Source: Candidatus Poribacteria bacterium
GTDB lineage: Bacteria; Poribacteria; WGA-4E; WGA-3G
Direction: 5' to 3'
Assembly (NCBI GenBank): GCA_012270795.1
Contig: JAAXHO010000164.1
Coordinates: 1-64,000, forward strand
DNA: 64,000 nt
Part shown: one piece after another, positions 1 through 64,000 of the stretch
Position numbering within the stretch: the first letter of the stretch is position 1
Layout: each line of letters begins with the position of its first letter
Notes under the pieces: generated by a model
The model's database searches: none
Seen by the model: the letters and a program-made list of their open reading frames with translations, nothing else
Told to the model about the DNA's origin: nothing
Translations under genes and position numbers: made by a program

Positions 1-19
1 ATTAACTGGCACAAGTCGT

Positions 20-50
20 TAAATAAATAAATAAATAAATAAATAAAAAA
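20..50. repeat. AAAT simple tetranucleotide repeat
   Basis: About seven tandem TAAA units followed by an A run. The rest of 1-284 is AT-rich and I see no gene in it; a small 7-bp hairpin (TTTGATG/CATCAAA, about 242-259) lies just before the first small gene. Confidence 0.85.
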
Positions 51-284
51 GTAAAATTGTTTTGAAACCAGAAAAAGTAATTGACGTTTAGAATTACAAC
101 ACTTTTGCAACAATTTGACTTCACAATAATTAATTAACCAACAAACTTGTTGTAAGAGAATATATTTGGTGGCTGGTTTCCCTAATATATAATTAGAAAT
201 ACTCTACCGCTGGATAAATGCAAGTCTAAAGGACATCATAGTTTGATGTTTACATCAAAAATAGGTTTGCTGGAGGCAGAATAT

Positions 285-416
285 ATGTTTAACGTAATCG
301 TTCTGGGCGGTTTAGGCTCCTTAATGGGAGTTGGTGCAGGATACTTAATTCTCAACGCATTTTTTGCGGGAGTACAGCATATAGCCAAACCAGAATCTTT
401 AGAAACAAAAGAATAA
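285..416 (+). CDS. 43-aa predicted single-span membrane protein
   Basis: This short frame is below the cut-off of the ORF track. An ATG is preceded by GGAGG with 8 nt spacing, and the frame runs to tandem stops (TAATAA). The product starts MFNVIVLGGLGSLMGVGAGY, a glycine-rich hydrophobic stretch of about 30 residues that could span the membrane once, followed by a short charged tail ending ETKE. I do not recognise the family and give no function. It sits alone upstream of endonuclease V in the same direction. The good ribosome-binding site and protein-like composition are the reasons for calling it; an accidental frame remains possible. Confidence 0.5.
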   Translation: MFNVIVLGGLGSLMGVGAGYLILNAFFAGVQHIAKPESLETKE

Positions 417-515
417 TAAATTTGACAACTGACACTTTTTCTATTATTATTTTGTACATAATGAAAAAAGGGAAGTAGGATGTAGCAGTTTTATTGTTTG
501 CGAACTCAAAGTGAT

Positions 516-1208
516 ATGCAATTTCAACAACTCCATTCATGGGATGTTTCGACTAACAAAGCAAAGCAAATCCAAAATAAGTTACGCAAACAGGTTGGCC
601 GGGTAGATCGGTTTGAAGAAATCAAAACAGTTGCGGGTGTGGATATTGGCATTAGAGACAACATTGCACTTGCCTCTGTGGTAGTCCTAACCTTTCCAGA
701 TTTACAAATAGTAGGTGGTGTCGTTGCTGAGAGTCATGTAAGATTTCCGTATGTACCAGGCTACCTATCTTTTCGCGAAATACCACCACTTTTGGTGGCA
801 TTCGCACGCCTACAGACAGAACCTGACCTTGTTATAGTAGACGGTCAAGGTATTGCACATCCAAGACGATTTGGTCTGGCATCCCATTTAGGGTTGGTTT
901 TGAATAAACCGACGATTGGGTGTGCTAAATCTCGATTGTGTGGGCAATACACCGAACCGGACAAGGAAAAAGGTGCTTATTCTCCCCTTTTTGACGAAGA
1001 CGAAATAATTGGAACTGTTCTAAGAACCCGTACGAACGTTAGTGTCGTTTTCGTATCAATTGGACATAATATATCACTTGATACTGCAAGAAAACTGACA
1101 CTTGCATGCTGCGAGAGTTATCGTTTACCTGAAACAACGCGATATGCTCATAAAGCTGCATCGGGTAATATCCCAGAAGGTGTGAATTTTGTTAAAGAAA
1201 GCGAATAA
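516..1208 (+). CDS. nfi: Endonuclease V
   Basis: Deoxyinosine-specific endonuclease V, which nicks DNA one base 3' of deaminated adenine to start alternative excision repair. Family motifs are present in order: VAGVDIG with the first catalytic Asp, FPYVPGYLSFRE in the substrate-wedge region, DGQGIAHPRRFGLASHLG with a second metal-binding Asp, then CAKSRL. About 230 residues is normal for the family. The ORF track starts at a TTG (498) with no ribosome site; the ATG at 516 (MQFQQLHSW) is more likely, although its own Shine-Dalgarno is weak. It stands alone and no operon partner is evident. A small hairpin and a MITE-like element follow. Confidence 0.93.
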   Translation: MQFQQLHSWDVSTNKAKQIQNKLRKQVGRVDRFEEIKTVAGVDIGIRDNIALASVVVLTFPDLQIVGGVVAESHVRFPYVPGYLSFREIPPLLVAFARLQTEPDLVIVDGQGIAHPRRFGLASHLGLVLNKPTIGCAKSRLCGQYTEPDKEKGAYSPLFDEDEIIGTVLRTRTNVSVVFVSIGHNISLDTARKLTLACCESYRLPETTRYAHKAASGNIPEGVNFVKESE

Positions 1209-1230
1209 TTTCCGTTATAATAATCTAAGT

Positions 1231-1245
1231 TGCTACATAGTAGCA
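1231..1245 (+). terminator. Small hairpin after endonuclease V
   Basis: TGCTAC-ATA-GTAGCA, a 6-bp stem 22 nt after the nfi stop codon. There is no T run, so it is a weak terminator candidate at best and could equally be part of the adjacent repeat. Confidence 0.3.
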
Positions 1246-1253
1246 CAATCTTC

Positions 1254-1404
1254 ATGAAGATTAACTTATTCTTTCGGTAATTCTAATTTTCCCCAAACTC
1301 GGTAGGCGGGGAATGCCTAAATGGCATTCATACCGTTGATTTGCGGTTTCCTAACCGCACCGATCATCGCTAAGATATTACCGAATTATTTAGTTAATCT
1401 TCAT
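1254..1404. repeat. MITE-like element with 28-bp imperfect terminal inverted repeats
   Basis: The ends are ATGAAGATTAACT...TTCGGTAAT on the left and the reverse complement on the right (13 terminal and 9 inner bases identical). The interior holds short palindromic modules: GAATGCC...GGCATTC, ATTCATACCGTTGATTT and GCGGTTTCCTAACCGC. The same modules recur elsewhere in the window. No coding capacity. A further hairpin GCAAACT-AAA-AGTTTGC lies just outside it at 1426-1442. Confidence 0.75.
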
Positions 1405-1480
1405 ATAGTTTGTGCCTGTGAGGACGCAAACTAAAAGTTTGCTCTACAAATATAGACTATTTATCAGCATCCTTGAAATC

Positions 1481-2287
1481 ATGAATGAAAGTAATTCATT
1501 ACATTGGTCGTTCGACTACAATCATGGTTCTCAAAAACCTGACTTTGCTCAGGAATTAATCCAATTACTTCATGAGTATATAGACAATTCTTCTAACGCT
1601 GATTTGAATAAAGATGTAGGTAAGCACTATTGCAGACAAACTTATCAGATTTTACCGAACTTCTGGCGCGGTTATGTCCGACAAAATAATCCAGAAGGCA
1701 CTTCATATATTGGAAAAGTTGTCGTTGAACGACAGAAGCATAACGGAGATACTTGGAAATACAATGTCCATTATCAAAATTCCACAAATGGGGAGGATAT
1801 AAGATTACATTTCTGCTGTCGTGATGATGACTACCGTTCGCTTCACGAAAGTTGGAACGTTGAAGTTAACAATAGTTGTGTTGATCAATATTCAAGGCTA
1901 AGATGTGAAGGATATTTTTATAAAGACACTGAAATTCGTCTTCGATATAACGATATTGAAATTACTGTTGCAACTTTGGATGACACCTTACCAATAACAT
2001 GTCGTTGGGCACTTTTTGATGTGATACCTAAAATTTCTGAGGAAATTAAAAAGTCAGCAGAAAGTTTAAACATACAACTTCTTGATGACCTTGAGCAATA
2101 CAGACCAAAGAACACAGTTGGATACCTTGAAACTATTGAATCTCCAATTCCGCTTGATGGGTATTACCTTCACGGTATAGGTGCTTTACCTTCTTATTGG
2201 TGGGTTGATGCAAATAATAATGTTGCGATTGTTTCAAGTGTCTTTGAGACGTTGGTCTTGAGAGAGACAGTGGGAGATTGTCCATGA
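1481..2287 (+). CDS. Hypothetical protein translationally coupled to sulfatase
   Basis: I do not recognise this 268-residue protein. The ORF track starts at 1412, but that part reads through a repeat hairpin, so I take the ATG at 1481 (MNESNSLHWSF). There is no signal peptide and no membrane segment. It is rich in aromatic residues and Cys (HFCCRDDDYRS, PSYWWVDANN), suggesting a compact soluble alpha/beta protein. Its stop overlaps the sulfatase ATG (ATGA), so the two are probably co-translated. The coupling suggests a link to sulfatase function or to its substrate, but the sequence does not show which. Confidence 0.7.
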   Translation: MNESNSLHWSFDYNHGSQKPDFAQELIQLLHEYIDNSSNADLNKDVGKHYCRQTYQILPNFWRGYVRQNNPEGTSYIGKVVVERQKHNGDTWKYNVHYQNSTNGEDIRLHFCCRDDDYRSLHESWNVEVNNSCVDQYSRLRCEGYFYKDTEIRLRYNDIEITVATLDDTLPITCRWALFDVIPKISEEIKKSAESLNIQLLDDLEQYRPKNTVGYLETIESPIPLDGYYLHGIGALPSYWWVDANNNVAIVSSVFETLVLRETVGDCP

Positions 2288-3708
2288 GTGACCGACCAAA
2301 TATCCTTTTTATTAACACTGATCAGCACTCTTGGGATGCGATATCTGCTTACGGTAATCGGTATCTCCAAACGCCAAATATTGACTTACTTCATCGCAAT
2401 GGTACATCCTTTAGCAAATCCTACTGTAGTGATCCGGTGTGTGCGGCTGCCCGTTCCAGTTGGGCAACAGGATTATATACATCGGAAACGGGAGTGCTTT
2501 TCAATGGGGGACATCTACATGCAAATATCCCAGACATTGGGCAGGTCCTACGTGCTTCAGGTTATAGAGTGTTCCATTGTGGAAAATGGCATGTACCTGG
2601 ACGGGATGTGCGGGAAAGTTTTGACACGTTATACTATGGGAGACACAATATTGGTGCAGGGGGTGCAGCGTTTTTCGATTCAGCATCTACACACGCCGTA
2701 GCAGATTTTCTAACAAATTACGATGGTAAAGAACCGTTCTATCTGCAAATTGGATACATTGATCCTCACGATGTGTGCGAATATCTGCATAACCATGAGG
2801 AAAAAAGAATTCCTAACCCCATTGAACAGGGCATACTTACAGAGGACGACCTACCACCGCTACCTGAAAACTTTCACTACGATGAACGAGAGACTGTATT
2901 ACATCGTGTCTGTAAAAGAATTGACAATCAACTGATACATGAAAAAATAAAAAAGGCTGTTCGCAACTGGGATGAACTTCATTGGAGATACTTAAAATGG
3001 AGTTACTACAGATTCATTGAGAAAGTTGATGCAGAGATTGGGAAAGTTCTATCGCTTCTAAAGCAAACATCTTTCTGTGATAGGACATTGATCGTCTTTA
3101 GTGCTGATCACGGTGAGTCATGTGGAAGTCATCAGTTGTTTCAGAAATTTGACCTATATGAGGAGAGTGTTCGTGTTCCTTTTATTGTATCGTGTTTAGG
3201 TGATGAAGTTGATGTTGGCAAAGACCACATGAACGAAACACATTTTGTATCGGGAGTTGATTTATTTCCAACTGTGTGTGACTATGCTGATATTGAAATT
3301 CCTGCTTCTTGCCAAGGAATGAGTATCAAACCTATTGTGGAAGGTAAAGAAACTGCTTGGAGAGAATACGCTTATGTTGAAAGTAATTATTGGGGTCGTG
3401 CAGTAGTTACTGATGAGTATAAATATGTTACGGAATATAAACCAAAAGAAGTAGAGGATTTTATCCCACCCGGTCCGAACTCTGACCGGCTTGGACTTGT
3501 TCAGTTATTCAGCAAACAGGACGATCCTTGGGAAAAACGAAATCTTGCTGAACAACCAGAATATCAGGAAGTTATTAACTCATGTCGGGATAAACTACTG
3601 TCGCAAGAAAGTCAATTAAACAGACAACCAATTACACACAAAGGTCCGCAAAATGTTATATCAAATTGGGGTAGACATTTGCGTGAGTATTGGGAAAATG
3701 AGATTTAA
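2284..3708 (+). CDS. Sulfatase (alkaline-phosphatase superfamily, type I)
   Basis: Formylglycine-dependent sulfatase that hydrolyses sulfate esters. The N-terminus has the metal-binding start RPNILFINTDQ. The modification motif is CAAAR (Cys53), a C-x-A-x-R variant of the usual C-x-P-x-R, so an anSME-type or relaxed maturase may be required. GKWHV and the late SADHGES metal site are also present; about 474 residues is typical. The start at 2284 (MSDRPN) overlaps the stop of the preceding gene by 4 bp and has GGGAG upstream; the TTG at 2278 in the track is less likely. No signal peptide is visible, so it is probably cytoplasmic. Substrate unknown. Confidence 0.92.
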   Translation: MSDRPNILFINTDQHSWDAISAYGNRYLQTPNIDLLHRNGTSFSKSYCSDPVCAAARSSWATGLYTSETGVLFNGGHLHANIPDIGQVLRASGYRVFHCGKWHVPGRDVRESFDTLYYGRHNIGAGGAAFFDSASTHAVADFLTNYDGKEPFYLQIGYIDPHDVCEYLHNHEEKRIPNPIEQGILTEDDLPPLPENFHYDERETVLHRVCKRIDNQLIHEKIKKAVRNWDELHWRYLKWSYYRFIEKVDAEIGKVLSLLKQTSFCDRTLIVFSADHGESCGSHQLFQKFDLYEESVRVPFIVSCLGDEVDVGKDHMNETHFVSGVDLFPTVCDYADIEIPASCQGMSIKPIVEGKETAWREYAYVESNYWGRAVVTDEYKYVTEYKPKEVEDFIPPGPNSDRLGLVQLFSKQDDPWEKRNLAEQPEYQEVINSCRDKLLSQESQLNRQPITHKGPQNVISNWGRHLREYWENEI

Positions 3709-3731
3709 CTATATATTCAGGATTACAAAAA

Positions 3732-4940
3732 ATGTCAATATTTTCAAAACGATTGAATCGGTTACCTCCATACATGTTTGGTAAACTGAAACAGATAACG
3801 CATGAACGCCGTCAACAGGGTATAGATATTATTGATTTAGGGATGGGTAATCCGAATCAACCTACCCCTCAACCGATAATAGATAAGTTGACAGAAGCTG
3901 CACAAGAACTCAGAAATCACCGATATTCTGCATCACGCGGTATCTACAACCTGCGTAGGGAAGTGGGATGGCACTATGAAAGACGTTTCGGTGTAGATAT
4001 TGACCCGAATGAGGAAGCAATTGCTGTCATTGGAACAAAAGAGGGACTTGGCCATCTTGCTTTAGCATTGATTGATGAGGGTGACTTGGCGATGGTGCCG
4101 AATCCTACATTTCCGATACACATGTATAGTGTTGTTCTTGCGGGTGGAAGCGTTGTCAGCATTCCACTGATTGAGGAGAATGATTTTGTTCCCTCAGTTG
4201 CTGAGATTACTCGCGATATATGGCCCAGACCGAAGGTGTTGATATTGAGTTTCCCGCATAATCCGACTGGTGCAGTCGTGGAATTGGATTTCTTTGAAGA
4301 GGTCGTCCAGTTTGCAAAACAACAAGATATGGTAGTTATTCACGATTTAGCTTATGCTGATATTGTATTTGATGGTTACAAAGCACCAAGTTTCCTGCAA
4401 GCGAAAGGTGCGAAAGATGTTGGAGTTGAGTTTATATCGCTTTCCAAATCTTACAACATGGCAGGATGGCGATGTGGGTTTGCTGCTGGCAATCGTGACA
4501 TCATTGAAGCACTGGCACGCATAAAAGGATATTATGATTATGGTATTTTTGCTCCTATTCAAATCGCTGCAATCATGGCATTACGCACACCCGAAGATGT
4601 GGTGATGGAGAACGCCGATGTATATCGTAGTCGCCGAGATGTCTTAGTTGAAGGGTTAAACCGAATGGGATGGACAGTGTCAAAACCACAAGCGTCAATG
4701 TTCGTTTGGGCACCAATTCCTGAGCAGTGGAAACACCTGAATTCAATGGATTTCTCAATGAAACTCCTTAATGAAGCAGAGGTTTGTGTGTCTCCTGGTG
4801 CAGGATTCGGCCATAACGGTGAGGGATATATACGTATTGCTCTCGTAGAAAACGAGGATCGTATTCGTCAGGCATTACGACAAATACGACGTGCTTTGTT
4901 TGTTGACAGTGATGTCAATGTTAAGGAGACTGAGAAGTAA
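3732..4940 (+). CDS. PLP-dependent aminotransferase, AlaC-like
   Basis: Fold-type I class I/II aminotransferase of 402 residues, closest by eye to glutamate-pyruvate aminotransferase AlaC and LL-diaminopimelate/aspartate aminotransferases. Visible motifs: LGMGNPNQPTP near the N-terminus, FPHNPTG, HDLAYAD for PLP contacts, the Schiff-base lysine in SLSKSYNMAGWR (about K239), and the C-terminal arginine region GYIRIAL. It begins 23 bp after the sulfatase with only a weak ribosome-binding site. It converges with the PfkB gene (11 bp between stops). Exact amino-acid specificity cannot be read from sequence. Confidence 0.9.
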   Translation: MSIFSKRLNRLPPYMFGKLKQITHERRQQGIDIIDLGMGNPNQPTPQPIIDKLTEAAQELRNHRYSASRGIYNLRREVGWHYERRFGVDIDPNEEAIAVIGTKEGLGHLALALIDEGDLAMVPNPTFPIHMYSVVLAGGSVVSIPLIEENDFVPSVAEITRDIWPRPKVLILSFPHNPTGAVVELDFFEEVVQFAKQQDMVVIHDLAYADIVFDGYKAPSFLQAKGAKDVGVEFISLSKSYNMAGWRCGFAAGNRDIIEALARIKGYYDYGIFAPIQIAAIMALRTPEDVVMENADVYRSRRDVLVEGLNRMGWTVSKPQASMFVWAPIPEQWKHLNSMDFSMKLLNEAEVCVSPGAGFGHNGEGYIRIALVENEDRIRQALRQIRRALFVDSDVNVKETEK

Positions 4941-4951
4941 CTGCAACAACC

Positions 4952-5869
4952 TCAAAACCGTACTGTGTCCTGAAGTTCGTTGTAGCGCGCTTTGATATCT
5001 TGGAACTGCACAGACTTTTGCCGATTGATGCTGAAGTCCTCAATGTTAAATGAAGCAACAACAGTACCATACATCATCGCTTTGCGGATTGAACCTTCCG
5101 ATAAATCACCGACAGATGCCAGATACCCCATAAGACCACCAGCGAAACTATCACCAGCACCCGTGGGGTCAGTAACTTGCGTCATCGGATATGCGGGTGC
5201 ACTGAAGTATGATGATTCTGTGATGCTAATTGCCCCGTGTTCGCCTTTCTTGATGATAACACGTTTCGGACCATAACGTAAGATTGTCCGTGCTGCTTTC
5301 ATTAGATTAGTTTCACCTGTTAACAACTTTGCTTCGCTGTCGTTCAAGATAAGGATGTCAACGCGTTCTATAGTCTTCTGTAATGCATCTCGTTCTTCAT
5401 TTATCCAAAAATCCATCGTATCTGAGACAACGAGTTTTGTTTTTTTTACTTGCTCAATAATACTCAGTTGTAGTTCTGGAGGGTCATTTGCCAAAAATAG
5501 GTAAGGTATGTCCTTGTAAGCAGCGGGTAATACGGGATGGAAATCTTCTATAACATTCAATTCTGTAAAGAGGGTATCCCGTACGTTGAAATCATCAGCG
5601 TATTTACCACCCCATCGGAATGTTTTTCCGTTTTCAACGCGGGTTATTCCTTCAAGGTCAACGCCGCGGGTTTGGAGAAAATCAGTGTATGCTTGCGGGA
5701 AATCTGCACCTACAACTCCAATGAGTCTAACAGGATTTACAAAGAAACTTGCAGCAACGGCGGCATAAGTACCAGAACCACCTAACACATCTTCAACCCG
5801 TTTATTTGGTGTTTCTATGGTATCCAACGTAACCGTGCCAACGACTAACACTCCCATTCTTTTCTCCAT
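4952..5869 (-). CDS. PfkB-family sugar/nucleoside kinase, probably adenosine kinase
   Basis: Ribokinase-fold kinase, 305 residues. The N-terminal GGSGTYAAVAASFF substrate region and the C-terminal signature DPTGAGDSFAGG with catalytic Asp are intact. It is the last gene of a run metK-ahcY-small membrane protein-this gene with 2-28 bp gaps. AhcY releases adenosine, so a kinase that removes adenosine fits; this assignment comes from context, not from diagnostic residues. Ribokinase or another sugar kinase is the alternative. The start MEKRMG lies 5 bp after the preceding stop. Confidence 0.82.
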   Translation of the reverse strand: MEKRMGVLVVGTVTLDTIETPNKRVEDVLGGSGTYAAVAASFFVNPVRLIGVVGADFPQAYTDFLQTRGVDLEGITRVENGKTFRWGGKYADDFNVRDTLFTELNVIEDFHPVLPAAYKDIPYLFLANDPPELQLSIIEQVKKTKLVVSDTMDFWINEERDALQKTIERVDILILNDSEAKLLTGETNLMKAARTILRYGPKRVIIKKGEHGAISITESSYFSAPAYPMTQVTDPTGAGDSFAGGLMGYLASVGDLSEGSIRKAMMYGTVVASFNIEDFSINRQKSVQFQDIKARYNELQDTVRF

Positions 5870-5874
5870 TGAAC

Positions 5875-6108
5875 CTATGAAAACATACCAGGGCGGTCCT
5901 TGTCCTCACGAAAAGCAGCAAGGATACGACGTAAGCGGCGTACAAAAATCACACCGAGTAGAATTACAATCGGATATACTGCATAGTCCAGCAAAGTGTT
6001 AATTGATGGGGGGAATTGCACTTTGCCAGAACGCGCTAACCATAGAGGCAGTAAAATTAACGCAGCGATAAGTAATAAAATACCTTCCCATATATCAGCT
6101 TTTTTCAT
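5875..6108 (-). CDS. 77-aa two-span membrane protein in SAM-cycle operon
   Basis: Small protein with two predicted membrane helices (about residues 9-27, GILLLIAALILLPLW, and 42-59, YAVYPIVILLGVIFV), a basic linker after the second (RRLRR) and a short polar tail. It lies between ahcY (28 bp) and the PfkB kinase (5 bp), all on the minus strand, so it is almost certainly in the same transcript. I do not recognise the family. Why a membrane protein sits inside a SAM-recycling operon is not explained by sequence. Confidence 0.75.
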   Translation of the reverse strand: MKKADIWEGILLLIAALILLPLWLARSGKVQFPPSINTLLDYAVYPIVILLGVIFVRRLRRILAAFREDKDRPGMFS

Positions 6109-6136
6109 CTGTTTTCGGTGAGTACGGAAACAATAT

Positions 6137-8535
<2,399 letters not shown>

Positions 8536-8581
8536 TTCGGTACTCCTGTGAACATTATCTTCTCCATGTATTAGGTTTATT

Positions 8582-8834
8582 TATGGTAGATTATGGAATT
8601 AATTACACACTTTCGCAGGTAGGAGCGACCTCCCGGTCGCGACCCGGGGAACGCCATTGGGCGAATCCTGTAGAATACGCCAAATCAAGAAATCAACGGT
8701 ATGAATCATGGCGAATGCCATGCGCGCATTCGCCCAATGGCATTCCCCGGGTATGAATGCTATAGAGCATTCCCCGTGTGGTATTCTACAGGATTCATAC
8801 CGTTGATTTGCTGGTCGCTCCTACCGAAGAAAGA
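8582..8834. repeat. Composite palindromic repeat (GTAGGAGCGACC / ATTCATACCGTTGATTT modules)
   Basis: Fills the gap between metK and rpsA. It opens with TATGGTAGATTAT, the end motif of the MITE copies at 41446, 48289 and 57604. GGTAGGAGCGACC on the left pairs with GGTCGCTCCTACC on the right. Nested inside are two inverted copies of the 17-bp core (8690-8706 and 8793-8809) and repeated GGCGAATGCCAT / CATTCGCCCAATGG units. Only one end carries the terminal motif clearly, so the element may be truncated or a nested insertion. No gene. Confidence 0.8.
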
Positions 8835-8874
8835 ACAATTATTTGGATTTCATGAGATAGGGGCTAATGCATAA

Positions 8875-11457
8875 TCAACTTTGAGTTTCTTCTTCAGACA
8901 CTTCAGGATTATCATTAGTTTCCGTATCTTCTGAACTTTCAGTTTCTTCTTCAGATGTCTCGGGTTCATCGGTGCTTTCAGCAACCTCAATATCAGATGT
9001 CTCAAGTTCATCGGTACTTTCAACGACCTCAGTAACTTCAGTTTCTTGTGAAACTTCAATGTTTTCAGTATCGTCTACGACCTCAGTGGTTTCGGTGGCA
9101 TCTTCAGAAACTTTTGTTTCTTGAGTGTCCTCAGTAGTTTCTTGACTTTCAGTTTTCTGAGCATTAATTAGATTTTCAACATTGTTTTTTCCCATTTCCT
9201 GTTTGAGCAGAGCTCCCATAATGGTTTCCTCTTCTTCAACAGGTCTGGGTGGTCTCTGTTCGCGTTTTCGGACAGGACGTTCACGTTGTCGTCTATCTTG
9301 TTGTTCCTCAGGCGGAGCTGTTGCGCGTTCCTGGTCTGCGATAGCAGCTTTCAAACTCAAACCGATACGTCTACCTTTTGGATCAAGATTTATGACTTTG
9401 ACATCCAATTCATCGCCTACAGAAACGACCTCTTCTGGTCTTTCAATACGTCTGTCTGCTATTTCGGAGATATGGATGAGTCCATCAATACCTTCTTCAA
9501 GTTTTGTGAATGCACCAAAACTGGTCAAATTGACGATCTGTCCACGTACGACAGAACCGACCTTGTATTTTTCTGGTACTGTGTCCCATGGATCCGGTTG
9601 GGTTTGCTTCAGTCCTAATGAAACACGCCGTTCAGACGCATCAATTTGTAAGACAACAACCTCAACTTCATCGCCTTCTTTCAACAACTCTTGAGGGTTA
9701 CTGCCTCTGTCTGTCCAAGATAGGTCTGAAGTGTGGATGAGTCCGTCTATACCTTCTTCAATTTCTACAAATGCACCAAAGTTTGTAAGGTTGCGAATGC
9801 GTCCGGAAATCTTGGTTCCCACTGGATATTTCTGTTCTAATAGTTCCCATGGGTTTGGTTGTAATTGTTTGATTCCTAACGAAATCCGTTTGTCCTCTTT
9901 TGAGATTTCAAGGACAATTGCTTCTATTTCATCACCTTTGCTTACGATGCGTGAAGGTGCAACGTTGCGACGGGTCCAGGCCATTTCAGATACGTGAATC
10001 AATCCTTCAACAGCTTCTTCAAGTTGAACAAAGACACCGTAATTGACGATGTTTACGACAGTCCCACTAACTTTTGACCCGATCGGACATTTTTCTTCAA
10101 CATTTTCCCAAGGGTCATCTGTCTTTTGCTTCAAACCCAAGGAGATTTTCTCGGTTTCTTTACCGATAGCAATGACTTGAACTTCTATTTCTTCACCAAT
10201 TTCTACAATTTCGGAGGGGTGATGGATACGTTTCCACGCCATATCGGTCTTATGCAATAGTCCATCAACACCGCCGAGGTCAACGAATGCTCCGAAAGCG
10301 GTAATATTCTTGACAGTCCCGGTTATGAGTTGACCGACTTCAAGGTTTCTAAGGACTTCCTCTTTTTTCTCAGCCATTTCAGCTTCCAACCATGCGCGGC
10401 GAGACAAAACGATGTTGTGTCTTCGTTTGTTCATACTGATGATCTTCATCTGAAACGTTTCACCAATGTATTGGTCAAGATTCTGGATAGGACGTAATTC
10501 TACTTGTGATGCGGGTAAGAAACCGGGCAAAGTGCCTATAGAGACACGAAGTCCACCTTTGATACGTTCTGTTACCTGACCTTCAACAGGTGAACCGCTA
10601 TCATACGCTTGGGTAATCTCGTTCCAGACTAATGTCTGATCCGCTATTTTCTTAGATAGGTTAATTTGTCCCTCTGAGTCTTCCCTACGTACGATGTATA
10701 CGTCAATTTCATCACCAACTTTTACAGTAGGTAAATCATTTTCATCTTTTTCAAACTCAGATGCGTGAATATAACCTTCAGATTTGAAGCCGATATCAAT
10801 CATGACTTCATCACGGCTTACTTCTACGACTGTTCCTTTGACAATCTCTCCATCAGTGAAGGCTTTGAGTGAATTGTCGTAAGCTTCCTCAAGCGATTCT
10901 TGGCTCATCGGAGCAGTTTGTTCCTCAGATGTTTCACCTTCTGTTTCAACAGTCTGCTGTGTTTCTTCAGAAGTGACTTCGGGTGTGTCGGTTTCAGGTT
11001 CGGACGATAGGATGTCTTCCTCAGAAGTGACTTCGGGTGTGTCGGTTTCAGGTTCGGACGATGGAGCGTCTTCTTCAGATTCAGTTGCTGTTGTATCACT
11101 CTCGGCTGTGGCAACTTCAACTGTTTCTTCAGGTGCAGCCTCTGATGTATTGGATTGAACCTCAATAGGTTGAGAGTTCTCTTCAGCCTCAGCAGATTGG
11201 GCAGCCTCCTCTGCTACATCTGCTTCTGCATCCTCATTAGAAACTTGTTCCTTCTGCGCTGCATTAGTATCATCGGGAGATGATTCAGCTTCATTACTTT
11301 CACCTTCTGTTTCCTCTGTGGAATCTTGGGCCTCGGGTGCTGATGTTACTTGTTCAGTGTCTTCTTCGTTTGCGACTTCAGTCGAATCCTCAACTTGTTG
11401 TTTTTCATCTTCCACAATTATGGTGGAATCGTCTGTATGGGTTAGTTCGTTGATCAT
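8875..11457 (-). CDS. rpsA: Ribosomal protein S1 with long acidic N- and C-terminal extensions
   Basis: Six S1 RNA-binding domains follow one another, beginning roughly at GEIVKGTVVEVSRDEVMIDIG, GSPVEGQVTERIKG, GQLITGTVKNITAFGAFVDL, GSKVSGTVVNIVNYGVFV, GTKISGRIRNLTNFGAFVEI and GSVVRGQIVNLTSFGAF. This is the bacterial S1 layout. At 860 residues it is much longer than the usual 400-600. About 190 N-terminal and 125 C-terminal residues are low-complexity Glu/Ser/Thr-rich sequence, with an 18-residue tandem repeat at the N-side and degenerate repeats at the C-side. A basic patch (RRQRERPVRKREQRPPRP) separates domain 6 from the acidic tail. A promoter is visible upstream. Confidence 0.93.
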   Translation of the reverse strand: MINELTHTDDSTIIVEDEKQQVEDSTEVANEEDTEQVTSAPEAQDSTEETEGESNEAESSPDDTNAAQKEQVSNEDAEADVAEEAAQSAEAEENSQPIEVQSNTSEAAPEETVEVATAESDTTATESEEDAPSSEPETDTPEVTSEEDILSSEPETDTPEVTSEETQQTVETEGETSEEQTAPMSQESLEEAYDNSLKAFTDGEIVKGTVVEVSRDEVMIDIGFKSEGYIHASEFEKDENDLPTVKVGDEIDVYIVRREDSEGQINLSKKIADQTLVWNEITQAYDSGSPVEGQVTERIKGGLRVSIGTLPGFLPASQVELRPIQNLDQYIGETFQMKIISMNKRRHNIVLSRRAWLEAEMAEKKEEVLRNLEVGQLITGTVKNITAFGAFVDLGGVDGLLHKTDMAWKRIHHPSEIVEIGEEIEVQVIAIGKETEKISLGLKQKTDDPWENVEEKCPIGSKVSGTVVNIVNYGVFVQLEEAVEGLIHVSEMAWTRRNVAPSRIVSKGDEIEAIVLEISKEDKRISLGIKQLQPNPWELLEQKYPVGTKISGRIRNLTNFGAFVEIEEGIDGLIHTSDLSWTDRGSNPQELLKEGDEVEVVVLQIDASERRVSLGLKQTQPDPWDTVPEKYKVGSVVRGQIVNLTSFGAFTKLEEGIDGLIHISEIADRRIERPEEVVSVGDELDVKVINLDPKGRRIGLSLKAAIADQERATAPPEEQQDRRQRERPVRKREQRPPRPVEEEETIMGALLKQEMGKNNVENLINAQKTESQETTEDTQETKVSEDATETTEVVDDTENIEVSQETEVTEVVESTDELETSDIEVAESTDEPETSEEETESSEDTETNDNPEVSEEETQS
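10967..11062. repeat. 54-bp tandem repeat within rpsA acidic extension
   Basis: Two near-identical copies starting at 10967 and 11021 (42 bp matching, 54-bp period, 18 codons) encode the repeated SSEPETDTPEVTSEE unit in the N-terminal tail of S1. In-frame length means copy-number change would keep the reading frame. Confidence 0.9.
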
Positions 11458-11556
11458 TAAGATACCTGGTTCTGTTCAAAACGCAAAACAGCGTTATGTC
11501 CGCCAGTTCCTCCTTGTTGGACAGTGCTTCTGACACTTTCAAATCGGTTACTTAAT

Positions 11557-11585
11557 AGTATATCACAATATAAGTTGAAATGCAA
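11557..11585 (-). promoter_or_regulatory. Sigma70-type promoter for rpsA
   Basis: Minus-strand TTGCAT (11580-11585), 17-nt spacer, TATACT (11557-11562), about 100 nt upstream of the rpsA start codon. Confidence 0.6.
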
Positions 11586-11620
11586 CTATAATCTTTTTAC
11601 GGGGTTTGTAAAATCTTTAC

Positions 11621-11649
11621 TTTACATTATTTCTCAAAAATGTTATAAT
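11621..11649 (+). promoter_or_regulatory. Sigma70-type promoter for aroK-aroB
   Basis: TTTACA (11621-11626), 17-nt spacer, consensus TATAAT (11644-11649), 53 nt upstream of the aroK ATG. It diverges from the rpsA promoter. Confidence 0.7.
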
Positions 11650-11702
11650 GGAAATCTATATTCAAATATTCTGGTGTCCCAGAACATCAGAAACTCGGAC
11701 TC

Positions 11703-12347
11703 ATGCGCAAACAATTTAAACAAACACCCAAAAGAAATCCTAATATCGTGCTTATAGGTTTTATGGGTACTGGAAAAACCTCTATCGGTAAAAGACTTTC
11801 AGCCCAACTTCGGATGCGTTATATTGATACTGATAATGTTATTGAGCGTGACAGCCAACGCCGAATCAGTGATATTTTCGCAGAAGATGGAGAGGCAGGT
11901 TTCCGAAAACTTGAAAGCGAAGCAGTTGACAAAGTTTCAAAACTATATAATTTTGTCATTTCTACTGGCGGCGGCGTTGTCCTGAAAGAATCAAACGTAT
12001 CAAAGTTAAAAGAGAATAGCATTGTCTTCTGTCTAACTGCGTCACCTGAAGAAATCTACAAACGTGTTGGCCATCAAACACACCGTCCCCTGCTCCAAAC
12101 CCCTGATGCAATGGATACAATCCGCACAATGTTAGCGGAGCGCGCGCCATATTATGCAAAGGCAGACCATACAATTGAAACAACTGAAAGAACCTTTGAT
12201 GAAGTCATCGCTGATATAAGAAGAATCTATCTCAGGACAAGATATTCCTCAAAACCGAAATATAATACGAAACGTTATGGTAAAAACTCTGCACGTCGAA
12301 CTCAAAGAGAACAGCTATCCACTCCTCGTCGGAGTAGGAATTCTTAA
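11703..12347 (+). CDS. aroK: Shikimate kinase
   Basis: Phosphorylates shikimate with ATP in the shikimate pathway. The P-loop GFMGTGKTSIG is at the N-terminus, with DTDNVIE and FRKLESEAV as substrate/Mg contacts, STGGGVVL as the shikimate-binding glycine motif, and a lid with RPLL. The kinase domain ends near residue 180. The remaining basic tail (KYNTKRYGKNSARRTQRE) overlaps the start of aroB by 71 bp in another frame, which is unusual. Next gene aroB is in the same pathway. Confidence 0.94.
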   Translation: MRKQFKQTPKRNPNIVLIGFMGTGKTSIGKRLSAQLRMRYIDTDNVIERDSQRRISDIFAEDGEAGFRKLESEAVDKVSKLYNFVISTGGGVVLKESNVSKLKENSIVFCLTASPEEIYKRVGHQTHRPLLQTPDAMDTIRTMLAERAPYYAKADHTIETTERTFDEVIADIRRIYLRTRYSSKPKYNTKRYGKNSARRTQREQLSTPRRSRNS

Positions 12348-13365
12348 GAAAATCGGTGGCATTCTAAAATCACATGTTAAATCAAGAAAAGCGTTGATCG
12401 TTACTGATGCATTCGTAAAAGATCAATATGGTTCTTATGCAACAGAGAGTCTAAAAAATGTTGGGTTTGATGTTGATCTCATTGAAGTACCTGTCGGGGA
12501 AGAGAGCAAATCGTTAGAACAGCTCAGTGGAATTCTGGATTGTCTAATTGGGCATAAATTTGATAGAAGCTCAACATTAATTGCACTCGGTGGGGGTGTC
12601 GTTGGGGATTTAGGTGGTTTTGCAGCATCGGTATATATGAGAGGAATCTCCTACGTACAAATTCCAACAACCCTGCAAGCACAGGTTGACGCAAGTGTAG
12701 GTGGGAAAACTGCGATCAACCATCCGAAAGGCAAAAACCTTATCGGTGCATTCCATCAACCAAAATTGGTTTTGATAGACGTGGATGCCCTAAAAACTTT
12801 ACCAAGACGGGACATTCAGGCAGGTCTGATAGAAGTCATAAAGATGGGGGTTATCCGTGATAAAGTTTTGTTTACCATGGTAGAGAAGGAATTAGAGTCA
12901 ATCATAAATTTGCACACACCAACGTTAATTGAAATGATAGCTCGTGCTTGTGCAAATAAAGCAGATATCGTCGCAAAGGATGAAAAAGAGATCGGTTTGC
13001 GGATGGTGCTAAACTATGGTCACACCTTTGGTCATGCACTTGAGGCATTGACACACTATAAGAAATACCGACATGGAGAGGCTGTTTCTATCGGCATGAA
13101 CTGTGCTGCACAATTGGCAGTCAATTTAGGAATGTTCTCTGAAGTGGACTTTGAACGGCAACGTACGCTACTAAGTCGCGCAAATCTACCACTCACTTTT
13201 CCATCAGACATTACACCTGAAGAAATATACGATACGATGTCACTTGATAAAAAATCTTTCGGTGGTAGACTTAGACTAATATTGCCGACATGTATTGGTG
13301 AAGTCGTTATCCGAGAAGATGTAACGGAACAAAGTATTATACAAGCAATTTCACAATGTTATTAG
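12277..13365 (+). CDS. aroB: 3-dehydroquinate synthase
   Basis: NAD- and metal-dependent cyclisation of DAHP to 3-dehydroquinate. 362 residues with PVGEESKS, the nucleotide-binding GGGVVGDLGGFAASVYMRGI, PTTLQAQVDASVGGKTAIN, and the metal site NYGHTFGHALE. The ATG at 12277 lies inside aroK; the next residues match the family N-terminus (LHVELKENSYPLLVG), so the overlap appears real. Confidence 0.96.
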   Translation: MVKTLHVELKENSYPLLVGVGILKKIGGILKSHVKSRKALIVTDAFVKDQYGSYATESLKNVGFDVDLIEVPVGEESKSLEQLSGILDCLIGHKFDRSSTLIALGGGVVGDLGGFAASVYMRGISYVQIPTTLQAQVDASVGGKTAINHPKGKNLIGAFHQPKLVLIDVDALKTLPRRDIQAGLIEVIKMGVIRDKVLFTMVEKELESIINLHTPTLIEMIARACANKADIVAKDEKEIGLRMVLNYGHTFGHALEALTHYKKYRHGEAVSIGMNCAAQLAVNLGMFSEVDFERQRTLLSRANLPLTFPSDITPEEIYDTMSLDKKSFGGRLRLILPTCIGEVVIREDVTEQSIIQAISQCY

Positions 13366-13400
13366 TTTTTAGATGTTAACTCTTATTTTAGAGGAAATAT

Positions 13401-14630
13401 ATGAAACAGAAAAAGATAGTTTTATGGATTATGGTGTGTATGGTTATGTTCATAAGCGGTACCATTGCTTTTAGCCAAGAACCTGCACCAATACCTCCAT
13501 CTGAACCAGAAGAAGCTGAGGTTCCACCTTCAGTTGACCCAGATGTGCCATCTAATGTAACTGCTAAGGATACACCTAATGACGATGGCACAAGCATCAC
13601 CGTCACGTGGGACATTCCACCTGAAGATAGTGGTGTTGTTGGTTACAAAATCTTACGAAACACTAATGGTGGAGATTTTGAGGAAATTGGTGAACAATTA
13701 ACCCCATTAGATACTTATGATAAAAGAGAGAAAATCAATAAATATAAGGATTCTAAGATCGTCAAAGACACATCTCATGCATATATAGTGCGTGCAATTG
13801 GTGCAAATACCACTGCGGAATCACAACAAACAGCAGCTGTTATGGCAAAAGCACAGTGGTTTCATACGGGTGAAATACCACTCTTTATTTCGATGCTTAT
13901 CTTTTGTGCTGCCATTGTAGGTAATGTCTATTATGCAAAAGGGGGTAAGGATATTTTTGTTCGACGGATACCTGGACTTGAAGCCGTAGATGAGGCAATC
14001 GGTAGGGCTACCGAAATGGGACGTTCTATCCTATATTCAACAGGTTTAGGGGGGGTCAGTGATGTTGCAACAATTGCTAGTATGACCATTTTGGGACAAG
14101 TCGCACGTCGAACTGCTGATTACGAAACACCCCTCCGTGTCCCTTGTAAAGATCCAATTGTAATGAATGTGTTGAGAGAGATGGTAAAATCATCCTATCT
14201 TGACGAAGGTAGACCCGATATATATAACGAAGATAACATTTTCTTCATCACTGAAAGTCAATTCGCTTATGCCGCAGGTGTAGATGGCATCATGCTACGC
14301 GAAAAACCTGCTGCTATCTTTTTACAAGGCACATTTTACGCAGAATCACTCATCCTTGCTGAAACGGGGAACTCAATCGGTGCAATTCAAATTGCAGGAA
14401 CTGATTCTGAGCATCAGCTCCCCTTCTTTATCGCTGCTTGCGATTATACACTCATCGGGGAAGAACTTTACGCAGCCAGTACTTACCTTTCCAGAGAACC
14501 GATGTTACTCGGTAGTCTTAGAGGTCAAGATTTAGGAAAATTGCTGATCTTCGTTACTATGATCGCAGGAGTAGTTCTTGAACTCATTGGAATTAACTGG
14601 ATTACAACGCTTTTACAACGTGTGAGTTAG
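13401..14630 (+). CDS. Membrane protein with fibronectin type III domain and DUF6754-like domain
   Basis: First gene of a four-gene membrane operon. A signal peptide (IVLWIMVCMVMFISGTIAFS), a Pro/Glu-rich linker, then a fibronectin III domain at about residues 48-150 (SNVTAKDTPNDDGTSITVTW, GYKILRNTNGGDF) place the N-part outside the membrane. A transmembrane helix follows (about 157-176), then a roughly 200-residue domain with ILYSTGLGGVSDVATIASM and ESQFAYAAGVDGIMLREKPA, and a C-terminal helix (LLIFVTMIAGVVLELIG). The domain after the first helix resembles what I recall as DUF6754; that label is from memory. Function unknown. Confidence 0.8.
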   Translation: MKQKKIVLWIMVCMVMFISGTIAFSQEPAPIPPSEPEEAEVPPSVDPDVPSNVTAKDTPNDDGTSITVTWDIPPEDSGVVGYKILRNTNGGDFEEIGEQLTPLDTYDKREKINKYKDSKIVKDTSHAYIVRAIGANTTAESQQTAAVMAKAQWFHTGEIPLFISMLIFCAAIVGNVYYAKGGKDIFVRRIPGLEAVDEAIGRATEMGRSILYSTGLGGVSDVATIASMTILGQVARRTADYETPLRVPCKDPIVMNVLREMVKSSYLDEGRPDIYNEDNIFFITESQFAYAAGVDGIMLREKPAAIFLQGTFYAESLILAETGNSIGAIQIAGTDSEHQLPFFIAACDYTLIGEELYAASTYLSREPMLLGSLRGQDLGKLLIFVTMIAGVVLELIGINWITTLLQRVS

Positions 14631-14641
14631 GAGGAGGTTAT

Positions 14642-15292
14642 ATGAAACGACTTATTCCCTTAGTGCTCTGTTTCATTTTTGGGATAGTAATGATAGCGAC
14701 GCAGTTCAGCCCACACCCTATTTCAAAACGCGTTTATGAAGAAGTTGTTAATGGGGCATTAATTATTTCTCCTTTTGCTTTGGTATTAGCAACGGTAACA
14801 CTGATACAAACGCATGCAACACGCATTCTTCGCCGTTCAGACCACTGGCAATATAGTTTTGTTGTTTTTGCGGGGCTCATCACAATGGTTGTAATCGGTG
14901 TTCCCTTTGGACCGAAGAATACTGTCTTTGAATGGTTATATAATAATGTGCAAGTACCGATGGATGCCACTATGTTCTCGCTGCTTGCCTTTTTCATTGC
15001 ATCTGCTGCATACCGAGCATTCCGTGCGCGTACAACTGAAGCAACACTTCTGCTTGTTACAGCCTTGATTGTGATGCTTGGAAATGTCCCAGTCGGAAAT
15101 CTTGTTTGGAATAAACTCATGTCTTGGACACCGTGGGTTGATCAAGCATCAGCAGCACGCGAATGGATATTGTATAATCCGAATTTATCCGCAAGACGTG
15201 GGATTATACTTGGAGTCAGTTTAGGGGTGATCTCGCAATCTGTGCGAATCATCTTAGGTATTGAACGTTCATATCTTGGTGGAGGCGATTAA
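14642..15292 (+). CDS. Multi-span membrane protein, second gene of the operon
   Basis: 216 residues with about six predicted helices: an N-terminal helix LIPLVLCFIFGIVMIA, ALIISPFALVLATVTLI, SFVVFAGLITMVVIGV, MFSLLAFFIASAAYRAF, TLLLVTALIVMLGNVP and GIILGVSLGVISQSVRIIL. It starts 11 bp after the preceding gene with an AGGAGG ribosome site inside the spacer. No catalytic motif seen. Always read with its neighbours: the four genes are separated by 3-11 bp only. Confidence 0.8.
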   Translation: MKRLIPLVLCFIFGIVMIATQFSPHPISKRVYEEVVNGALIISPFALVLATVTLIQTHATRILRRSDHWQYSFVVFAGLITMVVIGVPFGPKNTVFEWLYNNVQVPMDATMFSLLAFFIASAAYRAFRARTTEATLLLVTALIVMLGNVPVGNLVWNKLMSWTPWVDQASAAREWILYNPNLSARRGIILGVSLGVISQSVRIILGIERSYLGGGD

Positions 15293-15295
15293 CAC

Positions 15296-16111
15296 ATGCT
15301 AACAAAATTGGTGAGTATGGATCGGAGAATAGTTTTTATCTTGGTTGCGTTGGCGGTCATCATCCCGATGTTGGTGAATGTTAATTTACCTGTTTCAACA
15401 TCTGCCCCGACGCAGAAACTTTATGACTTTGTTGAAGCACTACCCAAAGGATCAACTATTATGCTTGCATTCGACTATGGGCCTTCCTCATTTCCGGAAT
15501 TGAGTCCTATGGCAAAAGCATTACTCAAACAGTGTTTTGATAAAGACATTGGTGTGGTGGCACTTACACTTGTTGATGATGGAACAACCCTTGCAAGTAC
15601 GCTAATAGAGGAGGTTGCTGCTGAAAAAAATGCAGAGAATGGTGAAGATTTTGTCTTCCTCGGATTCAGACCAGGAATAACACAAGTGATTCTTGGCATG
15701 GGGACTGAGATAAAAAGTGTTTTTGATACAGACTATTACGGGAAAAAACTGGATGAAATTCCGATGATGGAGAATATTACGAATTATGATCAAATTGACC
15801 TTCTCGTTGATCTTGCTTCTTCAAATACGACAGAAGCATGGATTATCTATGCAAATGTTCAATACAATTTGAAGATAGCCGCTGGGGTCACAGGTGTCAT
15901 GGTCTCACAGATGTTCCCTTACCTGCAAACAGGACAGTTAAACGGTTTAATGTCCGGTATTTTAGGGGCTGCCGAATATGAAAACCTTGTCGAGGTTCAG
16001 GATAAAGGGATGCAATATATAAACGTAAATTCATTTGTGCATATATTAATTGTGTTGTTAGTCATTATCGGTAATATCGCCTATTTCACACAAAGAAAGC
16101 GGGAGGAGTAA
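15296..16111 (+). CDS. Membrane-anchored alpha/beta protein, third gene of the operon
   Basis: 271 residues. One N-terminal signal-anchor helix (IVFILVALAVIIPMLV), a globular domain of about 190 residues with alternating beta/alpha character (STIMLAFDYGPSSFPELSPM, DIGVVALTLVDDGTTLAS, EDFVFLGFRPGITQVILGMG, TEAWIIYANVQYNLKIAAGV) and a C-terminal helix (HILIVLLVIIGNIAYF) with a basic end. The globular domain is therefore likely exposed on the outer face. The Rossmann-like rhythm is my reading; no known family recognised. Starts 3 bp after the preceding stop. Confidence 0.8.
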   Translation: MLTKLVSMDRRIVFILVALAVIIPMLVNVNLPVSTSAPTQKLYDFVEALPKGSTIMLAFDYGPSSFPELSPMAKALLKQCFDKDIGVVALTLVDDGTTLASTLIEEVAAEKNAENGEDFVFLGFRPGITQVILGMGTEIKSVFDTDYYGKKLDEIPMMENITNYDQIDLLVDLASSNTTEAWIIYANVQYNLKIAAGVTGVMVSQMFPYLQTGQLNGLMSGILGAAEYENLVEVQDKGMQYINVNSFVHILIVLLVIIGNIAYFTQRKREE

Positions 16112-16114
16112 TAA

Positions 16115-16798
16115 ATGCAAGTTTTTGGCATTTGGGTAGCAGCATTTCTAACCCTATGCATCTATAGTTTTTTGTATCAGGACAATCCATTATATCGGTT
16201 TGCAGAACATCTTTTTGTTGGTATTTCTGTTGGTTATGGGATTGTCTTGTCTATTCATGAAGGCTTTATTCCTCTTGCTTGGAATCCTATTTGGGCTTCT
16301 TTAACGGGTGATTCACTTTCTGGTTTATGGAAATTGATTCCAATCTTTTTTGGATTACTCTTCTTCGCACGTTTATCACCACGTCACACTTGGTTAATCC
16401 GGTATCCTATCGCTATACTGATTGGTTTTGGTGCTGGCATTGCAATTCCAAATGTGTTACGTGCAAATATCTTTGAACAGACACGAGGAACAATTGAACC
16501 GTTTTCAGTTATTCATAGCCAAACCACAGGAACCGCTGTGGAAGTAATGCCTTCTGGAGAATTTACTGTTTTCATTATCGGGGCAGTCCTAATGGTAATC
16601 GGTGTGATTTGTACACTTACATACTTTTTCTTCTCTGTGGAACATAGAGGACCTATCAGTTGGCTTTCAAAAGTTGGTATTTGTTTCCTGATGGTCGGTT
16701 TCGGTTCTGCATTTGGCAACACTGTGATGGGGCGTGTTACGCTACTTATCCAACGGGTTGACTTCCTACTCAACACGTGGATCGGTAGTATTTTCTGA
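16115..16798 (+). CDS. Multi-span membrane protein, fourth gene of the operon
   Basis: 227 residues with six or so hydrophobic segments, e.g. VAAFLTLCIYSFLY, LIPIFFGLLFFARL, YPIAILIGFGAGIAIP, FIIGAVLMVIGVICTLTYFF and ICFLMVGFGSAFGNTVM. It has a short ribosome site (GGGAGGAG) at the end of the previous gene. The last 20 residues (RVTLLIQRVDFLLNTWIG) resemble the end of gene 1 (WITTLLQRVS) in style. Function unknown; probably a subunit of one membrane complex with the other three. Confidence 0.8.
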   Translation: MQVFGIWVAAFLTLCIYSFLYQDNPLYRFAEHLFVGISVGYGIVLSIHEGFIPLAWNPIWASLTGDSLSGLWKLIPIFFGLLFFARLSPRHTWLIRYPIAILIGFGAGIAIPNVLRANIFEQTRGTIEPFSVIHSQTTGTAVEVMPSGEFTVFIIGAVLMVIGVICTLTYFFFSVEHRGPISWLSKVGICFLMVGFGSAFGNTVMGRVTLLIQRVDFLLNTWIGSIF

Positions 16799-16872
16799 CG
16801 AATATCAAGATATACCTCTAATCAAATTGCTGTGGTCAAAACACTCTTGAGTAGAAATAAAGAAGGTCAACT

Positions 16873-17871
16873 ATGACGAAACAAACTGCAGAATCGCCAT
16901 CGCAAACCATCAAGGAAACCATTCAAACATATCAAGTTGATCAAAATTTTTCTTTCATAGATAAAGCAATAGCAGATGCTAATTTGTTAGTGAAAGAAAA
17001 CAAGGTGGGCGCAGCTGTTGAAAAATGGCAAGCAATAGCGAACATCGTTGAAGGTGACGACAAAAACCTTGCTGGGCACGCTTGGGAAAATTTGGGTAAT
17101 CTGTTTTATAAACAAGAAAAAGCAGAGGAAGCACTCAACGCGTACAACAATGCTATCCGGTTGAACCCCGAAAAGGCAGAAACTCATGTTTGCAGAGGCA
17201 AGGTGAAAAACATACTTGAACGTTATGAAGAGGCAATAGCAGACTGCAATGAAGCTATAAACCTAAATCCTTCTCAGACATCTGTTAAGGCAGCAGCATA
17301 CACTACCCGTGGTGTGGCGAAATTTGGATTAGGAGACCAGGCCGGTGCCTTTGTAGATCATAATACGGCACTACGTCTAAATTCAAAGTGTGCAGAGGCA
17401 TTCTTCAATAAAGGTATTGCTAAAATGAAACAGGGAGAAGATGAGTATGCCATTGCAGAATTTAACAAAGCAATTGATATCAATCCAGATATGGCAGAAG
17501 TTTATCACTGCCGGGGTTATGTGAAGTCAGTACTTGGACAATATGAGGCAGCGATACGCGATTATGACCAAGCAATCCAACTCGCGCCTCATTACGTAGA
17601 AAGTTATACTAATAGAGGACTTGTGAAATATTCAATGGGACAACGTGAAGCTGCACTTGCAGATTATGAAGAAGCTATCCGAATTAACCCTTTATTTGCC
17701 CAAGGGTATACATATCGGGCAGGGATAAAACTACGTCAGGGGTTTGATAGTGAAGCAAGAGCTGATCTTGAAACCGCGTTGAAATTAGCGCGCACTGCAG
17801 GTGATAAACAGCACCAATCTTATGTTGAATCTTGGCTTGCAGAATTTGTTGAATCTACGGAGACCAACTGA
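16873..17871 (+). CDS. TPR-repeat protein
   Basis: 332 residues made of about seven or eight tetratricopeptide repeats with canonical spacing (AWENLGNLFYKQEKAEEALNAY...NPEKAE, AEVYHCRGYVKSVLGQYEAA). No signal peptide, so cytoplasmic and probably a protein-interaction scaffold. It lies 74 bp after the membrane operon and overlaps the next gene by one base (TGATG), so it is co-translated with the nuclease-like protein. Confidence 0.9.
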   Translation: MTKQTAESPSQTIKETIQTYQVDQNFSFIDKAIADANLLVKENKVGAAVEKWQAIANIVEGDDKNLAGHAWENLGNLFYKQEKAEEALNAYNNAIRLNPEKAETHVCRGKVKNILERYEEAIADCNEAINLNPSQTSVKAAAYTTRGVAKFGLGDQAGAFVDHNTALRLNSKCAEAFFNKGIAKMKQGEDEYAIAEFNKAIDINPDMAEVYHCRGYVKSVLGQYEAAIRDYDQAIQLAPHYVESYTNRGLVKYSMGQREAALADYEEAIRINPLFAQGYTYRAGIKLRQGFDSEARADLETALKLARTAGDKQHQSYVESWLAEFVESTETN

Positions 17872-18380
17872 TGCCGCGAATTCTAAGACAGCGTGTTAGA
17901 CCCCGCGACATCTGGAAACACGAAGCACAGGATTTCACCCCTTGGTTAGTTGAAAATTTGTCTTGGCTTGCTGAATGTTTAAACATAGACTTAGAACTTG
18001 AAGCAATAGAGCAAAAAGTAAGCGAATTCCGCGCGGATATCGTGTGTCGAAACACAACAGACAATTCACGTATAGTTATTGAGAACCAGTTGAATCGCAC
18101 CGATCATGCACATCTTGGGCAAGTCCTTACTTATGCCGCAGGGTTGGAGGCATATACAATTGTTTGGATTGCAACGGAATTCAGAGAGGCACACCGCGTT
18201 ACAATGTGTTGGCATAATGAAATTACAGATAGACGATTTAGTTTTTTTGGACTTGAATTGGATACTTGGATGGATGATGCGTCACGTTATCTGGCACAAC
18301 TCAATATCGTCTCTGAACCCGATGATTGGTCACGCTTGAGCCGTCCAAGACCATATCAAATCCATAGACAACTATACTAA
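17871..18380 (+). CDS. PD-(D/E)XK-type nuclease-like domain protein (N-terminal part of DUF4268 proteins)
   Basis: 169 residues. The pattern WKHEAQDFTPWLVENL, then RADIVCRNT...RIVIENQLNRTDHAHLGQVLTYAAGL, is the nuclease-fold region that precedes DUF4268 in larger proteins. The Asp in ADIV and the Glu in IENQ fit a D...ExQ variant of the PD-(D/E)XK site, with Gln in place of Lys. FREAHR and the closing PDDWSR also match that family as I recall it. The usual C-terminal DUF4268 domain is absent. It is translationally coupled to the TPR protein. A role in defence or DNA repair is possible but not shown. Confidence 0.8.
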   Translation: MPRILRQRVRPRDIWKHEAQDFTPWLVENLSWLAECLNIDLELEAIEQKVSEFRADIVCRNTTDNSRIVIENQLNRTDHAHLGQVLTYAAGLEAYTIVWIATEFREAHRVTMCWHNEITDRRFSFFGLELDTWMDDASRYLAQLNIVSEPDDWSRLSRPRPYQIHRQLY

Positions 18381-18428
18381 ACAGGCTCTTGTTTTATAGT
18401 AAATCCAAATTATTTGGACACGACGGTA

Positions 18429-18485
18429 GGTTCGGTTTCCTAACCGAACCTGTGTAATCCAGCAGAATACGCGTATAGTATTCTG
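18429..18485. repeat. Tandem palindromic modules
   Basis: GGTTCGGTTTCCTAACCGAACC (18429-18450) and CAGAATAC-N7-GTATTCTG (18463-18485). The first shares the GGTTTCCTAACC core with the element at 1254-1404 and resembles GGTTTCTAACC in the inverted repeat at 35336-35463. Confidence 0.8.
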
Positions 18486-18588
18486 CATTGGTTAGAAATT
18501 GTACCTAACCAGGGAGTGTGAACATGTTTTTGGATTCTCTATAAGTACTGAACATGTCAAACAGCTTTCTCAAACAGGAGATATCCAT

Positions 18589-19431
18589 ATGAAACTCGGA
18601 TATAGCACATGGGGCATGCCGACTGTTCCCATAGATACCGCTATTCCGCACATAGCGAACCTTGGATTTGATGGAATTGAACTGACCATCATTCAACGTT
18701 TTACAACCGAACTCAGCACGCTGGACACTGCAGAACGAAAACGCATTGCGTCCTTACTGAAACAGCACAATTTAGCGTTACCTGCAATCGCAGCGCATTC
18801 TAATCTAATGGATGTCCATGCGGAATCGCATGCAAAGAATATGTGGCGACTGAAAGGGGGTGTGGATTTAGCCGTTGAACTTGCACAAGGGGACGAACTA
18901 CCCGCAGTTAATACAACTACGGGTGGTAAACCGAATGAGTGGGATACCAAGAAAAATTTTCTCGTTGAACGTGTTGGTGAGTTGGTCGAATACGCTACTT
19001 CCCGCGGTGTAACCATTGCGATGGAACCACACATCGGTGCAATCATTGATACACCTGTTAAAGTGCTTGAACTCCTTGAAATCATCAATTCCCCTTATCT
19101 TAAAGTCAACTTTGACATTAGTCATTTTGATATTGTCGGCATGTCTACCGAGGAGACGGTCTCAGCTTTGGCAGCAGTTTCGATACATACACACGTCAAA
19201 GACCAACGGGGTATTGCGCCAGATTTTGAGTTCCTAATTCCTGGAGAGGGAACTTTTGATTATGTTGGTTATTTGAAACTCATGCGGAAACATGGCTACG
19301 ACGGTTTCATCACTGCCGAAGTCAGTTTTATGGTGCAGGCACGCAAAGACTATAACCCACTTGCTGCTGCGACTTTATCATACCAAACATTATCAAAAGC
19401 ATTTGTGGATGCTGGTATTGAACGAAACTGA
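18589..19431 (+). CDS. TIM-barrel sugar phosphate isomerase/epimerase
   Basis: Xylose-isomerase-like AP-endonuclease-2 fold, about 280 residues. Begins MKLGYSTWGMPTVPIDTAI, with LGFDGIELT, MEPH, NFDISHFD and IHTHVKDQRG supplying the usual metal-binding Glu/Asp/His positions. The ORF track starts 90 bp upstream at a TTG; the ATG at 18589 has AGGAG at 8 nt and begins with the family consensus. Likely acts on a small sugar or polyol. It is followed by two sulfatases in the same direction, suggesting use of desulfated sugars. Confidence 0.9.
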   Translation: MKLGYSTWGMPTVPIDTAIPHIANLGFDGIELTIIQRFTTELSTLDTAERKRIASLLKQHNLALPAIAAHSNLMDVHAESHAKNMWRLKGGVDLAVELAQGDELPAVNTTTGGKPNEWDTKKNFLVERVGELVEYATSRGVTIAMEPHIGAIIDTPVKVLELLEIINSPYLKVNFDISHFDIVGMSTEETVSALAAVSIHTHVKDQRGIAPDFEFLIPGEGTFDYVGYLKLMRKHGYDGFITAEVSFMVQARKDYNPLAAATLSYQTLSKAFVDAGIERN

Positions 19432-19459
19432 TGCATAATGAAACCTATAAGGATATAAT

Positions 19460-20836
19460 ATGAAACCAAACATACTACTTCTCATGACAGACCAACAGCG
19501 ATGGGATGCAATGAGCTGCAGCGTCGACTGGGTACAAACGCCAAACTTAGACCAAATCGCAAGTGAAGGTGTCCGATTTACCAACTGCGTCACGACCTCA
19601 CCCGTTTGTATTCCCACAAGATTGAGTTTAGCCACAGGTTTGTATCCACATAACACTGGTGTTTGGAATAACATGACACACACCATGTCAGCAGAAACAC
19701 CCACATGGATGCAAGCAGTACGTAATGCTGGTTATCGCACCAGTCTGTTTGGAAAAACACACTTGCATCCACACAACGGTGACCTCCGTGACCGCGAAGA
19801 TTTGATGAACGCCTATGGTTTAGACGATGTAAACGAGATTGGTGGTCCAAGAGCAAGTAGTCGGGTACTATCTCACATGACAGAGATGTGGGAAGAAAAA
19901 GGTGTTTGGCAAAAATACAAAGACGATTACAGCGAAAGATTCAAGAAAAAACCCTATATGGTGCGTCCTTCTCCTCTTGAACTTGAAGATTATGCAGATG
20001 TCTATGTAGGACAACAGGCGAAGCAGTACCTCCAAAACTATAAGCGTGAAGAACCATGGTGTTGCTGGGTGAGTTTCGGTGGACCTCATGAACCATGGGA
20101 TACGCCAGAACCATACTCAAGCATGTATGCCCCAAATGACATGCCACCCCCCATACCTCGACCGCCAACAGGAGATCGACCACGCGGTAATTTAGACAAT
20201 ATGATGAACCGCATGAACCCCAAGTTTGAAGAAGGAGAAGTCGGAAGAATGCGTGCAAACTATGCAGGCAATGTCACCCTGATTGATGCACAGATTGGTG
20301 AAATCTTGGATGCGATACAGGAGCGCGGGGAATTGGAAAACACCGTCATTATCCATTCCTCCGACCACGGTGAAATGAATGGTGACTACGGACTGATTTA
20401 TAAAGGCAATTTCCTTAACGGAGCAGTGCGAATCCCTTTGCTTGTCCGAACCCCTGACACATTGAAAAACGCTTCAGAAGATCGGATTTGCGGTAGTCCT
20501 GTTGAATGGATTGATATTGGTCCCACGCTTGTGGAATTGGCGGGTGGAAAGATCAAACACCGACAATACGGTAAATCATTATGTCCAGCACTCGATAACA
20601 CAGAAGAGACACATCGGGAATATGCAATTTCAGAGATCTCTGGTGAAATAATGCTGCTTAATCTGGAATGGAAAATCGCATTGAATACCGACGGAGTCCC
20701 CTATCTCCTGTTTGACGTGAATAATGACCCCAATGAAATAAACAATCTTGCAGGTTTACCAGAAATGAAAGAGTTAGAAACCGCATTAAGATTGCAAGTG
20801 TTAGAACATCTGTTCCATACCCAAACGAAAAAATAA
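19460..20836 (+). CDS. Sulfatase, CxPxR type, without signal peptide
   Basis: 458-residue formylglycine sulfatase. PNILLLMTDQQRWD at the very N-terminus, modification motif CIPTR (Cys50), FGKTHLHP, and HSSDHGEMNGDYG for the second metal site. It starts directly with the catalytic domain (MKPNIL), so it is predicted cytoplasmic. It is clearly a tandem duplicate of the next sulfatase (very similar along its whole length), which did have a Tat signal. Substrate unknown; sulfated glycans are the usual guess. Confidence 0.94.
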   Translation: MKPNILLLMTDQQRWDAMSCSVDWVQTPNLDQIASEGVRFTNCVTTSPVCIPTRLSLATGLYPHNTGVWNNMTHTMSAETPTWMQAVRNAGYRTSLFGKTHLHPHNGDLRDREDLMNAYGLDDVNEIGGPRASSRVLSHMTEMWEEKGVWQKYKDDYSERFKKKPYMVRPSPLELEDYADVYVGQQAKQYLQNYKREEPWCCWVSFGGPHEPWDTPEPYSSMYAPNDMPPPIPRPPTGDRPRGNLDNMMNRMNPKFEEGEVGRMRANYAGNVTLIDAQIGEILDAIQERGELENTVIIHSSDHGEMNGDYGLIYKGNFLNGAVRIPLLVRTPDTLKNASEDRICGSPVEWIDIGPTLVELAGGKIKHRQYGKSLCPALDNTEETHREYAISEISGEIMLLNLEWKIALNTDGVPYLLFDVNNDPNEINNLAGLPEMKELETALRLQVLEHLFHTQTKK

Positions 20837-20870
20837 GGTATACAATGTTCTCTTAAATGCCGAGGTGCCA

Positions 20871-21005
20871 ATGATAACACAGGACAAAACCCATCAAGCG
20901 AAAAATAGAAAAGACTGTATTAATTCTCATTCTGTAAACATAAACCGCAGAACTTTCATCAAAGAATTGGGAGTCGCAGGTGTTGGTACAATGTCACTAT
21001 CTTAG
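20871..21005 (+). other. Out-of-frame Tat signal peptide for the downstream sulfatase
   Basis: A frame opening at ATG 20871 with GAGGTG upstream encodes a twin-arginine signal: NRRTFIKELGVAGVGTMSLS, then stops at TAG 21003. The sulfatase continues in the next frame immediately after (SSNAWTQNND...). A single indel near 20990-21010 would join the two into one Tat-exported protein. It is either a recent frameshift mutation or a sequencing/assembly error. Confidence 0.75.
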
Positions 21006-22431
21006 TTCAAATGCATGGACACAGAATAATGACATCAACATTGAACCTGAAGTGAAACCGAATATCCTTTTTATCATGACAGACCAGCAACGTTGGGACG
21101 CGATGGGTTGTAGTGGCGGTTGGGTCCAGACACCAAACATGGATAAGATTGCGAGCGAAGGTGTCCGATATACGAACTGCGTTACCACTTCTCCAGTTTG
21201 TGTGCCAGCGCGGCTCAGTTTGGCTACTGGTCTTTATGCACATAACACTGGAGTCTGGAATAACGGAAAACACAAGTTAGCAGCAGAAACACCCACATGG
21301 ATGCAAGCAATACGCGATGCCGGATACCGCACCAGTCTATTTGGGAAAACACATCTACACACAAATAACGGTGATCTCCGCAAACGTGAACACCTGATGC
21401 ATGCTTACGGTTTAGATGATGTGAACGAAATCGGTGGTCCACGAGCAAGTATGAAGTGCTTATCCTATATGACAGAGATGTGGAAAGAGAAGGGATTGTG
21501 GAAGGCGTACAAAGACGACTATAAGGATAGATTCAAGACGAAACCTCACCTTGTTCGACCAACACCACTTGGACTTGAAAATGACGCGGATGTTTACGTC
21601 GGACAACAAACAAAGCAATACCTAAAAAACTATGACCGACAAGAACCTTGGTTTTGCTGGGTAAGTTTCGGTGGACCTCACGAACCTTGGGACACTCCCC
21701 AACCTTACGCAAGTAAGTACAATCCTAACGATATGCCGTCGCCAGCACCTCGACAAAATGCGGGAGTTCGTCCACGCGGAAGCTTAGACAACCTGATGAA
21801 AAATAAAAAGAAGAGCCCCAAATTTGAGAAGGAAGATATAGCAAAGATGCGTGCAGACTATGCTGGCAATGTAACACTCATTGATGATCAAATCGGTGAA
21901 ATCCTTGATGTCATACAGGAACGTGGTGAACTTGATAATACCGTTATCGTCTTCTGTTCCGATCACGGTGAAATGAACGGTGATCACGGATTGATTTACA
22001 AGAGTAACTTCCTCAATGGTGCTGTCCGTATTCCACTACTTGTGCGAACCCCCGAAACCTTAAAAAAGAGTGAAGCCAATCGTGTATGTGAAAGTCCTGT
22101 GGAATGGATTGATATTGGTCCCACACTGGTCAAAATGGCTGGCGGTAAGTTAGATCATCGTCAATTCGGAAAAACCTTATCTCCTACCTTAACTGACACT
22201 GAAGCGAATCATCGTAATTATGCAATATCGCAAATATCAAAGGAAACTATGCTGCTAAATCAGGAATGGAAAATTGCCTTAAACAGAGAAAATAAACCTT
22301 ACCTCCTATTTAATGTGCAGGAGGATCCAGATGAAACAAACAATCTCGCGGGACTACCAAAAATGAGAGATTTAGAACGCCAACTCAATTCTCAAATCTT
22401 AGCACATATCTCTCAAACACAAACAAAATAA
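20980..22431 (+). CDS. Sulfatase, CxPxR type (N-terminal signal lost by frameshift)
   Basis: The catalytic domain is complete: PNILFIMTDQQRWDAMGCSG, CVPAR modification site, FGKTHLHT, FCSDHGEMNGDHG. The annotated open frame starts at a TTG (20980) that lacks a ribosome site and reads MLVQCHYL, which is not family-like. The true start is probably ATG 20871 in the other frame (see the adjacent entry), giving a Tat-exported enzyme of about 515 residues. As sequenced the protein would be either untranslated or cytoplasmic. It is a paralog of the preceding sulfatase. Confidence 0.85.
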   Translation: MLVQCHYLSSNAWTQNNDINIEPEVKPNILFIMTDQQRWDAMGCSGGWVQTPNMDKIASEGVRYTNCVTTSPVCVPARLSLATGLYAHNTGVWNNGKHKLAAETPTWMQAIRDAGYRTSLFGKTHLHTNNGDLRKREHLMHAYGLDDVNEIGGPRASMKCLSYMTEMWKEKGLWKAYKDDYKDRFKTKPHLVRPTPLGLENDADVYVGQQTKQYLKNYDRQEPWFCWVSFGGPHEPWDTPQPYASKYNPNDMPSPAPRQNAGVRPRGSLDNLMKNKKKSPKFEKEDIAKMRADYAGNVTLIDDQIGEILDVIQERGELDNTVIVFCSDHGEMNGDHGLIYKSNFLNGAVRIPLLVRTPETLKKSEANRVCESPVEWIDIGPTLVKMAGGKLDHRQFGKTLSPTLTDTEANHRNYAISQISKETMLLNQEWKIALNRENKPYLLFNVQEDPDETNNLAGLPKMRDLERQLNSQILAHISQTQTK

Positions 22432-22432
22432 C

Positions 22433-22663
22433 ACGTTTTGTACTTATCCAATTTATTCCAACTTAAAAAAACTCAGGTTTTATTCGGAATATGAAAAAGA
22501 AAAAGGAAATATCAATGTCCACGCACAAGACGAACTTGAAATACGTCCAAAGATTGCTGAAGAAGTAGACCGCAGTATTGTTGACTACTATTCTGGAGAA
22601 ATTAAGGGTAAATCCATTGAGAGATGGCAGAAAACTCAATTAAACCTATTCCAAATCACTTGA
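22433..22663 (+). pseudogene. Possible gene remnant (open frame without a start)
   Basis: One frame stays open from the sulfatase end to TGA 22663 and reads protein-like (NVHAQDELEIRPKIAEEVDR, then IVDYYSGEIKGKSIERWQK). No ATG with ribosome site opens it. I do not recognise the family. It may be the 3' end of a deleted gene; chance cannot be excluded at this length. Confidence 0.35.
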
Positions 22664-22693
22664 AGAATAGATTGACAAAGGAGTGTCGCTAAT

Positions 22694-23518
22694 ATGTCAC
22701 ATCAGGTTTCTGACCGTTGGGCAAAATCATATATCAACGACGGATATTTGTTAGTTCACAATGTCATTACTCCTCAAGAATGTGAAGAACTGAAATTAGA
22801 GATGGTAAGGATTTTCCGTGGTGACTATGAATGTGACGCAATTCCAACGATGTCTGAAGATGCGACTGAAGTTGAAGTCTTAGACCGAATCATGTGTGTC
22901 GGTGAACCCCATGCCTTTAGTCCCCTCGTGCGTCGATATGTCGAACATCCTAAAATATGTGCGATCCTTCGAGAAATCGTTGGTGCCCACATACCATTCT
23001 GGGATGGCGGTGTAAAGTGTATGCAGTCAATGATGTTGGGGAAAGTACCAGGACATACCGGAAACCCATGGCACCAAGACGAACATCCAATACCAACGCG
23101 TGACAGATCCCTTGTTGGGGCTTGGATACCTTTGGATGATGCGACAGTTGACAATGGATGTATCTGGGTGCTACCTAATAGCCATAGGTCTGGCGTGATC
23201 TATGATCGTCACCCGCATAACAAACGAGATGAGTTTGACAGTTGTTATGAAGCACGTGGTTTTGACGATTCCACAGAAGTTCCGATTGAAATGACAGCAG
23301 GTAGTGTTCTCTTTTTCAACGGTTATCTATTACATCGGTCCAAAAAGAATAGAAGCAATTCTTATCGGCGCGTTCTCGTGAGTCACTATTGCTCAACAGC
23401 ATCTTGGCTTGGGTGGAAGGGACAAAGGAACTATCGTGGTGTTGTGGTCGTTTCAGGTGATGATCCCTACAAGGATGAAGGTTACATTACCCCGAATGTA
23501 TGGGCGCGGTGGGAATAG
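22694..23518 (+). CDS. Phytanoyl-CoA dioxygenase (PhyH) family protein
   Basis: Fe(II)/2-oxoglutarate-dependent oxygenase fold, 274 residues. WHQDEHP supplies the HxD iron ligands, WIPLDDATVDNGCIWVLPNSHRSG is the PhyH core, and GSVLFFNGYLLHRS provides the distal His, with the 2-oxoglutarate-binding Arg shortly after (YRRVL). These proteins hydroxylate diverse small molecules; substrate unknown. It starts with an AAGGAG site and follows the sulfatases in the same direction. Confidence 0.92.
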   Translation: MSHQVSDRWAKSYINDGYLLVHNVITPQECEELKLEMVRIFRGDYECDAIPTMSEDATEVEVLDRIMCVGEPHAFSPLVRRYVEHPKICAILREIVGAHIPFWDGGVKCMQSMMLGKVPGHTGNPWHQDEHPIPTRDRSLVGAWIPLDDATVDNGCIWVLPNSHRSGVIYDRHPHNKRDEFDSCYEARGFDDSTEVPIEMTAGSVLFFNGYLLHRSKKNRSNSYRRVLVSHYCSTASWLGWKGQRNYRGVVVVSGDDPYKDEGYITPNVWARWE

Positions 23519-23535
23519 AAATAGCACAGTAAATC

Positions 23536-24687
23536 CTATAGTAAATTTCCATCGCCTACTATTTCATGTAGGGCATCCTCTATTTCAGTAATGACATCAT
23601 TGTCATTTTCGGTCTCTAAACAGGTTTTCAATACCTGTTTGGCATCTTCCCCACCGATTTGTCCTAATGCCCATGCTGCATGCCTCCGTATTAGCGGTTC
23701 ATCATCAGACAATGCGTTCCTGAGTGCAGGTATTGCTGCCTGTGATTTCCAGTTGCCGATTGCTACGATGACATTTCGGAGAAAACCTCTCCGTTTTGCA
23801 CGTTTGATAGGACTTCCCTTGAACCTTTTGCTGAACTCGGCTTGTGTCATTCCGATGAGTGAAAGCAGCTCAGGTGCAAGGTTGCCGTTACGAGGTCTAA
23901 ACGCAGGTTCTGCTGTTGGTATCGCTTTGCTGTTCCAAGGGCAGACCTCTTGACAGATGTCGCAGCCGAAGATCAGATTACCCATCTTGGGACGGAGTTC
24001 TTTTGGGATACTGTTTTTCAACTCAATGGTCAAATAGGAGATACATAATCTTGAATCCAGCAGGTTGGGTTCAATAATTGCGTCCGTTGGACATGCCTCA
24101 ATGCACTTTGTGCAGCTGCCACAACTTCCTATTAGTGGTGGTAAATCATAATCCAAGTCTATACTAACAAGCACCTCTGCAAGAAAGTACCATGAACCTG
24201 TACGCCAATTAATAAGGTTTGTGTTTTTTCCTATCCAGCCAAGTTTTGCTTTTTGTGCATATTCCCTTTCTAAGATGGGGCCTGAATCCACAAAAACACG
24301 ACTTTTGAGTTTGGTTTCTCCTGTGTTTTTGATAAATTCCACTAAGTGTAGCAAGCGTTCACGTATGACATCGTGATAGTCATCACCCCATGCATATCGA
24401 GAGATTTGTCCACGCCCCGGCTCCTTTGTAAGTGCTTCTGATGGATCAACCGTGTAATAGTTCATAGCAAGACTGATTATTGATTTTGCTTCTTGCAGTA
24501 GTGTTCGTGGGTCTTCCTTGAGAGGTAGGTGTCTTTGAAGGTATCCCATTTCGCCGGCATACCCATTGGCGATCCATTGTTTGTATCGTTGTATGGTTTG
24601 ACTTTCTTGAGCAGGGGTTATACCGACAAGTTCAAATCCGAGTTCATGCGCGCGTTCTTGGATCTGTTGTGTTAATGTAATTGCCAT
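23536..24687 (-). CDS. queG: Epoxyqueuosine reductase
   Basis: Last step of tRNA queuosine biosynthesis (epoxyqueuosine to queuosine), cobalamin- and [4Fe-4S]-dependent. 383 residues. N-terminal QueG domain with the MNYYTVDP and GRGQISRYAWGDDYHDVI motifs, two ferredoxin-type clusters (CGSCTKCIEACPTDAI and CDICQEVCPWN), and a C-terminal HEAT-repeat segment (ALSDDEPLIRRHAAWALGQI), as in longer QueG forms. Stands alone between divergent or unrelated genes. Confidence 0.95.
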   Translation of the reverse strand: MAITLTQQIQERAHELGFELVGITPAQESQTIQRYKQWIANGYAGEMGYLQRHLPLKEDPRTLLQEAKSIISLAMNYYTVDPSEALTKEPGRGQISRYAWGDDYHDVIRERLLHLVEFIKNTGETKLKSRVFVDSGPILEREYAQKAKLGWIGKNTNLINWRTGSWYFLAEVLVSIDLDYDLPPLIGSCGSCTKCIEACPTDAIIEPNLLDSRLCISYLTIELKNSIPKELRPKMGNLIFGCDICQEVCPWNSKAIPTAEPAFRPRNGNLAPELLSLIGMTQAEFSKRFKGSPIKRAKRRGFLRNVIVAIGNWKSQAAIPALRNALSDDEPLIRRHAAWALGQIGGEDAKQVLKTCLETENDNDVITEIEDALHEIVGDGNLL

Positions 24688-24755
24688 TGTTCTCTATTTT
24701 ATAGTTTTGAAGTGTTGTTTAATAGAGAAAACATGATACTTGATAGTTTAAAATA

Positions 24756-25820
24756 TTATGTCGCGCCACGGGGATAGGAACCAAGAATTCTGACTTCTCT
24801 ACAAAGGTTCTCAAGACTTTCAAGAACAGCATGTACTTTATCATCCTCAACATGTCCATCAATATCAGCGAAAAAGATATATTCCCACTGTTTGCTGCGT
24901 GAAGGGAGCGATTCTAAATAACTTAGGTTCAGTTGGTATTTTGCAAGTGCGCCTAAGATTTCATACAATGCGCCAACTTTATCCTTTACAGAAAAAAAGA
25001 TAGATGTACGGTCGTAACCGCTCATTCCTACTTTTTGTTCACCGATTACAAGGAAACGCGTTGTGTTGTTTGGGTCATCCATGATTGAATCGGCTATCAC
25101 AGGAACTTCATAAATTTTACTTGCAAGTTTGCTTGCGATGGCTGCGGCATTAGGTTCTTCAGCGGCGCGTTGTGCTGCGTCTGATGTGCTTACGACCTCA
25201 ACCTGCTCCACGTGTTTCATAAATTTATTCAACCACATACGACATTGTGCGAAAGGTTGACTATGTGAGTAAATGCGTTCTATATCTTGGAGTTGCGACT
25301 TTGAGATAAGGTGGTGCTTGATGGGTTGATACATTTCCGCACAGATTTTTAGAGATGTATGTTGAAACCGTTCTAATACATCCCGCACAGTACCGTATAC
25401 AGAGTTTTGGATAGCTACCATACCAAAATCTGCGCGTCCCGTTTCTACCTCCGTAAAGATATCTATCTGTGGCGTGATCGGTATCATTTCTGAAGACGGG
25501 CCGAAAAAAGCGTGGCATGCAGCGTGACCGAAACTACCTATCGGTCCGAGGAAAGCAATCCGATTAGTTGTTTGCACAGATCGTGATGCAGAGAAAATCT
25601 CATTCCATATTTTTTCAATAGAATCTTCAGGATAAATACTGTGATTCAAGTTTTTTAAGCGTTTAAGGATCTCGTATTCTCGCTGTGGTACATGGATAAC
25701 TGAGCCCATGTCAGCTTTTAAGGAACCGACTTTCTTTGAAATCTCTGCTCGTCTTTGAAGGAGTTCAAGAAGTTCGTCGTCAATTTTATTAATTTGATCC
25801 CGCAGTTTTTTCAAGTCCAC
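24756..25820 (-). CDS. pheA: Bifunctional chorismate mutase / prephenate dehydratase
   Basis: Two steps to phenylpyruvate in phenylalanine synthesis. Residues 1-90 form an AroQ chorismate mutase (LRDQINKIDDELLELLQRRA), about 105-275 the prephenate dehydratase (AFLGPIGSFGHAACHAFF, NTTRFLVIG), and the C-terminus an ACT regulatory domain (KVGALYEILGAL). The ACT effector motif reads ESLPSR rather than the usual ESRP, so feedback binding could be altered. GTG start with GGAG upstream. Confidence 0.95.
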   Translation of the reverse strand: MDLKKLRDQINKIDDELLELLQRRAEISKKVGSLKADMGSVIHVPQREYEILKRLKNLNHSIYPEDSIEKIWNEIFSASRSVQTTNRIAFLGPIGSFGHAACHAFFGPSSEMIPITPQIDIFTEVETGRADFGMVAIQNSVYGTVRDVLERFQHTSLKICAEMYQPIKHHLISKSQLQDIERIYSHSQPFAQCRMWLNKFMKHVEQVEVVSTSDAAQRAAEEPNAAAIASKLASKIYEVPVIADSIMDDPNNTTRFLVIGEQKVGMSGYDRTSIFFSVKDKVGALYEILGALAKYQLNLSYLESLPSRSKQWEYIFFADIDGHVEDDKVHAVLESLENLCREVRILGSYPRGAT

Positions 25821-25844
25821 GCAAACGATCTCCAGTGTGAAATT

Positions 25845-25865
25845 GGCGCGCTTTAGAAGCGCGCC
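25845..25865 (-). terminator. GC-rich hairpin between the UGA-containing gene and pheA
   Basis: GGCGCGC-TTTAGAA-GCGCGCC forms a 7-9 bp stem. There is no strong U run on the minus strand, so it may be an inefficient terminator or a processing/pausing site. Confidence 0.45.
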
Positions 25866-25886
25866 TGTTCTTTGAACAATATTTAC

Positions 25887-26132
25887 TTAGCTATTTAATT
25901 TCTTCATGGCAGCAATCATCTCATCATCTGATGGGTTGTTTTTCACCATGTCAACGAATTCGTCAGCAGATATTTTATGTTCCTCCAGGAACATTTTATC
26001 TTGTGGTCACGGATAAATGTATTCTCCGATGATACCTTGCAGTTTCGCGCTGGCTTTATCAGAAATGCGTGCAAGCCAAGGAATACCGCCAATAATCATA
26101 TCTCTGTGTCGTGGTTTCCAATCAATAGACAT
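25887..26132 (-). CDS. Candidate selenoprotein, DUF5069-like (in-frame UGA at codon 42)
   Basis: The frame opens at ATG 26132 with a near-perfect Shine-Dalgarno (AAGGAGGTG, about 7 nt away) and reads MSIDWKPRHRDMIIGGIPWL...GEYIYP-UGA-PQDKMFL...DEFVDMV...NS-stop, 81 codons in all. Both halves match the small DUF5069 family as I recall it (G-x-LARI-DKA, GEYxxxCPxDxxFL, late DE motif). The UGA (26007-26009) occupies the family's Cys position. A stem-loop with SECIS spacing follows at once. UGA is a normal stop in neighbouring genes. The alternative is a nonsense mutation, but the hairpin would then be coincidental. Function of the family unknown. It lies 42 bp after the UPF0182 gene. Confidence 0.75.
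25977..25994 (-). promoter_or_regulatory. Putative bacterial SECIS element
   Basis: Minus strand ATGTTCC-TGGA-GGAACAT: a perfect 7-bp stem with a four-base loop carrying G at its second position. It starts 12 nt after the UGA, with the apical loop 19 nt downstream. Known bacterial SECIS elements have the loop about 16-37 nt after UGA and a G among the first two loop bases. No bulged U as in E. coli fdhF is visible. Confidence 0.65.
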
Positions 26133-26174
26133 TTATTTCCACCTCCTTATCTTTTATATAAGAAATAAATTCAA

Positions 26175-29100
26175 TTACTCCTGTATGTTTTGTTCCATTT
26201 GTTTCAAAACATTCTCTAACAGATTTAGGTTGTTTCCAAATTCCGCCCAATTACCGTCCCTCCGTGCAGAATTCGCATTATTAATGTAAGTGCTCGCTTG
26301 TTTAATTAACTCTTCTTGTGTTGATGTAGCGGTTTCAGGGATTTCAGTTGTGTCAGGAGTACCATCTGTTACATTTGTGGGTGCAGTTTGTCCCCCTAAA
26401 TTTTTGATAAACATTTCTCTGAGTGCGTCATCAAGTGTTTCACCCCAGACAATATCAGGATTCTCGTTGTCAACTTCTTTATAGCCTACTACAACACGTC
26501 GAAGTTGAGGGATTGCAGTCTCCTCGTCTTCAGATTGGATATAAATAGGTTCAACGTACAACAAAGAGTTTTTCATAGGTAAGATCAAGAGGTTACCGCG
26601 AAGTACACGCGTGCCTTGCTGATTCCATAAGCTGATTTGCCCTGAGATATCAGGTTCTTGACTGATGAAGTTTTCAACTTGCATGGGCCCTGGAATTAAT
26701 TTTTGCTTTGGGAATCTATATACAAGGATTTTCCCGTATTGGGGTAAATCACAACGTGCCCCGAGCCATGCGATAAGATTTTGTTTGTTCCGGGCAGTAA
26801 ACGGTAGCATCAGCATGAATTCAGATTTTTCTTCTCCTGGGAGTTTAAGTATAACGTAGTAAGGTTCAACGGGTTGGATATTACTACGTGTTGTTTTTTC
26901 GTCTACTCTCTGCGGGGCGAGTGGGTTTGTTGGCTGGGATGTAGCAGCCTGTCTGTTTTGTATCTCTGTGTTATCATACAATTCTTTTCCGATTTCCCAC
27001 TGGTCTTCCCCCGCATAAAAAGTAACGGGGTCTCTCATGTGGTAATCTTGATAGACGCGGGACTGTATGAGAAACAACGTTGTAGGGTAGCGGATGTGTG
27101 CTTGTAAATCAGCAGGCATCTCGTTGAACGATTTAAATAGATCAGGAAATATTTTGCGATAACATTCAGCGATAGGGTCCTGTTCTTGTTCAATTAGGTA
27201 GAAATCAACAGTACCGTGGTATGCATCAATAACGACTTTTACAGAATTTCGAATATAATTTCCCCATGGTGCCCCATCCCGTTGATTAACTGTCCCCTGT
27301 TGTCTACTTCTTTCAATAAATTTTTCCATTGAAAGAGAGTAAGGATACCTGTGTGTGATGGTGTATGCATCAAGCATCCAAACGAGTCTATTGTTATGTA
27401 TAACGACATAAGGGTCTTTATCGTATCGTAGGAAAGGCGCGATTTTTTGCACCCGTTTTCTGATATTTCGATTATAAAGCACTTTACTTATAGCTTTATT
27501 TTTATCATCAGGTGTGAAATCTTTGTTTATTTCTCCGGGTAAAATAAATTTGATTTCGTTGTTAAACTTGAACATGTAGACCAGTTTTCTCCAGAACGAA
27601 GACAGTTCAACCCCTCCTTTGCCTTGATATGCGTAGACAGCGAACTGTTGCCCCTCTATAGGATAGTCGAATTCCAGTTTTGAGGATTCATTATTTACCC
27701 GGTTAGGATGAACAATTACATATCTATCTGTCCGTTCTCCGTAGTAAATTCGTGGTCCGGGATCGGTATTAAACCTATGTGTCCATTGAGGGTGATACTT
27801 TATAAAATCTCTGACGTACATATTTGGGCTGCCCTCATCAATTTCGTTGACAGGACTCACAACTGCCCCGTATCCGTGTGTATAAGTATAGGTCTGCTTG
27901 AACCAATCATTCTTTACAGAGGGGGGTAGTTCATTAATGTTAAGTTCGCGTGCGGAGAGCATCACTTGCTGTATATCGTCATTGACGACATATCTGTCGA
28001 TATCAACATCGAAGAAGTCGTATTGTGAACGTAGTTCCTGGAGTTCTCTGAATGTTCTTCTTAGAGGCCGCCAATCCCAAAGTCGGATACTATTGATAAC
28101 AGGTTCGTTATCTGAACTTTTTATTTCATCATAGGAGAGTTCCTCTGTAACCGGATATTCTTGTTCAGTAATTGTACTGCTTTCTAAGTCATAGGCATGA
28201 AGAGTAGATGTGATGTTATAGTTGATATATTGCTGTTCTAAGACCTGTTTGTTGGGTTCAACTCGATATGTTTGAATAAGTCTTGGATAAAATTGCCCAA
28301 TTAGGCCTGCGACAATAAAAATTGCGAATCCTGCAAATGCATATACATTCTTACGTATGAAGATATTTGCGATAAACACGGCTGCACACAGAACGGTGAT
28401 AACCAACATGATCCATAGAACGGGTAGTCTTGCGTTTATTGCTGCATATCCGCCACCACCGCGAACGATATCGTTTGATGCATACAATAGGTCAAACATT
28501 GCAAAGCGATAGTTCCAAGCTCGGAAAAGCAGCGTTAACCCAACGAGTGTGAACAGATGTGCTTTCACACCAAAGGGGGGTCGGAATTTTAGTTGATTTG
28601 TTTCGCCTGTAATCAATCCGTGGAAAAAGTATATGACAAGTGCAAAAAATGTAACTAAAAGAAAAACGCCAAATAATGTGCCTATGACATATCGTTCCAT
28701 AGGCATTTTGAAGACATAGTAACAAACGCTTTTGTCAAAAATTGGGTCACGTGCGACAGATTTGAAGTATGCTTTTTGTCCGCTTTCTATCTGGATATCT
28801 TGATTGAGTCTAAGTCCGATAGGGATTTTTACAATCTCGTTTCCTTGTTCGATTTCTTCTGTGATGACAGCATCAACGTTTGCGGTGATTGGATCGTTAG
28901 TGTCTATGTGAACACTGACCTCATCCCCTACTTGTATCTTTTTTGCTTTAAGTTCAAAAGTTGGAACGGTGATTTCGTTTGAATTCAAATTCTGTTGAAC
29001 TTCAATAGGAGTGGCAGATTGAAAGTTCAGGTTTTCAGCGTGTGTGTACCGTAAAAAGGTTTCCCACCGGTCTGTTGCGGAGTACCCCATCAAGATACTG

Positions 29101-29438
29101 AATAAGACAGCAAGGATTGTGAGTCCTCCGTAAATCATTTTTCGCGTGTTTGTTTCTCCGCCCGTAAATTCTGTCCCTCCCATAAATGCGGGACTAAGTT
29201 GTGCAGGTGTAAGTTTAGAAATAATATAGAGGTTTACCAACAGAATTACGAGATATGCGACACCAACAATTACCCCAATAACGATTTTTGTTGTTAGGAT
29301 TTTCGTGTAAATGTTGAGATAATCCATCATCCCGAACCATAGGAAATCAGGAAATATATTGATCCATGCTGCAATTGCCCCGCCAAGAATTGCTAATATC
29401 CCAATTATGATAATAAACCGTTTAACCCTTGTTTCCAT
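26175..29438 (-). CDS. UPF0182 family membrane protein
   Basis: 1087 residues. The N-terminal third has about seven transmembrane helices (IIIIGILAILGGAIAAWI, IGVIVGVAYLVILLVNLYI, MIYGGLTILAVLFSIL, YVIGTLFGVFLLVTFFALVI, AHLFTLVGLTLLFRAW and others). A large soluble domain follows with family features such as YTYTHGYGAVVSPVNE, GPRIYYGE, RYPTTLFLIQSRVYQDYHM and FMLMLPFTARNKQNL, then a short Thr/Pro-rich linker and a coiled C-terminal segment. UPF0182 (COG1615) is widespread without a firm function. A good AAGGAG site precedes the ATG. Confidence 0.93.
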   Translation of the reverse strand: METRVKRFIIIIGILAILGGAIAAWINIFPDFLWFGMMDYLNIYTKILTTKIVIGVIVGVAYLVILLVNLYIISKLTPAQLSPAFMGGTEFTGGETNTRKMIYGGLTILAVLFSILMGYSATDRWETFLRYTHAENLNFQSATPIEVQQNLNSNEITVPTFELKAKKIQVGDEVSVHIDTNDPITANVDAVITEEIEQGNEIVKIPIGLRLNQDIQIESGQKAYFKSVARDPIFDKSVCYYVFKMPMERYVIGTLFGVFLLVTFFALVIYFFHGLITGETNQLKFRPPFGVKAHLFTLVGLTLLFRAWNYRFAMFDLLYASNDIVRGGGGYAAINARLPVLWIMLVITVLCAAVFIANIFIRKNVYAFAGFAIFIVAGLIGQFYPRLIQTYRVEPNKQVLEQQYINYNITSTLHAYDLESSTITEQEYPVTEELSYDEIKSSDNEPVINSIRLWDWRPLRRTFRELQELRSQYDFFDVDIDRYVVNDDIQQVMLSARELNINELPPSVKNDWFKQTYTYTHGYGAVVSPVNEIDEGSPNMYVRDFIKYHPQWTHRFNTDPGPRIYYGERTDRYVIVHPNRVNNESSKLEFDYPIEGQQFAVYAYQGKGGVELSSFWRKLVYMFKFNNEIKFILPGEINKDFTPDDKNKAISKVLYNRNIRKRVQKIAPFLRYDKDPYVVIHNNRLVWMLDAYTITHRYPYSLSMEKFIERSRQQGTVNQRDGAPWGNYIRNSVKVVIDAYHGTVDFYLIEQEQDPIAECYRKIFPDLFKSFNEMPADLQAHIRYPTTLFLIQSRVYQDYHMRDPVTFYAGEDQWEIGKELYDNTEIQNRQAATSQPTNPLAPQRVDEKTTRSNIQPVEPYYVILKLPGEEKSEFMLMLPFTARNKQNLIAWLGARCDLPQYGKILVYRFPKQKLIPGPMQVENFISQEPDISGQISLWNQQGTRVLRGNLLILPMKNSLLYVEPIYIQSEDEETAIPQLRRVVVGYKEVDNENPDIVWGETLDDALREMFIKNLGGQTAPTNVTDGTPDTTEIPETATSTQEELIKQASTYINNANSARRDGNWAEFGNNLNLLENVLKQMEQNIQE

Positions 29439-29542
29439 ATTGTCTCCTTCTTTTTATTTTACATTGTGTCCATTATACAGAAAACTGCAAATAATAGATA
29501 TATATTTTTCGGTGTGATAATGTTGATTTTATCAAGATCAAT

Positions 29543-29588
29543 TGTCTGAACCAGGATTTACAGGATTATCAGATTTACAAGATTATCT
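29543..29588. repeat. TGTCTGAACCAGGATTTACAGGATT-type interspersed repeat
   Basis: A copy of the short repeat that also forms both arms of the inverted repeat at 41601-41794. No coding potential. The rest of 29439-29690 is AT-rich; a TATAAT upstream of UPF0182 is the only other signal seen. Confidence 0.65.
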
Positions 29589-29774
29589 TATCAAGGTTTT
29601 TTGAAACAAAATTGAACTAAACCTTAGTCTGGTGGGTTGATTGAAGATAACTCTATCTGTTTCAATTCTGTATGGCACAGTTGTTCTCATGTCATAGTAC
29701 CCACAGCGTAAACGCTGGGGCTTGTGCTTCCTCGCGGATAGCCAATCTGAGCTACGTCTTACATCTGCTCCACT

Positions 29775-30899
29775 TTAGGCAGCTAAGCCTGCCTGTTTGA
29801 TATTGATAGCTGCGTTTATGTCTCTATCGTATTCAGTCTTGCACGTAGGACATATCCAGTGTCTATCTGAAAGCGTTAGGTTATTGTTTTTGTGTCCACA
29901 GTGGCTACAAGGTTTTGTTGTAGATGTCCATTGTCCGATTAGTATGAAAGATTTATCATGTTTTGCACACTTGAAATCCAAGCATTGAATGAACTGATAA
30001 AAAGCGAGATCACTGACTTTGCGTCCCCAGAGGCGTTTCATGCCATCTATATTGAGGGTTTCAAAGCACAAAGTATCAAAACGGCTACAAAGGTCTGTGG
30101 CAAGTTTCCAGTGCCAATCTTCGCGTTGTCTTGCTATCTTTCTATACTGCCGAGACAAAGCACGTTTGGCACGATACCAGTTGCCAGAACCTTTTATCTT
30201 GCGCCTCAAACTTTTGTTCAATGTTCTCAACTTGTTCAAGGACTTTTTCAAAAACTGCGGAGACACAAGCTTTTCACCATCAGAAGAAGTGAGGAATGTT
30301 TTCATACCGAAATCAAAGCCAGCACTCTTACCCGTCTTGGCAAATGGTTTCGGTGTGTTGACGTTATCACAGGAAAAGCATATCCAATAATCGCCACACC
30401 TGTCACGCTTGATGGTGATTGTCTTGATGTCACCTACGATTTCACGATGCTTATGGAAAGAGAACCATGTATTTATACAATTGATCTGGACAATTGATCT
30501 GGATACGGTTCCCTTCAAGTTTGTAACCTGCTTGCGTAAAGGTCATAGAGTTGTATTTATGTTGCGGTTTGATCTTCGGTCTGCCGACCTTCTTCGTCGT
30601 TTGCCCTGCTTTGCGGTCTTCATGTTTCTGAAAAACGCATCGTAGGCTTTACCCATACGCAATACAACATCTTGAACAACCTGACTCGGTAGGTGTTTCC
30701 AATGCGGTTTCGTCCGTTTCTTCAACTTCGCAACATGGGCGTTCATTCTATAAGCAGATATATTTTTCTTATAGCGGCGGTAATAACGCTTCTGCAAACG
30801 CATAATATGCACATGGATCTTGTGCATGTCGTCAAGCATATTACCAAGTTTGATCGTGTTAGATTGATGTTGTATCTTGTATTTATATGTTTTTCTCAT
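29775..30899 (-). pseudogene. tnpB: RNA-guided endonuclease TnpB/OrfB, frameshifted
   Basis: The N-terminal part (MRKTYKYKIQHQSNTIKL..., 30543-30899) and the C-terminal RuvC/zinc-finger part (29775-30518) are in different frames. The missing middle (GRPKIKPQHKYNSMTFTQAG, GYKLEGNRIQIN) is readable in the third frame, so at least two frameshifts exist. One is explained by a 13-bp tandem duplication at 30478-30503. RuvC residues remain: AGFDFGMKTF (Asp), CFETLNIDGM (Glu), YDRDINAA (Asp), and the Cys4 finger CSHCGH...CPTC. Catalytic parts are intact but the gene cannot make a full protein as sequenced. Confidence 0.9.
30478..30503. repeat. 13-bp tandem duplication inside tnpB
   Basis: CAATTGATCTGGA occurs twice in direct succession. 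Thirteen bases shift the frame by one. Removing one copy joins GYKLEGNRIQIN to NCINTWFSFHKHRE in the RuvC frame. Confidence 0.9.
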
Positions 30900-30943
30900 G
30901 ATATACCGTCTCGGTGAAGAACCCGTTTCTCGTTGATAGCGAT

Positions 30944-30984
30944 GTGGTAGATACTATCAATATCTACCACTGAAACGGTAGATA
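30944..30984 (-). promoter_or_regulatory. Alternative hairpins in the tnpB leader
   Basis: Three segments on the minus strand: TATCTACC (30977-30984), GGTAGATA within the right arm, and TATCTACC within the left arm. The outer palindrome GTGGTAGATA-N7-TATCTACCAC has a 10-bp perfect stem. The middle segment can pair with either flank, so two mutually exclusive stems are possible, right after the promoter. It may be an operator, attenuator or the left-end hairpin of the element. Confidence 0.5.
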
Positions 30985-30985
30985 G

Positions 30986-31014
30986 AGTATATCCTGATTT
31001 ATTCTCAATGTAAA
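30986..31014 (-). promoter_or_regulatory. Promoter of tnpB
   Basis: Minus-strand TTTACA (31009-31014), 17-nt spacer, TATACT (30986-30991), about 90 nt upstream of the tnpB start codon. Confidence 0.6.
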
Positions 31015-31086
31015 GTTTTTTTGGCACATAAACCGCTGAGCCGTCTACATCCCGCAAACTAAAGCATGGGGATTTGACGGAAGGTA

Positions 31087-33999
31087 TTAAAATGCTTGTC
31101 CTAATCCGAAATGGTATTTGACACCGGGTTTTATACTTCTCAGATCAGTATGTCGTGCCGCGGCGAAGTCTAAAGAAAACACACCGAGTCGTAATCTGAG
31201 ACCGAGACCGATAGAACCTTTTAAGTCATTGAGGCGTAACCTTAAGCCGTCGCGTTCAACCATCTGATATGGGTTGTCAGGGCCGTATACCAAATCTGAC
31301 CATGTTCCACCAAAATCAGCAAAGATCAATCCGCCGATTCCACCGATTGACCATCGTATTGGCCAACCGAAATACAGGACATCTATAAACGGAATGCGTA
31401 ATTCTATATTGAACAGACCGACTCTTGATCCGACAAGGTCTTCGTAATTATATCCTCTGAGGGTATCAATTCCTCCCAGATAGAATAGGGACCTATCACG
31501 TCCAAAACTCCCCCCAAGTAATAGTCGTGTAGCGATTGTGCTGCGTCTTCCCAAACCGATGTAGTTTCTATAATCAAAAACAGTATTCGTAAGAGACAAC
31601 TGGCTTCCGAGCGTGGGTATTGCTTGCTCAACTTCCAAGCGATAGCGTGAACCGCTGTAGGGTGCCCATTCTCTCCACATAGTATTATCGCCGACTAAAG
31701 CAATAGAACCGAGAGAAAGTCGTCCTCGTTCATCAAAATCGTAAGGTTGACTTGTCTGATAGTTATATGTTAAGGGTTTTGAATATAGTGAATACTGCAA
31801 ATCTAATCGAAGGTATCTATTAAATGGATAACTCAAGTATCCACCGATGCCAGTGACCCGTTGCAATACGCCGCGTTGATTGCGTACAGAACCGAGTAAA
31901 TGATATTGATGATAGTTATAGACGACAGCACCGATGTCGGCGCGATGTGTCAAAAATCCGTATTGTGCTATGAAATCTGGGAGTAGGTACCCCCCGGTTT
32001 GATTTATTACACTGACTCCAACGCGATGATTTCCGAGCATATCGCTTGCGCTCAGTTGTATTTGGCTTCGGAGCAGTCCATCCGCACCGTAACTGAATTC
32101 AGGGAAAATAGCGTCTAAACGAAAAGAGGAACGTGTGCTATATTTTCGTCTTGCGATTCTAAGTTTTGGTTCAACAATCTCAGACTCTAGGAGAATAGGT
32201 TCTGGTTCTGATTCCACGTTTTGTAATTCTATTTTCTCATCAAGAATACTTTCAGATTCCATTACACAGATATCATACTTCCCATTATCGTAGGCACTAA
32301 ATAGTAGCCGTTTTTCGTCTGGTGAAAAACTTGGGTTGAAACATCCTGTAATAAGGTTTGTTAGGCGTGTCAATTGCCTCTCGTTTACATTGAGTTTGTA
32401 TGCGTCAAACACACCGTTTCGGTCATCACTGAATAGGACAGTTTCGCCATCTTTCAACCATTTTGGACTGATTGCATTTGATTGATTGCCAGTGATTGTT
32501 TGCTCAGTTTGTTTATCCAAGTCGATGAGGACAAGTCTATTTTTCCGTTCTCTTTCCGATGCATAAATGATCGCATTTCTGTCTGGATGCCAAGATGGGT
32601 GTGAATCGTTAAAGGGGTCTCTGGTCAATCTGTTTATTTTTTGTGTTTCTAAATCAATAATGTATAGGTCTGTTTGCCCATCATTTAATGCGGAGAAGAC
32701 GACGCGTTTGCCCGTACCATCATAATTAGGTGAAGTGACAGCATCAAAATCAAGTTTTAGGTAATGCGTGAGTTTGTGTGTAAGTATATTTACTTGAAAG
32801 AGGTAATTTGTATCGTGGTGTTTCCCTATGAATGCGATATGGTCACCGTCCGGAGTCCAGGTAAGACTTTGGTCGAAACCGGTGGAATCGGTTCTGATTT
32901 CTTCATATTTATCTCGGAAAAAGCGTTTTGTTATTCGGTCGAGTTGTTTTCCTGTTTTAGCAGACATAAGGACAATTTCTAAGAAACCCTCATTTGCCGT
33001 GATATAAGCGACAATATCTCCACTGGGTGACCATACAGGTTTGATGTTGTGAGAGAATCGTACTTGTTCAGTAAGTTTCTTTGCAGCGATATATGGTAGT
33101 TCTTTATCTTCAATGAGTGGCCAGTATCGCTTTCGGACCATCTGGCTGAAACCTATATTAAACTCTTTCAGACTGACACCGAGTACGTTTCTAAAGACGT
33201 GGTCTAAATTCTTTGTTCGGCTTTGGCGTAACCCCTGCAGGATTTCAGCGATTTTTTCACGGCCATAAGTCTCAACAAGGTATGCAACGGCTATCTGTCC
33301 GATTTTATATCCGATGTAAGGTGAACTGAGTCTATTAAAGTTTTGTAATTCAGTTAGAGGCAAAAGATTGTTGTTTATACTTGCATCTCTAAGGACCATT
33401 TCTCCGATTGCGTCATTGTCTTCGGCAAAATAATCCGCCATGCCTTCAATAAACCAGATGGGTGGGGAATATAAGAATTCACCACTATATATGCTGGCAT
33501 GCGGTTTTTGATAGAGTATATCATACTGAAAGATGTGGATGAGTTCATGAGAAATTACCTCTCGAAATGCTTCCATTGATCCGGTAAATGGGATAACAAT
33601 TCGGTGTTTAAAGATCTCAGCAAACCCACCGATGCCTTCATGCAGCTCTTGTAATATTACATTGGTTTCCTGAAAATCTTTATGTGATTTATATAGGATT
33701 AGAGGGGTTCTCCCTTCAAGTTCGTGTTGAAGGTCTTCGCTATGTTTATCATAAGCATCTTCAGCGATTGCTGCCATGATTGGTACGAGTTTCGCAGCAC
33801 TTGGGTAGTAGTGTATATCAAAGTGTTCAGTGCGATGTATATGCCAGTCAAAACGTTGTGCTGTAATTTTATTTTTTCCAAAGCCTTGAGCAAAGACGTT
33901 TGATGAGATGAACATTGTTATACCAAGACAGAGGAAAAGTTGCGCGATTTTATTGCGGATGAATGTATCTGCTTTTGAGTGTTTTTCTCTATTTTTCAT
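31087..33999 (-). CDS. Secreted MA-like metalloprotease / beta-propeller / outer-membrane barrel fusion
   Basis: About 970 residues. Signal peptide (IAQLFLCLGITMFISSNVFA). A gluzincin-type protease domain with HELIH (about 151-155) and downstream Glu in WFIEGMADYF. Then PD40/TolB-like propeller repeats (PVWSPSGDIVAY, LTWTPDGDHIAF, PSWHPDRNAIIY, PSFSPDEKRLLF). The C-terminal third is Omp85/BamA-like, with GIDTLRGYNYEDLVGSR (RGY motif) and a terminal strand ending in Phe. I start at ATG 33999 (MKNREKH, GAGAAA upstream) rather than the TTG in the track. Likely anchored in the outer membrane; which face carries the protease is not certain. Confidence 0.85.
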   Translation of the reverse strand: MKNREKHSKADTFIRNKIAQLFLCLGITMFISSNVFAQGFGKNKITAQRFDWHIHRTEHFDIHYYPSAAKLVPIMAAIAEDAYDKHSEDLQHELEGRTPLILYKSHKDFQETNVILQELHEGIGGFAEIFKHRIVIPFTGSMEAFREVISHELIHIFQYDILYQKPHASIYSGEFLYSPPIWFIEGMADYFAEDNDAIGEMVLRDASINNNLLPLTELQNFNRLSSPYIGYKIGQIAVAYLVETYGREKIAEILQGLRQSRTKNLDHVFRNVLGVSLKEFNIGFSQMVRKRYWPLIEDKELPYIAAKKLTEQVRFSHNIKPVWSPSGDIVAYITANEGFLEIVLMSAKTGKQLDRITKRFFRDKYEEIRTDSTGFDQSLTWTPDGDHIAFIGKHHDTNYLFQVNILTHKLTHYLKLDFDAVTSPNYDGTGKRVVFSALNDGQTDLYIIDLETQKINRLTRDPFNDSHPSWHPDRNAIIYASERERKNRLVLIDLDKQTEQTITGNQSNAISPKWLKDGETVLFSDDRNGVFDAYKLNVNERQLTRLTNLITGCFNPSFSPDEKRLLFSAYDNGKYDICVMESESILDEKIELQNVESEPEPILLESEIVEPKLRIARRKYSTRSSFRLDAIFPEFSYGADGLLRSQIQLSASDMLGNHRVGVSVINQTGGYLLPDFIAQYGFLTHRADIGAVVYNYHQYHLLGSVRNQRGVLQRVTGIGGYLSYPFNRYLRLDLQYSLYSKPLTYNYQTSQPYDFDERGRLSLGSIALVGDNTMWREWAPYSGSRYRLEVEQAIPTLGSQLSLTNTVFDYRNYIGLGRRSTIATRLLLGGSFGRDRSLFYLGGIDTLRGYNYEDLVGSRVGLFNIELRIPFIDVLYFGWPIRWSIGGIGGLIFADFGGTWSDLVYGPDNPYQMVERDGLRLRLNDLKGSIGLGLRLRLGVFSLDFAAARHTDLRSIKPGVKYHFGLGQAF

Positions 34000-34069
34000 C
34001 GGTTTTTCTCTGTGTAAATAATTTGATTGCAATTATTCTTCAGAATATCGCGTGTTTTTTGTGTGTAAT

Positions 34070-34846
34070 TTATCTCATCAGGAATCGGTCTTCTTGTTCG
34101 TAGTGTGGTGAGATTTGTCTTGCAAAATCGGTAACAGCGCGTTTACTCAGTTCTCGCATAGTTGTCTGCTGGGGTGCCATCTGTGAAAAGACAAAAGAGC
34201 CGATATTGTGTGCTTCAGCGGAACTTTGTCTATATGCTTCATCCCAGATAATTTTCTGAGTATCAACATCAATAATCATGACACGTAGCGAAAGCAGATA
34301 TGTTTTCTGCATATAATCCTGATAATCCATAATATAACGTTGTTGTTGAGGGGAATAGCGTTCACCGTAATAGCGTCTTGGTCGCGTATCCGTATAAAAG
34401 CGGTAGCTTCCGACGATCACACCTTTCACCTCAAAGTATTTTCCTAACTCACTCAACCGTTCTGTATCCGTAAGCCAGTCATCTTCTATCACTTCACCTG
34501 TCATGATACGATCTGTTTCCTGTTTGTTCACAACCTCAAAATGTTTTTGCCTACCTAAGACGCTTCTGAGTATTTGAGCGATCTCTGGTCCTATATCAGC
34601 TGGGAGTTCATCTAATTTCTTTGTGTTCTTGTCACTAACAAAAGGGAGCACTGCAAAATTTGAATATGTATTTATGTCAATTTCGGATTGAACTTTTATG
34701 TTAATAGGTACACGTGCAAACTTTTTTCCACAAGAGAATAGAGTGAATGAGAACAACAAGATGAAACAGGTTGGCATTAACTTAATCAGCAGTTGCAACA
34801 CTTGCTGAAATCGTTGTGAAAATGGGAAATGTTGTTTTTTCAACAT
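34070..34846 (-). CDS. CsgG/TolB_N-like lipoprotein
   Basis: 258 residues. Signal peptide with lipobox (LLFSFTLFSCG). The body has the pattern FAVLPFVSD...DIGPEIAQILRSVLGRQKHFEVVNKQETDRIM, followed by GVIVGSYRF and LRVMIIDVDTQKIIWDEAY, as in CsgG-like and related penicillin-binding-protein activator lipoproteins. The ORF track extends to 35134, but that part overlaps the TPR gene in another frame; ATG 34846 lies 4 bp after the TPR stop. Probably one operon of envelope genes. Confidence 0.82.
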   Translation of the reverse strand: MLKKQHFPFSQRFQQVLQLLIKLMPTCFILLFSFTLFSCGKKFARVPINIKVQSEIDINTYSNFAVLPFVSDKNTKKLDELPADIGPEIAQILRSVLGRQKHFEVVNKQETDRIMTGEVIEDDWLTDTERLSELGKYFEVKGVIVGSYRFYTDTRPRRYYGERYSPQQQRYIMDYQDYMQKTYLLSLRVMIIDVDTQKIIWDEAYRQSSAEAHNIGSFVFSQMAPQQTTMRELSKRAVTDFARQISPHYEQEDRFLMR

Positions 34847-34850
34847 GGGA

Positions 34851-35261
34851 TTAGTTCCTAATTTTAATGGTTTCTGTTTGTACTTCATCTTTTGGAGCCT
34901 TGTCACTACTTTCTGCACCGCTTCGTCGAATATGCAAGCGACATCTACGATAATTGATACGGAAGTATTTGCTATCGGGATCAAGTTCTGTTGCACGTTG
35001 GTAGGCTGCTTCTGCTTCTTGAATATTGCCCGTTGCCTCATAAGCAACACCGAGGTTGTTATGCGCTGCAGCGTTATCAGGGGCAATAGAGATGATCTGC
35101 TTCCATCGGTAAATTGCTTCATTCCACAACCCAACTTGTGCAGTTTTTATTGCAAACTGATTATATGCTTGTATCTTGGCAGTGTCGTGAGATGCACACC
35201 CAATAAATGTGAACATTACAACAAGAACTGACAATGTAAATATGTTATATATTTTCCTCAT
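34851..35261 (-). CDS. TPR lipoprotein
   Basis: About 136 residues from ATG 35261 (MRKIYNIF); ATG 35273 is possible but overlaps the likely ribosome site (AAGGATG). Lipobox FTFIGC near residue 22, then two or three TPR units (WNEAIYRWKQIISIAPDNAAA, AHNNLGVAYEATGNIQEAEA). Charged C-terminal tail. Four base pairs before the CsgG-like lipoprotein, so likely a paired function at the envelope. Confidence 0.82.
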   Translation of the reverse strand: MRKIYNIFTLSVLVVMFTFIGCASHDTAKIQAYNQFAIKTAQVGLWNEAIYRWKQIISIAPDNAAAHNNLGVAYEATGNIQEAEAAYQRATELDPDSKYFRINYRRCRLHIRRSGAESSDKAPKDEVQTETIKIRN

Positions 35262-35335
35262 GTTGCTACCCATCCTTATATTATCAATTTTACAATGATA
35301 GGGTTTTAGATGTCAAGCAAAAAAGGGTTTTCGTC

Positions 35336-35463
35336 AGAGGCATTCAATTGTCACAAAACATCATTGTTGGAGGGGTTTCTAACCCCGATTTGAAATACAC
35401 AGCAGAAATCGGGGTTAGAAACCCCTCCAACAATGATGTTTTGTGACAATTGAATGCCCTCTG
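35336..35463. repeat. Long near-perfect inverted repeat (56-nt arms)
   Basis: The arms (35336-35391 and 35406-35463) match throughout apart from one inserted C, separated by 14 nt. Each arm includes AATTGTCACAAAACATCATT and GGAGGGGTTTCTAACCCC. It lies between divergent genes and has no ORF. As RNA it would form a very stable hairpin; as DNA it looks like a recent MITE or palindromic duplication. Confidence 0.9.
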
Positions 35464-35555
35464 GGGTTTTCGTTGTTGTTTTAGATTGGCATAAGAATGA
35501 TATTTTGCTATTATGCATGTGTATAATTGAACGATATCAAAGTATGGAGGATTAC

Positions 35556-36668
35556 ATGTCTAAGAGTAGCCCGGTACGAACAGTGATTGTTGGATGTGGT
35601 ATGATTGCATCAGGAGGTTATCAACCGCGTTGTCAAGCTTATCCAAATAAGATTGAGTTGATAGGGTATTATGACCAAGACGAAGGTCGTGCTTCTGCAT
35701 TAGCAGAGAGGGGTGGTGGTAAAGTATACCCTTCACTTGAAGCAGTATTCAATGATCCGAAAGTGGAGGCGATCATCAATCTTACAATCCACATAGCACA
35801 CTATCCGGTTTCACTTGCTGCGTTGAAGGCAGGGAAACATGTATATTCGGAGAAACCGATTGCGATTAGAACGGACGAAGCGAACGAACTTGTGGAAACA
35901 GCAGACACAATGGGATTGAAGCTTGCCTGCGCCCCATCAGCGATACTCGGGTATGTGCAACAGAATGTATGGCAACGGATTCGTGAAGGTGAGATTGGCG
36001 ATGTGATTTCCACGATAGGTAACTTTGGGGGGCCATTGGAACATTGGCATCCAAATGCGGATGCGTTCTTGATGCATGCGGGACCTTTCCGTGATGTTGC
36101 TCCGTATCCATTGACTGTGATGACAACAATGATAGGTCCGGTGAAGACGGTTCATGGGTTTGCGAGGGTTGCTGTTCCAAAACGTGTTCTAACGCAAGGG
36201 CCACGGCAATGCACTGCGTTTGAGGTCACAGAGAAAGATCACGGTTTTGCCGTGCTTGAGTTTGAAGTGCCACTTGCAGATGGAACACACGGTTTTATAT
36301 ACCACAGTTTTACGGTAACATCCCAGATACCTCCTTATGAAATTCATGGTACGAAAGGTGGATTCTCAATTCAAGCCCATGACGATGGCCGTGGCATCAA
36401 GAAATTTACCCCACAATCTGGATGGCAAGATGAACCTTCTCCTTCAAAAGCGTTTACTGGACTGGATTGGGGCAAAGGCGTTGCAGACTTTGCTGATGCG
36501 ATTCGGAAAGACAGACTTCCAAGATGTAATAGTGCTCAAGCACGGCATGTGTTGGAGGTGTGTGAACGTGTGATTGAATCCTCCGATTTGGGTAAACCTG
36601 TGGATGTATCAAGTCGCTTCCCCGCGCCAGCAGCAGTTGACGAAGTAGCCCCATGGGAAATAGATTAG
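35556..36668 (+). CDS. Gfo/Idh/MocA family oxidoreductase
   Basis: NAD(P)-dependent dehydrogenase of sugars or polyols, 370 residues. N-terminal Rossmann fold (VRTVIVGCGMIASGG), the EKP motif (HVYSEKPIAI) and a C-terminal substrate domain (GFIYHSFTVTSQIPPYEIHG). Start chosen at ATG 35556 (MSKSSP) with GGAGG 5 nt upstream; the track begins about 100 bp earlier inside a repeat boundary. Converges with an isomerase gene. Confidence 0.9.
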   Translation: MSKSSPVRTVIVGCGMIASGGYQPRCQAYPNKIELIGYYDQDEGRASALAERGGGKVYPSLEAVFNDPKVEAIINLTIHIAHYPVSLAALKAGKHVYSEKPIAIRTDEANELVETADTMGLKLACAPSAILGYVQQNVWQRIREGEIGDVISTIGNFGGPLEHWHPNADAFLMHAGPFRDVAPYPLTVMTTMIGPVKTVHGFARVAVPKRVLTQGPRQCTAFEVTEKDHGFAVLEFEVPLADGTHGFIYHSFTVTSQIPPYEIHGTKGGFSIQAHDDGRGIKKFTPQSGWQDEPSPSKAFTGLDWGKGVADFADAIRKDRLPRCNSAQARHVLEVCERVIESSDLGKPVDVSSRFPAPAAVDEVAPWEID

Positions 36669-36711
36669 GTAGAGAGAATTGATTTGTAAGGTTCTATTAC
36701 GCCATTAATTT

Positions 36712-37548
36712 TTACAGATTCTTGTTTGAAAACAGGGTATTGCGTAGCATCTCAACACTTTTTGGTACACCGGTGTGTGCGTCCTCTTTTCCTTCAAATT
36801 CAATAGATACGTATCCGTTGAAACCCGCGTCTTGCAGTATTTTACCAATTCTTGCATAATCGAGATCAAGTGTGTACCACTCACCCTCCCCATAATATGT
36901 TTTAGCATGGACAAGAACTGCATCATTTGCGATCTGTTGTAGTTTATCATAAGGGTCGGAGAGAAAATTGCCACAATCCATAGTCACCTTCAACCAATCT
37001 GAGTCTATTGCGGAGACGATGCGATTGACACCTTCTGGCGTGCATGTCAATCCCCAATGATTTTCCAGCCCGAGTATAACTCCATATCTTTCTGCATCAG
37101 GGAGGCATTCTTCAATTGAAGCTATTACCCAATCAAAAGCTTCATCTAATGTGTGGTCAGGGAGGGTTGGTTCTTGTCCCTCCGTTTTCATCAATTCATT
37201 GAATGATTTGATAGTTCCCCATCTTCCAGAGTTGAGTCTAATTGCTGGTATACCGAGTTCGTGTGCTAATCGGATGCAGTGTATGGTATGGTTTATGTTT
37301 TTCTGTCGGGTATTTTCCTCTGGTGAAACAAAACCTTGGTGAATTGAGAGTGCGTATAGGTCAAGTCCATTGATGTACGCATGGCGTTTGAGTCTCTGCA
37401 AATAAGGCGTTGCTTCTGACTGCATCTGTTGATGTAGGATTTCAATGCCATCAAGTTCCAATCGTGCTGCTTCATCAATAATATGTTCAATTGGGACTCG
37501 TTCAGGTGTGAAATGCCAATAGGAATAAGTGGATACACCAAGTTTCAA
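36712..37548 (-). CDS. TIM-barrel sugar phosphate isomerase/epimerase
   Basis: 278 residues, AP-endonuclease-2-like fold. MKLGVSTYSYWHFTPERVPI start, LELDGIEILH, GLENHWGLTC, VTMDCGNFL and VLVHAKTYYGEGEW supply the metal-site positions. IPAIRLNSG is also typical. Tail-to-tail with the Gfo/Idh/MocA gene (43 bp), a common pairing for carbohydrate catabolism. Confidence 0.9.
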   Translation of the reverse strand: MKLGVSTYSYWHFTPERVPIEHIIDEAARLELDGIEILHQQMQSEATPYLQRLKRHAYINGLDLYALSIHQGFVSPEENTRQKNINHTIHCIRLAHELGIPAIRLNSGRWGTIKSFNELMKTEGQEPTLPDHTLDEAFDWVIASIEECLPDAERYGVILGLENHWGLTCTPEGVNRIVSAIDSDWLKVTMDCGNFLSDPYDKLQQIANDAVLVHAKTYYGEGEWYTLDLDYARIGKILQDAGFNGYVSIEFEGKEDAHTGVPKSVEMLRNTLFSNKNL

Positions 37549-37615
37549 TTTATCACCTCAAAATTCTGTAATATTATTTCTAATGTTGTCTGAACAAAGA
37601 TTCACAGGTGTACAA

Positions 37616-37659
37616 GTATTTCCCGATAATGATATTCTTACATCATTATCGGGAAATAC
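37616..37659 (-). terminator. Strong hairpin downstream of the DUF4159 gene
   Basis: GTATTTCCCGATAATGAT pairs with ATCATTATCGGGAAATAC (18-bp perfect stem, 8-nt loop). No T run, but its position 41 bp after the minus-strand stop fits a terminator or mRNA-end stabiliser. Confidence 0.55.
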
Positions 37660-37700
37660 GAAATAGTCTATATAAAGTTCGCTCAACTGGAAATAAGAAG

Positions 37701-39182
37701 TTATTCAGTTGCTCCGGTTTTTACTGCTTCTGGTGCGCGTGTTGGAAGTTCTTTCTGCGCCAAAGTGTCTTCAGGCACATAGCCAGAGTAATCAGCAATA
37801 GACCCGTGTGTTAAAGAATAAACGACGACGTTTGTCATAAAGCGATAGACACCTGGTGAATAGTGGACACTTCGTGTTGGTAAACTGACCGATTCCATTG
37901 CGCACATGTAGTCACGTCTGACGACGATAACAGCTAATTTTTCACCGACAGAGAATCCTTCAAGATAATTTCGTTTTGGTGGTCTGGTCCCCCACCAGAA
38001 GATATCAAAACCGACTGGGGGTCCACCGATTTCAAAGAAATTATTATATATTTCGTGAGTGTTTGGGATTCGTTCAATTTGGTGTTCGGGCATGACGTGT
38101 CGCATTTGAGCGATGAATAACCGGACCATTGCTTGTGCAGCAGCATTCACACCGCAATCATCAAAGACGAGGAACCCACCTTTTTCCACTAAGTATTCTC
38201 GTAGTGCAAGAGTTTCGTTCTGTGAAAGTCGACTGTCCATCTTACCACCACCTTGGTCTCTTGCGAGCAGGTTTCTTGATCTTACAAGTGCTGGGTCGTG
38301 TCCTGTCATGAATGCAAGTGGTGTTTTAAATAAGTTGGAGTCGGTAAGTTTTAATGCGCCGCCTTCAACGTTCATGTCGGTTTTGATTTCAGTTCTTTCA
38401 TTCAACCACTTTGTCAGTGCGTTGAGTGAAGAAGAATCAGCCCACCAGTCAGAAAGGTTATGACGTATCCGTGTGAAACGTAATACGCCGCGGATATCGC
38501 GTCCTTTTCCGATGACGCGTCCGCCCGGTTCACCCTTCGGTAAAGGAGGCACTTCAACGTTTCCAAGTGTAATTGTATCAGTGACTTCACCGAGTGCTTC
38601 TCTGACGACACCGACGCTTTGAACCATTGCTAATCCTGCTGGTCGTTCGACTGAAATGTTTACTTGAACAGGACTTCCAGCGATACCGCGTGCAATGTTA
38701 GCAGGCCCTGCGGCTGGTGCACTTGCTGCAGGCCCAGCGAATGCTAATGCGCTGGGAGAATTGGAAACAGGCAAATCCGCATGTGTAACCACTTCGGGAA
38801 CAGGTGTGTCTGGTTTCACCACTTTTGGGACGTTTGGATTAATCGGTGCATCCATCTTGATGACCTGGTTAGAAAATTCTAATACTGTTTGTGTTTGTTC
38901 CGCGACTTCTTTTGGAGCGAAAGCAGTTGTAAGACGCGGTTGAACTTGAACTTGTTCCGTCACATGGGTAATTTGGTTTGGAACAATAGGTTTAGTATAC
39001 TGCTTGACGATAGGTTTACGTACCTTAGGCTTCGGTGGCGTAGGTGGTTTAGAAAATTGGATACCGACTAAGTCTTTAAACTTCTCTGTTTGTGCTACAA
39101 AATAGACACCAGCGAGAAGAATAATGACTAAGTGGACCACAACCGAAGTCATTAAGGCACCTGAAGTTCTTTTAGCACTCAT
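37701..39182 (-). CDS. DUF4159 protein with TonB-like N-terminus
   Basis: 493 residues. An N-terminal single helix (TSVVVHLVIILLAGVYF) and a Pro/Lys-rich stretch (SKPPTPPKPKVRKPIVKQY) look like the anchor and periplasmic linker of TonB proteins. After an Ala/Pro linker comes DUF4159: GVLRFTRIRHNLSDWW, ALREYLVEKGGFLVFDDCG, IYNNFFEI and LAVIVVRRDYMC. DUF4159 is often found with von Willebrand/MoxR-type membrane clusters, which are not seen here. Periplasmic, anchored in the inner membrane. Function unknown. Confidence 0.85.
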   Translation of the reverse strand: MSAKRTSGALMTSVVVHLVIILLAGVYFVAQTEKFKDLVGIQFSKPPTPPKPKVRKPIVKQYTKPIVPNQITHVTEQVQVQPRLTTAFAPKEVAEQTQTVLEFSNQVIKMDAPINPNVPKVVKPDTPVPEVVTHADLPVSNSPSALAFAGPAASAPAAGPANIARGIAGSPVQVNISVERPAGLAMVQSVGVVREALGEVTDTITLGNVEVPPLPKGEPGGRVIGKGRDIRGVLRFTRIRHNLSDWWADSSSLNALTKWLNERTEIKTDMNVEGGALKLTDSNLFKTPLAFMTGHDPALVRSRNLLARDQGGGKMDSRLSQNETLALREYLVEKGGFLVFDDCGVNAAAQAMVRLFIAQMRHVMPEHQIERIPNTHEIYNNFFEIGGPPVGFDIFWWGTRPPKRNYLEGFSVGEKLAVIVVRRDYMCAMESVSLPTRSVHYSPGVYRFMTNVVVYSLTHGSIADYSGYVPEDTLAQKELPTRAPEAVKTGATE

Positions 39183-39334
39183 TAGATTTTACCTCTCATA
39201 AGTTTCGTTTTGGTTTGATTCCTGTAAATAAAAAATAATATAAATGACAACAAAGCTTATATCTGCTGGTGCAATTTATATGCCATTAGGTAAAAGGGCA
39301 AAACAAGCGTTTGTCTTATGGTTCTGTGAACTAA

Positions 39335-39391
39335 AATATGCACAAATAAGTGCATATTGAAATTAAGCTGCACAAATTGGGGCAGCTTAAT
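39335..39391 (-). terminator. Two consecutive hairpins after the NTF2-like lipoprotein gene
   Basis: AATATGCAC-AAATAA-GTGCATATT (39335-39358) and ATTAAGCTGC-N10-GCAGCTTAAT (39362-39391), both perfect. The second overlaps the stop codon of the minus-strand lipoprotein gene. Confidence 0.55.
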
Positions 39392-40067
39392 TTACTTTTG
39401 TATCTGGGTCGTTAAAATATTTAGTAATTCGTGGATTAGGGGGAGCGTGTGTGTTTAAAGGTTTACGATTGTTTAAAGTATTCTGTGTATGACTGTCAAC
39501 TTGGTGAATCTTCCAATCTTGATGTCGAAGCTTTACTAAGTAGACAAAAGTTGAACCGGAACCGCCTTGGTTTCTGTAGGAAGAATAACTCCTTGCGCTT
39601 GCTTCTAATGTATTTGGATCGCCTGCCCTTCTTCTGATATAAAATTCGCTGAAACTGTTACTTCCGGTCCATTTTTCATTTTTTGTGCTGGTATGGGTCC
39701 ACAAACCTTCTATAGTTGCGCTGACTTGAACCCATCCAAATGCCGGATCGACCTGTTCAACATATCCTCCAACGAACCATGCGACTGCAAATGCATCTGA
39801 ATTATTAGACGGACTATACCATGTTTTTCGTAAATCATTTAGATCTCTGTCATTGAAAGCTCTATAAAATTCTCTGAATGTAGCATTAATTTCTGCTTTT
39901 TCTTTTGCGAAATCAATAGGTGTCGTTGTTGCTACTTCAATTAGCTGCGGATTCGTAGGTGTTACCATAGAATCACTATCATCATCATCCCCGCAACCTA
40001 TGATGCTTATACTGATGATGCATACTACTGTCAGAGTGAATATGTGCCAATTTAATTTCCTTTGCAT
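39387..40067 (-). CDS. NTF2/SnoaL-like lipoprotein
   Basis: 226 residues with signal peptide and lipobox (IISISIIGC), an acidic stretch (GDDDDSD), and a domain with the NTF2-like pattern: EINATFREFYRAFNDRDLNDL, FSEFYIRR and VYLVKLRHQDWKIHQV at the end. Probably an outer-membrane or periplasmic lipoprotein; ligand or activity unknown. GAGGA ribosome site and a promoter at 40206-40234. Confidence 0.75.
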   Translation of the reverse strand: MQRKLNWHIFTLTVVCIISISIIGCGDDDDSDSMVTPTNPQLIEVATTTPIDFAKEKAEINATFREFYRAFNDRDLNDLRKTWYSPSNNSDAFAVAWFVGGYVEQVDPAFGWVQVSATIEGLWTHTSTKNEKWTGSNSFSEFYIRRRAGDPNTLEASARSYSSYRNQGGSGSTFVYLVKLRHQDWKIHQVDSHTQNTLNNRKPLNTHAPPNPRITKYFNDPDTKVN

Positions 40068-40205
40068 TTTCTAATCCTCCATTAGTCTATTTTGAAAAAC
40101 GCATGTATAAATATTCAAAATGTTCTGAAAAACCACTGTTAAGAAAAAATAACGTTAGGTATTTGGTAAGTAAGTGCTTAAAGACCTAAAGTGTTCTTAA
40201 AGCAC

Positions 40206-40234
40206 ATATTATCTTTTTTGCCAAAAAAAGTCAA
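40206..40234 (-). promoter_or_regulatory. Promoter upstream of the lipoprotein gene
   Basis: Minus-strand TTGACT (40229-40234), 17-nt spacer, TAATAT (40206-40211). Confidence 0.5.
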
Positions 40235-40326
40235 GTAAATATTTTACGATAGTTTCACTACAGATTAAGCATTTAAGATGATTTTTGGACAAAATTGAGG
40301 TAAATACCTAAATTAATTCTTACTGG

Positions 40327-41439
40327 CTATAAAAAGTTGTGTTCTTTAAGTGTCAGGACGACATCAGTTACCTGTATTTTTGACATGCATCCTTCTTCAC
40401 CAAATCTGCAAACTTTTCCTGTGCATGGCGGACAGTTGAGCTTTTTCCGAAGAGTTGCACAATTGTGTCCGATAGGTCCGAATCGTTCTGGGTCTCCTGG
40501 ACCGAATAATCCGATTGTATTTGTGCCAACTGCTGCGGCAAGATGCATCGGCCCGCTGTCATTTCCGATAAACACTGTAATTTTGAGCAAAATTGATGCC
40601 AATTGCGGTAGATTTGTTTTGCCAGCGATACTGATTGATTCTCTATGCATTATATCTTGTATTTCAGTGATTATTGGTATTTCGTCTTTCACACCGACAA
40701 ACAGCACTTTTGCACTTTTCTTTTCAACCAACCAGTCAGCTAATTCTGCGTAACGTTTAGGTATCCATCTTTTCAACGGAATAGGAGAGCCGGGATGAAT
40801 AGCAATAATCGGTTGATCTAAGTTGATATTCTGATCTAACAGGAATTTGGATGCCCACTCCTCATCTTCAGAAGTAACAGAAAAAGTTGCATGTTGTATT
40901 GGTGTTGGTATCCCGACTCGTTTTAGGACATCAAGGTTGCGGCTTGCTTCATGTTTACTGCTGAATTGTGCGGATCCAAATTTGTTTGCGACTTGAATGG
41001 ATGCGCGGTCGATACGTTTCGAACTTACACGAAAGAGTGATAACAAGATAACACGCCAATCCCCACGTAGGTTTATCAATAGGTCATAATTTTGCCCTTG
41101 TAAGTTCCGATATAATTGAAAGACCTCCTTTAGAGGTGTCGGCTTTTGGGAACGTGAAAATGCTGGTGAATTGTATACCCATACCTTATTTACATCAGGA
41201 TGGTTTTCAAGTATAACCCGACTCCAATCACCTGTCAACGCATCTATATCGGCATCTGGAAAAGTCAGACGTAAATTAGAAAAAACAGGTGTAGCAAGTA
41301 TGACATCTCCAATGTGGTCCAGTTTTACAACGAGGATACGTTTTGGTTTGAAGTCCTTGGGTATTCCTCGTCTATAAAAGATATACTGCACAATAGACGA
41401 TGCAATTAAGGTGAGAATCTCAACTATATTGTGAAACAT
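40327..41439 (-). CDS. Glycosyltransferase family 9 (heptosyltransferase-like)
   Basis: 370 residues. N-terminal KLDHIGDVILATPVFSNLR and the C-terminal nucleotide-sugar site FIGNDSGPMHLAAAVGTNTI, FGPGDPERFGP are GT9 signatures; AIHPGSPIPLKRW is the linker motif. The Cys-rich end (CPPCTGKVCRFGEEGCM) is common in the family. It probably adds heptose or a related sugar to lipopolysaccharide core or another surface glycan on the cytoplasmic face of the inner membrane. Confidence 0.92.
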   Translation of the reverse strand: MFHNIVEILTLIASSIVQYIFYRRGIPKDFKPKRILVVKLDHIGDVILATPVFSNLRLTFPDADIDALTGDWSRVILENHPDVNKVWVYNSPAFSRSQKPTPLKEVFQLYRNLQGQNYDLLINLRGDWRVILLSLFRVSSKRIDRASIQVANKFGSAQFSSKHEASRNLDVLKRVGIPTPIQHATFSVTSEDEEWASKFLLDQNINLDQPIIAIHPGSPIPLKRWIPKRYAELADWLVEKKSAKVLFVGVKDEIPIITEIQDIMHRESISIAGKTNLPQLASILLKITVFIGNDSGPMHLAAAVGTNTIGLFGPGDPERFGPIGHNCATLRKKLNCPPCTGKVCRFGEEGCMSKIQVTDVVLTLKEHNFL

Positions 41440-41445
41440 TGCTTT

Positions 41446-41558
41446 TATGGTGAATTATTGAAATAATTATACACCTCTTCTGTAGGAGCGACCTCTGGTC
41501 GCGACCAAAGGTCGCTCCTACAACTCAGAATGTAGAATTAATTGTATAATCCACCATA
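41446..41558. repeat. MITE copy A, TATGGTGAATTAT ends
   Basis: Starts TATGGTGAATTATTG, ends ATAATCCACCATA. The interior palindrome GTAGGAGCGACC...GGTCGCTCCTAC matches the other copies. About 113 bp, non-coding. Same family as 48289-48462 and 57604-57755. Confidence 0.85.
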
Positions 41559-41600
41559 GTTTACAAGAATTTCTAAAAAATATCAATCAGAATAAATTTG

Positions 41601-41794
41601 AAGGGTGTGTAAAGTATTGGTTACTTGTCTGAACCAGAGTTTGCAGATTACAAGGATTGCCGCATCAATGTTTTTTTGGTAAGTATTTATGTTAACTTTC
41701 GAATGGTAATCTAACGCACCATACTCCAATCTTGAAAATCTGGTAATCCTGCAAATCCTGGTTCAGACAAGTAACCAATACTTTACACACCCTT
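41601..41794. repeat. Inverted-repeat element, 194 bp
   Basis: The arms begin AAGGGTGTGTAAAGTATTGG and end with its reverse complement. They continue into TTGTCTGAACCAGAGTTTGC on one side and GCAAATCCTGGTTCAGACAA on the other. No ORF. The inner motif also occurs at 29543. Confidence 0.85.
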
Positions 41795-41888
41795 TTGACG
41801 GTCATGACACCCCTCGTATACTATGTATTGCAATTATCTGAAGAAAACCAATGAACTTTACAACAAATAGGAATAGATACCAGGGGAA

Positions 41889-41908
41889 TTCACTCTAACA
41901 AGAGTGAA
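41889..41908. terminator. Small hairpin
   Basis: TTCACTCT-AACA-AGAGTGAA, perfect 8-bp stem without a T run, ahead of the PhyH promoter. Role unknown. Apart from this hairpin, the two repeats and the promoter, nothing else is seen in 41440-42040. Confidence 0.35.
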
Positions 41909-41948
41909 ACTCAACAATTGAATGGTTCTGTTCATCGTTTTATATCAT

Positions 41949-41978
41949 TTGACTCATCTCCTAAATTGTTGGTATAAT
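41949..41978 (+). promoter_or_regulatory. Promoter of the PhyH/PorV-like pair
   Basis: TTGACT (41949-41954), 18-nt spacer, TATAAT (41973-41978), 63 nt before the PhyH ATG. Confidence 0.6.
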
Positions 41979-42040
41979 ATCGGTTGTATATCTCAACATC
42001 GTAGGTATTATCATTCTTTTGGAGAGACGAGGAACATATT

Positions 42041-42904
42041 ATGGGAAGGATTGAACCTTTTACTGTTTCAAATGAGTTGTTGGACGATCCTAAAAAACTT
42101 CGGGAACGTGCTAAACAAGATGGATATCTCTTTTTTCGTGGATTAATTGATGAAGAATCTATTATCAACTTACGTCGAGATTTCTTAGAGATATGCCATC
42201 GTCACGGATGGGCGAAAGGGGGAGATGGGTTAATGGAGGGCATAAGAATAGGCGGACCGTTCATGGAAGGTGATGCGGGATATTGGCCTGTGTTAGACGA
42301 ATTTCAAAGTCTTGAATCCTTTCATATATTTGCACATCATCCAGAAATTTTGGATATGTGCGACAAATTGTTTGGGGAAACGACGCTTGTGCATCCGCGA
42401 AATATTGGAAGAATCATGTTCCCAGAAAACACAAAGTATACAACGCCTGCACACCAGGACTTTATCCATATACGGGGGACTGAAGACACCTATACTGCTT
42501 GGATTCCTCTTGGGGCATGTCCGCAGCATTTAGGAGGATTGTCAGTATTAGTTGGGTCGCACCGTTTTGGTATTTTTCCTGTGCAACCTGCTTTTGGGGC
42601 AGGGGGTCTCGGTATTGATACCGAGCCTTTAGAAGCTGATGGTTTGTATTGGGCATCTGGAGATTATGAAATCGGGGACGCATTGTTTTTTCATAGCCAT
42701 ACTGTTCATAAAGCACTACCGAATCAAGCACCTGATCGTATTCGCCTTTCCGTAGATTATCGCTACCAAGGTTGCTCACAACCTGTCACGGAAGGATCGT
42801 TGCTACCCCATTTCAATCGTATGGGTTGGGATCAGATATATAAAAACTGGAAATCAAAAAAATATCAGTACTATTGGAACAACTTTGATCTAAATAAGGA
42901 ATAA
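42041..42904 (+). CDS. Phytanoyl-CoA dioxygenase (PhyH) family protein
   Basis: 287 residues. Iron ligands in PAHQDFIHI (HxD) and FFHSHTVHKALPN, the 2-oxoglutarate Arg in RIRLSVDYRYQ, and the core AWIPLGACPQHLGGLSVLVG. This form is diverged from the other two PhyH proteins in the window. It is separated by 6 bp from the PorV-like gene, though a functional link is not obvious. Substrate unknown. Confidence 0.9.
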   Translation: MGRIEPFTVSNELLDDPKKLRERAKQDGYLFFRGLIDEESIINLRRDFLEICHRHGWAKGGDGLMEGIRIGGPFMEGDAGYWPVLDEFQSLESFHIFAHHPEILDMCDKLFGETTLVHPRNIGRIMFPENTKYTTPAHQDFIHIRGTEDTYTAWIPLGACPQHLGGLSVLVGSHRFGIFPVQPAFGAGGLGIDTEPLEADGLYWASGDYEIGDALFFHSHTVHKALPNQAPDRIRLSVDYRYQGCSQPVTEGSLLPHFNRMGWDQIYKNWKSKKYQYYWNNFDLNKE

Positions 42905-42910
42905 GAATCT

Positions 42911-43990
42911 TTGACTAAACTAAAACTTTTCGGACTCATCGGCATCTGTTTTTTTATCGTTTTATCTGCTTCTGCGGAGAACTACACAGGCGATTTTTTA
43001 ACGAACGGTATTGGGGCGCGCGCACTTGGACTTGGTGGTGCTTACGTAAGCATTGCCGACGATGCTACAGCGACTTATTGGAATCCTGCGGGGATTGCGG
43101 GCGGTACACATAAGTATCAAGTCTGTATGATGCATGCCACACGTAGATCAGGCTTAGGTGCATTTAGTTATGTTAGTGGTATTGCGAAATTCATTCCGCA
43201 TCTGACTGTCGGTGTATCATGGATACGCGCGGGTATAGATGATATTCCCATCTATCACGATGTGCCAGCGTTTGACCCAGCAATAAGTGCTGAACAACGT
43301 AAAGAAACCGCAAGATACCGTCCCACCGAAGAAGACTTTATCCCATCAGGCTATCTGAATGATAGCGAAAATGCGTTTGTTTTCTCTCTTGCAACGCGCC
43401 TCGCCATTAGTCAATCATGGTGGAATAATTTTGGCAGAGACTCTATACCTCCAGAATTTCTATTTGGTATAAATGCAAAGGGAATCGTTCAACGTTTATC
43501 GGGTGTAGGTGAGCTTGACGAGATAACATCTCTCTATAATAACTATGGTAGCAGTGGCTACGGGTTTGATGCTGGCATGCTTTTTCGTCTGCCTGATATG
43601 AACGCGCTTTTTGGTTTAGACAATGTTGGTGGATTTGCTTTTGGGGTTAATCTTCAAGATATATCACAAACAACTTTGACTTGGAACACAGTCCCTGCAC
43701 AAAAAGAATCGATTCCTGCCAATCTGAATATAGGTGTTGCGTTTTTCTCAAAACTGTTATTCAATCGGGAGATGATACTCACCTATCAATGGCAGGAACG
43801 TTCCGGCGGACAAACACATTTGGGGATAGAATACCAACTATCACCCCCATTGGCACTACGTGTCGGTATGCGTGATAGCCGTTTGACAAGTGGTATCGGC
43901 ATTCAACTCAAACAGTTCCACCTTGATTATGCACTGCTCATTGGCGATCTGATTAACACCCATTTTTTAAGCGTCTTGTGGACATTTTAG
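42911..43990 (+). CDS. PorV/UPF0164-like outer-membrane barrel protein
   Basis: 359 residues. TTG start at 42911, signal peptide (LFGLIGICFFIVLSASAE), then the characteristic N-terminal pattern FLTNGIGARALGLGGAYVSI with DDATATYWNPAGIA. Alternating amphipathic strands follow and the protein ends in an aromatic residue (LSVLWTF), as in outer-membrane barrels. PorV-type proteins take part in type IX secretion or general surface export in some phyla; no other T9SS gene is in the window. Confidence 0.88.
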   Translation: MTKLKLFGLIGICFFIVLSASAENYTGDFLTNGIGARALGLGGAYVSIADDATATYWNPAGIAGGTHKYQVCMMHATRRSGLGAFSYVSGIAKFIPHLTVGVSWIRAGIDDIPIYHDVPAFDPAISAEQRKETARYRPTEEDFIPSGYLNDSENAFVFSLATRLAISQSWWNNFGRDSIPPEFLFGINAKGIVQRLSGVGELDEITSLYNNYGSSGYGFDAGMLFRLPDMNALFGLDNVGGFAFGVNLQDISQTTLTWNTVPAQKESIPANLNIGVAFFSKLLFNREMILTYQWQERSGGQTHLGIEYQLSPPLALRVGMRDSRLTSGIGIQLKQFHLDYALLIGDLINTHFLSVLWTF

Positions 43991-44066
43991 TTATTATACC
44001 AATTCAAATTAATATTGTCCCATTAAGGAATTCCACTTTTATTGCTGGTTGGGGTACCTCTTCTTC

Positions 44067-44110
44067 GGTAGGAGCGACCTCCCGGTCGCGACCGGGAGGT
44101 CGCTCCTACC
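44067..44110. repeat. Perfect 44-bp palindrome within a MITE-like element
   Basis: GGTAGGAGCGACCTCCCGG and its exact reverse complement meet without a loop. It lies inside a larger element with ATACCAATTC (43996) and GAAATGGTAT (to 44153) ends. The right part of that element overlaps the last codons of the MFS gene. Confidence 0.85.
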
Positions 44111-44133
44111 AGAACATTTCGACAAATGGCATC

Positions 44134-45381
44134 TTATTTTTTAGAAATGGTATTATTCTGATTTGACAAATCGGGTTGTGTTCGTAGGAAAAACACAAGC
44201 GGTGCCACCACTAATGGCACCATTACCAATCCATCCAAGACAATAGGTAATCCGTACTTATCACCCAAAGCACCAACTACCAAATTGAGTAACCCGCCGA
44301 CTCCCCATGATGCTCCCATCATCAAACTTGACGCTATATTTTCATATCCTCGAAGCATTATCTGGGCTAAGATAATGCTCAGTGTGATAGAACTTGACAG
44401 GACAACGTTACCTAAAAAGAGAAGCACAAGAAAAGTGACACCGCTGGTGTGAAGTGAGGCATAGAGCAGTGGTGGTGCAACGACGAGTGAAAACAGCAGC
44501 AAGATAAGTGTATTGACACGACTTAATACCCATCCACTCAGCATAATCCCCATTGAACCCGCGAAGATATAGAGGGCAACGACTAAAGACCGCATCTGAT
44601 CAGAATAATGTTGATCGTCAAGGTAAATAGATAGAAAACTTTCCAATCCCAAGCCTGTAACTGTTCTTAAACAAGTGATCACAAACAGCGCGAGCAGGGA
44701 TATGAGGTGTGGGTGTGCCACCTGCCAAAAGGCATCCTTTTGGGTGTTGCTTTTCTGAGAAAGTACGCGAGCAGACGCAGTTAGATTAAGTTCGTGCTTA
44801 AATTTCAGGACAAACGGAATAAGCAAAGCAACAATCAATCCTGGTATCATTTCCCATACGAGGTGTCTTAAGTCACTGTTGTAGCGATACGGTATAAATA
44901 ACAGCACCAATGGTCCTAAGGCGCGCCCTATGTTCCCACCTGTCAGAAAGATGGATATACCCATCCCGCGCGTTTCAGCGGCGAGGGCACCAGCATAGGT
45001 CGTTGCTTGCGGGTGAAATGCAGCAACGCCCGTACCTCCGATTGCTAATAACAGAAACACCATGTATTTTGAGGGAACTACACCTACCAGACTCAATCCA
45101 AATACAGTGTACGCAACGCCAAACGTAATGTAATGAACTGATTGTACTTTGTCTGATAACCATCCGAAGAAAACCTGTCCCAGAGAACTGAAGATGCTAT
45201 AAAGTGATATAAGAACACCTGCGAAACTATTTCGCGCACCTACTGCTGCGAACTTATCCAAAAGTAGTGGCTGCAAATGTGGAAATAAATTCGCATAAGA
45301 ATCAAGGACTGCGTGGCAATATGTGAGGAAGAAGAATTGGTTGCGTGTTGATGAATTCGCGGTTTCTTGATTGTTTTGCAT
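44134..45381 (-). CDS. MFS transporter, Fsr-like
   Basis: 415 residues with about twelve transmembrane helices. The cytoplasmic loop 2-3 motif is GWLSDKV, and IGGTGVAAFHPQA is typical of the fosmidomycin-resistance (Fsr) branch of the major facilitator superfamily. TRGMGISIFLTGGNIGRALGP follows. Probably a proton-driven exporter of small molecules; the substrate is not shown. The last residues fall in a repeat, so the C-terminus may have been altered. Confidence 0.88.
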   Translation of the reverse strand: MQNNQETANSSTRNQFFFLTYCHAVLDSYANLFPHLQPLLLDKFAAVGARNSFAGVLISLYSIFSSLGQVFFGWLSDKVQSVHYITFGVAYTVFGLSLVGVVPSKYMVFLLLAIGGTGVAAFHPQATTYAGALAAETRGMGISIFLTGGNIGRALGPLVLLFIPYRYNSDLRHLVWEMIPGLIVALLIPFVLKFKHELNLTASARVLSQKSNTQKDAFWQVAHPHLISLLALFVITCLRTVTGLGLESFLSIYLDDQHYSDQMRSLVVALYIFAGSMGIMLSGWVLSRVNTLILLLFSLVVAPPLLYASLHTSGVTFLVLLFLGNVVLSSSITLSIILAQIMLRGYENIASSLMMGASWGVGGLLNLVVGALGDKYGLPIVLDGLVMVPLVVAPLVFFLRTQPDLSNQNNTISKK

Positions 45382-45434
45382 TGTAGAAAATTGTTCTCAA
45401 CTTTTTAGTCTTGACAAGTATAACACCATACCTA

Positions 45435-47150
45435 TTAGAATGCTACCGTTTTCACTTTTCTTCTATCATACCAATAGGTGAACTGCCGAAAATAGTAACC
45501 TGAATTTTTCGGTATCTTTACAAATTCAGGTACGAATTGGCATGTCCCACCCAGTACAACCAACTGCTCTTTTGCGCGCGTCATGGCGACATAAAAGACA
45601 CGTCGTTCTTCTTCAAGGATAGTATCTTTGCGGGGAAACTTTCGCTCAAGCGTATTGTGCACGAGTATGACTTTTTCCCATTCCCGTCCCTTCGCTTTGT
45701 GTATTGTTGTTGCCTCAATAGGATGTGAAAACGTATGACTTGATAGGACCTCTGTAATACGATCAACTTCATAGTTTGTTCTGGCAAGGATTGCAGTTTC
45801 AACAGGTTCGGATAAATGCGTCAATAGTTCCTGTTCTATTGTCTCTGGCGACGTTTCAACATTGATGATTGTACATTTCAACGGATTATAGGCACGCAGG
45901 TTTTTGCGTATTCGGGGGTTATTCCTTTCAATTAAGGCTCTTGCGTGTTCCACAATTGTTGAAGTAGAACGATAGTTTCGTGTAATCTCATATTTTTTCA
46001 CATCTACTCTATGAGAAAATTGTATCATGATTTGGGAATTCCCACCGCGAAAACTATATATCGCTTGGTCATCGTCCCCGACAGCAAAAAGATTGTTAGT
46101 TAACTGGTCAATTAACCTGAAATCAGCTGGGGCGATATCCTGAAATTCATCTACAAGTAGATATGGATATTTTTCTTGATATGTTTGACGGATGTCAGGA
46201 TGGGTTTCTAACAAGTGTGCTGCGTAGATGATCATATCTTCAAAATCAAGTGCATTCGCTTCGGACTTAAGGGTTTCATATCTCTTTGCGAATTCACGTG
46301 CAACCGGACTTTTTAACGTATTTGGATCAAATGTGCCAGATTTGACCTGTCTCTTTGCGCGAAACACAGTATCTTTTATCTCAGTAAAACGGTCTCGTAG
46401 GTTCTCAAAATCTGGGTCTCTATCAAGATGCTCAGTGTATTGAATGTCAAAATGCTTGCAGAATACCTCAATCATGAGTTGGTTGCTGAATTGTTGACGC
46501 ATCGGGTCTGCACGGTTGAATACCCCCGCTCTATTTTTATAATGCCAAATTCTGTGTGCCTCTCGAATATTTGCATCTTTACCACTAACCTGTTCTAACA
46601 CTTCAAAGATAAACTGTTCCTCTCCTTCAGCTCGGATGGCTTGACGTAGGCGATCATTAGATGAATGTGTGAAATGTTCATGTTTGCGCCGTTCAGGATT
46701 TGTAGTCTGTCCGATGTAACATTTTCCAGTTTTTTTGTCTTCTATTTTATAGATAGCAACATCTGTGTTTGATACCGTCTGTTCAATCTGCTTTCTCTCT
46801 TGCGCAATTATTCGCTCCAATTCACCCGACCAGATCTCGGGGTTGTGTTGAAATCCTATTCGTTTATGATGTTCAGTGATTATATCTTTACCAAATGCAT
46901 GTAGCGTGCGAATTGTGGGGAGTCTGTCTCGTGATGATAAATGATCTATAAGGCGATTTTCCATTTCTTCAACTGCTTTTCTATTGAATGCGATGGCAAG
47001 GATGTCGTCGTGTGGGACATTGTGTTTATGAATTAGAGTAAGTATGCGTTCAGTTACGACAGCAGTTTTACCACTTCCAGGTCCGGCAACAACGATTGCT
47101 GGACCGTTAAGATGGTTCACGGCTTTTTCTTGGTTTTTGTCAAGGTTCAT
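45435..47150 (-). CDS. UvrD/Rep-type superfamily 1 helicase with inserted GIY-YIG nuclease domain
   Basis: 571 residues. Helicase motifs: Walker A GPGSGKT (23-29), AFNRKAVEEM, TLHAFG, DEFQD (334-338), GDDDQAIYSFRGG, RNYRST, TTIHKAKGREWE and VAMTRAKEQL. Between motif Ib and LDFEDM, where domain 1B should be, sits a GIY-YIG module (about 131-216): VAIYKI, CYIGQTTNPERRKHEHF, catalytic Glu in NIREAH (E197) and Asn in GVFNRAD, like I-TevI. No intein splice junctions are seen. Predicted to unwind and nick DNA. It stands alone; role in repair, defence or mobile-element control unknown. Confidence 0.9.
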   Translation of the reverse strand: MNLDKNQEKAVNHLNGPAIVVAGPGSGKTAVVTERILTLIHKHNVPHDDILAIAFNRKAVEEMENRLIDHLSSRDRLPTIRTLHAFGKDIITEHHKRIGFQHNPEIWSGELERIIAQERKQIEQTVSNTDVAIYKIEDKKTGKCYIGQTTNPERRKHEHFTHSSNDRLRQAIRAEGEEQFIFEVLEQVSGKDANIREAHRIWHYKNRAGVFNRADPMRQQFSNQLMIEVFCKHFDIQYTEHLDRDPDFENLRDRFTEIKDTVFRAKRQVKSGTFDPNTLKSPVAREFAKRYETLKSEANALDFEDMIIYAAHLLETHPDIRQTYQEKYPYLLVDEFQDIAPADFRLIDQLTNNLFAVGDDDQAIYSFRGGNSQIMIQFSHRVDVKKYEITRNYRSTSTIVEHARALIERNNPRIRKNLRAYNPLKCTIINVETSPETIEQELLTHLSEPVETAILARTNYEVDRITEVLSSHTFSHPIEATTIHKAKGREWEKVILVHNTLERKFPRKDTILEEERRVFYVAMTRAKEQLVVLGGTCQFVPEFVKIPKNSGYYFRQFTYWYDRRKVKTVAF

Positions 47151-47318
47151 AATTTGAGGATATAAGCAAATTCAGGGACTTTAAAACGGCCATTCAACCT
47201 TAAACATTATAGCACAAAATCGAAAAATATGTTATGATAGTTAATATAATACTGAAATATTCAGTTCTTATACTTTAGAGTGAGTGCATGAAGCAACGAA
47301 ATAAGGAGCAAGTTTTTT

Positions 47319-48238
47319 ATGGCTAAAAAAAGTACTAATCAGCGAAAGAGCCGTACAAGCCCCAAAAAAACCAGAAGTCCACAATACTACTACAAACAAG
47401 GACTTACTAAAGCAGGACACTATGAACATGAAGGAGCAATAGGTGATTTTAACAAAGCAATTCGACTCAAACCTGATTTCGCAGAAGCATACTATCATCG
47501 TGGAATATCAAAGTTTGAATTAGTTGAGTACGAAGACGCTATTGCAGATATTAATGACGCGATCAAATATAATCCAGATTACTTTCAGGCTTATGCTAAA
47601 CGCGGAGAAATTCGTAGTTTAATGAGGAGGAGGAAGAAGGGATCTCAGACTGTGATACTGCCCTTAGTATTAATCCAGATTATGATGAAGCATACGTTAT
47701 CCGTGGCATAATTAAAAAGGATTTAGGGCTTTTTGACGAGGCACTTAAAGAATATAGGAAAGCATTTAAGAAATTTGATAAACAAATTCAGAAGAATCCT
47801 GAGAACATAGAGGCATACTACGAGCGGGGCGTTGCAAATCTGCATTTATCTAATTTTGAAGATGCTATCACAGATTTTGACAAAGTTATTCGGCAGCAGC
47901 CAAAAAACGCCGAGGTATACAACCTACGTGGATTAGCTAAGGAAGGTCTTGACTTAAGTGAAGATGCTTTTGATGACCTTAACGAAGCAATAAAGTTGAA
48001 ACCTGATTTCGGTGAAGCATTTTACAACAGGGGTATGGTAAAATGTAATCTTGAGTTATTTGAAGCTGCTATTGATGATTTCAGTAAAGCAATTCAGATA
48101 ATAGAAGATTACCCACAAGCCTATATTGGTCGGTCATTTGCTTACAGTGAGCTTGGGAGAGATTTGGATTCTATGGAAGACTTTAATAAAGTTTTTCAAC
48201 TTATTACTTCATCTGAATTAAAAAAGTTAAAGTCGTAA
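47319..48238 (+). pseudogene. TPR-repeat protein gene with a frameshift
   Basis: A good start (MAKKSTNQRKSRTSPKKTRS after AAGGAG) leads into TPR units (HEGAIGDFNKAIRLKPDFAE...). At about 47618-47640, in the purine tract AATGAGGAGGAGGAAGAAGG, the frame breaks. The other frame continues as EEEEEGISDCDTALSINPDY and further TPRs to the stop at 48238. Joining the frames gives a protein of about 306 residues with seven or so repeats and no signal peptide. A programmed or phase-variable shift in the repeat tract, a mutation, or a sequencing error are all possible. Confidence 0.8.
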
Positions 48239-48288
48239 TGTATCATCTTTGAATCACCATTTTTGTTAATTAAGATACAAAAATTATA

Positions 48289-48462
48289 TATGGTGAATTA
48301 TTGAAATAATTATACACATCTTCTGTAGGAACGACCCGGGGAATGCCATAAGGCATTCATACCGTTGATTTCTCGGTCACGACCGTGCGGGCTCTTCTGT
48401 AGGAGCGACCAAAGGTCGCTCCTACAACTCAGAATGTAGAATTAATTGTATAATCCACCATA
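48289..48462. repeat. MITE copy B, TATGGTGAATTAT ends
   Basis: Same ends as copy A (TATGGTGAATTATTG / ATAATCCACCATA). Longer because its interior carries an inserted module with GAATGCC...GGCATTCATACCGTTGATTT ahead of the GTAGGAGCGACC palindrome. Ends 20 bp before the SDR start codon and so forms part of its leader. Confidence 0.85.
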
Positions 48463-48481
48463 CATGATAGAAAGGATTTAT

Positions 48482-49312
48482 ATGAGATTGGAAGGTAAAG
48501 TAGCGATTGTCGCTGGTGCAGCATGGGGTGGTATCGGTGCGGCAACAGCGTACAAGTTTGCATGTGAAGGTGCAAAAGTCGTGGTAAACACACGCCGCCG
48601 TGAAAACAAACTTGCCGAAACCGTTGACCGTATAAAAGAATCTGGTGGAGAAGCAGTCGCAGTGATGGGCGATGTCGCTGATGAAAAGACTTGGCAATCC
48701 CTGGTCGAAACTGCATTAAAAGAATACAGCAAGATAACGACTCTGGTACATAACGCCGCACATTCCTATACGAAGAAAGCAATTGAATTTACACCAGAGG
48801 AGTGGAATGAAAGCCTGGGTGTCACACTTGGTGGGCCTTGGCTGGGTGCAAAGTATTGCATCCCAGAAATGATAAAGAATGGTGGGGGCACGTTAGTCTT
48901 TATTTCCACCGTCAATGCCACGATCACCAATCCCGGTTTTGGATTATACGGTGCGGGGAAAGGGGGGTTAAATGCGTTAACCCGTAGTATTGCAATTGAT
49001 TATGGTAGAGAGGGCATCCGGGCTAATGCTATTGCTCCCGGGCAGATTGTCGGAGAACGGGGGGAAGCGTCACTTGCCGCAGACGCATTAGAGGATCAAG
49101 CCTCGCGTGATTGCTACCCAATAGGCCGTTATGGAAAACCGGAGGACATTGCCAACGTTGCGCTATTCTTGGCATCTGATGAAGCTGATTTTGTTACAGG
49201 AATCGTTTTAACAGCAGATGGAGGATTGACCCTTCAGTCACCAGAAGCACTTGTCCGTCCATCTTTCCGTCTCAGATGGAGAGACGACATTTTAGTGCCA
49301 CAACCGAAATAA
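48482..49312 (+). CDS. Short-chain dehydrogenase/reductase
   Basis: 276 residues. Glycine motif in VAIVAGAAWGGIGAATA (a variant of TGxxxGxG), NAA at LVHNAAHS, catalytic Ser in FISTVNA, YGAGKGG with Tyr-x3-Lys (YGAGK), and FVTGIVLTADGG at the end, all classical SDR. The start at ATG 48482 has GAAAGGA; the track's 48446 start lies in the MITE. Substrate unknown. Confidence 0.9.
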   Translation: MRLEGKVAIVAGAAWGGIGAATAYKFACEGAKVVVNTRRRENKLAETVDRIKESGGEAVAVMGDVADEKTWQSLVETALKEYSKITTLVHNAAHSYTKKAIEFTPEEWNESLGVTLGGPWLGAKYCIPEMIKNGGGTLVFISTVNATITNPGFGLYGAGKGGLNALTRSIAIDYGREGIRANAIAPGQIVGERGEASLAADALEDQASRDCYPIGRYGKPEDIANVALFLASDEADFVTGIVLTADGGLTLQSPEALVRPSFRLRWRDDILVPQPK

Positions 49313-49446
49313 GAATAATAGATTAATTACAAACATAATTTGAAAATAAAATTTCCATAATTAGAGATTGGTCTCCGTACGAGTTGGTTTCCTTGATGTA
49401 AATAAGGTGGTATTCCTAATCTTTTTATCATGAAAAGGAGAAAAAG

Positions 49447-50187
49447 ATGTGTGGACGATTTACACTCGCAAGTGACACAGAAAGAATAAGTGATGCGTTT
49501 AGTAACATGCAAATTCAAATGGATTTGTCTCCACGTTACAACATCGCGCCATCACAAGATGTCGCAGTTATTGCGAATACGAAGGAGAATGAGGGCGGTA
49601 AAAATGTTGAATTCTTCCAGTGGGGACTAATTCCATCATGGGCAAAAGACGCGAAAATCGGGAACAGAATGATAAATGCACGTTCAGAAACACTATCAGA
49701 AAAACCATCCTTCCGAACCGCATATAAACGGAGGCGTTGTCTTATCTTAGCCGATGGTTGGTATGAATGGCAAGAGATACCGGGAGAAAAGACCAAACAA
49801 CCTGTATATATCCGCCTAAAATCAAAAGACCCGTTTGCATTTGCTGGACTATGGGAGGAATGGAAAGCAAACTGGATGGAAAAACCACTCCGATCCTGCA
49901 CTATTATCACATGTGCTGCGAACCAGTTTTTGGAAGAGATTCACCACAGAATGCCAGTGATTCTTCCCAAAGATGCTTATTCACAATGGCTTGATCCTGA
50001 TGAACAGTCATCAGAAAAACTGCAGCCGCTTCTGAAACCATACACCAGTGATGATATGGATGCATACCCAGTTTCACGTTTTGTTAACCGTCCTGCAAAC
50101 GACTCACCAGAATGTATCGCACCAGAGTCTGACGCTAACAAAGAAAACGAAGTACAGTATATTAAAGGATTGTTTGACAGTGAATAA
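49447..50187 (+). CDS. yedK: SOS response-associated peptidase / HMCES family
   Basis: 246 residues. Begins MCGRFTLAS with the catalytic Cys2 that crosslinks to abasic sites. NIAPSQDVAVI, INARSETLSEKPSF, RRCLILADGWYEWQ, and the H of IHHRMPVIL are all conserved. It protects abasic sites in single-stranded DNA. Strong AAAAGGAG ribosome site. Ends just upstream of pdhA-like gene. Confidence 0.96.
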   Translation: MCGRFTLASDTERISDAFSNMQIQMDLSPRYNIAPSQDVAVIANTKENEGGKNVEFFQWGLIPSWAKDAKIGNRMINARSETLSEKPSFRTAYKRRRCLILADGWYEWQEIPGEKTKQPVYIRLKSKDPFAFAGLWEEWKANWMEKPLRSCTIITCAANQFLEEIHHRMPVILPKDAYSQWLDPDEQSSEKLQPLLKPYTSDDMDAYPVSRFVNRPANDSPECIAPESDANKENEVQYIKGLFDSE

Positions 50188-50234
50188 GCCTGAAATAGGC
50201 TTGAATCTGTATAAAGAATTTTTAGGAAAGTATA

Positions 50235-51218
50235 ATGTCAAAACCGAACAAAGAGCAGATGCTCTTTATGTATCGCAAGATGGTAGAGATACGCCAATTT
50301 GAAGAAGCTGCTGGAAAATTATATCAAAGCGGTCAACTTCCAGGTTTCTTACACCTATATATCGGTGAAGAAGCAACAGCAGTCGGTGTTTGCACACACT
50401 TAGAGGATGAGGATTACATCACCAGCACACATCGCGGACACGGACATCTCATAGCAAAAGGTGGAAAAAGAGACCGCATGATGGCGGAGCTATTCGCAAG
50501 AACCACAGGGTATTGCAAGGGCAAAGGTGGGTCCATGCACATTGCTGATAAGGATGCAGGTATTCTCGGTGCAAACGGTGTTGTTGGTGCTGGGATACCG
50601 CTTGCAGCTGGAGCTGCCCTCTCTGCAAAGTACCGCGGCACAAAGCAGATAGCAGTCTCCTTTTTTGGAGATGGTGCAACAAATCAAGGTGTGTTCCATG
50701 AAACTCTCAACCTCGCAGCAGTGTGGGAGTTGCCTGTAGTTTTTGTGTGTGAAAACAACCGATTCGGTATGGGAACACCGCAACATGAACACCAACGGGT
50801 GGAGGATATTGCTGTCCGGGCTCCTGCTTATGATATACCGGGTGTTACTGTTGATGGAAACGATGTCCTGAAGGTCTATGCTGCTGCAGATCAAGCTGTC
50901 GCCCGTGCACGTGAAGGGGGTGGACCAACACTTCTCAATTGTGATACGTACAGATTCCGTGGACACCATATTGGAGATCCTGGTACATCATACCGCGACC
51001 GAGAAGAGGTTCAAGAACAGGAACGGCAACGCGACCCTATCCGAAGACTTGCACAGGTGCTCATTGATGAAGAAGGGGTAACGCAGAAAGAACTTGACGC
51101 ACTTGAAACAGAACTTGCAAACGAGCTTGATGAAGCGTTGGATTTTGCAAAGAATAGTCCTGAACCACTTCCCGAAGATGCTCTAAATGATGTCTATGCT
51201 GATGGCATACAACCGTAG
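50235..51218 (+). CDS. Pyruvate/acetoin dehydrogenase E1 component, alpha subunit
   Basis: 327 residues, thiamine-diphosphate dependent. FLHLYIGEEATAVGVC, STHRGHGHLIAKGG and the TPP motif GDGATNQGVFHETLNLAA...CENN are clear, with the phosphorylation-loop-like RFRGHHIGDPGTSYR. The E1-beta and E2 genes that normally follow are absent; the next gene is a nucleotidyltransferase. The partner subunit is probably elsewhere. 2-oxo acid specificity (pyruvate, acetoin, branched-chain) is uncertain. Confidence 0.9.
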   Translation: MSKPNKEQMLFMYRKMVEIRQFEEAAGKLYQSGQLPGFLHLYIGEEATAVGVCTHLEDEDYITSTHRGHGHLIAKGGKRDRMMAELFARTTGYCKGKGGSMHIADKDAGILGANGVVGAGIPLAAGAALSAKYRGTKQIAVSFFGDGATNQGVFHETLNLAAVWELPVVFVCENNRFGMGTPQHEHQRVEDIAVRAPAYDIPGVTVDGNDVLKVYAAADQAVARAREGGGPTLLNCDTYRFRGHHIGDPGTSYRDREEVQEQERQRDPIRRLAQVLIDEEGVTQKELDALETELANELDEALDFAKNSPEPLPEDALNDVYADGIQP

Positions 51219-51274
51219 CGTCTGAAAAAAGTGTAAATATTGGTGAAAAAGATCAAATACTACGGAGTTTCAAA

Positions 51275-52210
51275 ATGGAAAAAACATCTACAATCAGTGA
51301 GATGTCTCCAGCGGAACTTGCAAAGTGCAGAGAAAACCTCAGACACCAGTGGGAAAACCGGAAGGTAGACGAGGAATTGCTGCAACGCGCCTGGCAAACA
51401 GCACATCACTTGGCTACTGTCCTCTATCAAGATTATGGTGCGTCAAAAGTTGCTGTCTTCGGTTCCCTGACTACGCCGGAATGCTTCACCGAAAACTCAG
51501 ACATAGATATAGTTGTCTGGGGGATTTCTTATGACAGATGCCTTGACGCACTTTGGGGAACTGAAGGTCTAAGTACAGAATTTAAGATTGACATAATTGA
51601 TACAGAATCAATAAATAGGTTATTTCGCCAGCGGATTTTAGACCAAGCCATCCCAATTGATTTGAATGAAACAGAAATACATAAAATAATTGAAAAAAAA
51701 TATACTTCAACAGATACAGAAATAGGAGAAAATTACGAAGTGAATCGGGACCAACTTGTTAAACGTCTTTCTGACGAACTCAAAAAAATCAAGATAACTG
51801 TCAATAGAATTGAGAGAGCGTTGGAAAAAATTGATGAGTTTCCATCCGACGCGAGAGAATTCATGGAGAGAGCAATTTCAGCAGATCTTGCCGAAGTTTA
51901 CACAGGATTTGAAAAGATATTTGAACGAATAGCTAATGAGGTAGATAAACACCTTCCAAGTGGAGATAGTTGGCATAGTGATTTACTCACACAAATGGCT
52001 GATGTCCGATCAGGACGACCTCCTATAATATCTAATGACGTTTTTCTAAGACTGATTGAGTTATTAAGGTTTAGGCATAAAGTAAATAATATCTATGGTG
52101 ATGAATTAATCTACGAAAAAGTAGAGCAACACGCAAAAGAAATAAGCCAACTTTTTGAAGATGTTTCCAAAGAACTTGACGCTTTCACTACATTTTTGAG
52201 CGAAACCTAA
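51275..52210 (+). CDS. Minimal nucleotidyltransferase fused to a HepT-like domain
   Basis: 311 residues. Residues about 40-140 form a MNT-type nucleotidyltransferase: VAVFGSLTTPECFTENSDID with the GS...DxD metal site (D76, D78). The C-terminal half is helical and contains LRFRHKVNNIYGDEL, a variant of the HepT RNase motif. In most systems MNT (antitoxin, AMPylates) and HepT (toxin RNase) are separate genes; here they are in one chain. It is 6 bp before a membrane-protein gene. Whether it is an active toxin-antitoxin unit is not known. Confidence 0.75.
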   Translation: MEKTSTISEMSPAELAKCRENLRHQWENRKVDEELLQRAWQTAHHLATVLYQDYGASKVAVFGSLTTPECFTENSDIDIVVWGISYDRCLDALWGTEGLSTEFKIDIIDTESINRLFRQRILDQAIPIDLNETEIHKIIEKKYTSTDTEIGENYEVNRDQLVKRLSDELKKIKITVNRIERALEKIDEFPSDAREFMERAISADLAEVYTGFEKIFERIANEVDKHLPSGDSWHSDLLTQMADVRSGRPPIISNDVFLRLIELLRFRHKVNNIYGDELIYEKVEQHAKEISQLFEDVSKELDAFTTFLSET

Positions 52211-52216
52211 AGGCAG

Positions 52217-54160
52217 ATGAAAGAAGATGAACGTCTGAAATTACACGGAGTCACATGGAAAGTTGTTGTTATTACGCTTGTGTTGATTCCGTTTAATTTC
52301 TATTGGATAATCGCTGGTGAAGTTGGGCTTGTTGGTTATGCGCTTAATACTTACGCTGTCCCGTTTTACAATGTTGTCTTCGTTGTTTTTGCTTTCACGC
52401 TGATTAACCTGACCTTCAGAAAAATCAGTCGTATCAGTCTACTCTCCGATGCGGAACTCCTCACCCTTTACATTCTGCTGAGCACAGCTTGTGCTTTTCC
52501 TTCCATCACTTTGATGACGATCCTCGTCACGACTGTCGGACACGCATTTTGGTTCGCTACTCCTGAGAACGAATGGAGACAACTCTTTTGGGATTACCTA
52601 CCGAGATGGTTGCTTGTGGATGACCAAAAAGCACTTGCGGGCTACTATACCGGTGAAACGAATCTTACACAACTGGAGATCGTCGGGGCATGGATAATGC
52701 CAATACTGTCTTGGACGTTGTTCGTCACGGCACTTATCCTTGTCATGCTATGTATTAACGTTATCTTGCGGAAACAGTGGGTAGAACGGGAACGACTCGC
52801 ATATCCTATCACACAGATAGCGTTTCAGGTCACACACAACACAAAATCTCTGTTTTCACATCGCATCACATGGATCGGCTTTGGGATTGCAGCATTCATC
52901 GCAATCCTCAACGGATTTAGTTTTCTGTATCCGACGATTCCATCACTGCCAATAAAACGAATCGGAGGTTGGCAAGGATTTGGACATCTGTTCACAGAAA
53001 AACCTTGGAATGCCATCGGTGGCATCAGTATGTCTTACTACCCATTCGTTATCGGACTTGGCTTGCTAATGCCGCTTGATCTTTCCTTCTCCAGTTGGTT
53101 TTTCTTCTTTTTCTATAAAGCACAATTGGTGATGACAAGTGCAGTAGGACTTTCCAGTTTACCCGGTTTTCCATACATTGATAGACAGTGTTTTGGTGCT
53201 GCCATAGGCATCTTCATATCCGTGTTGGTGTTGAATCTGCGTCATTTTCGGGGTGTATTTCGCATTGCTCGCAAACGCACTGGTGAAGATGTTGACGAAC
53301 CAATTCCGTATAGGTATGCATTGTGGGGTATCGTTGGCGGACTTGCAATTCTCTTCACTTTCTCTCAACGTATCGGTATGTCGTTATGGTTAATACCACT
53401 GTTCTTTGCTATCTATTTCATCATCGTGTTAGTGTTAACGCGGATGCGTGCGGAGCAAGGGTTTCCTGTGCATGCAATGGAAAACATGCCGAATCATCAT
53501 ATCCTCATTGACAGTCTTGGCACACGCATGTTGGGGACAAATAACCTTGTTGCTTTGACGCTCTTCCGTTGGTTCAATCGGAGTTATACAAGCAATCCGA
53601 TGCCGCATCAATTAGAAGGTTTCAAACTCTCAGAACGTTCTGCTATAGCTCCGAGGCGGTTGTTCTTCGCGCTTCTTGGCGTTTCGACTTTTGCTTCCAT
53701 CATGGTGTTCGGTGTTATTCTGTATCTCAACTACAACTACGGTGCCTTGAACATGAGTGGACGCAGCAGTTGGAACATAGGTTTTGGGGAACGTGTTTTC
53801 AGTGGACTTCAACGATGGCTATACTATCCAACTGAACCGAATTTCTATGCTACAGGGGGTATTGTTTTCGGTTTGCTTTTTTCAACACTTCTCATGTTTA
53901 TGCGAGCGCGTTTCTTCTGGTGGCCCTTCCATCCGATTGGATTTGTTGTCTCCAGTGATTGGGGGATGCGGTATTTGTGGAGTTGTATGTTGGTGAGTTC
54001 GGTTGTAAAATGGTCTGTCTTGAAAATCGGTGGTCCGCGCGCATCCCAACAACTAGTGAAGTTTGCTGTTGGATTGATGTTGGGAGATTTCACTGTTGGT
54101 GGCATTTGGAGTCTTATTAGCGTCATGACGCAACAACCAATGTATAACTTCTGGCCCTGA
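52217..54160 (+). CDS. DUF6785/OPT-like multi-span membrane protein
   Basis: 647 residues with about 14 predicted helices. The motif VERERLAYPITQIAFQV and the later RAEQGFPVHAMENMPNH and PHQLEGFKL match the DUF6784/6785 proteins common in Poribacteria and planctomycete-like genomes; this label is from memory. Resemblance to oligopeptide transporters suggests uptake of small peptides or other solutes. It follows the MNT-HepT gene by 6 bp. Confidence 0.8.
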   Translation: MKEDERLKLHGVTWKVVVITLVLIPFNFYWIIAGEVGLVGYALNTYAVPFYNVVFVVFAFTLINLTFRKISRISLLSDAELLTLYILLSTACAFPSITLMTILVTTVGHAFWFATPENEWRQLFWDYLPRWLLVDDQKALAGYYTGETNLTQLEIVGAWIMPILSWTLFVTALILVMLCINVILRKQWVERERLAYPITQIAFQVTHNTKSLFSHRITWIGFGIAAFIAILNGFSFLYPTIPSLPIKRIGGWQGFGHLFTEKPWNAIGGISMSYYPFVIGLGLLMPLDLSFSSWFFFFFYKAQLVMTSAVGLSSLPGFPYIDRQCFGAAIGIFISVLVLNLRHFRGVFRIARKRTGEDVDEPIPYRYALWGIVGGLAILFTFSQRIGMSLWLIPLFFAIYFIIVLVLTRMRAEQGFPVHAMENMPNHHILIDSLGTRMLGTNNLVALTLFRWFNRSYTSNPMPHQLEGFKLSERSAIAPRRLFFALLGVSTFASIMVFGVILYLNYNYGALNMSGRSSWNIGFGERVFSGLQRWLYYPTEPNFYATGGIVFGLLFSTLLMFMRARFFWWPFHPIGFVVSSDWGMRYLWSCMLVSSVVKWSVLKIGGPRASQQLVKFAVGLMLGDFTVGGIWSLISVMTQQPMYNFWP

Positions 54161-54165
54161 GACTT

Positions 54166-54280
54166 ATACCATTTCTAATAGAAAATGGATCTTTTTTGTA
54201 GCACAAACTTCCAGTTTGTGTCCTAAAGAATGACTGCCATAATAGACGTCCAATGAGACAATAATTTATAGAAATGGTAT
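54166..54280. repeat. MITE-like element, ATACCATTTCTA ends
   Basis: 12-bp perfect terminal inverted repeats (ATACCATTTCTA / TAGAAATGGTAT). The interior includes the hairpin CACAAACT-TCC-AGTTTGTG. A related copy surrounds 44067-44110. Confidence 0.75.
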
Positions 54281-54345
54281 TAGAATAGCATAGCGGAAAT
54301 AACAGGATGTGTAAAGTTTTTGTCACTCTTTTTCTCTGAATCACC

Positions 54346-54444
54346 AAATCAACGGTATGAATCATGACGAATCATGTGGAATACCACACGCGTATTCTAC
54401 CAAGCGTATTCTACCAAGCGCATTCGCCTTATGGCATTCCCCGG
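54346..54444. repeat. Palindromic module array with AAATCAACGGTATGAAT core
   Basis: Holds the 17-bp core at 54346-54362, a duplicated GCGTATTCTACCAA unit, and ends CCTTATGGCATTCCCCGG. Same modules as at 1326, 8690, 8793 and 48355. Confidence 0.75.
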
Positions 54445-54471
54445 ATTTTTCGGATGGCACGGCGTGTGTGC

Positions 54472-54621
54472 GGAATCACGGAAGGCACGGGAGTACGCGG
54501 AAGACACTGAAAAGACACCCACATTAGCATTTATTGCATAAGATTACTAACATCTAAGCAAGACGTTTAATTGCAGGTATCTTCTCCACGTCTTCCGTGA
54601 ATTCCGCACCTTCCGCGATTC
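54472..54621. repeat. Inverted-repeat element, about 150 bp
   Basis: The left arm GGAATCACGGAAGGCACGG continuing to ACGCGGAAGAC is matched by the right arm (54590-54621) with several mismatches. No ORF. It precedes an AT-rich stretch. Confidence 0.65.
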
Positions 54622-55174
54622 TGTACCCAAATCTGCGCTATCAGCCGATAGCCGACTGCTGAAGCCATTGGATATATATTGGAAATCCCAATAAACAGAC
54701 ACCCAAAAAACTACAAAATGAATTAATAATCACATATAATATATACAAAAATAAGCACACAACAAGAACGATATGCAAAAACAAAATCAACACAAAAAAC
54801 ACCAACAAAAAACCGTACCGAAATCCGACAATAATTTTACCAAAAAAACACTATAAAAACTCCCATGAAGCTTTATGAAAACTGGACGCATAACGAATTA
54901 ACAAAACCGTACCAAAAACCGAAAAAACCGTACCGTACGGTACGGTTTTAAAAGTAGAAAATTCTTATGAAATCTAAAAAAACACACAAAAACTTTACAC
55001 ACCCGAAATCAACACCATTTAGGTACAGAATAATTTATGATAAAATTCTTAGTTTTAGAGTACTTGTATTCTAAAGTAGACAATTCTATAAAAAATCATT
55101 GTAATAAAAAATCCAGTTTGCTAAAATACCTTACGATATAAATATTACAATGTCTTTCAAAAGGAGAACATAAT
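54622..55174. other. AT-rich non-coding stretch with CCGTACC palindromes
   Basis: I see no gene here. The segment is strongly A-rich on the plus strand and lacks open frames of note. AAAACCGTACC occurs three times between about 54810 and 54935. The last occurrence forms a perfect 26-bp palindrome at 54924-54949 (AAAACCGTACCGT and its complement). The sequence just before the cytochrome gene carries its AAAGGAG ribosome site. Possible roles are a protein-binding site cluster, a structured RNA, or a remnant of a mobile element. Confidence 0.6.
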
Positions 55175-55738
55175 ATGCGTAGAAGTTTTTTGATCATGAC
55201 TGCGTCTTTCATACTCTTATGTGCAGTGATAACATTCGGAATTCGTTCAGTAGACAGTCAGAACGAAATAGTAAAACGGGGAAAATATCTTGTTGATGCT
55301 GTAGGGGCGTGCGGATATTGTCATACGCCTCGCCTTGGAGCCGAATATAATATGGATATGTACCTTGCTGGGCATCCAAAAGATGAATCTTTTCCACGAT
55401 ATAATTTTAACATGATGCAACAGAGTATTTTTCTGTTAACCTCACCTCAGTTAAGTGCTTTTTCGGGACCTTTTGGAACGAGCTTTGCATCTAACTTAAC
55501 CCCAGACAAAGAAACTGGGTTAGGTGAATGGACAGAAAAGATGTTCATTGATGCCATGCGTACTGGTAAACACCAAGGAAATCCAACTAATCGGAATATA
55601 TTCCCGCCTATGCCTACCAAACATTATGCCCAAATGAATGATGCGGATTTAAAAGCAATTTGGGCGTACCTAAAGACAATTAAACCCGTAAAAAACGAAG
55701 TCAGTCCGGTATTAAATAGACTCGGTAGACCTTTTTAA
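55175..55738 (+). CDS. Exported monohaem cytochrome c
   Basis: 187 residues. N-terminal signal or anchor helix (FLIMTASFILLCAVITFGI), haem-binding CGYCH early in the protein (RGKYLVDAVGACGYCHTPR), a late Met candidate in FPPMPTKHYAQM, and the class I ending DADLKAIWAYLKTIKPVKN. Resembles the cytochrome subunits of membrane-bound dehydrogenases. It is the first gene of a co-directional catabolic cluster, so it may accept electrons from a dehydrogenase there. Confidence 0.88.
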   Translation: MRRSFLIMTASFILLCAVITFGIRSVDSQNEIVKRGKYLVDAVGACGYCHTPRLGAEYNMDMYLAGHPKDESFPRYNFNMMQQSIFLLTSPQLSAFSGPFGTSFASNLTPDKETGLGEWTEKMFIDAMRTGKHQGNPTNRNIFPPMPTKHYAQMNDADLKAIWAYLKTIKPVKNEVSPVLNRLGRPF

Positions 55739-55816
55739 ATTCGGTAATCACAATTATCAAAAGACACACTTGACTGAAATTTCTGTATGAATTAAAACCA
55801 AATTGGAGAAATCGTT

Positions 55817-56881
55817 ATGGCATCAAAGAAAAAACAGGTGCGTGTTGCAGTTGTTGGGATGGGTATCGGTAGACCGAACGGTGCAGCCTTATCTCGCAAT
55901 CCGAGAGGGAAAGTTGTTGCTCTGTGCGATCTTGTTGAAGACCGAATGAAAGGTTTTGCTAAGGATTTACCGGGGAAAGTCAAACTGTACACAGATTACA
56001 AAGAGATGTGCAAAGCATCTGATATTGATGCGGTGTTTGTCGGAACACCGAATCAATGGCATGTCCCGATTGCGTTGGAAGCAGTGCGAAATGGTAAACA
56101 TGTCTTGGTAACCAAACCGTTAGCGGATACTGAGGAAGCAGCAGAGAAGTTGGTAAAAGAAGCTGAAGCGACGGGAGTTGTCAACATGATGTCGCTATCA
56201 ACCCGTTTTGGTCATAGCTGCCAACACCTTGGCAAACTCGCAAGCGAAAACTATTTTGGTGAACTCTATTATGCGCGTGCGCGTAGTATTAGACGTAGTG
56301 GAATACCAGCATGGAATCTCGGATTCATTCAGAAAGGTGGAGGGGCATTCCGAGATATGGGGGTCCATGTACTTGATGCTGTCTGGTGGATAATGGGTAT
56401 GCCGAAACCGGTATCAGTCCTTGGTGCAGCAGGTGCAAAATTCGGACCGCGCGGTCTTGGTTATTGGAACCGGTCAAAACCTCCCAAGGAGACTTATGAG
56501 AAATATGATTCAGATGATTATGCTGGAGGTTTTATTACATTTGAAAATGGCATCGGATTACAGGTAGAGAGTTTTTGGGCATCCCATCAACCTGACGAAT
56601 TCCAGATAGAACTGTTCGGTACCGAAGCAGGTGCTACTCTAAGTCCATTAAAGGCATATCGTACTGACAAAAAGAATGAGTTTGAGGATATAGATATAAA
56701 ACTTCCCAAGAGTAAGTATAATGAACCGTGGGACGCAATCGCTGATAATTTCATTGAGGCAATATTAGATGGTGTTGAGTGTAAAGCTCCGCTACGTCAT
56801 GGACTGATTGTTCAAAGAATGATGGAAGGTTTACTGAAAAGCGGAGAGGCGGGACGTGAAGTGCATCTTGAGGTAAAATAG
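55817..56881 (+). CDS. Gfo/Idh/MocA family oxidoreductase
   Basis: 354 residues. Rossmann start VRVAVVGMGIGRPNGAAL, the motif GKHVLVTKPLADT in place of EKP, and GGAFRDMGVHVLDAVWWIMG in the substrate domain. Two base pairs before the PhyH gene. The T-K-P variant of the usual E-K-P keeps the catalytic Lys. Likely acts on a sugar or inositol-like substrate in this cluster. Confidence 0.92.
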   Translation: MASKKKQVRVAVVGMGIGRPNGAALSRNPRGKVVALCDLVEDRMKGFAKDLPGKVKLYTDYKEMCKASDIDAVFVGTPNQWHVPIALEAVRNGKHVLVTKPLADTEEAAEKLVKEAEATGVVNMMSLSTRFGHSCQHLGKLASENYFGELYYARARSIRRSGIPAWNLGFIQKGGGAFRDMGVHVLDAVWWIMGMPKPVSVLGAAGAKFGPRGLGYWNRSKPPKETYEKYDSDDYAGGFITFENGIGLQVESFWASHQPDEFQIELFGTEAGATLSPLKAYRTDKKNEFEDIDIKLPKSKYNEPWDAIADNFIEAILDGVECKAPLRHGLIVQRMMEGLLKSGEAGREVHLEVK

Positions 56882-56883
56882 AT

Positions 56884-57588
56884 ATGAAGGTAGATTTAGC
56901 AAAACTACATGACGACTTTAACCTGACAGGATATGCAATCGTACCTAATCTATATACGCGGCGTGAGGTCCAAAGTCTAAAGTTGGAATGTATTGAAATT
57001 CTGGAAGCGTATAGAAAAAAGATGGGGGCGGTTGCTGGACATGGTGTTCACGTCGGTTTGGCTGCAAGCAGTACTGTCTTCCAAGAAGCAGTCGGAGATG
57101 ATAGGTTACTGGATATTTTAGAGGTTATCCTTGCACCAAATATTGAGTTTTTGAGCGATAAAGTTGTTTTTAAGAGTGATGCAATGACTTTTGCAAGTCC
57201 GTGGCACCAAGATTGGCACTATTGGCACGGTGCCCACAAACTCTCTATTTGGGTTGCACTTGATGATGCCACAGTTGAAAACGGTTGCCTAAAACTATTT
57301 CCCGGCTCACATAAATCTGCTATCGTTCATGATGGTGATGCAAGCGACGGACACGGGTTTGGAAACCGTTTACGTCCTGATGCTGTTGATGAAGACCTTG
57401 CTATCACTGCAGAATTGGAAGCAGGAGGTGCAGTCTTTTTCCATGATCTGACACTTCATGCAAGCCATCCGAACCGTTCAGGTGCAGAACGGTGGGTATG
57501 GATTCCCACTTACCGCGATGCAAAAGTCGAAGATATGGATTATCCATGGGCTGTGGCTGCGAAGGTTTTACGTGGGGAAAAGGAATAA
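56884..57588 (+). CDS. Phytanoyl-CoA dioxygenase (PhyH) family protein
   Basis: 234 residues. SPWHQDWHYW with the HxD ligands, WVALDDATVENGCLKLFPGSHKS, and AVFFHDLTLHASHPNRS for the distal His. Overlap-like spacing (2 bp) with the dehydrogenase indicates one operon, so it probably oxygenates a substrate of the same pathway. Closer to the 22694 paralog than to the 42041 one. Confidence 0.92.
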   Translation: MKVDLAKLHDDFNLTGYAIVPNLYTRREVQSLKLECIEILEAYRKKMGAVAGHGVHVGLAASSTVFQEAVGDDRLLDILEVILAPNIEFLSDKVVFKSDAMTFASPWHQDWHYWHGAHKLSIWVALDDATVENGCLKLFPGSHKSAIVHDGDASDGHGFGNRLRPDAVDEDLAITAELEAGGAVFFHDLTLHASHPNRSGAERWVWIPTYRDAKVEDMDYPWAVAAKVLRGEKE

Positions 57589-57603
57589 ATTTCTCATAGG
57601 ATT

Positions 57604-57755
57604 TATGGTAGATTATACAATTAATTCTACATTTTGAGTTGTAGGAGCGACCTTGGGTCGCGACCAGAGGTCGCTCCTACAGAAGAAACCGCACGGTCAC
57701 GACCAAAGGTCGCTCCCACAGAAGAGTTGTATAATTATTTCAATAATTCACCATA
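57604..57755. repeat. MITE copy C (inverted orientation)
   Basis: Begins TATGGTAGATTATACAATTA and ends TTTCAATAATTCACCATA, i.e. the reverse of copies A and B, with two GTAGGAGCGACC palindromic units inside. It separates the PhyH gene from the next isomerase. Confidence 0.85.
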
Positions 57756-57781
57756 AATTATAGAAAACGAAAAGGAGAAGT

Positions 57782-58636
57782 ATGTATAAAAATCTAAGTA
57801 CGGGTGCAATCGGCATACGGGCAAACATGAAAGAGGGTTTAGCATTAGCAAAAGAGGCTGGTTTTGAAGGGCTTGACCTAAATATCGGTGAAGCGAGTCA
57901 ACTTGCCGAAGAACACTCTGTTCAATATGTCAAAGAGATGTGGCAAGAAGTCGGTATTGCTATGGGGGGTTGGGGATTCGGTGTTAATTGGCGCGGTGCG
58001 GATACTGATTTTTATGCTGGATTGGCACAATTACCTGCACGGGCTGAACTTGCTGCAGAACTCGGATGTTTCCGGACGACTACCGTTGTCGGACCCGCCT
58101 CAAACGATATGACATTTCAAGAGAATTGGGATTTCTCTGTTAAAAGGCTTCGTGCTGTTGCTGAAATACTCAAGGCACATGACCACGCAATAGGGCTTGA
58201 GTTTATTGGACCGGCAACCAGCAGGAAAGGGGCTAAACATCTTTTTGCATATACAATGGACGCAATGTTAGGATTATCAGCAGCAATTGGTACAGGAAAT
58301 GTAGGATTGCTTTTTGATACATGGCACTGGTACACCTGTCGTTCTACAGTTGATGATGTGCGGAAACTATCTGCATCTGATGTTGTTTATGTCCACATCA
58401 ACGATGCACCTGCAGGCATTGATCCTGACGAACAGATTGATAACATACGTTGTCTTCCTGCTGAAACCGGTGTGATTCCACTTACCGAATTGATGCAAAT
58501 CCTTGACGAAATCGGTTATGATGGACCTGTAACTCCCGAACCGTTCAGTAAGAAAGTTAGAGAAATGGAACCGGTAGATGCTGCAAAAGCAACAGCAGAA
58601 TCGCTCAATCAAGTGTGGAAAAACGCGGGATTGTAA
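57782..58636 (+). CDS. TIM-barrel sugar phosphate isomerase/epimerase
   Basis: 284 residues. EAGFEGLDLNIGEA, IGLEFIGPATSRKG, NVGLLFDTWHWYTC and VYVHINDAPAG give the Glu/Asp/His metal site of the xylose-isomerase-like family. VTPEPFSKK near the end supplies the last Glu. Good AAAGGAG site. Third enzyme in the cluster. Confidence 0.92.
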   Translation: MYKNLSTGAIGIRANMKEGLALAKEAGFEGLDLNIGEASQLAEEHSVQYVKEMWQEVGIAMGGWGFGVNWRGADTDFYAGLAQLPARAELAAELGCFRTTTVVGPASNDMTFQENWDFSVKRLRAVAEILKAHDHAIGLEFIGPATSRKGAKHLFAYTMDAMLGLSAAIGTGNVGLLFDTWHWYTCRSTVDDVRKLSASDVVYVHINDAPAGIDPDEQIDNIRCLPAETGVIPLTELMQILDEIGYDGPVTPEPFSKKVREMEPVDAAKATAESLNQVWKNAGL

Positions 58637-58666
58637 GTAAATATGAGCTCTACGGAAGGAACATAA

Positions 58667-59473
58667 GTGCAACTTATCAATAAAGAAAGCATCCTTGCCA
58701 TTACGCATAAATGGGAAGGTGATCGTTTTCCTGACGGTCGTCCCCGAGTTCCTGATGATACTCTACAACGGATGAAAGCAATTACTATTGAGCAAGCATG
58801 GGGTGTTTTGCATGGCAACGGATATAGATTTCAATTTGCTGGAGATTGGATGAATTTGCATCCTGATCGTGTCCTTGTTGGTCGTGCAGTTACATGTGCT
58901 TTTGTTCCGATACGACCTGACTTCAATGAGGCAGTCTCTGCTCAGGGAGAAAAAGATGGTCGGGTCGGTGGTCAAAACTCTTGGGTGATTGACACGCTTG
59001 TTCGTGATGATGTCATCGTCGTGGATCTGTTTGGAAAGATAAAAGATGGCACTTTCGCGGGGGATAATCTCGGAAACTCTATCTATGCGAAAACTGGGAC
59101 AGGTATGGTAATTGACGGTGGGATACGCGATCTGGACGGTATATACGAATTACCCGATTTTGCAACTTTTGTTCGTGGGGTTGACCCAACAGGTATAGCA
59201 AACGTGACACTCACAGGTATAAACATCCCTATCCGCATTGCTGAAGCGACCGTTTTACCTGGGAATGTGGTATTAGGGAGGCGTGGTGGTGTCATCTTCA
59301 TTCCCCCGCACTTGGCAAAACAGGTTGTGGAACGTGGTGAAGAGGTCCAAATGCGTGATCAGTTCGGACATCAACGGCTACGTGAAGGTATCTACACCCC
59401 TGGCGAAATCGATCGTAAATGGTCAGATGCAATTGAAAAAGATTTCGCTGAATGGCGTAAAACTCAAAAATAG
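58667..59473 (+). CDS. RraA-like family protein (aldolase/decarboxylase type)
   Basis: 268 residues from a GTG start with GGAAGGA upstream. FAGDNLGNSIYAKTGTGMVI followed by DGGIRDLDGI is the RraA/HMG-aldolase signature with the metal-binding GGxRD. True RNase E regulators are about 160 residues; this longer form with an N-terminal extension resembles 4-hydroxy-4-methyl-2-oxoglutarate aldolase or oxaloacetate-decarboxylase-like proteins in catabolic clusters. Substrate unknown. Confidence 0.88.
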   Translation: MQLINKESILAITHKWEGDRFPDGRPRVPDDTLQRMKAITIEQAWGVLHGNGYRFQFAGDWMNLHPDRVLVGRAVTCAFVPIRPDFNEAVSAQGEKDGRVGGQNSWVIDTLVRDDVIVVDLFGKIKDGTFAGDNLGNSIYAKTGTGMVIDGGIRDLDGIYELPDFATFVRGVDPTGIANVTLTGINIPIRIAEATVLPGNVVLGRRGGVIFIPPHLAKQVVERGEEVQMRDQFGHQRLREGIYTPGEIDRKWSDAIEKDFAEWRKTQK

Positions 59474-59515
59474 ATTATGACTTTGAAGACTGCTTTGTGC
59501 TAAAGGATATTCATA

Positions 59516-60226
59516 TTGCGTGATTATGCTAAGATTATTCATCGTCTGAAGCAATTAGATTTGCCTTTGGATATTATAGACACTGTAAATGATTATCCGA
59601 TACATCTGCTTCGACTTGAGGCCTTCACAGACGCACCCAAAAATATACTGATTACGGGTGGTGTGCATGGTGATGAACCGGCTGGTGTAGAAGCAGTATT
59701 ACAATTCTTAGCACGTGACAATACTGAACTTCTGAAACGTTTCTCTTTTATGGTTATTCCGTGTGTTAATCCGTATGGTTATGTTCACGATACACGAGAG
59801 AATAAGGATGGTATAGATATTAACCGTTCTTTTGAAGAGGAAAAGGTTTGTGAAGTTGTTGTTTTAAAACGTGCAATTGGTCAAACCCAATTCTCGTTCG
59901 CGATAGATTTTCACGAAGATTATGAAGCGACAGGATTTTATCTTTACGAAGGCAAAAAAGATGAACAGTATCTCGGTCCAAAAATTGTTGATGTTGTAAA
60001 GACATTAGGTCCAATAGATACTGAGGAATTTGACAAAGAAGCACCAGACATTACTGAAGGCGTTTACAAGGTTGCATCTGAATGGGGCACAGAAGGTTTA
60101 GCACCCTACCTATTACATTACCATAGTGAACATGTTGTCATCACAGAAACACCAACAGTTTGGCCACTTGAACAGAGTGCTGCTTTGCATTTAGGTGTTT
60201 TAGATACAGTGTTATCATACTACTAA
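59516..60226 (+). CDS. M14-type zinc peptidase/amidohydrolase (aspartoacylase-like)
   Basis: 236 residues. GGVHGDEPAG supplies His51 and Glu54, DFHED supplies His133 for zinc, and ITETPTVW holds the general-base Glu211. NPYGYVHDTRENKDGIDINRSF matches succinylglutamate desuccinylase/aspartoacylase and short M14 carboxypeptidases. TTG start with AAAGGA at 8 nt. It may release an acyl or aminoacyl group from a pathway intermediate. Confidence 0.85.
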   Translation: MRDYAKIIHRLKQLDLPLDIIDTVNDYPIHLLRLEAFTDAPKNILITGGVHGDEPAGVEAVLQFLARDNTELLKRFSFMVIPCVNPYGYVHDTRENKDGIDINRSFEEEKVCEVVVLKRAIGQTQFSFAIDFHEDYEATGFYLYEGKKDEQYLGPKIVDVVKTLGPIDTEEFDKEAPDITEGVYKVASEWGTEGLAPYLLHYHSEHVVITETPTVWPLEQSAALHLGVLDTVLSYY

Positions 60227-60239
60227 AAGGGAAATACGG

Positions 60240-61499
60240 ATGGAAACACAGTCTATCTTATCAAATGTAAATACTGCTTCTCGTCCATCTGAACTGAAGA
60301 TCACTGACATGCGTATCGTCCGAACACAAGTTGGTGGACCTATATTGAAACTATACACAAATCAAGGCGTACACGGTTTAGGAGAGGTGCGTGACGGGGC
60401 AAGTCCTACTTATGCGTTGATGCTAAAAAGTAGAATTCTGGGTGAAAATCCGTGTAACGTTGACAAAATCTTTCGGAAGATAAAACAGTTTGGACATCAT
60501 GCTCGACAGGGGGGTGGCGTTTGCGGTATTGAAATGGCACTTATGGATCTTGCCGGTAAAGCTTATGGTGTGCCGTGTTATCAACTTGCAGGCGGTAAAT
60601 TCCGAGATAAAATTCGATGCTATAGTGACACACCATCCCTAAAAGATGCAAAAGCAATGGGCAATAAACTTCAAGAACGTATTGACAAAGGATTTACCTT
60701 CCTGAAAATGGATGTTGGTGTCGGATTACTCCACGGTATTCCAGGTACCCTCTCTGCACCAGATGGACATTTAGGAACACATAATCTAATGCATCCGTTC
60801 ACCGGTATTCGCCTGACAGAAAAAGGCATCGGGGTCCTGTGTGAATATGTTGAGACGGTTCGGGATATAATTGGGTATGAAATACCACTTGCAGTAGACC
60901 ACTTTGGGCATATCGGAATTGAAGATTGTATGCGTCTCGCAAGAGCATTGGAAAAGTATAACCTTGCATGGTTAGAGGATATGGTACCGTGGCAATATAC
61001 TGACCAATATGTCCGTCTCTCTAATTCGTGTGCGACACCTATTTGCACTGGTGAGGACATATATTGTAAAGAGGATTTCATGCCACTGTTTGCGAATCGA
61101 GCGATTGCAATTTGTCATCCAGATATTGCGACATCGGGGGGTATATTGGAGACGAAAAAGATTGGTGACCTTGCTGAAGAACACGGTATTGCGATGGCAC
61201 TCCACATGGCAGGAACACCGGTCTGTGCAATGGCAAGTGTTCACTGTGCTGCAGCAACATCCAACTTTTTGGTCTTGGAAAACCATTCTGTGGATAATCC
61301 ATGGTGGGATGAAATGGTAACTGGACTACCAAACCCGATTATCCAAGATGGTTATATCCCAGTGCCAGAAACGCCGGGATTGGGTATTGAACTCAATGAG
61401 GAGGTCATAAAAGAACATCTACATGCAAGGGAGACAGGTTATTTTCTGCCAACAACTGAATGGGATGATGAGCGTTCACATGATCGGTTGTGGAGTTAG
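60240..61499 (+). CDS. Mandelate racemase/muconate lactonizing enzyme family protein
   Basis: Enolase-superfamily dehydratase or racemase, 419 residues. Capping domain LKITDMRIVRTQVGGPILKL, then barrel metal ligands in PLAVDHFGHIG (Asp), WLEDMVPW (Glu) and CTGEDIY (Glu). The base on the second strand is KMD in FLKMDVG, rather than the usual KxK. HMAGTPV near the end may provide the other base. Sugar-acid dehydration would fit the cluster, but the substrate is not shown. Its stop overlaps the convergent nuclease stop by 4 bp. Confidence 0.9.
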   Translation: METQSILSNVNTASRPSELKITDMRIVRTQVGGPILKLYTNQGVHGLGEVRDGASPTYALMLKSRILGENPCNVDKIFRKIKQFGHHARQGGGVCGIEMALMDLAGKAYGVPCYQLAGGKFRDKIRCYSDTPSLKDAKAMGNKLQERIDKGFTFLKMDVGVGLLHGIPGTLSAPDGHLGTHNLMHPFTGIRLTEKGIGVLCEYVETVRDIIGYEIPLAVDHFGHIGIEDCMRLARALEKYNLAWLEDMVPWQYTDQYVRLSNSCATPICTGEDIYCKEDFMPLFANRAIAICHPDIATSGGILETKKIGDLAEEHGIAMALHMAGTPVCAMASVHCAAATSNFLVLENHSVDNPWWDEMVTGLPNPIIQDGYIPVPETPGLGIELNEEVIKEHLHARETGYFLPTTEWDDERSHDRLWS

Positions 61500-61990
61500 G
61501 ACAACAGTTTTGCTTCTTGCAAGACAGATGCTAAATTCTGTTTAGCATTACATCTATTCTTACTGATAAGATTTGGCTTACCACCGAAGTTGATTTTCTC
61601 GCGTCTCAGTTTTCTGAATTGTGACTTGTGATTTCCTGAACCATGGAATAGAATTGGAACACATATAATTTCGGAATCTTTCGGTAATAAATTATGGACA
61701 AATTTTGCACTATTCCGCAATTGGTCACCAACATCGCTTGCACTGAAAGTACCGCTTTTGAGTTCAATTAAAGCTACAACAAGGGAGTTTTGAGTTGGGC
61801 TAATGTAGCATAGAATCCTGTCACAATGTTTACCAGTTTCTCCATGTGCTTCAAATGCAAGATCAACATCCACTACAACTCGTTCTCTTGGCACATTATC
61901 CATATCAACCTGGCAATTCTTACCACTGCACGAATTTGTGATATTTTCTTCACCCACTCGACTAATAATCTCTTTGAGAATGTCATCCAT
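61496..61990 (-). CDS. PD-(D/E)XK-like nuclease partner of the ATPase
   Basis: 164 residues from ATG 61990, which overlaps the end of the ATPase gene by 8 bp (ATGGATGA). The track's longer start runs back through the ATPase in another frame. Asp57 in HCDRIL and Glu76-x-Lys78 in ALIELKSG fit a PD-(D/E)XK site, with hydrophobic strands between. A cluster of Cys lies in NSCSGKNCQ. Basic C-terminal part (KSQFRKLRREKINF). Likely the effector of a two-gene system with the ATPase. The family is not one I recognise by name. Confidence 0.75.
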   Translation of the reverse strand: MDDILKEIISRVGEENITNSCSGKNCQVDMDNVPRERVVVDVDLAFEAHGETGKHCDRILCYISPTQNSLVVALIELKSGTFSASDVGDQLRNSAKFVHNLLPKDSEIICVPILFHGSGNHKSQFRKLRREKINFGGKPNLISKNRCNAKQNLASVLQEAKLLS

Positions 61991-63437
61991 CTTCACTCTC
62001 AGCTTTTTCATTAAGGAACTGCCGTTCAAAGTCAACAAAAGAATTATAGAGATTATCAGCAACGTCTTCGTAGTCTCTCGGTTCGATCCCCTCAATGCGA
62101 TCAAACGGGATTTCTTCGACGGGTTTATCAGTGTGAAACCACCAAGCACCTACCTCTTCTTTTAATAACCAATGTGGTAATTCTGATGTTTCTGTATCAT
62201 GTTTTTTCAATTCACCCTCTCTTATTAGGTTTCCTATTTGTTGTAGAAGCCAGTCGCTATGGGTTGTTATAATCACGCGTACCCCTGCCCGAACTAAACG
62301 GGCGAGGGTAATGGCTATTTGGGTTTGTGCTCTTGGGTGTAGGTGAGATTCGGGCTCTTCAATGATGAGTGTATCCCCATAAAAAACAACACTGCGTAAT
62401 AACAACACTAAAGGTGTGAGTTCAGAAATCATTGAGGAGGTTTGACTTATCCGTAGAGACTTTTCAGACTTCAGAGGGCGATAACGGAATTGTATATCTC
62501 CAACTTCAGCAGGTTGAGAGGCCTCTATCTCACCTTGCAACACTTTGTTTTCAAGTGTTTTAGATACCTCAACTATTTCACTTGGATATATTTCACGTTC
62601 CTCGTAATTATTAATGAATTTAAGAAAATCAGCTATCATTCCCGAGAACGTAGAATCTTTAGTGAAGTGCTCCGATCCACCATGAGTGGCGAGATCTATA
62701 AGTGAACTGGTAATTATCCCGCGGGTTTCCATGAGACCACTTCGGGCAGCAGGTAGATAATAAGATGTTGCTGACTTTTGCATAAGAAAACGCAAAGGAA
62801 TTCCCTTATCTTTAACGTTAAGTGCCCTTTGGAATATATCTCTATCTTCGGTCCCAAAAACTATATCCTTGTAAATATATTTGTCTATATTGATCTCGGT
62901 TCCAGAGTCATAGAAACATAAAGACCATAGAGTTTGATTTTCCTCTTGGACTTCAAAAGAAATCTTCATTACCTCATCCCGATCTTTAGTGAACCTTACC
63001 ATCTCTGAAATAGACTCGTAACCAAAGTGCCTTTTGAGTTCAGATTCAAGCATTTCAGAATGTGCGGAGCCACACTTCAATCTGTCCTGCACCCACTTAG
63101 GTAAATCTGAAAACTTGAAAGGTTGTCCAGTATCTGCTAACTTTTTTTGTGTTTCTTGCGTTTCTTGTAACACGATTTGATTTGAAAGGTCAGCGGGTTG
63201 CGAATGATAAATAGGATTAAATTGGGAAGTATTATAATACAACCATGGAAGACGTGGGATACCTTCAAATGCACGCTGTAATGCATAAATAAGCGCAGCA
63301 AGATAGGTTTTACCTGTATTGCTTTCACCGACAAATATGGTGAGAGGACGGAGATCTATCTCTGCCTTCTCAATAGGACCAAAATTCTCTACAGCAATGT
63401 TTATTTTATGTGGTTGCGTGTCTTTGCTTTCACTCAT
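61983..63437 (-). CDS. AAA/SMC-like ATPase (AAA15/OLD-type)
   Basis: 484 residues. ENFGPIEKAEIDLRPLTIFVGESNTGKT (split: Walker A GESNTGKT at 37-44), an ABC-type signature SSMISEL, Walker B LIIEEPESHLHP and the H-loop TTHSDWL. The middle segment is helical. No TOPRIM is fused, unlike OLD. The C-terminus overlaps the nuclease-like gene by 8 bp. Such ATPase plus nuclease pairs are typical of phage-defence or DNA-damage-sensing systems; that role is inferred. Confidence 0.88.
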   Translation of the reverse strand: MSESKDTQPHKINIAVENFGPIEKAEIDLRPLTIFVGESNTGKTYLAALIYALQRAFEGIPRLPWLYYNTSQFNPIYHSQPADLSNQIVLQETQETQKKLADTGQPFKFSDLPKWVQDRLKCGSAHSEMLESELKRHFGYESISEMVRFTKDRDEVMKISFEVQEENQTLWSLCFYDSGTEINIDKYIYKDIVFGTEDRDIFQRALNVKDKGIPLRFLMQKSATSYYLPAARSGLMETRGIITSSLIDLATHGGSEHFTKDSTFSGMIADFLKFINNYEEREIYPSEIVEVSKTLENKVLQGEIEASQPAEVGDIQFRYRPLKSEKSLRISQTSSMISELTPLVLLLRSVVFYGDTLIIEEPESHLHPRAQTQIAITLARLVRAGVRVIITTHSDWLLQQIGNLIREGELKKHDTETSELPHWLLKEEVGAWWFHTDKPVEEIPFDRIEGIEPRDYEDVADNLYNSFVDFERQFLNEKAESEDG

Positions 63438-63490
63438 AGGTTTTTACTCCTAATAGAAAACAGATAATTTTAAAATCAGCAACGTATCTG

Positions 63491-63805
63491 TTATGTTGAA
63501 ACATCATCAGAGAGTTCTCTTAAAAAAGAGAATGTGTAAATCCCGGTTCTATGTCCATCACTCCATTGTAACTTTATTGCATACCGTCCAATAGGTTGAA
63601 TGCCAACTAAATGCAATTCTTCCCAATATTCATCCGAAGGTAATAAACGTAAAGGATCATGAGTCTGTTTTTCCGCATCACAACGCGCGCAGGGGCATTT
63701 TTCACGAAGTATACGATATGGAATTTCACTTTGGAAACCATCTTTCCATTGTATCGAAAGACTATGAGGTAAACGCTTGATTTCAGTCGGTTGGAATTCC
63801 TGCAT
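63491..63805 (-). CDS. DUF971 domain protein
   Basis: 104 residues. PTEIKRLPHSLSIQWKDGF at the start, a short Cys-containing segment CPCARCDAEKQ, and GRYAIKLQWSDGHRTGIYTF at the end match DUF971 (the domain also found at the N-terminus of gamma-butyrobetaine hydroxylases). The CxCxRC Cys cluster could bind iron or zinc. Function unsettled. Confidence 0.88.
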   Translation of the reverse strand: MQEFQPTEIKRLPHSLSIQWKDGFQSEIPYRILREKCPCARCDAEKQTHDPLRLLPSDEYWEELHLVGIQPIGRYAIKLQWSDGHRTGIYTFSFLRELSDDVST

Positions 63806-63869
63806 TGTTGGGTTTTCCTTGTCTCATCGACAATTACGGTTATAGGTAGTCCGTGTTAGAATTATACGC

Positions 63870-64000
63870 TTATCCGTTTGCATAGATAAGTCGTTTTCTA
63901 TTTTGGCATGGTAGTTCAATCGTTTTTCCTGTTAGACCGCTTTCTATGGTTGCAAACCCGATTTCGTTTACAGCAGTATAATCATCACGTGAACAATCTG
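63870..64000 (-). CDS. C-terminal end of a gene running off the window, possibly Gfo/Idh/MocA
   Basis: A minus-strand frame enters at 64000 and stops at TAA 63870-63872. It reads DCSRDDYTAVNEIGFATIES, then GLTGKTIELPCQN and RKRLIYANG. The ending resembles Gfo/Idh/MocA dehydrogenases. Only 42 residues are seen, so this is tentative. Confidence 0.5.
   Translation of the reverse strand, partial: DCSRDDYTAVNEIGFATIESGLTGKTIELPCQNRKRLIYANG

Follow-up and report, generated by a model that had tools for sequence, protein, structure and literature searches.

A gene on contig JAAXHO010000164.1 of a Candidatus Poribacteria bacterium (GCA_012270795.1) raises the question of what a UvrD/Rep-type helicase might do with a nuclease domain placed in the middle of its motor. 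An earlier note, made from the letters alone, had described uninterrupted SF1A helicase motifs on both sides of a GIY-YIG nuclease inserted into domain 1B, with a complete I-TevI-like catalytic set. These architectural claims were borne out by the analyses below, but the note overlooked the loss of domain 2B and the existence of paralogs with duplicated GIY-YIG domains; its interpretation was supported only in part.

A GIY-YIG domain lies inside domain 1B of an SF1A helicase

The gene occupies positions 45435-47150 of the 64,000-nucleotide stretch that was analysed (the window), on the reverse strand like all of its features given here. It is an uninterrupted open reading frame of 571 codons plus a stop, encoding an SF1A helicase with an internal GIY-YIG domain. 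Pfam placed the UvrD-helicase domain (PF00580) at residues 3-381 (1.2e-62), followed by UvrD_C (2.4e-21), and nested within the former a GIY-YIG domain (PF01541) at residues 133-204 (2.9e-8, 34.3 bits compared to a cut-off of 22.6). Motifs I to VI are all intact and are invariant across an alignment of 26 orthologs. Motif I, the Walker A motif GPGSGKT (residues 23-29), is at 47064-47084 and contains K28, the Walker A lysine named by the earlier note; motif II, LVDEFQD (residues 332-338), is at 46137-46157. Domain 2A (45531-45980) carries motifs IV (NYRST, 392), V (TIHKAKGREWE, 482) and VI (FYVAMTRA, 519). It is followed by a short C-terminal tail (45438-45530) with the family-conserved pattern FVPEF..I.KN..YY.RQ..YW and without a known domain.

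The first helix of domain 1B (46767-46832, residues ~107-128) reads PEIW-SGELERIIAQERKQ, aligns to FQILDSEDQLRLLKRL of UvrD and was modelled by AlphaFold2 (AF2) as a helix at residues 110-128. The GIY-YIG domain comes next (46509-46766, residues ~129-214), and then the rest of domain 1B (46251-46508, residues ~215-300), which includes VFRAKRQV, the counterpart of the UvrD/Rep IxxxKN helix. In alignments with E. coli Rep, E. coli UvrD and poribacterial UvrDs, the residues ahead of the insert corresponded to the beginning of 1B and its first helix, and the residues behind it to the IxxxKN helix. As both flanks align to 1B, the insertion is inside 1B. The spacing between motifs Ib and II is 250 aa compared to 129 aa in E. 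coli Rep and UvrD, an excess of 121 aa. Two artefacts that the earlier note had itself raised were excluded. A degenerate 1B domain is ruled out by the alignment of both flanks to 1B, together with profile searches, AF2 and Foldseek, which identify the insert as GIY-YIG; an assembly chimera is ruled out by the presence of the same uninterrupted reading frame in 54 genomes, several of them single-contig.

The insert is predicted to have an I-TevI-like fold

The excised insert matched TIGR01453 (group I intron endonuclease) at 1.5e-13 and 51.3 bits, slightly below the cut-off of 56.05, and PHROG homing endonucleases with a best value of 6.8e-17. In the PDB, the top match to the insert profile was I-TevI (1.8e-5). 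The domain contains the sequences IYKI and CYIG; Y134 and Y145 align to the I-TevI tyrosines, and R155, H159, E197 and N212 align to R27, H31, E75 and N90, respectively. All of these residues are invariant in the 26 orthologs, and E197 is the E75 equivalent, as the earlier note had assigned it.

The AF2 model of the whole protein had a mean pLDDT of 71 and was poor at the 1A and 2A motifs. Its insert had a pLDDT of ~90-95 over most residues, with the strand and helix order of GIY-YIG domains. When used to search with Foldseek, the full model retrieved UvrD, Rep and PcrA. The insert modelled alone gave a pLDDT of 84.8 and a beta-beta-alpha-alpha-beta-alpha fold, and retrieved I-TevI, UvrC-GIY and, more weakly, Slx1, with a probability of 1.00 to 1mk0 and 1ln0. 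Profiles, AF2 and Foldseek thus concur in predicting an I-TevI-like GIY-YIG fold; metal-dependent DNA cleavage, a trait of this superfamily, is a putative activity of the insert. The Pfam hits of the 571-aa protein included no NUMOD or HINT/intein domain (the insert measures ~86-120 aa), no C-terminal PD-(D/E)XK nuclease and none of the UvrC/Cho modules (C-terminal UvrB-binding, EndoV-like, HhH and Cho domains).

Domain 2B is missing from the motor

UvrD, Rep and PcrA are built from four subdomains (1A, 1B, 2A and 2B). In the 571-aa protein motifs IV and V are separated by 90 aa, compared to 270-280 aa in UvrD, Rep and most of the poribacterial UvrDs compared; the regulatory domain 2B is therefore gone. 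The insert-free core is collinear in one piece with E. coli DNA helicase IV (HelD), with 29% identity over 96%. HelD has a small 2B (PMC3720892) and, unlike the 571-aa protein, has a long N-terminal extension (the PRK11054 match starts at 397 of 684) and no nuclease. When the 26 Poribacteria genomes outside the family that carries the gene were searched for an insert-free ancestor, only generic UvrD-like proteins were returned, and none of them was collinear with the core along its full length. The naturally 2B-less PcrA-s (MPN340) of Mycoplasma pneumoniae and the engineered Rep-delta-2B are active helicases (PMC3720892) but have no nuclease insertion. Since these 2B-less relatives are active, an active, non-autoinhibited monomer is plausible for the 571-aa helicase.

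The gene is conserved within one family of Poribacteria

Many Poribacteria are sponge symbionts. A search for proteins with the same insertion point, as the earlier note had proposed, found the gene in 54 of the 59 genomes of one Candidatus Poribacteria family, with the insert in every ortholog, and in none of the 26 other Poribacteria genomes. Four of the five family genomes without the gene are MAGs that are 73-83% complete. The fifth, G024, is a single contig with an intact purL-purQ neighbourhood and no detectable remnant of the gene; at the syntenic site (L270, G024:C1:4392000-4408000) ~690 bp of non-homologous sequence stands in its place. The whole gene can therefore be lost and is not essential.

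In about 30 of 46 loci the gene lies downstream of purL, purQ and a gene for a small membrane protein. In other loci, the window among them, it precedes an MFS gene and a block of outer-membrane-type/PhyH genes, and no operon partner pointing to a pathway is conserved among the loci compared. Amino-acid distances track those of purL for both the helicase (r = 0.89) and the insert (r = 0.85), with 0 of 999 permutations reaching these values. The dN/dS of the insert was 0.06-0.20 in nine close pairs, similar to that of the helicase. These sequence comparisons indicate that the gene is vertically inherited, constrained and under purifying selection.

No carriers outside Poribacteria were found in a GTDB scan with insert-specific peptides, a set of strict patterns that distant carriers may escape; the scan returned Poribacteria and one standalone GIY-YIG protein (Selenomonadales, L104) only. 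No phage or plasmid record with a helicase and an internal GIY-YIG domain was found either. In IMG/VR, the best 80 of 231 matches were GIY-YIG alone, and a motif scan found no reading frame joining helicase to GIY-YIG.

Within the window, the helicase is surrounded by MFS, PhyH, TPR, SDR, SRAP and E1_dh genes. PADLOC detected no defence gene among eight neighbours tested, one generic TPR match aside, and GajA (an OLD-type ATPase-TOPRIM nuclease) was not found among them. Two TPR reading frames ~280 bases apart lie beside the helicase on the forward strand (47319-47711 and 47996-48238) and may be one frameshift-broken TPR gene. The SRAP gene (SOS-associated, YedK/HMCES-like; 49447-50187, forward strand) is ~2.3 kb from the helicase and did not emerge as a conserved neighbour.

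Paralogs often carry a second GIY-YIG domain in 1B

A second copy is present in 12 genomes, usually nearby. Among the intact paralogs that were read (including L260), most contain a tandem pair of GIY-YIG domains in 1B, and L043 and L262 have one. In the pairs, the terminal Asn is frequently missing from the first domain; the second is without the Arg and, in many cases, without its central part as well. Seven adjacent paralogs (L038, 8045-12076; L039, 9094-13386; L040, 10304-13681; L041, 8738-12196; and, on the reverse strand, L042, 4544-8431; L043, 5430-9170; L044, 4111-9204) have open frames of 1126-1698 aa, in which one or two GIY-YIG domains in 1B are followed mostly by coiled coil, GrpE-like and S1 RNA-binding domains. 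L038, which has two GIY-YIG domains, carries GrpE (PF01025, 3.5e-23) and two S1 domains, and the single-GIY-YIG L043 carries four S1 domains. Such a helicase-nuclease-GrpE-S1 fusion is very unusual. As the paralogs vary in GIY-YIG copy number, the insertion site in 1B is a place of domain duplication and variation.

The architecture differs from known helicase-nucleases

UvrD, Rep and PcrA, the best Foldseek matches, share with the 571-aa protein all helicase motifs and the 1A/1B/2A layout, but the 571-aa protein has no 2B and has a nuclease domain in 1B. It also falls under every equivalog cut-off, being too divergent (216 bits compared to 911 for pcrA). I-TevI, UvrC and Slx1 have the fold and catalytic residues of the insert. 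Their DNA-binding domains are terminal or separate, whereas here the nuclease is nested in the motor. In RecBCD, AddAB and AdnAB a UvrD-like motor is likewise joined to a nuclease, but these are multisubunit enzymes with a C-terminal PD-(D/E)XK nuclease and with 2B present. To our knowledge, the nuclease of all known helicase-nucleases is either terminal or a partner of the helicase. Gabija GajB, a UvrD-like helicase of ~500 aa, has no nuclease in its chain and partners with GajA; with GajA missing from the helicase locus, Gabija was ruled out.

The nearest known architecture is Tlr8p of the Tlr elements, which combines an SF1 helicase and a GIY-YIG domain in one chain. According to a 2006 GIY-YIG survey, this is a protein of a eukaryotic mobile element whose GIY-YIG domain (aa 1240-1340) is C-terminal, after the SF1 helicase (PMC1564403). 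In the open-access literature searched, neither a GIY-YIG domain nor any other nuclease was found within 1B of an SF1A helicase, and the architecture, which was also new to the earlier note, appears to be unreported. By its sequence, the protein is classed as a 2B-less UvrD-like helicase variant; since it lacks defining features of each, it was not assigned to UvrD, Rep, PcrA, GajB or the homing endonucleases.

Proposed function and alternatives

We consider it reasonably probable that the protein is a single-chain, monomeric 3'-5' helicase-nickase acting on branched or flapped DNA, most likely in genome maintenance; its direction, its nicking and the coupling of this to unwinding, its substrate and its role are all inferred. 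Motors of the UvrD/Rep family are expected to translocate along single-stranded DNA in the 3'-5' direction, with 1B facing the duplex junction. A 2B-less motor of this kind would bind single-stranded DNA and travel 3'-5' to a single-strand/duplex junction; with 2B missing it would not be autoinhibited and would work as a monomer. The nuclease lacks a DNA-binding domain of the NUMOD or HTH type, so its targeting would be supplied by the motor, and it would cut where the motor carries it. The most likely activity would be nicking near the single-strand/duplex junctions of flaps, forks and other branched DNA, tied to unwinding. A more ambitious version, which we put forward tentatively, is that the protein represents a new helicase-nuclease class: a GIY-YIG nickase within 1B would replace the lost 2B at the duplex junction, the motor both positioning and gating the cut; in the paralogs, duplication of the module and its joining to S1 and GrpE-like domains would serve an additional task, perhaps one linked to RNA. 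If true, one small chain would couple cutting to each unwinding step, making it a possible compact nickase motor, and a nested nuclease without 2B would naturally test how 1B and 2B place DNA in UvrD-family motors.

The earlier note had suggested a defence or repair effector. An anti-phage or anti-plasmid role, in which a solo helicase-nuclease would find replicating or terminal foreign DNA and unwind and nick it like Gabija GajB plus a nuclease, is unlikely. Helicase-nuclease pairs are frequent in defence systems, and toxin-antitoxin-like, HNH or methylase genes are close to the helicase in some genomes. GajB (7.3e-65) and RTasHel (4e-61) were the best PADLOC matches, though they reflect generic UvrD similarity. 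However, defence genes are patchy, whereas this gene is near-universal in its family, syntenic and vertical; there are no defence neighbours and no GajA-like partner, and the phage, plasmid and IMG/VR records searched gave no instance of the architecture. This distribution favours a role in genome maintenance over defence, so that the defence half of the suggestion is disfavoured and the repair half stands as the favoured, unproven, proposal.

The remaining alternatives concern the insert. That it is a relic of a mobile element, domesticated or parasitic, which is tolerated in 1B without any function coupled to the helicase, is improbable. Its nearest relatives are intron and phage homing endonucleases, mobile-looking standalone GIY-YIG genes are present in these Poribacteria genomes, and GIY-YIG domains do invade genes: HsdR MCA0838 has an isolated GIY-YIG insertion that is missing from a homologue 80% identical to it (PMC1564403). 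By contrast, no insert-free allele was found in the family, where all 54 carriers have the insert and the loss in G024 took the whole gene. The catalytic residues are invariant, dN/dS is low, and distances follow the helicase and purL. The lack of HINT or NUMOD matches and of empty alleles rules out an intein or active homing element, and the insert is likely derived from a homing-type element without having lost its function. Least probable of all is that the GIY-YIG domain is a wedge that binds DNA structures in place of 2B and is not a nuclease. The duplex-contacting 2B is indeed missing, the insert is located in 1B, and the degenerate second GIY-YIG domain of the paralogs looks as though it were retained for binding, but pure binding would not need the full catalytic set that is invariant in the main family.

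Other GIY-YIG and helicase genes in these genomes

The genome that contains the window encodes two further GIY-YIG reading frames of UvrC/Cho type (the UvrC call being based on length and sequence). In G035, three small standalone GIY-YIG genes (L251, L252 and L253, on contigs C3 and C2) rank with the nearest profile matches to the insert; their contigs, of 80 kb and 289 kb beside one of 5.7 Mb, are possibly plasmids. The window's own genome also carries, on contig C197 (G000, ~66206-67525; L003, L008), an open frame of 1290 aa that joins a 2B-less UvrD helicase to TPR repeats and to a domain of the RuvC Holliday-junction resolvase (PF02075, 2.7e-21). Judged by its domain matches, this fusion is a second instance of a 2B-less motor joined to a junction nuclease.
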